Of a stretch of 20,653 nucleotides of DNA, positions 1 to 20,653 are shown piece after piece. The position numbers and the translations under genes are program-made. The stretch comes from a virus: positions 1 through 20,653 of the IMG/VR virus record IMGVR_UViG_3300028383_000163. The stretch is one strand, 5' to 3'. The notes under the pieces were generated by a model. The model was not told where the DNA came from. It made no database searches and worked only from the letters and a program-made list of their open reading frames with translations. The first letter of the stretch is position 1, and each line of letters begins with the position of its first letter.

Positions 1-267
1 CAGGACACCGTGCCGGATACCGTATTCGTCCAGCACCGCGCTCGTCTGGTTCACGAGAGCCACGCGGTCCACGAGGAACAGCGCGTAGCTGCCCTTGCGA
101 TCGGCTTCGCGGAGCAGGTGCGAGGCGCAGACCGTCTTGCCGGCGCCAGTGCCCGCGCAGAGGATTTGCCGGCGGCGCCCGGCGCGGATGCCGTCGCGCA
201 GGCCCTCGATCGCCGTCGCCTGGTAGTCGCGGAGCTGGATCTCCTTAGGCGGCGTGAAGTTGAGCAT
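1..267 (-). CDS. SF2 DEAD/DEAH-type helicase, N-terminal part (cut by window edge)
   Basis: Only the first 89 residues are in the window; the gene runs off position 1. Seen: an LRDYQ segment (residues 12-16) typical of the Q-motif region of superfamily 2 helicases, a Walker A motif GTGAGKT (39-45) and a motif-Ia-like LFLVDRVALVNQT stretch (64-76). This pattern fits ATP-dependent phage DNA helicases of the type III restriction-subunit/UvsW-like group, which remodel or unwind DNA during replication and recombination. The start ATG at 267 lies 23 nt inside the end of the upstream gene, so it is the last visible member of the leftward early operon that also holds SSB and RusA. Family is confident; the exact subfamily cannot be told without the C-terminal motifs. 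Confidence 0.8.
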   Translation of the reverse strand, partial: MLNFTPPKEIQLRDYQATAIEGLRDGIRAGRRRQILCAGTGAGKTVCASHLLREADRKGSYALFLVDRVALVNQTSAVLDEYGIRHGVL

Positions 268-538
268 AGTCGCCCTCCCGCTTCGCCATGACCTCTTCGT
301 AAGCCGCGGCCTCGGCCTCGGCTCGCGCCATGCCGCCGTCAAACTCGCGGATCGCCGCGCGCTCTTCCCATTCGTCGAACTCGGGCCAAACCTCGCGCAT
401 GAGGCGGCGCTTGTTCTGCGGCTCGCGCAGCCAGGCGAGCGCGGCATCGTTCAGCCGGCCGCGACGGAGCTTCAGCGTCCAGCGGTCGCGGATCGCCTCG
501 CCGCCGTAAGCGCGTATGCGGTCGAGGAGCGGCGTCAT
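245..538 (-). CDS. Hypothetical 97-aa phage protein
   Basis: I do not recognise this protein. It is 97 aa, charged and mostly helical in appearance, rich in Arg, Glu, Ala and Trp, with an acidic Glu/Ala-rich C-terminal third. There is no signal peptide, membrane segment or Cys/His metal-binding motif. Its start overlaps the stop of the 173-aa gene upstream (ATGA), and its end overlaps the helicase start by 23 nt, so it is translationally coupled in the early operon. The position between a possible nuclease-like protein and a helicase suggests a role near DNA replication, but this is inference from context only. Confidence 0.6.
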   Translation of the reverse strand: MTPLLDRIRAYGGEAIRDRWTLKLRRGRLNDAALAWLREPQNKRRLMREVWPEFDEWEERAAIREFDGGMARAEAEAAAYEEVMAKREGDYAQLHAA

Positions 539-1056
539 GCTGCCACCTCTGAGTCACCACGTGGCCCGTAGGCGATCATCATTTCGGGCGGGAAATCGAC
601 CCAACGAAACGCAACAAAGCTGCTGCTGTTATCAAGATTGCGCTTCCCCATGCCGGGGACGCACCCAGGCCCCGACGCCGCTAGCTTTCGCATGTAGGCC
701 GCCCGAAAAACTTTCATGTCTGCCAATGCCCACCGAACCAAGCGGCGCTCGGCTGGGCAGGCAAAGCCGTAAAAAAAATAATCGCCCCACCCTTCAATGA
801 TCTTCGTCAATTCCGTTTTAACCCCGCTGGGTCGCCCGGCACGAATCGTAAATTCGTTACCATATCGCTCAAGGTATTGGTTTTTCCTGATGCGGCAGCC
901 GATGCGCACAGCCTCCATCCGCAGCACCATCAAGTCAGTGTTGCGCTCGGCATCCTCCTCGGCAGGCGGCTCACCAATCAGGTGCTGGCCTAGTATACCC
1001 TTGATTTCCGGCAAAAACCTGTCAGACCATCGCTTGTCGTTTTGCCATTGTGTCAT
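535..1056 (-). CDS. Hypothetical 173-aa phage early protein
   Basis: A soluble 173-aa protein with no membrane segment. The middle part reads like a conserved phage protein type: a DLMVL strand, then IGCRIRKNQYLERY, then an EFTIRAGRPSG segment and a KTELTKIIEGWGDYFFYGFA segment. The spacing of Asp, an alternating hydrophobic strand with Arg, and a later Glu-containing helix is reminiscent of PD-(D/E)XK-type nuclease folds, but I see no clean catalytic motif and do not assign a function. Start and stop both overlap neighbours by 4 nt (ATGA) in the leftward early operon. The stretch around 600-930 is visibly more AT-rich than its surroundings, hinting that this gene was acquired separately. Confidence 0.65.
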   Translation of the reverse strand: MTQWQNDKRWSDRFLPEIKGILGQHLIGEPPAEEDAERNTDLMVLRMEAVRIGCRIRKNQYLERYGNEFTIRAGRPSGVKTELTKIIEGWGDYFFYGFACPAERRLVRWALADMKVFRAAYMRKLAASGPGCVPGMGKRNLDNSSSFVAFRWVDFPPEMMIAYGPRGDSEVAA

Positions 1057-2261
1057 GCCGCTTCATTCCCCCAGCCGTCGAAGCCGGCAATAGACCGGCG
1101 ATTAAACATGTCGAGGCGCCGGCCTTCGGTGACGCGGGCCACCATCTCATAGAACTCGGCCGGTTTCTCGCTATGTGCCCCGCGCGGCGCGGCAAAGCAG
1201 GTATTGAACGCCTTGGCGTCCACAAACTGCGGCGCACCCTTGCGGGCGTATATAGCAAATTCGCAGTTGTATTGGGGCAGGTTATACGGCTGGATGCCGC
1301 CCGGCTTGTGCCAGACAAAAGTGCAGACATACTTGAGCCGCCATTCGCCGAGCAAGCGCAGCGCCATCGGCATGAACTTATGCGTCGTCCAGACCCAAAC
1401 GTGGCAATCGTCTGCCATTGGCAGCTTCATCGCTGCCAGCTCTTCTTCGGTCATGGTCGGGTAGTCGAAGGCCGCTTGGTTGGGGCGACAGTCGCGCTCG
1501 ACCTTTTCCATTGGCCAAGGCGGGTCCATCACGATGACATCATAGACGCCGTGCGCCGCCTTGACTTCGCGCGCGGAAATGTCGCTCAGCTCTGCCCGCT
1601 TGGCTTCTTTCCTCGCCTGCGTTACGGCGCGCGACGATGTCAGCTCACCAGCTTTGACCTTGTCCAAAAGGTCGGGGCGGTTCTTCGCCAGATATTCGTT
1701 GCGCTCGACAGTGCCCCGGTCCACGTTCGCGGCTTTGGCCTTGCGAGACGCCCCCGCGTTCGTCGAGCCGCGGGAAGGTTTGGCGGGCGCGTCGTCCTGT
1801 CCAGTCCGCCCACAAGTTGTGGGCGCACTGGCTGCCAGCGTCCCGTCGGGCTTCCGTTCGCGAGTGTTCGCCGCCTCGGCGCGCCGCCGGTTGGCTTCCT
1901 CGCGCGCCTTGTCTTGCTCTGCCTGCCATTCGGCGTCGGCGTCTGCGCATTCCTTCCAGAGCAAATACCGCTGATCGGTGCTCAGGTCGCGTCGCTGACC
2001 GTTCAGCGACCAAGCCATCCGCCACGGGCTTACGTCGTCGGGAAGGTGCTCAAAGCGCGGCGCTACGCCAGCAATCTCGCAGGCGGCGAGACGATTTCGC
2101 CCGTCCAGCACCTTCCCGCGATAAACCTGTATCGGCTCGCGCAGACCGTTCAGCGCAATGTCGTCTGCAAGTTCTTGCAGGCGCACATCGTCCATCAGCG
2201 GAAAGACGTCCGCTGCGGGATGCGCCTCAACCGCGGTCTTGCTGTCGCCAGGTGCGTTCAA
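1053..2261 (-). CDS. ParB-like domain / MT-A70 DNA adenine methyltransferase fusion
   Basis: A 402-aa two-domain protein. Residues about 15-110 form a ParB/sulfiredoxin-like domain, with a helix-rich start and the signature VLDGRNRLAACEIAG (51-65). A charged, low-complexity linker (about 110-180) follows. From about 236 to the end is an MT-A70-type N6-adenine methyltransferase, with the catalytic DPPW at 246-249 and the SEKP segment (364-367) before a C-terminal LDMFNRR strand. MT-A70 enzymes transfer a methyl group from S-adenosylmethionine to adenine N6; in phages they usually modify phage DNA against host restriction or mark it. The start is TTG at 2261, chosen because AGGAGG (2269-2274 on the minus strand) sits 7 nt upstream and the codon overlaps the preceding stop (TTGA). 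Domain calls are confident; the recognition sequence is unknown. Confidence 0.88.
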   Translation of the reverse strand: MNAPGDSKTAVEAHPAADVFPLMDDVRLQELADDIALNGLREPIQVYRGKVLDGRNRLAACEIAGVAPRFEHLPDDVSPWRMAWSLNGQRRDLSTDQRYLLWKECADADAEWQAEQDKAREEANRRRAEAANTRERKPDGTLAASAPTTCGRTGQDDAPAKPSRGSTNAGASRKAKAANVDRGTVERNEYLAKNRPDLLDKVKAGELTSSRAVTQARKEAKRAELSDISAREVKAAHGVYDVIVMDPPWPMEKVERDCRPNQAAFDYPTMTEEELAAMKLPMADDCHVWVWTTHKFMPMALRLLGEWRLKYVCTFVWHKPGGIQPYNLPQYNCEFAIYARKGAPQFVDAKAFNTCFAAPRGAHSEKPAEFYEMVARVTEGRRLDMFNRRSIAGFDGWGNEAA

Positions 2262-2590
2262 AGCTCCACCTCCTGCCGCTCAAGCTGCTTGCGGAGCTTC
2301 TTGATTTCGGCGTCCTGCGCGTCCACGCGGCGCTGAAGGCGGGCGTTCTTCGCCTGCTCGTCCTTCATGCGCTGTTTCGCCGTGTCGCGCTGGCGCATGG
2401 CGTTGCCGAGGGCGCGACCCATGTCGTCACCGGCAAGCGCCTCCCTGAGCTGGGCCTTCGCTGCGTCTCGCTCCGCCTTGAGCTGCTTCACCGTTGCGCG
2501 AAGCTCGGCGTTCTCCTCGTGCAGCCCAACCCAGTCTTCTTTCAGAGCTTCGTGCGTCAGCTTTTCGGCTTCTTTGCTCAGGTCCTTCAT
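2258..2590 (-). CDS. Coiled-coil early protein, function unknown
   Basis: A 110-aa, highly charged protein that is almost wholly heptad-like Lys/Glu/Ala/Leu sequence. There are two helical stretches (about 1-50 and 60-110) separated by a GDDMGRALGNAMRQ turn. It looks like a long coiled coil or helical hairpin, with no enzymatic motif, Cys or membrane segment. It overlaps RusA upstream (ATGA) and the methyltransferase downstream (TTGA). It may be a scaffold or partner of one of those DNA-acting neighbours; that is inferred only from coupling. Confidence 0.65.
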   Translation of the reverse strand: MKDLSKEAEKLTHEALKEDWVGLHEENAELRATVKQLKAERDAAKAQLREALAGDDMGRALGNAMRQRDTAKQRMKDEQAKNARLQRRVDAQDAEIKKLRKQLERQEVEL

Positions 2591-3009
2591 TGCGCAACTC
2601 CTTTCGTCATTCGGGCGGCCACGTCTCCGATGTGCTGCCAGTCGTCACCGGCGCTCACTTCGACGAGCACCGCTCCGCCCGTGACGGGCTCGGCCCATGT
2701 CTCCGGCCAGACGCAGCGGAACTTCTCGTCGTCGCAGCCCATGGCCTGCGCGATGCCGTCGATCGTCGCCTTCTGCGTGGCGGGCATGTTCTGGAGGTCG
2801 CGGCGGCGCCGGTCGGGCGGGTGGAAGGCAAACACCAGGCGCGGCCGGTCGGTGTCGAGGCGCTCGACGCCGCGCCGCCGGGCCTCGCCCCATGCCTGGT
2901 GTCTGGCCGCCGCCACGGCCTTGTTGCGCTGCGCCCAATGCACGCGGCGGTTCTGCCAGAGGGCGGGCGCGGGCCACGACAGGCGCAGGAGGAACAAGCG
3001 GTCGGTCAT
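2587..3009 (-). CDS. rusA: RusA-like Holliday junction resolvase
   Basis: A 140-aa protein with the RusA layout: an N-terminal strand with PAPALWQNRRVHW (13-25), then the core HPPDRRRRDLQNMPATQKAT (63-82), and a DGIAQAMGCDDEKF helix-turn (84-97). RusA family enzymes are dimeric, Mg-dependent nucleases that cut four-way DNA junctions, resolving replication or recombination intermediates before packaging. E. coli RusA uses Asp70, Asp72 and Asp91. Here the first (D71) and last (D93/D94) are present, but the DxD motif reads D-L-Q, so the middle acid is Gln73. The start at 3009 is preferred over an upstream in-frame ATG because it overlaps the SSB stop by one base (TGATG) and the extra upstream residues are only a shadow of ssb. 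Confidence 0.75.
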   Translation of the reverse strand: MTDRLFLLRLSWPAPALWQNRRVHWAQRNKAVAAARHQAWGEARRRGVERLDTDRPRLVFAFHPPDRRRRDLQNMPATQKATIDGIAQAMGCDDEKFRCVWPETWAEPVTGGAVLVEVSAGDDWQHIGDVAARMTKGVAQ

Positions 3010-3326
3010 CAGAACGGGATTTCGTCGTCGTAGCCGCCAGCCGGGGCGTTGCCCTGCGGTTGGCGCTGTTGTCCGCCACCACCCTGATAGCCGCTCTCTT
3101 GCCGCTGCTCTTTCGGCACGAAGCACGACAGAAGCAGGTTCGACCGCCCGTCCGGGTTGGGCACGCCCGCCGGGTTGAATGTCCGGTCCAGCATCATGAA
3201 CACGCCGCCGTCGTCGTTACGCATCAGCGAGCCGACGTTGAGCCACCGGCTCTTGGTCTCGCCGGTGCGGCGGTCTTGGTATTCACCGACCTTGCACACG
3301 ATGTCGTGGGTCTTCTGCGCGGGCAT
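3009..3326 (-). CDS. ssb: Single-stranded-DNA-binding-like protein
   Basis: A 105-aa protein with a compact N-terminal domain (1-70). It has a pattern seen in small phage SSB-like proteins: a KTHDIVCKVGEY strand, a Gly/Thr turn, then KSRWLNVGSLMRNDDGGVFMML. A Gly/Gln-rich flexible linker (80-98) and an acidic-hydrophobic tip DDEIPF at the extreme C-terminus follow. That tip is the classic SSB tail used to recruit replication and repair proteins. It would coat single-stranded phage DNA during replication. It is coupled to the 48-aa ORF upstream (TGATG) and to rusA downstream (TGATG). Confidence 0.82.
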   Translation of the reverse strand: MPAQKTHDIVCKVGEYQDRRTGETKSRWLNVGSLMRNDDGGVFMMLDRTFNPAGVPNPDGRSNLLLSCFVPKEQRQESGYQGGGGQQRQPQGNAPAGGYDDEIPF

Positions 3327-3472
3327 CAGCGTGTTCCTGTATGTTTGAGAAAGCCGCCCGAGGGCCGGGAGGAGGAGGAGCCCGGCCCCCGAGCGGAGTT
3401 GCGCGGCGCGCCCGAGGGAGATTTCGGGCCGACAGGTGTGCGCCGCGGGGAGGAGGTGGTGGGCGCGGTCAT
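3326..3472 (-). CDS. Small Ser/Pro/Arg-rich ORF (48 aa) between cro-like gene and ssb
   Basis: A 48-aa frame that starts with ATG overlapping the stop of the Cro-like gene (ATGA) and ends with TGA overlapping the SSB start (TGATG). It therefore fills the only apparent gap in the operon exactly. Product is low-complexity and basic (Ser, Pro, Arg, Gly, Thr), probably disordered, with no recognisable domain. The underlying RNA also holds two hairpins: arms 3362-3369/3381-3388 (GGGCCGGG/CCCGGCCC) with a CUCCUCCUCCU loop in the transcript, and arms 3410-3415/3424-3429. The stretch may be a coding leader, a regulatory leader, or both. The exact overlaps at both ends are the main reason to call it a gene. 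Confidence 0.45.
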   Translation of the reverse strand: MTAPTTSSPRRTPVGPKSPSGAPRNSARGPGSSSSRPSGGFLKHTGTR

Positions 3473-3699
3473 TCGGCGGCCTCGCGGGGTTGCGCGTGGA
3501 CCTGCACCATCCATTCGGCGGTGACGTGGTTCATGCCGCGCCGTTGCGCAGCCTCAATGACGCTTGCCTGCCACCGCGAGGGGATGCGCCCCGAGTCTGC
3601 CCACTTGTGGACCTGCGCCACGGTCGCGCCGATCTCTTCAGCGAGAGCGCGCCGTGAGCCCCAAGCCCCGATCAGGTTCTTGATGGGAGTTTCTTCCAT
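3469..3699 (-). CDS. Cro-like HTH regulator (first gene of leftward early operon)
   Basis: A 76-aa protein with an N-terminal helix-turn-helix: GSRRALAEEIGATVAQVHKWADSGRIPSRW (14-43). This is the short Cro/YdaS-like layout of alphaproteobacterial phage regulators in which the recognition helix follows 'TVAQVHKW' and the wing reads 'GRIPSRW'. It should bind operator DNA as a dimer. It is the first gene behind the leftward promoter (-35 at 3729-3734, -10 at 3706-3711), the position of a lytic Cro. Its first codons overlap a near-consensus operator (3683-3699), suggesting autorepression. Confidence 0.78.
   Translation of the reverse strand: MEETPIKNLIGAWGSRRALAEEIGATVAQVHKWADSGRIPSRWQASVIEAAQRRGMNHVTAEWMVQVHAQPREAAE
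3683..3699. promoter_or_regulatory. Operator copy overlapping the start of the Cro-like gene
   Basis: The 17-mer ATGGGAGTTTCTTCCAT fits the operator consensus RTGGAMG-NNN-CKTCCAY derived from the other three sites with a single mismatch (position 5). Its right arm contains the start codon of the minus-strand regulator, so a bound protein would block both transcript elongation and access to that start. Confidence 0.5.
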
Positions 3700-3705
3700 A
3701 GCTCT

Positions 3706-3734
3706 TGCATATGGACGTTTCGTCCATACGTCAA
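3706..3734 (-). promoter_or_regulatory. Leftward early promoter with embedded operator
   Basis: Minus strand: -35 TTGACG (3729-3734), one base, then the perfect inverted repeat ATGGACG-AAA-CGTCCAT (3711-3727), with a -10 TATGCA (3706-3711) at 17-bp spacing. The operator fills the whole spacer, so binding would exclude RNA polymerase. It would drive the cro-like/ssb/rusA/methyltransferase operon. Confidence 0.65.
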
Positions 3735-3796
3735 GCGCGTTCTGACGTGGAAAATTTTTCGATTGGCTTACTAGGGAAGGCGTGAACTATGGCGGC

Positions 3797-4093
3797 ATGG
3801 AAGATTCGCCCCGCCCGCCTCTGCCTCATGAGCCCGTGCTAGTGGCGCGGCGACTCGCGGCGCTCCGTGAGGCGCTCGGCATGACAAAAGCCGAGTTTGC
3901 CGACCTGATTGGCGTGGACAGGTCCAGCTACACGAAGATCGAGAAGGGCGCGAAACCTCTCTTGCCCCCAAATGCTTATCGCATCTGGGAGCTGTTCGGC
4001 GTGGACATGAACTACATCTACCTCGGCCAGGTTCACACCCTGCCCGAGAACCTGTCCAAGGCGGTTACGAGCCACCTTACCCAACGGCGCTGA
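3797..4093 (+). CDS. XRE-family HTH repressor (likely immunity repressor)
   Basis: A 98-aa single-domain regulator. Seen: a Cro/C1-type helix-turn-helix, RRLAALREALGMTKAEFADLIGVDRSSYTKIEKG (about residues 18-51), then a helix continuing to FGVDMNYIYLG. No peptidase or dimerisation domain follows, so this is not a RecA-cleavable LexA/CI type. It is divergent from the Cro-like gene and lies between two operator-controlled promoters, the layout of a lambda-style immunity repressor. The start is uncertain: ATG at 3797 gives 98 aa and GTG at 3782 gives 103 aa; the only Shine-Dalgarno-like string (AGGGAAGG, 3773-3780) is too close to the GTG and too far from the ATG. The first bases (ATGGAAG at 3797) match an operator half-site. 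Confidence 0.78.
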   Translation: MEDSPRPPLPHEPVLVARRLAALREALGMTKAEFADLIGVDRSSYTKIEKGAKPLLPPNAYRIWELFGVDMNYIYLGQVHTLPENLSKAVTSHLTQRR

Positions 4094-4226
4094 TACAACT
4101 CATGGACGCCGCAGGCCGTCAGCCTGTGCAACCAAAAGAGTGCCCTTGTGCCTAATGGATACTGCGGCCCCATGCGCGCCCTCCGAAGTGTTCGCCTAAT
4201 GTTCGTTAACCTGTCGCTCCACGGCG

Positions 4227-4251
4227 CATAAGAGACCAGCCTGCTCTTATG
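4227..4251. repeat. Inverted repeat in repressor downstream region
   Basis: Perfect 8-bp arms CATAAGAG (4227-4234) and CTCTTATG (4244-4251) around a 9-nt centre, in the non-coding stretch between the repressor stop and the rightward promoter. There is no T-run, so it is not a standard terminator. It may be an RNA hairpin at the end of the repressor transcript or the site of a second regulator. The rest of 4094-4226 holds no gene I can support. Confidence 0.4.
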
Positions 4252-4258
4252 GTCAAGA

Positions 4259-4275
4259 ATGGACGTTGCTTCCAC
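4259..4275. promoter_or_regulatory. Operator copy upstream of the rightward promoter
   Basis: ATGGACGTTGCTTCCAC matches the RTGGAMG-NNN-CKTCCAY operator. It is in inverted orientation to the copy at 4291-4307, with a 15-bp gap between them that contains most of the -35 element. Two sites this close suggest cooperative repressor binding at the rightward promoter. Confidence 0.6.
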
Positions 4276-4283
4276 ATTAGCGC

Positions 4284-4312
4284 TTGACGCGTGGAAGATT
4301 CGTCCATAATGT
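4284..4312 (+). promoter_or_regulatory. Rightward early promoter with embedded operator
   Basis: -35 TTGACG (4284-4289), one base, operator GTGGAAGATTCGTCCAT (4291-4307), and a weak -10 TAATGT (4307-4312) at 17-bp spacing. This repeats the geometry of the leftward promoter at 3706-3734 exactly. It would start the rightward operon near 4319, which also means the in-frame GTG at 4291 cannot be the first codon of the next gene. Confidence 0.6.
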
Positions 4313-4374
4313 CTCCCCATCACCGCCCGCCGAAGACGCCACCGGCAGATCGCGGGCCACCGATGGGAGACGAG

Positions 4375-4563
4375 ATGATGCAGACCCCCGAGCCGACCGC
4401 GCGCGAACTCGCCGCAATCCATGACTGGGCGCTGGCAACGCGCCGCCTGCGCCGCCTCGGGCTGCTCGCCGACGCGCAGCACGACGGCGCGACCGCGACC
4501 GTCAAGGTGCGCCTGACGCGCCCGGTCACGCTGCCCGCCATGCCTGAGCGGCTGACGCGATGA
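4375..4563 (+). CDS. Hypothetical 62-aa protein, first gene of rightward operon
   Basis: Unrecognised small protein, with a helical Ala/Arg/Leu-rich N-terminal half and a short beta-like TVKVRLTRPV segment. The ATG at 4375 (another ATG follows at 4378) was chosen because GGGAG (4365-4369) lies 5 nt upstream and because the longer in-frame version would begin inside the promoter/operator. The stop overlaps the next start (ATGA at 4560). As the first gene after the repressed promoter it would be expressed early after induction. Confidence 0.6.
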   Translation: MMQTPEPTARELAAIHDWALATRRLRRLGLLADAQHDGATATVKVRLTRPVTLPAMPERLTR

Positions 4564-4706
4564 CCGCCCGCGACCGCTTCCGCGCGCTGATGGCAGAGCG
4601 CCGCCGCTACCCGCGCGGCTCCGGCGAATGGGCATGGCGCACCCGCGCCGCCCGCAAGCTGGCCTGGCTCGCCCTCGGCGTCCCGACGACCCAATGGACG
4701 GAGTGA
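4560..4706 (+). CDS. Hypothetical 48-aa basic protein
   Basis: A 48-aa frame starting with an ATGA overlap and ending 4 nt before the next start. The product is very basic (many Arg) with several Trp, and ends TTQWTE. Small Arg/Trp-rich proteins of this kind are common between early phage genes, but I recognise no family. A GGAG (4700-4703) inside its last codons serves as the ribosome binding site of the following gene. Confidence 0.5.
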   Translation: MTARDRFRALMAERRRYPRGSGEWAWRTRAARKLAWLALGVPTTQWTE

Positions 4707-4710
4707 CCTA

Positions 4711-5208
4711 ATGAAAATGCGCCCCGACCTCCCGCTGATCGAGCGCGTCGCCGCCATGCTGCGCGACATGCTCGGTGAGGGCTACGATGACGACACGTTC
4801 CTCGACACGCTGGACGGCGAGACCGACGCGGTGGAGATCGCCGACCGGCTTATCGCCTCCATGCAGGGCGACGAGGCGCTCGCCGCCGCCGCCAAGGAGC
4901 AAGCCGACGCGCTCGCCGCTCGGTCCAAGCGCCTCGGCGACCGCGCCCGCGCCAAGAAGCGCACTCTGCTCGCCGTCATGGACGCGATGGGCGTGCGCAA
5001 GCTGGAGCGGCCCGCCGCCACGCTGAGCCGCCGCGCCGGCGGTGTGTCGCTCGTCATTACCGACGAGGCCGCGATCCCGTCGCAGCTCACCCGGACGCGC
5101 GTCGAGCCCGACAAGGCCGCCATCAAGAAGCAGCTCCAAGCGGGCGAGGACGTTCCCGGCGCTGCCCTCGCGCAGGGCGACGACACCATCAGCGTGAGGG
5201 TGAAGTGA
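4711..5208 (+). CDS. Siphovirus Gp157-like protein
   Basis: A 165-aa protein with the layout of the Sipho_Gp157 family. An N-terminal helix with an acidic EGYDDDTFLDTLDGETDAVE segment (23-42) is followed by a long Ala/Lys/Arg-rich coiled-coil helix (50-95), then a beta-rich C-terminal part with TLSRRAGGVSLVI and PSQLTRTRVEPDKAAIKKQL. The family is common beside phage recombination genes; Pfam notes a link to phage resistance, but the molecular role is not established. GGAG lies 7 nt upstream of the ATG. It sits directly before the recombinase-like gene, which fits a DNA recombination or replication module. Confidence 0.75.
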   Translation: MKMRPDLPLIERVAAMLRDMLGEGYDDDTFLDTLDGETDAVEIADRLIASMQGDEALAAAAKEQADALAARSKRLGDRARAKKRTLLAVMDAMGVRKLERPAATLSRRAGGVSLVITDEAAIPSQLTRTRVEPDKAAIKKQLQAGEDVPGAALAQGDDTISVRVK

Positions 5209-5840
5209 TGGACTTTGCCAAAGTTATCGACGCCGCACGCGACGAGAACCGCCACGGCGTGCAGGTGCGCGGCGGCAAGAAATACACCACCGTCGCCGTG
5301 CGCGTGGAGGTAGCACGCCGGCACTTCGGCGCCATCGGCATCGCCACCGACGTGATCCAGTGGGCCACCGACAACGGCCAGCCTATCGTCGTGAAGGCCA
5401 CCGTCACCGACGAGGCGGGCCGCGTTCTGGCGACCGGCCACGCTGAGGAGGTGCGCGGGCAGGGCAACGTCAACCGGACCAGCGCCCTCGAGAACGCGGA
5501 GACGAGCGCGATCGGCCGAGCCCTTGCGGCGCTCGGCATCAACGGCGGTGAGTTTGCCAGCGCCGACGAGATGACACAGGCGACGGGCGGCGACGCGCCG
5601 CGCGGGCAGCCGCAATCGCAGCAGCAGCCCGAGACGCCCGAGAGCATCCGCGACCGGCTGATCGCCGCCATCGGCAAGCAAGCGACAGGCGAGGCGCTGG
5701 ACGCGCTTCTCGCGCACCCGCGCACCAAGGAGGCGCTCAACAGCCTACCGCACGACATGCAGGGCGCGGTGATGCGCGCCCAAGACGAGCGGCGCAAGGT
5801 TCTGGCTTCGGCTCAGGAGGCGGATCATGTCTACGGCTAG
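5208..5840 (+). CDS. Recombination protein, likely single-strand annealing type
   Basis: A 210-aa protein. The first 120 residues form an alternating beta pattern ending in NVNRTSALENAETSAIGRAL, followed by AALGINGGEFASADE. The 'E(N/K)AETSAIGRALA.LG' motif is a hallmark of a family of phage proteins found next to NinB, Gp157 and nucleases and often placed near ERF/Rad52-like annealing proteins. A Gln/Pro-rich linker (about 130-148) leads to a helical C-terminal region. It would act on single-stranded DNA in phage recombination; this role is inferred from family context. ATG at 5208 overlaps the Gp157 stop (TGATG); a GTG one codon earlier is less likely. Confidence 0.62.
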   Translation: MDFAKVIDAARDENRHGVQVRGGKKYTTVAVRVEVARRHFGAIGIATDVIQWATDNGQPIVVKATVTDEAGRVLATGHAEEVRGQGNVNRTSALENAETSAIGRALAALGINGGEFASADEMTQATGGDAPRGQPQSQQQPETPESIRDRLIAAIGKQATGEALDALLAHPRTKEALNSLPHDMQGAVMRAQDERRKVLASAQEADHVYG

Positions 5841-6105
5841 GGGTCAGACCGTCATTCTGCGCGGCCCGTCTCAGCGCGCGCTGGCAAAGCGCCTGATTGA
5901 CGACGCGCCCGCCGACGCGGTGGTGAACGTGGCGCTGCCTAAGCGGACGACGGACCAGAACGCCAAGATGTGGGCCATGCTGTCCGACATCTCGCGCGCC
6001 TGCCCGGACGGTCGGCAGCACACGCCCGAGACGTGGAAGCAGCTCTTCATGGACCGGCACGGCGTCGAGTGGTCTGAACCGCACCCTGACGAGAGGGCAG
6101 CATGA
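5827..6105 (+). CDS. ninB: NinB-like recombination protein, apparently internally shortened
   Basis: A 92-aa protein. Residues 1-75 follow the NinB (lambda Orf) pattern: an alternating strand-helix start, then RTTDQNAKMWAMLSDISRA (40-58) and HTPETWKQLFMD. Lambda NinB is a DNA-binding recombination mediator that can substitute for RecFOR functions. Family members are about 140 residues or longer, with a middle section and then a C-terminal '..HGV.WSEP' end. Here the KQLFMD helix is followed directly by RHGVEWSEP, so about 45 residues seem missing in frame. It overlaps the upstream gene by 14 nt and the HNH gene by 4 nt; AGGAGG lies at 5816-5821. Family assignment is good; the deletion is inferred from remembered family length. 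Confidence 0.68.
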   Translation: MSTARGQTVILRGPSQRALAKRLIDDAPADAVVNVALPKRTTDQNAKMWAMLSDISRACPDGRQHTPETWKQLFMDRHGVEWSEPHPDERAA

Positions 6106-6455
6106 CCCGTCGCCGCATGTCCACCACGCGCCGCGTGCGCATCTTCGAGGCCGCCGGCGGCGTCTGCCACATCTGCGGTCACGCCATCGACGGCACCCGC
6201 GAGGCATGGGACGCCGATCACGTTATCCCGCTGGAGATCGGCGGCGACGACACGGACGCGAACCTGCGCCCGGCTCACCGCGCCTGCCACGCCGCCAAGA
6301 CGGCGCAGGCGGACATCCCGCAGATCGCCAAGGCGAAGCGCGTCCACGCCAAGCACGTCGGCGCCCACCAGCCGCGCAGCCGCCTGCCTGGCGGTCGCGG
6401 TGACAAGCTCAAGCGCAAGATCGGCGGCGGCGTGGTGCCCCGCCATGAGGACTAG
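6102..6455 (+). CDS. HNH endonuclease
   Basis: A 117-aa protein with a complete HNH core: a zinc-knuckle pair CHICG (22-26), then DADHVIPLEIGGDDTDANLRPAHRACHAAKT (38-68), supplying the His, Asn and His of the beta-beta-alpha-metal fold plus the second Cys. The C-terminal half is basic with a KRKIGGGVVPR end. Such free-standing HNH nucleases make nicks or breaks and in phages often assist packaging or recombination. The start ATG overlaps the NinB stop (ATGA). Here it is grouped with early recombination genes, not with a terminase. Confidence 0.85.
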   Translation: MTRRRMSTTRRVRIFEAAGGVCHICGHAIDGTREAWDADHVIPLEIGGDDTDANLRPAHRACHAAKTAQADIPQIAKAKRVHAKHVGAHQPRSRLPGGRGDKLKRKIGGGVVPRHED

Positions 6456-6465
6456 GAGGCCCGAA

Positions 6466-6699
6466 ATGACTGACCTGCGCACCCGCTACCCGCACCGGCT
6501 GTGGTTGCCGCTCGCCGACACCCGCAGCCCGGCCACGCTGCACGAGCCCGCTGGCTACGACCCGACCACGAGCTGGGACGCCGCCGCCGATCGCTACGCC
6601 GAGTGGCGTGAGCAGGGCTGGGAGTGCTGGGTCGTCGCGCTCGACCTGACGACCGGCACGATCTGCGACCACACCGCCGAGGCGCACCGGTGGGCCTGA
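6466..6699 (+). CDS. Hypothetical 77-aa protein
   Basis: An unrecognised, Trp-rich 77-aa protein with a strong AGGAGG (6454-6459) 6 nt before the ATG, where the operon has a 10-nt gap after the HNH gene. The C-terminal part reads WECWVVALDLTTGTICD, an alternating strand pattern. No membrane segment. It overlaps the next small frame by 10 nt. Confidence 0.6.
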   Translation: MTDLRTRYPHRLWLPLADTRSPATLHEPAGYDPTTSWDAAADRYAEWREQGWECWVVALDLTTGTICDHTAEAHRWA

Positions 6700-6794
6700 C
6701 GCCCGATCAGGAGGCGGCCGCGCTGCGCGAGATCGCCCGCCTGTGGGCCGATCGCGTGACGCTGGCGCCGGTGCCGAAGGAGGGCGCGGCATGA
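6690..6794 (+). CDS. Very small coupled ORF (34 aa)
   Basis: A GTG-started frame of 34 residues forming one predicted amphipathic helix (QEAAALREIARLWADRV). It starts inside the end of the previous gene and stops as ATGA on the next start codon. Its sequence includes AGGAGGG (6779-6785), the ribosome binding site for the downstream gene. There is no recognisable domain; the exact overlap at its 3' end is the main support. Confidence 0.4.
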   Translation: MGLTPDQEAAALREIARLWADRVTLAPVPKEGAA

Positions 6795-7096
6795 AGCCCT
6801 ACGCCGACTGGGACAGCACCGACATCGCGCAGCACATCGAGCGCCTGCGCCGCATTGACGGCGCGCTCGGTGACGACGACCGCGCCCGTCGGGCCGATCC
6901 GCCTGCGCTCGACTATCTTGCACGCAAGCGCGCCGACGCGGTGGACACCGGCCTCGCGCGCGCGCAGCGGTGGCTCACGGTCGCGCTGGTGTTCACCGCG
7001 CTCGCCGCCGCCACGCTGGCCGTCGCCGCCTACGCCGATCCCGTTGGCCGCCTCGCCCACGACACGGCGCGCGGCGAATACTGCGGGGCGTGCTGA
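6791..7096 (+). CDS. Small membrane protein, unknown
   Basis: A 101-aa protein with a charged, helical N-terminal part (1-55) and one hydrophobic segment, WLTVALVFTALAAATLAVAA (about 57-76), followed by a short tail ending in two Cys (EYCGAC). Probably a single-span inner-membrane protein with a cytoplasmic N-terminus. ATG at 6791 was chosen for its AGGAGGG and the ATGA overlap; the frame is open further upstream without a better start. It is located among early genes rather than lysis genes, so a role such as superinfection exclusion is possible but only inferred. Confidence 0.65.
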   Translation: MKPYADWDSTDIAQHIERLRRIDGALGDDDRARRADPPALDYLARKRADAVDTGLARAQRWLTVALVFTALAAATLAVAAYADPVGRLAHDTARGEYCGAC

Positions 7097-7128
7097 TCGA
7101 ATAGCCGCACCACTCACGGACTGCGGCT

Positions 7129-7165
7129 GCGGGCGGCGTCGCTCCTCCTCCCAGGCGCCGCCCGC
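7129..7165 (+). other. Strong RNA hairpin in an 89-bp intergenic gap
   Basis: Perfect 10-bp arms GCGGGCGGCG (7129-7138) and CGCCGCCCGC (7156-7165), with a 17-nt loop that contains CUCCUCCUCCC. The loop is complementary to the AGAGGAG ribosome binding site of the next gene (about 7171-7177), so it could control its translation. There is no T-run, so it is not an intrinsic terminator. The rest of 7097-7185 shows no gene. Confidence 0.5.
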
Positions 7166-7185
7166 GACAGACAGAGGAGACCGAT

Positions 7186-7464
7186 ATGAAGACCCGCGAC
7201 GAAGCCATCCTCGATCTGGCGGATCACGCAAAGAGCCAGTGCGAGGTGCTGAAAGAGAAGATGGAAGTTGTGGTCAACGGCTTTGACTTCGACGGCGAGC
7301 GCGACCGCGAGGCCCTGTGCGGGATCACGCGCGACCGCGACGGCCGCTCGATGTTGGCCTTTGCCGAGCCGGGCACCACCGGCCAGCGCACCGTCGTTTA
7401 CGTCGATGCGATCCTCGCGCTGGCGAAACTTCTCAACGGCGAAGTGCAGGTGCAAGATGACTGA
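7186..7464 (+). CDS. Hypothetical 92-aa protein
   Basis: An unrecognised soluble 92-aa protein. Its N-terminal helix is acidic, the middle contains FDFDGERDREALCGI, and the C-terminal helix reads VYVDAILALAKLLNGEVQV. The start has an AGAGGAG box about 8 nt upstream. It begins a second cluster of overlapping small genes (7186-8492) after the hairpin-bearing gap, and overlaps the next gene by 8 nt. Confidence 0.6.
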   Translation: MKTRDEAILDLADHAKSQCEVLKEKMEVVVNGFDFDGERDREALCGITRDRDGRSMLAFAEPGTTGQRTVVYVDAILALAKLLNGEVQVQDD

Positions 7465-7789
7465 CGACACACCGCGGATGCCCGCCCGCATTTGGGCCGA
7501 CCGCTCTGACGACGACCTACCGCAATACGCGGACACGCCCTTCGGCATCTGGTGGCACGATCCGCGCGACGGATACGCGGAATACGTCCGCAAAGACCTC
7601 TACGACGCCGAGCGCAGGCGGGCCGAGGAGGCAGAGGCGGAGCGGGGCAGGTTGCGGGAGTCTGCGGCTGCGCTCTGTGTCGCTATAGAGAAGCAAAAAT
7701 CGTATGGCCTACCCGCCATTTCACCGCAAGCAGCGATAGCTCTGCACGACATCCGCGCCGCCCTGCGCCAACACGAGGGAGGGGAGTGA
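7457..7789 (+). CDS. Hypothetical 110-aa protein with coiled-coil segment
   Basis: A 110-aa protein beginning with a short beta-like domain rich in Trp and Asp (IWADRSDDDLPQYADTPFGIWWHD, here noted as positions about 12-35). It continues with a Glu/Arg/Ala coiled-coil (50-70) and a C-terminal helix. This N-terminal Trp/Tyr pattern followed by a coiled coil is frequent in phage accessory proteins of unknown function. The start overlaps the preceding gene by 8 nt, and the stop overlaps the next ATG (TGATG). Codon and base use from about 7680 on is less GC-rich than the neighbouring genes. Confidence 0.6.
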   Translation: MTDDTPRMPARIWADRSDDDLPQYADTPFGIWWHDPRDGYAEYVRKDLYDAERRRAEEAEAERGRLRESAAALCVAIEKQKSYGLPAISPQAAIALHDIRAALRQHEGGE

Positions 7790-7956
7790 TGGACAGCCTT
7801 CCCCGCGCGCTCGTTTGGGTGGCCGGCATTCTCGGGCTGGCATGGGTTGCCGTAGACCATCAGCAGCAACAGGCGAAGATTGAGGTCGCCTGCATTGAGG
7901 CAGGCGGTGAGATGACTTGGCGCAATGAATGCGAGCTGCCTGAGGAAGATGAGTGA
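7789..7956 (+). CDS. Small membrane protein (55 aa)
   Basis: A 55-aa protein with an N-terminal hydrophobic segment ALVWVAGILGLAWVAV (7-22), then a Gln-rich hinge and an acidic tail containing two Cys (…ACIEAG…NECELPEEDE). Probably an inner-membrane single-span protein with a short polar domain. It is coupled to both neighbours by TGATG overlaps, with GGGGAG directly upstream. It resembles i-spanin or membrane-accessory proteins in layout only; no lysis genes are nearby, so I leave the function open. Confidence 0.6.
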   Translation: MDSLPRALVWVAGILGLAWVAVDHQQQQAKIEVACIEAGGEMTWRNECELPEEDE

Positions 7957-8321
7957 TGGCTGAAATGATCTTTGGCGAGACCACAGCCGAGCTTTGGGAG
8001 CACGACCGCTGGGAACTGGTCGAGCCTGTGATCGCCTCGACCGATGACGGAGAGACGCGGGTGACCATTCCCTCTGGCACGGTGCTGCATGTCAGGCGCC
8101 GGGTGACGCAGTGGCCTGAGATTACTCGTGCCAATGAGCGCAAGAAGCTGCTCGCGCTGGCGGATGCCCTTTTCGACGACCTTTTCGAGGCAGCCGATGG
8201 AGAGATCCTAGAAGAACTGCGGGAGGCGGGACACACGCCAGAAGCGCTGCGGCAGGAGCGGCGGAAAAACCTTGAGGAGGCCGAAAAGGCAGCCGCCTCA
8301 CCCCGAGAAGACGAGGGCTGA
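7956..8321 (+). CDS. Hypothetical 121-aa protein
   Basis: Unrecognised. The N-terminal half (1-55) is beta-rich (…RWELVEPVIASTDDGETRVTIPSGTVLHVRRRV, in pieces), and the C-terminal half is a long, strongly charged Glu/Ala/Leu/Arg helical region likely to form a coiled coil. ATG 7956 gives a TGATG overlap; the GTG one codon earlier is an alternative. It lies in a lower-GC cluster of small accessory genes just before the integrase. Confidence 0.6.
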   Translation: MAEMIFGETTAELWEHDRWELVEPVIASTDDGETRVTIPSGTVLHVRRRVTQWPEITRANERKKLLALADALFDDLFEAADGEILEELREAGHTPEALRQERRKNLEEAEKAAASPREDEG

Positions 8322-8324
8322 CCG

Positions 8325-8492
8325 ATGGCGTCGCCGCGCGTGGAGACGATAGAGCGCCGCATCAAGGCCGCCGAGGCCGCGGGCTACGTCGTGCGCTGCA
8401 TCCGCGCCGACGGCTCGCTAGAGGTGGACAAGCGCGACGAAGCGCGGGACCGTGAGCCTGACCTGTCCCTGATCGACATGAGCAAGCGATGA
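8325..8492 (+). CDS. Small conserved-looking protein (55 aa) upstream of integrase
   Basis: A 55-aa frame starting 3 nt after the previous stop and ending ATGA on the integrase start. The N-terminal helix ETIERRIKAAEAAGY is followed by a VVRCIRADGSLEVD beta-hairpin-like segment and an acidic tail. Small proteins with this 'helix plus R.DGS' layout often precede integrases in alphaproteobacterial prophages. An excisionase or directionality role is possible because of the position, but no winged-helix motif is evident. Confidence 0.55.
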   Translation: MASPRVETIERRIKAAEAAGYVVRCIRADGSLEVDKRDEARDREPDLSLIDMSKR

Positions 8493-8598
8493 AGCGCGAC
8501 CGCCCCCGCTACGTCTACGAGAAGCCCGGCGGGCTCTACTTCTGGCGCCGGCCGGGCGCGGCCGTGAAGATGCAGGCCGAGCCCTTCACCGAGGCGTG
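8489..8598 (+). pseudogene. int: Integrase N-terminal (arm-binding) fragment, cut by internal deletion
   Basis: The frame opening with MKRDRPRYVYEKPGGLYFW and continuing to KMQAEPFTEA is the typical small N-terminal region of phage tyrosine integrases, which contacts arm-type att sites. After about 36 residues the homology stops, and the rest of this frame (to 8920) is a shadow of the catalytic domain read in another frame. The core-binding domain expected next, roughly 100 residues, is absent. The start ATG overlaps the 55-aa gene (ATGA), so this is the original translation start of int. Confidence 0.65.
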
Positions 8599-9180
8599 GT
8601 CGATCAGGGCTGGCGCGACGACAACCCGGCGCGGGGCGTGCAGACCGTCTATCGGCCGAGCGGCACGCGCCAGCCGTGGCCCGAGGATCTGGTCGCCACG
8701 GCGCGCGAGGCAGCGACGGGCGACACGCTGCTACTGTTCGAGCTGCTCGTCGGGACCGGCCAGCGAATCGGTGACGTGCTGCGAATGCGGTGGGCCGACA
8801 TCGCCGGCGACGCGATCTTCGTCGGGCAGTCCAAGACCGGCGCGGAGCTGTGGGTGCCGTTCACCGATCGGCTGCGAGAGGTGCTGCGCGAAGCCCCGCG
8901 GCGCGGCGAGACGATCCTGACCAGCAAGCGCGGCGGGCCGCTCAGCTACCGCGCCGCCGCCGACCGGATGCGCAAGCTGCGCGAGCGAATCGGGGCAGGG
9001 GAGGCGCATGACACGCACGCCCTGCGCTACACGACCACCGCCGAGCTGGCTGCGCTCGGCTGCGACGACGACCTCATCATGGCCGTCACCGGGCACCGGA
9101 CGAAGGCGATGGTCGAGAAATATGCTGGCGCGGCCCGGCAGAAGGTGCGCGCCATCGAGGCGCAGAGCCGCCGCAAGTGA
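8596..9180 (+). CDS. int: Tyrosine integrase catalytic domain (core-binding domain missing, frameshifted from its start)
   Basis: A 194-aa frame (GTG at 8596) with a complete catalytic domain. It has the first Arg in GTGQRIGDVLRMRW (R57), Lys80 in the beta-hairpin SKTG, the HALRYT box (H141, R144), His167 in TGHRTKAMVEKYAG, and nucleophile Tyr176. Tyrosine recombinases cut and rejoin att sites through a 3'-phosphotyrosine. Its opening VDQGWRDDNPARGV is normally the end of the core-binding domain, so the protein is joined directly to the N-terminal fragment in a different frame. There is no ribosome binding site at 8596. As it stands the enzyme should be inactive unless rescued by a sequencing or assembly correction. 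It ends 78 bp before the attachment core. Confidence 0.8.
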   Translation: MVDQGWRDDNPARGVQTVYRPSGTRQPWPEDLVATAREAATGDTLLLFELLVGTGQRIGDVLRMRWADIAGDAIFVGQSKTGAELWVPFTDRLREVLREAPRRGETILTSKRGGPLSYRAAADRMRKLRERIGAGEAHDTHALRYTTTAELAALGCDDDLIMAVTGHRTKAMVEKYAGAARQKVRAIEAQSRRK

Positions 9181-9210
9181 GCGCCGGGAACAGAACAGCA
9201 CCGGAACGTG

Positions 9211-9220
9211 AATTGTGCCA
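9211..9220 (+). repeat. attP arm-site candidate, copy 1
   Basis: AATTGTGCCA, found again at 9376-9385 in the same orientation on the other side of the att core; a looser copy (CATGTGCCAGA) begins at 9224. Direct repeats flanking a tRNA-derived core are what arm-type integrase sites look like. Confidence 0.5.
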
Positions 9221-9258
9221 AAGCATGTGCCAGACGCCGTGCCGGATCGGCTAAGTGC

Positions 9259-9305
9259 TGGAGGCGAGTACCGGAATCGAACCGGTGTAGACGGATTTGC
9301 AATCG
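9259..9305 (-). other. attP core: 3' part of tRNA-Cys (anticodon loop to CCA)
   Basis: Read on the minus strand, this is the anticodon loop TTGCAAA (anticodon GCA, Cys), the 3' anticodon-stem strand TCCGT, a variable region, a perfect T-stem (ACCGG/CCGGT) around TTCGATT, a 3' acceptor strand ACTCGCC, U73 as expected for tRNA-Cys, and an encoded CCA (9259-9261). The 5' half of a tRNA is absent; the bases before the anticodon loop do not pair with the 3' stem strand. It therefore is not a functional tRNA but an attachment core that would restore the host tRNA-Cys 3' end on integration. It lies between int and gene D, the P2 position of attP. Confidence 0.82.
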
Positions 9306-9375
9306 GGTCGTAAGGCAAGCAAAATCAAAGCTTTAGTTTGCCGTAACACGCAGGACAGAGCGCGAACGAAAGTGG

Positions 9376-9385
9376 AATTGTGCCA
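9376..9385 (+). repeat. attP arm-site candidate, copy 2
   Basis: Second exact copy of AATTGTGCCA. The segment between the core and this site (9306-9370) is unusually AT-rich for the window and contains an AAAGCTTT palindrome, as is common for attP arms that must bend around integration host factor. Confidence 0.5.
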
Positions 9386-9389
9386 CACG

Positions 9390-9419
9390 AAAAACCCCGC
9401 CGCCGGGGAGGCGACGGGG
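9390..9419 (-). terminator. Intrinsic terminator of the FI-D tail operon
   Basis: On the minus strand, CCCCGTCGCC (9410-9419) pairs with GGCGGCGGGG (9395-9404; one G-U pair) over a 5-nt loop and is followed by TTTTT (9390-9394). It lies about 120 bp after the gene D stop and before attP, so it ends late transcription before it reaches int. A second hairpin without a T-run (arms 9475-9480/9486-9491) sits between D and this terminator; 9420-9536 shows no convincing gene. Confidence 0.85.
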
Positions 9420-9536
9420 CTCGCAGAACACACATCCCTGAAACTTATGCGGGGCTCCCTCTCTCGTGACTACTCCGGGGTCGGTCCCCGGCGCCCATCC
9501 GCCCTCTCGGGGCAGATCCCTATGTGCAAGTGCCGG

Positions 9537-10565
9537 TTATGCGCTCTGCACGCCCGCCGCTTCCGGCGGCTCGCAGAGCGCGCTGCACCGATACCCGCCG
9601 GCGTCCAGCGCGTGCACCACGCGCGTCACCAGCCACTCCCCGTTGACGCCCGGCCGGAACCCGGTGAGCGCGACGCGACCCTCGGCGACGAGATCCGGAT
9701 CGCCCGGCAGGTCGACCGACAGCTGCGTGCCGGCGCGCGCTGATCGGCGGAACTCCGCGTTGGCGGCTTCCTGCGCGCTGGCCTCGTCCGGATACCGCCG
9801 CCGCAGGCGCTGCACGGGCTCGCCGTCGCCGGCCGTGACCTCGACGTCCTCTGCGGCGTCCTGGTCGCGGTAGAGCGCCACGACCTGCCCCGCAGGCGCG
9901 CGCAGCGACCGCCGCAGGCGCCAGCGCGAGACCTGCGCCGGCGTTAGCGCGACGGCCGGCATCGGCTGGCCCGCGACCGTCAGCGACTCGCCGCGCGCCG
10001 CCATGACGAGCCGGCCGCCGCCGGGCTTGGCGATCGCATCATACTCCCGCGCGACCCGCGTCAGCAGGCTGATGTCGCTCTCGTCGATCTGGTCCAGGTG
10101 CGGCAGCGCGACGCCCGCCAGGCTGTCGGACACGCCGGGCTCGAGCCCGTGCTCGCCGGCGATCGTCTCGACCAGCGTCGCGATCGTCGTGCCTGCGTCC
10201 CAGCTGCGCGTTTTCTGCTCGGTCAGCGCCGTCTTGCCGCCGGTCGTCTCGCCGTGTACGCTCGCCGTGCCGCGGATCCGCAGCTGATCGGGCGGCCCCT
10301 CGGCCTCGACGCTGTCGGCGATGAACAGCCCCATGTCCTTCGCCCCGAACGCGTAGCCCAGCGCGACGCGGATCTCAGCGCCGGTCGGCGGGATCTCGAG
10401 TCGCGCGAGCGGCAGGTGATCCGACAGCACGATCTCGACGCTGTCGGACTCAACGCCGGCGGCGTCCGTCAGCCGCAGCGACACGAGGCGCGAGGCGAGG
10501 ATCGACGTAATGTCCTGGCCGTCGACCGTGACGCGGTAGGCGGGTTTCCAGTCGGTCAGCCCCAC
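9537..10565 (-). CDS. D: P2 gpD-like tail/baseplate hub protein
   Basis: A 342-aa late protein with the gpD layout. The N-terminal PAYRVTVDGQDITSILASRLVSLRLTD is split by beta-strands. A middle section (TIATLVETIAGEHGLEPGVS…LDQIDESDISLLTRVAREYDA, in parts around 125-185) is the most recognisable gpD signature. The C-terminal part is a GEWLVTRVVHALDAGGY segment. gpD is related to T4 gp27 and Mu gp44-type hubs and holds the tail tube to the spike. It starts with GTG, overlapping the gpX stop by 10 nt, and is the last gene of the operon. P2 gpD is about 387 aa, so this is slightly short but complete. Confidence 0.9.
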   Translation of the reverse strand: MGLTDWKPAYRVTVDGQDITSILASRLVSLRLTDAAGVESDSVEIVLSDHLPLARLEIPPTGAEIRVALGYAFGAKDMGLFIADSVEAEGPPDQLRIRGTASVHGETTGGKTALTEQKTRSWDAGTTIATLVETIAGEHGLEPGVSDSLAGVALPHLDQIDESDISLLTRVAREYDAIAKPGGGRLVMAARGESLTVAGQPMPAVALTPAQVSRWRLRRSLRAPAGQVVALYRDQDAAEDVEVTAGDGEPVQRLRRRYPDEASAQEAANAEFRRSARAGTQLSVDLPGDPDLVAEGRVALTGFRPGVNGEWLVTRVVHALDAGGYRCSALCEPPEAAGVQSA

Positions 10566-10777
10566 AGCCGCACGCTCGCCGTGTCCTGCTCGTCGTCGAT
10601 CTCGGGCAGCGCGATCTGCTCGCCGTCGGGCAGCACCGGCCCGAGATCCGCGACGCCCGGGTTCGCCTGCAGCACGCGCTCGACGATCCCGTCGTTCTGG
10701 CGGCCGTAGGCGCGCCAGACGATCACGTCGACCGTGTCGCCGGCCTTAGAACGGTAGTAGCGCACGCAGCCCCCCAT
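10556..10777 (-). CDS. X: P2 gpX-like tail protein (LysM-like)
   Basis: A 73-aa protein with the tail protein X pattern: KAGDTVDVIVWRAYGR then VLQANPGVADLGPVLPDGEQIALP, a LysM-like fold. It is a small, essential tail completion protein in P2. The start could be ATG 10777 or GTG 10765; the run of six G just before the GTG would serve as a ribosome binding site for the shorter form. It overlaps gpU upstream and gpD downstream. Confidence 0.85.
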   Translation of the reverse strand: MGGCVRYYRSKAGDTVDVIVWRAYGRQNDGIVERVLQANPGVADLGPVLPDGEQIALPEIDDEQDTASVRLWG

Positions 10778-11156
10778 CGTATCTGCGCAGCCGCAGGTCG
10801 AACTCCTGCCGCCGCGGCACTCCGCCCTCAGCGAATACGGCCTGCGCCTCGCGCACGGCCTCGACGACCCACAGCCCGAGCACGCTGCCCGTGCTCGCGA
10901 TCAGCGGCAGCGGCGCGCCGAGCCCGGCTTGCGCGCGCATCCGGTCCAGCTGGCCCGCCCCGCCCCGGTGGAACGGATAGATCACGCCGCGGAGCTCAAT
11001 CGTCTCGGCCCCGTAGCCGGTGAACTGCAGCGCGTCTGTCGCGCCGACACGCTCTTGCGCGGCCCAGCGATACTCAGCGTCGCGCGACAGCTGCTGATAG
11101 GCCGCCGAGTCGACGCTGAACTGATAGCCGCCCAGCTGCAGCATGACGTCAGCCAT
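10746..11156 (-). CDS. U: P2 gpU-like tail terminator protein
   Basis: A 136-aa protein with the gpU signature: the N-terminal MLQLGGYQFSVDSAAYQQL, then YRWAAQERVGATDALQFTG and ETIELRGVIYPFHRGG, and a LRLRRYDG end. gpU caps the end of the tail tube and sheath. The position between T and X/D is that of P2. Its start overlaps the tape measure stop by 8 nt. Confidence 0.9.
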   Translation of the reverse strand: MADVMLQLGGYQFSVDSAAYQQLSRDAEYRWAAQERVGATDALQFTGYGAETIELRGVIYPFHRGGAGQLDRMRAQAGLGAPLPLIASTGSVLGLWVVEAVREAQAVFAEGGVPRRQEFDLRLRRYDGGLRALLPF

Positions 11157-13407
11157 AGGCGCCTCCGTATTGCCCCCACCCGGCCGCGCCGTCGAACAGC
11201 GCGTCGTTCTCCGCGTCGCGGCGCCGGCGCTCGAGCTCGGCGACGAGCTGGTCGACGCTCATGCCCTGCGGCGCGTTGATGGTGATGTTCTGCGTCACGT
11301 TGGCGATGCGCTGGGCGCCGCCCTGCGATAGATCCCGATCGTCGCGTGTAGGCGTGTCGCGGATTTTCTGGATGGCCGCCGGCATGACGCTGACGTTCGG
11401 CGCCGGGACCTCGGGCGGCGCGGGTGCGTCGACCCGCGCTGTGAACGACGGCAGCTCGACCGGCGCCGGCATGACGCTGACGTTCGGCGCCGGGACCTCG
11501 GGCGGCGCAGCATATGTCGGCGCTGCGCCCCCCAGCGCCAGGGCGCCCGCGCTCGCCGCATTGCGAGCCCCGACTCCCAGATCAGGCAGGCGCTCCTTGA
11601 TTTCGCGGTTCAATTCGGCCATGCGCTCGAGCGCGCGATGGTGCGCGACGAACCCGCCGCGGTTCGGATAGATCAGCTCGGGGCCGCGCTCGCCCACAAG
11701 CAGCGGCCCAGCGCCGAAAGCGCCGCCGATGGCCCGTTGTTGGGGCCGGCCTGCACCCGTCATCGGATTGAAACCCGATCCAGGGCGGCCCCCGCCTGGC
11801 GTGACGCCTTCGAGGCCATAGGCGGACATGGGATCATCCAGTGTCGAGTCAGGGGCTTTCCCGGTGAGGCGATACCGCAGCTGCGCCGCGCCGCGCATGG
11901 CGTGGCCCACCACCGGCAGGTCCAGGGCCCGGCCCTCGATGCCGCGGGCGTTGCCCTCTTGGTTCGTGTGCCCGACAATGGGCAGTCCCGTCTCCGGGTT
12001 CGTGCGTTCGCCCGCCTCGGACTGGCTCAACATCCACGCAGTCTGCGCCCCGAAGGCGAGACCGCCGAAGTTGACGCGAGATATGGCCCGTCCCATGCGG
12101 CCCGTGGCCGCCTCGGTCGTCCGCGCGGCCGCGGTCATGGCAGGGCCGATGGCCTTTATCGAGGCCAGGGCCGTTCCGGTGGACCAGATCAACCCTGCGA
12201 TCGCGATGCCCATGCGCGCCACGCCCAGGAACACCTTCGCGGCAACCGCCCCGGCGACGATCCGGCCCAAATTCTCCCAACCCCCCACAAGGTCTTTGAC
12301 CTTCCCGATGGCCTCGCCGGTCACGCCGATGACGTCCCCGATCCCCGAGGACACTTCCCGCGCGACAGGAATGGCGTCTTCCAGGGCCTCGCCCAGCGCC
12401 CGCCCGAACCGCTTGGCGTCACCGCGGCCCTCGATCAGATCGTCGGACAGGTCGTTAAGGGCCTCGGTAAGGACCGGGTGCAACTCCGACGCCACGTTGC
12501 GTTTGATCGAGTCAAACACCGTGCCCACACGCCTATATGAGCGCTCGAATTCGCGTGCAGCTCGTCCCTGTTCCTCCGTCACCGTAGCGCCGGCCCGGCG
12601 GGCCTCCTGGCGCAGCTCCTCGAGCTCTTGCCGCGTCACGGCCAGCAGCTCGACCAGTTGTTCGCCGCCCTGGCCCCCGAAAACTTCATCCGCGATCCGC
12701 TGGCGCGCGGCGGCGTCCTCGACGTCCGCAATCCGGCCTTGCACCAGGTCGAAGAGCTCCTGCGCGTCGCCCTTCGCCTCGGCTATCCGGTCGCGCGACA
12801 GGCCCAGCCGCTCAAAGGCCTCTGCACCCCCGCCCTTGCCGCTCTCGGCGAACTCGTCGGCCCGAATTTGCATCTCTTTCAGCCCGTCAATCATGGCCCC
12901 GGAGTCCACCCCGAACTGGCGGGCGGCAAAGGTCAGCTCCGACAGCTCCTCGGGCCGCATATCCAGCCGCTTGGCCGCGTCGTTGATTTGCGACACGGAG
13001 TCCGACGCCGACACGGCCACGCCCGCGATGGCGCCACCGACAGCGCCGATGCCCACGGCGGCCCTGCGCCCGATCCGGCCGATGGTCGCGGTCGTCCGCC
13101 GGAACTCTTGGCCTACGCGGTTCGCTGACCGCTGGGCGCGCTCGAAGCGTTCTTGCGACCGGCGCAGGTCGCCGAGGGTCCGATTCAAACCCTCGTATTC
13201 GCGGTCCAGCTCCTCGACCGACCGGCCCTGGCGCTCGAGGACGCGGCGCTGCTTGGAAAGCTCGCGCTGCCGGTCGGTGATCTGCTTGATCTCGTCCCCG
13301 ACGCTGTCGAGGCCCGACCGGATCAGCCCGATGTTCTTGGAAAACGACTTCTGGACGACCGACCCGATCGAGATCGTCGCGTCGAGGCGCTGGTTCCTAC
13401 TCGCCAT
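11149..13407 (-). CDS. T: P2 gpT-like tail tape measure protein
   Basis: A 752-aa tape measure. Residues about 30-110 are a long coiled coil (KQITDRQRELSKQRRVLERQ…), followed by a hydrophobic Gly/Ala stretch (RAAVGIGAVGGAIAGVAVSA). A helical domain with TEEQGRAAREFERSYRRVG and a second hydrophobic region (about 385-430) are followed by a low-complexity Pro/Ala/Val tail containing two copies of PPEVPAPNVSVMPA. The protein sets tail length and enters the cell envelope on DNA ejection. P2 gpT is 815 aa, so a slightly shorter tail is expected by length scaling (inference). It overlaps E' by 11 nt and U by 8 nt. Confidence 0.92.
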   Translation of the reverse strand: MASRNQRLDATISIGSVVQKSFSKNIGLIRSGLDSVGDEIKQITDRQRELSKQRRVLERQGRSVEELDREYEGLNRTLGDLRRSQERFERAQRSANRVGQEFRRTTATIGRIGRRAAVGIGAVGGAIAGVAVSASDSVSQINDAAKRLDMRPEELSELTFAARQFGVDSGAMIDGLKEMQIRADEFAESGKGGGAEAFERLGLSRDRIAEAKGDAQELFDLVQGRIADVEDAAARQRIADEVFGGQGGEQLVELLAVTRQELEELRQEARRAGATVTEEQGRAAREFERSYRRVGTVFDSIKRNVASELHPVLTEALNDLSDDLIEGRGDAKRFGRALGEALEDAIPVAREVSSGIGDVIGVTGEAIGKVKDLVGGWENLGRIVAGAVAAKVFLGVARMGIAIAGLIWSTGTALASIKAIGPAMTAAARTTEAATGRMGRAISRVNFGGLAFGAQTAWMLSQSEAGERTNPETGLPIVGHTNQEGNARGIEGRALDLPVVGHAMRGAAQLRYRLTGKAPDSTLDDPMSAYGLEGVTPGGGRPGSGFNPMTGAGRPQQRAIGGAFGAGPLLVGERGPELIYPNRGGFVAHHRALERMAELNREIKERLPDLGVGARNAASAGALALGGAAPTYAAPPEVPAPNVSVMPAPVELPSFTARVDAPAPPEVPAPNVSVMPAAIQKIRDTPTRDDRDLSQGGAQRIANVTQNITINAPQGMSVDQLVAELERRRRDAENDALFDGAAGWGQYGGAYG
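11378..11508 (-). repeat. 44-bp direct repeat in the tape measure gene
   Basis: Identical 44-bp copies at 11378-11421 and 11465-11508 (87 bp, 29 codons apart) encode a repeated PPEVPAPNVSVMPA motif in the gpT C-terminal region. Recombination between the copies would remove or add 29 residues in frame, changing tape length. Confidence 0.85.
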
Positions 13408-13543
13408 TCGTCGGCACCCCCTCGAGCCACCACAGGAACCGGCCCGTCGGCAGCGCCTCGATCTCGGTCAGCCCCCAGCCGGTGAACCGCGACAGCGCCA
13501 TGACGGCCGTGCGCAGCTCGGCCCGGTCTATTCGGTAAACCCC
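13397..13543 (-). CDS. E': E' extension of tail assembly chaperone (read by -1 frameshift)
   Basis: A short frame overlapping the end of gene E in the -1 phase. Its product ends FTGWGLTEIEALPTGRFLWWLEG, which fits the P2 GpE family pattern (Trp, then 'LTEIEALP', then an aromatic helix). In P2-like phages E and E+E' are tail assembly chaperones made from one message by a -1 frameshift. A slippery GGGGGTTTA lies at 13536-13544 just before the E stop (13528-13530). An internal ATG (13501) has no good ribosome binding site, supporting frameshift expression. It overlaps the start of gpT by 11 nt. Confidence 0.72.
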   Translation of the reverse strand, partial: GVYRIDRAELRTAVMALSRFTGWGLTEIEALPTGRFLWWLEGVPTNGE

Positions 13544-13770
13544 CGCAGCGCCTCCTGGACGCGCGCGTAATCCCGCAGGGTGAGCCGCTGCACGTCGGCC
13601 GGCGCGATCTCGCACAGGTTCGCGACGAGCGCGACCTCCTGCGCGGCCGGGCTGCCCTTGACCTCCTGCGCCGCGATCTGGTCGCCGACGGTCGGCTCGC
13701 GCATGGCGAGCGTCTTGACGAGCGTGCCGTCGATCTCGACCCCGGCCTCGAGCTTGATCTGTTCTGCCAT
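13528..13770 (-). CDS. E: P2 gpE-like tail assembly chaperone
   Basis: An 80-aa protein with the phage tail chaperone E (Phage_TAC) pattern: EAGVEIDGTLVKTLAMREPTVGDQ, then a helical EVALVANLCEIAPADVQRLTLRDYARVQ. It binds the tape measure during tail assembly. It begins with ATG after a GAACAGG box. The final codons pass through GGGGGTTTACCGAATAG, where a ribosome can slip back one base to extend into E'. It lies between the tube and tape measure genes as in P2. Confidence 0.85.
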   Translation of the reverse strand: MAEQIKLEAGVEIDGTLVKTLAMREPTVGDQIAAQEVKGSPAAQEVALVANLCEIAPADVQRLTLRDYARVQEALRGFTE

Positions 13771-13791
13771 CCTGTTCGCCCTCGTGGTTGT

Positions 13792-13816
13792 GGGCGGCGC
13801 TTATGGCGCGCCGCCC
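13792..13816 (-). other. Hairpin between tube (FII) and E genes
   Basis: Perfect 9-bp arms (GGGCGGCGC at 13792-13800 and GCGCCGCCC at 13808-13816) in the 50-bp space after FII. There is no T-run on either strand. It may stabilise the abundant tube/sheath message or partly attenuate transcription into the low-copy chaperone and tape measure genes. Confidence 0.45.
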
Positions 13817-13820
13817 CAGT

Positions 13821-14327
13821 TTACAGCCCGAGCGCCTCGCGCTGGGCGGCCAGGCGGTCGACGCCGTTGACGACGCGCCGCATGTTCTCGACGTCGATCT
13901 CGTGCGTGACGCTGCCGTCGTGCGTCTCTTGGTAGTAAACGAGCCGCATCGTGACCGAGAGCGCGGGCTTCTGGCCCGGCGCCCAGGTGCCCCGCTGCAG
14001 CGACGTGATCGTGCCGCGCATCCTGTGCGTGACCGCCTTGACCGTGCCGTCAAACGATTCCAGCGCGCCGCGCGCGGTGAACGGCACCGTCTCGCCGACG
14101 GCGACGCCCCACAGCGCGAGCACGTCGGCGTCGTAGGCGATCAGGCTGAACGACGTCTCGAGCGGCTCTTGCCCCATCTCGATCGCCACGGCCGAATCCA
14201 TGCCGCCGGCGCGGTAGTCCTCGGTCGTCAGCGTCAGGTCGGGCGGGTTGTATTCGTCGATCTGGCCGGCGTAGCCCCGGCCATCGACGAACAGGTTGAT
14301 GTTCTTCAGAACGTCACGAGCGGGCAT
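13821..14327 (-). CDS. FII: P2 gpFII-like tail tube protein
   Basis: A 168-aa protein with the tube protein signature: a start of the type 'DVLKNINLFVDGRGYAGQIDE', a middle ALWGVAVGETVPFTARGALES, and a C-terminal strand TMRLVYYQETHDGSVTHEIDV with an ENMRRVVNGVDRL helix. It forms the hexameric rings of the inner tail tube. The start overlaps the sheath stop by one base, as expected for the high-level FI-FII pair. Confidence 0.93.
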   Translation of the reverse strand: MPARDVLKNINLFVDGRGYAGQIDEYNPPDLTLTTEDYRAGGMDSAVAIEMGQEPLETSFSLIAYDADVLALWGVAVGETVPFTARGALESFDGTVKAVTHRMRGTITSLQRGTWAPGQKPALSVTMRLVYYQETHDGSVTHEIDVENMRRVVNGVDRLAAQREALGL

Positions 14328-15844
14328 TAGCTAAAGACCTCCGCGATGTAGTCGTTGACCAGCTGCGAGCGGAACGTGATGTGCTCGGCCGGGTAGGGCG
14401 GCGTGAAGTCGAAGTTGAAGTAAACCTTGCCCTGCGAGATGTTCGCCGGCGTGTTCAGGTCCGGATCCGGCCAGCACTCGCCGCCGAGGATCGCGCCGAG
14501 GTTCTGCAGCGTCCGCAGGTAGGCGTTCACGCCCTCCACGACGTCCTCGACGTAGGTCTTGGTGATGTTCCGGTCGACGGCCCACAGGTGCGCGCGCTGC
14601 AGCGACTCGTTGATGATGTCGGCGGTGCGCCGCACCGACAGGAACGCCCATTTCGGATCCGCTGCCGTTGAGCGGTTGCCCCACAAGCGGAAACCGTCCT
14701 GCCGGATGATCGTCGCGACCTCCTGCTCGTTCAGCAGGTTCGCGCGGCTGTTCGCGTCGCCCAGCTTGAAGTCGACGTCGCGGGCGGTGCCGACGATCCC
14801 GTTGATGGCCTGGTTCGATGGCGACCACCAGAACCCGCGGTCGTTGTCGGATTTCGCAATCAGGCCGGCGACGCGCGGCGAGGCCGGCTCGAGCGTCGTG
14901 ACGCCGCCCCGAAACACCTTGACCCACGGGTCGACGACGAACACGCGGTCGCTGCCCCAGTCCTCGCGATACTCGATCGCGGCCTCGTCGGTCGTGTTCG
15001 GGCCGTCGGCGATGATGACCGCCCGCAGGCGCTCGGCGATGCCGATCAGCTCGGCGACGACCGCGTTCGCGGCGCCGTCGCGCTGGTGCGTGTAGCCCGG
15101 CGCGCAGAGGATCCGCGGCGCGAAACCGACAGCCGACTCCGCGCCGAGCAGCGCGTGCACGCCCTCGAACGAGCCGTCGCCGGCGTTCACGCCGCCGACC
15201 ACATTGGCGATCGTGGCCTGCTCGTCGGCGCCCTCCTCGACGCGCACCACGATCACGACGGCGCCGATCTGGTCGAAGATGCCATCCATCGCATTCGGCA
15301 GCGTGCCGGTCGTGCCCAGCTTGGCGGCCTCGCCGCGCGAGCCGGCGACGAGGCGCGGCGTGTTGAGCGGGAACGGCTCGTCCTCGCCCCCGGTCAGGAA
15401 CAGCGCGGCGCCGGTCGGCTTGACGGTGCCCGTGCCGTCGCTGTCGGCGGCGTTGGTCACGCTGACGAGCGCGGCCGCGTCGGTGTCGCCGCTGACTGCC
15501 GTCGCGACGTCGCCGGCGGTCGACGTGATCGCGCCCTGCGCGTCGGTCCCGAGCGTGACCGTGATCGCGTTGCCGGAGACGCTGACCGACAGCGTCGTGT
15601 CGGCGGCACCCGGGTCGACCAGGTTGACGCTGATCTGGTTGCCGGCAGCGCCGGCGTTCGCGGCCGTGAAGGCGAGCGCGGTGTTCGCGGCGGCGCGGCC
15701 CGTCGTCAGCGTTGCGGCGGTAGCTCCGGCGGCGTTCGGCGCGGTGCCGACGATCCCGATCACGCCCGAGCGAACGGTGCGAACCGGACGCGGCCCGGTG
15801 TCGATCTCGATGACCTCGACGCCGTGCAAGAATTTGTCGGTCAT
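14327..15844 (-). CDS. FI: P2 gpFI-like contractile tail sheath with inserted domain
   Basis: A 505-aa tail sheath protein. Residues 1-38 (…GVEVIEIDTGPRPV, then SGVIGIVGTAP) and residues from 157 on (FPLNTPRLVAGSRGEAAKLG, DGIFDQIGAVVIVVRVEEG, and the C-terminal QGKVYFNFDFTPPYPAEHITF) are clear sheath. Between them (about 39-156) is an Ala/Thr/Gly-rich beta-type insertion with DTTLSVSVSGNAITVTLGTD and TAADV-like repeats. P2 FI is about 396 aa, so the insertion explains the extra length. Sheath subunits contract to drive the tube through the envelope; the inserted domain would decorate the outer surface. It is the first gene after an internal terminator. Confidence 0.93.
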   Translation of the reverse strand: MTDKFLHGVEVIEIDTGPRPVRTVRSGVIGIVGTAPNAAGATAATLTTGRAAANTALAFTAANAGAAGNQISVNLVDPGAADTTLSVSVSGNAITVTLGTDAQGAITSTAGDVATAVSGDTDAAALVSVTNAADSDGTGTVKPTGAALFLTGGEDEPFPLNTPRLVAGSRGEAAKLGTTGTLPNAMDGIFDQIGAVVIVVRVEEGADEQATIANVVGGVNAGDGSFEGVHALLGAESAVGFAPRILCAPGYTHQRDGAANAVVAELIGIAERLRAVIIADGPNTTDEAAIEYREDWGSDRVFVVDPWVKVFRGGVTTLEPASPRVAGLIAKSDNDRGFWWSPSNQAINGIVGTARDVDFKLGDANSRANLLNEQEVATIIRQDGFRLWGNRSTAADPKWAFLSVRRTADIINESLQRAHLWAVDRNITKTYVEDVVEGVNAYLRTLQNLGAILGGECWPDPDLNTPANISQGKVYFNFDFTPPYPAEHITFRSQLVNDYIAEVFS

Positions 15845-15981
15845 GCGTCCCTCGTGTCTGCGCAGCTATACGTCGCCGCCAGACTGAACCCCGCGTCGCG
15901 CCGCCGCCATTGGCGGATTTCCCCGAAAAAGCCCGCGCCGGAGCGCGGGCAGGCGTCCCAGGCGAACGGGATCCGGCTCAT
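15841..15981 (-). CDS. Doubtful 46-aa ORF between DUF4376 gene and sheath
   Basis: A frame that starts with an ATGA overlap on the DUF4376 stop and ends with an ATGA overlap on the sheath start. This would normally argue for a coupled gene. However, its middle (…ACPRSGAGFFGE…) is the direct reading of an intrinsic terminator hairpin and its T-run, and the rest contains the shared palindrome, so it may simply be an intergenic region. No domain is recognised. Low confidence. Confidence 0.25.
   Translation of the reverse strand: MSRIPFAWDACPRSGAGFFGEIRQWRRRDAGFSLAATYSCADTRDA
15865..15923 (-). promoter_or_regulatory. Candidate late promoter of FI operon with upstream palindrome
   Basis: On the minus strand a TATAGC -10 candidate (15865-15870) lies before FI without a clear -35. 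The palindrome CCGCCA-A-TGGCGG (centre 15910) is centred about 50 bp upstream of the expected start. P2 late promoters are likewise weak and depend on an activator bound near -55. The 22-nt region 15902-15923 recurs at 20365-20386 with one mismatch. Confidence 0.4.
15926..15950 (-). terminator. Intrinsic terminator between the H and FI tail operons
   Basis: Minus strand: a perfect 8-bp stem GCCCGCGC/GCGCGGGC with a TCCG loop (15931-15950), followed directly by TTTTT (15926-15930). It separates PAAR-W-J-I-H-DUF4376 from FI-FII-E-T-U-X-D, matching the P2 division into VWJIHG and FETUD transcription units. Confidence 0.8.
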
Positions 15982-16580
15982 GTCGTGGCCCCCGCATAAG
16001 CCGCGCTGAACGCTGCGGCGATTTCAATCTGCGCCAGCGCGTCCACGGTTGTCGCGGCGTCGATTTGCTGACCGACCGCCTTCTCGGCACTGAAGCAGCG
16101 CTGCACGTGGTCGGCGACGGCCTGCGCGACGGGCTGAAACTCGGCCAACGTGACCGAAACCCAGCCGCCCTGGGCCTTCCAGTCGGCGCTGGCGACGAGG
16201 CCGTCCTTGAGCGAGCTGTAGGTGCTGGCGATCTGCGCTTGCGCCTCGCGGGTCGTCTGGATGCGCTGGCCGCTCGGAAGGTCCACACCGCCGGTCTCCT
16301 GACGCCACCGATAGTCGGCGAGGCGGGCGTGCTGCTCGGCGCGGACGTCCTCAATCTGGCGTGGCACGACCTCCCACGTCTGGACGAGATCGCCGCTCGC
16401 GTCTCGCGTCGGCTTGCGCTGCGCCACGCTGTGCGTCAAACGGTCGTGCGGCGGTTTCGGTGTGGGCTTGACCGGCTCGAAGAACCGAGCGGGCAGGCCG
16501 CGGCCAGCGATATGCGCGGGCAGGACAGGCCATTGAGTAACCTGACCGGCTGCGTCGGTGCGTGCGTATGTGGTGATCAT
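15978..16580 (-). CDS. DUF4376-containing tail-fibre-associated protein
   Basis: A 200-aa protein. The first 100 residues contain a proline-rich EPVKPTPKPPHDRL stretch and a tail-fibre-accessory-like TWEVVPRQIEDVRAEQHARL segment. The last 110 (YRWRQETGGVDLPSGQRIQT, EAQAQIASTYSSL, then FQPVAQAVADHVQRCFSAE) match the DUF4376 pattern seen in proteins encoded directly after phage tail fibres. It probably assists fibre assembly or forms a fibre-end piece. ATG 16580 starts 12 nt after the expected (unshifted) end of H at 16592, which supports both calls. Because of the H frameshift, the actual H frame now runs 230 nt into this gene. Confidence 0.78.
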   Translation of the reverse strand: MITTYARTDAAGQVTQWPVLPAHIAGRGLPARFFEPVKPTPKPPHDRLTHSVAQRKPTRDASGDLVQTWEVVPRQIEDVRAEQHARLADYRWRQETGGVDLPSGQRIQTTREAQAQIASTYSSLKDGLVASADWKAQGGWVSVTLAEFQPVAQAVADHVQRCFSAEKAVGQQIDAATTVDALAQIEIAAAFSAAYAGATT

Positions 16581-18411
16581 GGTGGCTGCCCTCACTCGAA
16601 GATGTATGCGCTGCCGCTGTCGGTGCCGTTGTCGTCGTCGAGGTAAGCCCCGACAATCGCGTAGTCGCCGGAAATCGCGACAGAAGTGCCGAAGTAGTCG
16701 CTCGTCGCCCCGTCGCTGGCGAGCAGCTTCGCGACTTCGGTCCAGTTGCCGGTGCCGTCGCGCTCGAAAACGTATGCGCTGCCGCTGTCGGTGCCGTTGT
16801 CGTCGTCGAGCGCGCCCCGACAATCGCGTAGCTGCCGGAAATGGCGACGGGACCGCCGAACAGGTCGCCCGATGCCCCGTCACTCGCGAGCAGCTTCGCG
16901 ACCTCGGTCCAGTTGCCGGAGCCGTCGCGCTCGAAAACGTATGCGCTGCCGCTGTCGGTGCCGTTGTCGTCGTCTTCATAAGCCCCGACAATCGCGTAGC
17001 TGCCGGAAATCGCGACAGAAATGCCGAATTGATCGCTCGAATCGCCGTCGCTGGCGAGCAGCTTCGCGACCTCGGTCCAGTTGCCGGTGCCGTCGCGCTC
17101 GAAAACGTATGCGCTGCCGCTGTCGGTGCCGTTGTCGTCGTCCGTGCCGCTCGGCACGGCGATCGACTCGAGGTTCGACGTATCTGCCAAGCTCTCGTAG
17201 ACGATCGCCGTGAAGCCGCTGTCGGTCGCGATCTGCCAGTCCGTGCTGGCGTGCGTGTCGGCGCCGTTCGGATACGTCAGGAACGCCAACGTCGTGAGCG
17301 TCGGGCCGGAGCCGATGTCGGTCGCGCCGTCGACCGGGCTCAGGATTTCCGGCTGCGCGACAGACTGGTCGCCCACCGCGATCTGGAACACGACCGTCGC
17401 GCCGTTGCGCTCGACCGACAGGTTCAGCTGGTCCGCGGTTTCGGCGGCGTCGATGTCCAGCGTGATGGTCTCGTTCGACCGCGACACCGTGCCGACGTCG
17501 GTCGTCACCGCGTAGGTGCTGAACCCGTCGTAGTTGGTGATCGTGTAGGTGTTCGACGAGCCCGGGAACACGAGATCCGGGCCGGTCAGCGTCACGCTCG
17601 TCACGCCGACGGTGCCGACCTCCTCGTTGTTGATGAACTCGACCTTGGTGCCGTCGGTCAGCGGACTGTCAAGCTGCACCTGCGTCGCGTTCAGCGCCTG
17701 CCATTCGTCGTTGCGCAGCCGCACCCCCTCGACGTAGACGGCCAGCCCGTTCGTGCGGGTTTCCGCCAAGTTGAACACGGTCTGCCCCGCAATGGCCGTC
17801 CGCGTCTCGGCGATTGACGCAACCCGCACCCCGAGCCCTTCGGACGGGTCGAACCATTCCGTGTCGCCCTCGGCGTTCGTCGCCTTCCGAAGCAGCTGAC
17901 CGACGAGCCCGCCTTCCGGCAGAATGTAGGGCCGGATCTCCTCGATGTCGGCCTTGGTCGCGATCGTGATGTAGTCGTCGATCACCGCGGTGACGTTCGT
18001 CGCCGTGCCGATCACCGTAATCAGATCGAAAATCTGCTCGACGACGGTCGCGCCGCCCTCGGCCGGCAGGAAATCAGACTGCACCCCGCTGTTCGCGTAG
18101 GAGTAGAGCGTCTCCTCGAGCGTGTCGGGATCCTGCGCGAACACGCCGATCTCGCGAACGAAGAACCCCTGCGTGACGCCCTCGTTCGTCAGGATCGCGC
18201 GAATCTTCGACGTGCCGTCGCCGAGCACCTCGAACGACTGGATCGACAGCGACTTCTCCTCGCTGACGAGCGCGGTCAGCGATTCCGGGTTCGCGGGCAT
18301 CGACCCGTCGCCGAGCGCCACGCGCGTGAAGTTGAGCTGCTGACCGATCTGCGCCTTGGCCTGCAGGTTGCGCCCCGCGTCGGTCAGGATGAGTCCCGGG
18401 AAATTTGCCAT
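16351..18411 (-). CDS. H: Tail fibre protein H with FG-GAP-like repeats, frameshifted near its 3' end
   Basis: The open frame gives 686 aa. Residues 1-150 are the conserved tail-collar/fibre N-terminal domain (ILTDAGRNLQAKAQIGQQL, GFFVREIGVFA, YSYANSG) that attaches to the baseplate. A linker follows (REVxx-type ILPEGGLVGQLLRK near 163), then two beta-sandwich-like domains (about 265-345 and an FN3-like 353-423). From 424 come 56-residue FG-GAP-like repeats (DDDNGTDSGSAYVFERDG…). One repeat is 1 nt short (about 16808-16815), after which the frame turns to low-complexity Thr/Ala/Ser/Arg sequence and stops at 16351. Restoring one base would end the protein at 16592 with 606 aa, 12 nt before the next gene. 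It determines host receptor binding. Confidence 0.85.
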   Translation of the reverse strand: MANFPGLILTDAGRNLQAKAQIGQQLNFTRVALGDGSMPANPESLTALVSEEKSLSIQSFEVLGDGTSKIRAILTNEGVTQGFFVREIGVFAQDPDTLEETLYSYANSGVQSDFLPAEGGATVVEQIFDLITVIGTATNVTAVIDDYITIATKADIEEIRPYILPEGGLVGQLLRKATNAEGDTEWFDPSEGLGVRVASIAETRTAIAGQTVFNLAETRTNGLAVYVEGVRLRNDEWQALNATQVQLDSPLTDGTKVEFINNEEVGTVGVTSVTLTGPDLVFPGSSNTYTITNYDGFSTYAVTTDVGTVSRSNETITLDIDAAETADQLNLSVERNGATVVFQIAVGDQSVAQPEILSPVDGATDIGSGPTLTTLAFLTYPNGADTHASTDWQIATDSGFTAIVYESLADTSNLESIAVPSGTDDDNGTDSGSAYVFERDGTGNWTEVAKLLASDGDSSDQFGISVAISGSYAIVGAYEDDDNGTDSGSAYVFERDGSGNWTEVAKLLASDGASGDLFGGPVAISGSYAIVGARSTTTTAPTAAAHTFSSATAPATGPKSRSCSPATGRRATTSALLSRFPATTRLSGLTSTTTTAPTAAAHTSSSEGSHHDHHIRTHRRSRSGYSMACPARAYRWPRPARSVLRAGQAHTETAARPFDAQRGAAQADARRERRSRPDVGGRATPD
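16604..17142 (-). repeat. Tandem 168-bp repeats in tail fibre gene
   Basis: The anchor GTATGCGCTGCCGCTGTCGG starts at 16604, 16772, 16939 and 17107, giving spacings of 168, 167 and 168. Each unit encodes 56 residues of an FG-GAP-like repeat (…SGSAYVFERDG.GNWTEVAKLLASDG…). The middle unit lacks one base. The units are near-identical, so unequal recombination could change repeat number. Confidence 0.9.
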
Positions 18412-19106
18412 CAGGTCGACCTCGGTTGAATCGTCATGGTTTTCGCGTAGTGGTAGCCGCCGCCCAGCAGCAGATCGAAGTCGGGCAGACTGATCGACAC
18501 GCCCGCAGGCGAGACCTCCGTCGTCCTCGCCCGGTGCAGCCCGGTGCCCACGTTCAGACCGTAGTCCTCAACGCCGACGTTCAGCCGGCCGAGCACCAGC
18601 ATCTCGCCCCCCGTGCGCGCGTAGCTCGCCCAGGTCAGCGCGCTGGTCGCGCTGCGCTTGATCTGCACGGCGACCAGCCACGACCGCACGGGCTTGGCCG
18701 CGTCCACCAGGCGGATCAGGTCGTCGTATGCCTCGGCGCTCTCGAGCAGCCCAGTCGTCACGATTTTGAACTGGTGCGCGTCGAGATCCGCCGCCTGCCA
18801 CGGCTCGACGACGTCGCCGCCGCTGAAGATCAGCTCGACCACCTCCTTGACGGCGGCCGGCGTGCCTTTGCGCTTGTGCAGCCGCAGCGACGCCGCGATG
18901 ATCGCGCGCTTCTGCTCGACCGACCACTCCGTATCCCAGCGATCGACGCTGAACGCCCAGGCCAGCCACGGCAGGGCGTCGGCCGGGCACGTCTCGGGAT
19001 CCCAGATCGACCGCGTCGGCACCTCGACGCCGCCGACCCGCGCGGTCGTTTGATCGAGCGCGACCTCCTGCGGCGTGGCGTTGTTCGGCAGCAGCGTGTC
19101 AGACAT
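18411..19106 (-). CDS. I: P2 gpI-like tail protein
   Basis: A 231-aa protein matching Tail_P2_I. The N-terminal PNNATPQEVALDQTTAR, then WDPETCPADALPWLAWAFSVDRWD and KRAIIAASLRLHKRKGTPAAVKEVV are its signatures. The C-terminal third is variable. gpI is a wedge protein linking the baseplate to the tail fibre H. The start overlaps the J stop by 8 nt, and the stop overlaps the H start (ATGA). Confidence 0.92.
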   Translation of the reverse strand: MSDTLLPNNATPQEVALDQTTARVGGVEVPTRSIWDPETCPADALPWLAWAFSVDRWDTEWSVEQKRAIIAASLRLHKRKGTPAAVKEVVELIFSGGDVVEPWQAADLDAHQFKIVTTGLLESAEAYDDLIRLVDAAKPVRSWLVAVQIKRSATSALTWASYARTGGEMLVLGRLNVGVEDYGLNVGTGLHRARTTEVSPAGVSISLPDFDLLLGGGYHYAKTMTIQPRST

Positions 19107-19998
19107 CGGTGCCCCCGATCGTCACGTTGATGCCGGTGCAGTGCGACGCCTCGTCGGGCGCGATCACCACGTCGGCCGTCGGCGAGGCCAGCGCGACGTT
19201 CTGCACGCCGGGCTGGTGCAGCGCGGCATACAGCCCCGACAGCGTCACGTCGCGCCCGAGGCGGTGTTGCGCGTCGATGTAGTCCTGCAGGGCCGCTTCC
19301 GCAGCGGCCTTGACGACCGTCGCGTCCGGCCCCTCGTAGAGCGTCAGCGTCGCATCGACCGCGTAATCGACGATCGTCGCCGCCTGCACCGTCACGTTGT
19401 CCGTCAGCGGCCGGATCTCGTCCGCCGACAGCACCGCGTCGACCGCCGTCAGCAGACCGGCCGACGGCGTGCCGTCGCCCTGCCGCGACAGGATCGTGAC
19501 CACGACGTCGCCGGGCGCCGGGCTCGCGACCGCGGCGTCGAGCACGTCAGGGTCCGCGCCGAGCGCGTGAAAGATATACGCGCCGGTCGGGCCGGCCGTG
19601 CTGAAACCCTCGAACGACAGCTGCACCCGGCGGCGCAGGTCGGCGTCGCTCTCGAGCGTCGGCGGCACAGGCGGGATCGCGTCTGGGTCGCCCTGGTCGA
19701 GCACTAGGCGCTCGACGTTGTAATTCGCGGCGATCTGATCGAGATCGCTGCCGGCTGCATACGCCAGCATCACGCCCTTGGTCGCCTCGTTCACGCGCTG
19801 GCGCAGCAGCGTTTCGCGATACGCGGCGACCTCGAGGATCTTGTGGGCCGGGTCAGATTCGACGAGCGCGTCGAACGTCGTGTCGCGCGCGCGCAGATCG
19901 GCCAGCATCGCCGCCAAGACCGCCTCGAAGTCGATCGCCTCGACGACGTCGGGCGCCGACAGCTGCGACAGGTCGACCGCTGTGAATGCCCCCGCCAT
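19099..19998 (-). CDS. J: P2 gpJ-like baseplate protein
   Basis: A 299-aa baseplate J family protein. It has VDLSQLSAPDVVEAIDFEAV at the start, KILEVAAYRETLLRQRVNEA (51-70), and GSDLDQIAANYNVERL. These are followed by LESDADLRRRVQLSFEGFSTAGPTGAYIFHALGAD-type sequence (125-150), which is the conserved J core, and then a beta-rich C-terminal arm. It forms the baseplate wedge with W and I. It overlaps W by one base (TGATG-type junction). Confidence 0.93.
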   Translation of the reverse strand: MAGAFTAVDLSQLSAPDVVEAIDFEAVLAAMLADLRARDTTFDALVESDPAHKILEVAAYRETLLRQRVNEATKGVMLAYAAGSDLDQIAANYNVERLVLDQGDPDAIPPVPPTLESDADLRRRVQLSFEGFSTAGPTGAYIFHALGADPDVLDAAVASPAPGDVVVTILSRQGDGTPSAGLLTAVDAVLSADEIRPLTDNVTVQAATIVDYAVDATLTLYEGPDATVVKAAAEAALQDYIDAQHRLGRDVTLSGLYAALHQPGVQNVALASPTADVVIAPDEASHCTGINVTIGGTDV

Positions 19999-20336
19999 TA
20001 TGCGACCTCGATCCCGTCCAGCGTCACCTGCTGCCCGTCGGGCAGATACTCACCCGTCAGCGACAGGACGACCCGGCCGGGCTCGGCCTCGGTCGCCTGC
20101 ACGCTCTGCACCGCGATGCGCGGCTCCCACGTCGCCAGCGCCTCGGCCGTCGCCGCATACAGATCCAGCAGCGTCGCCCGGTTCACCGGCGCGTCGACGA
20201 GCTCATACAGCCGCGAGCCGTAGTCGCGCCGCATCACGCGACTGCCGATCGGCGTCGTCAGGATGTCGCGGACCGACTGCCGCAGGTGATCGATCCCCGA
20301 CAGCCGCTTGCCCGTGGTCGCGTCGATGCCATTCAT
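19998..20336 (-). CDS. W: P2 gpW / T4 gp25-like baseplate wedge protein
   Basis: A 112-aa protein of the GPW/gp25 family. The signature runs HLRQSVRDILTTPIGSRVMR, then DYGSRLYELVDAPVN, and a WEPRI segment. gp25-like proteins nucleate sheath assembly at the baseplate and are related to the lysozyme-like gp25 family of contractile systems. The ATG at 20336 is preceded by a short non-coding spacer with a shared palindrome after the PAAR gene. Confidence 0.93.
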   Translation of the reverse strand: MNGIDATTGKRLSGIDHLRQSVRDILTTPIGSRVMRRDYGSRLYELVDAPVNRATLLDLYAATAEALATWEPRIAVQSVQATEAEPGRVVLSLTGEYLPDGQQVTLDGIEVA

Positions 20337-20364
20337 GCCGCCGACTCTGCGCGGCGCGATGCCT

Positions 20365-20386
20365 CGCCGCCATTGGCGGGTTTCCC
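20365..20386. repeat. Second copy of the late-operon palindrome element
   Basis: This 22-nt stretch differs from 15902-15923 at one position. Its core CCGCCA-T-TGGCGG is a perfect inverted repeat. It lies in the 51-bp gap between the PAAR stop and the W start, whereas the first copy lies before FI. The shared element may be a protein site or an RNA hairpin of the late transcripts. Confidence 0.55.
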
Positions 20387-20387
20387 G

Positions 20388-20653
20388 TCAGCCGCCTGCA
20401 TAGACGTCAGGCGAGCCGCCAGAGATCGCCCCGGCGTCGATCGCGTCACCGACCCGCGCCAGCGCGATCCCGTTCGCGTAGACCGTGCCGGAGCCCGCCG
20501 CGATCGGCACGACGTGCGGCACGCAGATGCTGCCCGACGGCACGGTGTGGGTCACCGAGTTGTCGCCGACGCGGCTGACCGCGATGCCGTTCGCGTAGAC
20601 GTCGCCCGAGCCCTCCGCGATCGTGCTCGAGCCGTCGCAGCCGTGCCCGGTGT
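20388..20653 (-). CDS. PAAR-domain spike tip protein (5' end beyond window)
   Basis: The last 88 residues of a PAAR protein. Seen: GHGCDGSSTIAEGSGDVYAN, then IAVSRVGD, a Cys/His-bearing SICVPHVVPI segment, and a second internal repeat AGSGTVYANGIALARVGD. The two 'GSG.VYANGIA..RVGD' repeats and the metal-binding His/Cys positions are typical of PAAR tips, which sharpen the end of the tail spike for envelope puncture. The gene continues past 20653, so its start is not visible. Its place directly before W, J and I fits the baseplate module. Confidence 0.88.
   Translation of the reverse strand, partial: TGHGCDGSSTIAEGSGDVYANGIAVSRVGDNSVTHTVPSGSICVPHVVPIAAGSGTVYANGIALARVGDAIDAGAISGGSPDVYAGG

Follow-up and report, generated by a model that had tools for sequence, protein, structure and literature searches.

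A predicted lambda-like immunity region with one operator type at two early promoters in a Rhodobacterales phage family

The window analysed here is a virus contig of 20,653 nucleotides (IMGVR_UViG_3300028383_000163), probably a fragment, in which copies of a 17-bp inverted repeat lie between two divergent helix-turn-helix (HTH) genes and again at a second early promoter. This locus raises the question of whether the repeats are operators of one immunity switch and, if so, which of the two HTH proteins reads them. On the evidence of sequence, we consider it very probable that they are the operators of a lambda-like immunity region (OR1, OR2, OL1 and OL2, with one more site on the start codon of cro), through which a small repressor would silence both early operons.

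Operator sites and early promoters

A pattern scan of the window located the motif RTGGAMGNNNCKTCCAY exactly at positions 3711–3727, 4259–4275 and 4291–4307, and with one mismatch at 3683–3699. When three mismatches were allowed, the scan returned 13 sites against 9.6 expected, which is not above chance. The consensus is therefore weak proof by itself, and a weight matrix was made from relatives only, trained on 56 operator sites in 20 loci and with the window left out. The five best sites of this matrix in the 20.6 kb start at 3711 (26.0 bits), 4291 (24.9 bits), 3683 (24.4 bits), 3747 (20.3 bits) and 4259 (19.3 bits), and the sixth reaches 8.5 bits. All five exceed the best score found over 300 dinucleotide shuffles of the whole window (18.6 bits), so the four copies claimed in the earlier note are real and are joined by a fifth at 3747–3763, which that note had missed.

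The top-ranked site, OR1 (ATGGACGTTTCGTCCAT, 3711–3727), is a perfect 17-bp operator that takes up the spacer between −35 and −10 in the leftward (cro) promoter and is found in the same place in 25/25 relatives. The OR2-like site (GTGGAAAATTTTTCGAT, 3747–3763; rank 4) is degenerate, with three mismatches, and lies at +36 from OR1, that is, 10 bp or about one helical turn beyond the +25/26 of the relatives, its flanks aligning with those of OR2 in the relative L007. At the other end of the region, OL1 (GTGGAAGATTCGTCCAT, 4291–4307) is an exact match of rank 2 that likewise fills the rightward early promoter's spacer and is also present in 24 other loci; OL2 (4259–4275), exact and of rank 5, is 32 bp upstream of it. 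The remaining site (3683–3699; one mismatch, rank 3) covers the cro start codon at 28 bp from OR1. Counterparts at −29 from OR1 occur in L022 and L056 and are absent from the other 18 loci of the same scan; this operator may represent a further OR-side site in these two phages and that of the window.

The leftward promoter, Pcro (3706–3734, minus strand), comprises a −35 element TTGACG (3734–3729), a 17-bp spacer in which a single T precedes the operator, and a putative −10 element TATGCA (3711–3706) that starts at 3711, with a predicted transcript start at about 3699. The rightward promoter, PL (4284–4312, plus strand), comprises TTGACG (4284–4289), a C, the operator and a putative −10 element TAATGT (4307–4312), with a predicted start at about 4319. 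Both −10 elements are weak relative to E. coli (three of six bases each, by our own count), and an E. coli-type sigma-70 scan reported no promoter. The two calls therefore depend on conservation among relatives, where TTGAC is found at the cro-type promoter in 23 of 26 loci. The identical geometry of the two promoters that had been proposed (TTGACG, one base, operator, −10 at the last base of the operator) holds in the window but not in the relatives, whose second promoter usually has no base, instead of one, between TTGACN and the operator. No convincing candidate for a cI promoter was found by eye between OR2 and the start of cI.

Of the 25 loci measured, 22 have the start codon of cro 11–16 nt past the operator, which places it at, or a few bases from, the predicted transcript start. 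The other three are L024, where a second in-frame ATG restores the usual spacing, L051, with the start at +8 and a GTG at +14, and L057, with the start at +28. We predict a leaderless mRNA for cro, a feature shared with the telomere phage PY54, for which a leaderless cro mRNA was mapped (PMC4488713); in prophage CP-933P, by contrast, the leaderless mRNA is that of the repressor (PMC8630535).

Conservation of the operator arrangement

The repressor-sequence search recovered loci from Rhodobacterales genomes and virus contigs, mostly Rhodobacterales phages and prophages, and 25 distinct relatives were analysed (L007, L009, L012–L015, L017, L018, L021–L027, L029 and L051–L059). All 25 are recoverable by repressor sequence and not by the motif alone; L007 and L009 were first spotted by motif and later recovered by protein. 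Of 394 genomes from one host family, 24 contain a repressor relative. A palindromic operator lies within the spacer of the cro-type promoter in every relative and within that of the downstream early promoter in 24 of them, OL1 not being found in L017. The spacer-filling operator, a standard and common repression geometry, is thus not the unusual feature that it had been taken for.

The typical layout places OR1 in the spacer of the divergent cro promoter, OR2 at +25/26, OR3 at +40/41 and OL2 30–31 bp before OL1. Within the ATGGA class (21 loci including the window), the OR2 offset is 25/26 in 13 loci, the OR3 offset is 40–42 in 14, and OL2 is found at −30 to −32 in 19. The spacing between OR1 and OL1 is 536–564 bp in 22/25 loci (about 545 bp) and 580 bp in the window, which retains OR1, OL1 and OL2 together with one OR2-like site and the extra site on the cro start codon.

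Such sites are rare elsewhere. Outside the immunity region of the ATGGA-class loci, only three of 131,068 positions gave a matrix score of 12 bits or more. The composite TTGACN{1,2}RTGGAN7TCCAY occurs 13 times in the 394 genomes of the host family, nine of them beside a repressor gene, and its reversed control gives six matches. Composites flanking a repressor gene are found in 5/11 genomes with a strong repressor match vs 4/383 others (p 7e-7). The natural operator types are ATGGA, ATCGA and GGGAA, and they occur alongside changes in the recognition helix. A simple scan of the more distant repressor relatives L060–L072, a weak one since the loci were not all oriented, found no such operator grammar. 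Another motif match, L008 in a 177-kb contig, was set aside as chance, as the stretch examined has no recognised HTH gene pair.

A shortened version of the region is present, as the same sequence, in two metagenome contigs, L034 (IMGVR_UViG_3300001740_000004) and L035, where OR1, OR2, OL2 and OL1 are kept beside a cro-like gene and OR1 and OL1 are only 107 bp apart. A cI-type gene was found in neither of these records, which are both fragments. This could reflect recent loss of the cI-type gene, or use of the sites by some other protein, be it Cro or the repressor of a resident prophage.

The protein that reads the operators

The rightward gene (3797–4093, plus strand) encodes a 98-residue CI-like repressor with a single HTH_3 domain (PF01381, E 6.7e-12). 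Its structural model (mean pLDDT 88) consists of six helices in one helical domain, the HTH being formed by helices 31–38 and 42–49. The profile search matched HTH families only, and neither search nor model revealed a peptidase or LexA-like autocleavage/oligomerisation domain. Foldseek neighbours are XRE-type regulators, 434 Cro, lambda CI and P22 c2, at E-values of 0.01 or weaker, which support the fold class alone. The leftward gene (3469–3699, minus strand) encodes a 76-residue Cro-like HTH protein with a carph-isopro domain (NF046037, E 1.7e-11; 44.1 bits, over the curated cut-off of 38). It also shows a weak likeness to YdaS (PF15943, E 2.3e-5) and P22 Cro (PF14549, E 0.047), both below cut-off, and a profile search of the PDB from the Cro alignment gave insignificant matches only. 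The annotated phage collection holds no relative of either protein and no DNA match to positions 3400–5900.

Operator distance among the loci correlates with the distance between the 98-aa repressors once Cro is controlled for (partial Mantel r 0.47, p 0.0002), with r 0.60 for the HTH regions of the repressor only and r 0.43 (p 0.0002) without the ATCGA loci; inside the ATGGA[AC]G class the correlation is weaker (r 0.30, p 0.025), and such tests correct for shared ancestry only in part. The Cro-like protein served as linkage control because its gene is nearer to OR1, and its distances show no correlation with the operators when the repressor is held fixed (r −0.11). The operator sequence thus tracks the repressor and not the Cro-like protein, which makes the 98-aa repressor the likely binder; of the two binders that the earlier note had named, covariation favours this one and gives no sign for the other. 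Three loci, L054, L055 and L057, have C instead of G at base 3 of the operator, and their recognition helices carry TSYGR where others have SSYSK-like sequences. The repressor tree places this switch in a single event, so that it is suggestive only. The best covariation with base 3 is shown by repressor residues S43 and K47; aligned by way of dh434, a sequence derived from 434, they correspond to Gln29 and Gln33 in the 434 repressor, two residues that contact bases.

It could also be that both proteins bind all the operators with opposite orders of preference, as lambda CI and Cro do, a reading to which we give somewhat less than an even chance. It is suggested by a layout collinear with that of lambda and by CP-933P, where the stretches of DNA protected by PaaR2 and YdaS overlap at both promoters (PMC8630535), and the operators kept in L034 and L035, where no cI-type gene was found, leave room for binding by Cro. 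The lack of correlation between operator and Cro given the repressor argues against it, as does the comparison of L051 with L054, whose Cro proteins are 60% alike although their operators differ and their repressors are only 32% alike; moreover, the Cro of PY54 binds a single site (PMC4488713). The converse, in which the Cro-like protein is uncoupled from the operators and acts at another site or otherwise, leaving the small repressor as their sole reader, seems to us possible but rather doubtful; were the operators read by the repressor alone, immunity specificity would be re-codable through one regulator.

That the palindromes belong to a host regulator, or to that of another phage, and merely lie beside the two HTH genes is very improbable, as host genomes contain almost no copies of the composite site in other places and the operator sequence shifts with the adjacent repressor. 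Chance palindromes in promoter regions, for which the three-mismatch count near expectation might speak, are refuted by the five sites that beat all shuffles under an independently trained matrix and by positions conserved across the 25 relatives.

The proposed switch and its context

In the switch that we favour, the 98-aa repressor, probably as a dimer, would bind each 17-bp inverted repeat. OR1 and OL1 fill the spacers between −35 and −10, so that repressor bound there would exclude RNA polymerase and keep both early operons silent in the lysogen. The flanking operators, at a distance of roughly 2.5–3 helical turns, would probably allow cooperative binding and autoregulation of cI. On loss of the repressor, Pcro would produce the predicted leaderless cro mRNA and both operons would fire. 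Since the repressor has no LexA-type domain, RecA-stimulated self-cleavage cannot drive induction, which would have to follow another route, for example an antirepressor.

After cro, the Pcro operon (1053–3326, minus strand) encodes a small conserved protein (3009–3326), a RusA-like resolvase (2587–3126) and a ParB/MT-A70-like methylase (1053–2261). The PL operon (4711–9180, plus strand) runs from a Gp157/Gam-like gene (4711–5208) through a member of an unnamed phage family (5205–5840), NinB (5827–6105) and an HNH-like ORF with other small ORFs to part of a tyrosine integrase (8596–9180). The lambda-like arrangement proposed earlier is thus supported, in that one operator type is found in the promoters of a cro/RusA/methylase and a Gp157/NinB/integrase operon. 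The integrase frame looks split: translation across 8489–9180 (plus strand) hits a stop and the catalytic part begins at 8596, which may reflect a frameshift or a sequencing error.

As in lambda, cI and cro diverge, several similar operators lie between them (3711 and 3747, plus 3683), and a second cluster (OL1, OL2) is found at the other early promoter; cro heads one early operon, recombination genes and the integrase are in the other, and the gene order is collinear. Unlike lambda, the repressor is of 98 residues without a cleavable C-terminal domain, the operators are of 17 bp (7-3-7), and the Cro analogue comes from a different family. Neither between the two regulators nor beside them could an N-, rex- or cII-like gene be recognised. 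P2-type immunity, with a C repressor of 99 aa, has face-to-face promoters and a direct-repeat operator; it was ruled out here, as the genes diverge and the operators are inverted repeats.

In its working mode the region would most closely resemble PaaR2/YdaS/YdaT of CP-933P in E. coli O157:H7, where a small CI-type repressor likewise diverges from a YdaS-type Cro analogue and several 18-bp inverted repeats are found at PR and again at the downstream PL (PMC8630535). The operator sequence is different there, and the toxin–antitoxin genes of CP-933P were not seen in the window phage. RacR of the Rac prophage also binds repeats between divergent regulator genes and silences ydaS, whereas a second operator region is not described in the available part of that report (PMC5700373). 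PY54 differs in having one Cro operator that is not common to OL (PMC4488713).

We found nothing on such a system in the open-access literature on Rhodobacterales immunity regions or carph-isopro proteins. The analysis defines a predicted immunity switch for a Rhodobacterales phage family, a lambda-style on/off switch ordinary in kind. Operator sequence and position provide a rule able to predict which prophages exclude which phages, and the natural operator types with their recognition-helix changes make the co-evolution of repressor and operator directly testable.

The tail region of the window is P2-like. Its association with the operator arrangement, to which the earlier note had drawn attention, is incidental, P2 GpU being found only in the window and L017 among 11 phage records. 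L017 (IMGVR_UViG_3300035034_001839), the only other tested phage record to combine the same immunity region with P2 GpU and Baseplate_J, is also the only one of 11 relatives with Baseplate_J. At the tail-fibre position, an ORF at 16351–18411 (minus strand) contains near-repeats of the GSAYVFERDG type and overlapping long frames, and has a repetitive look.
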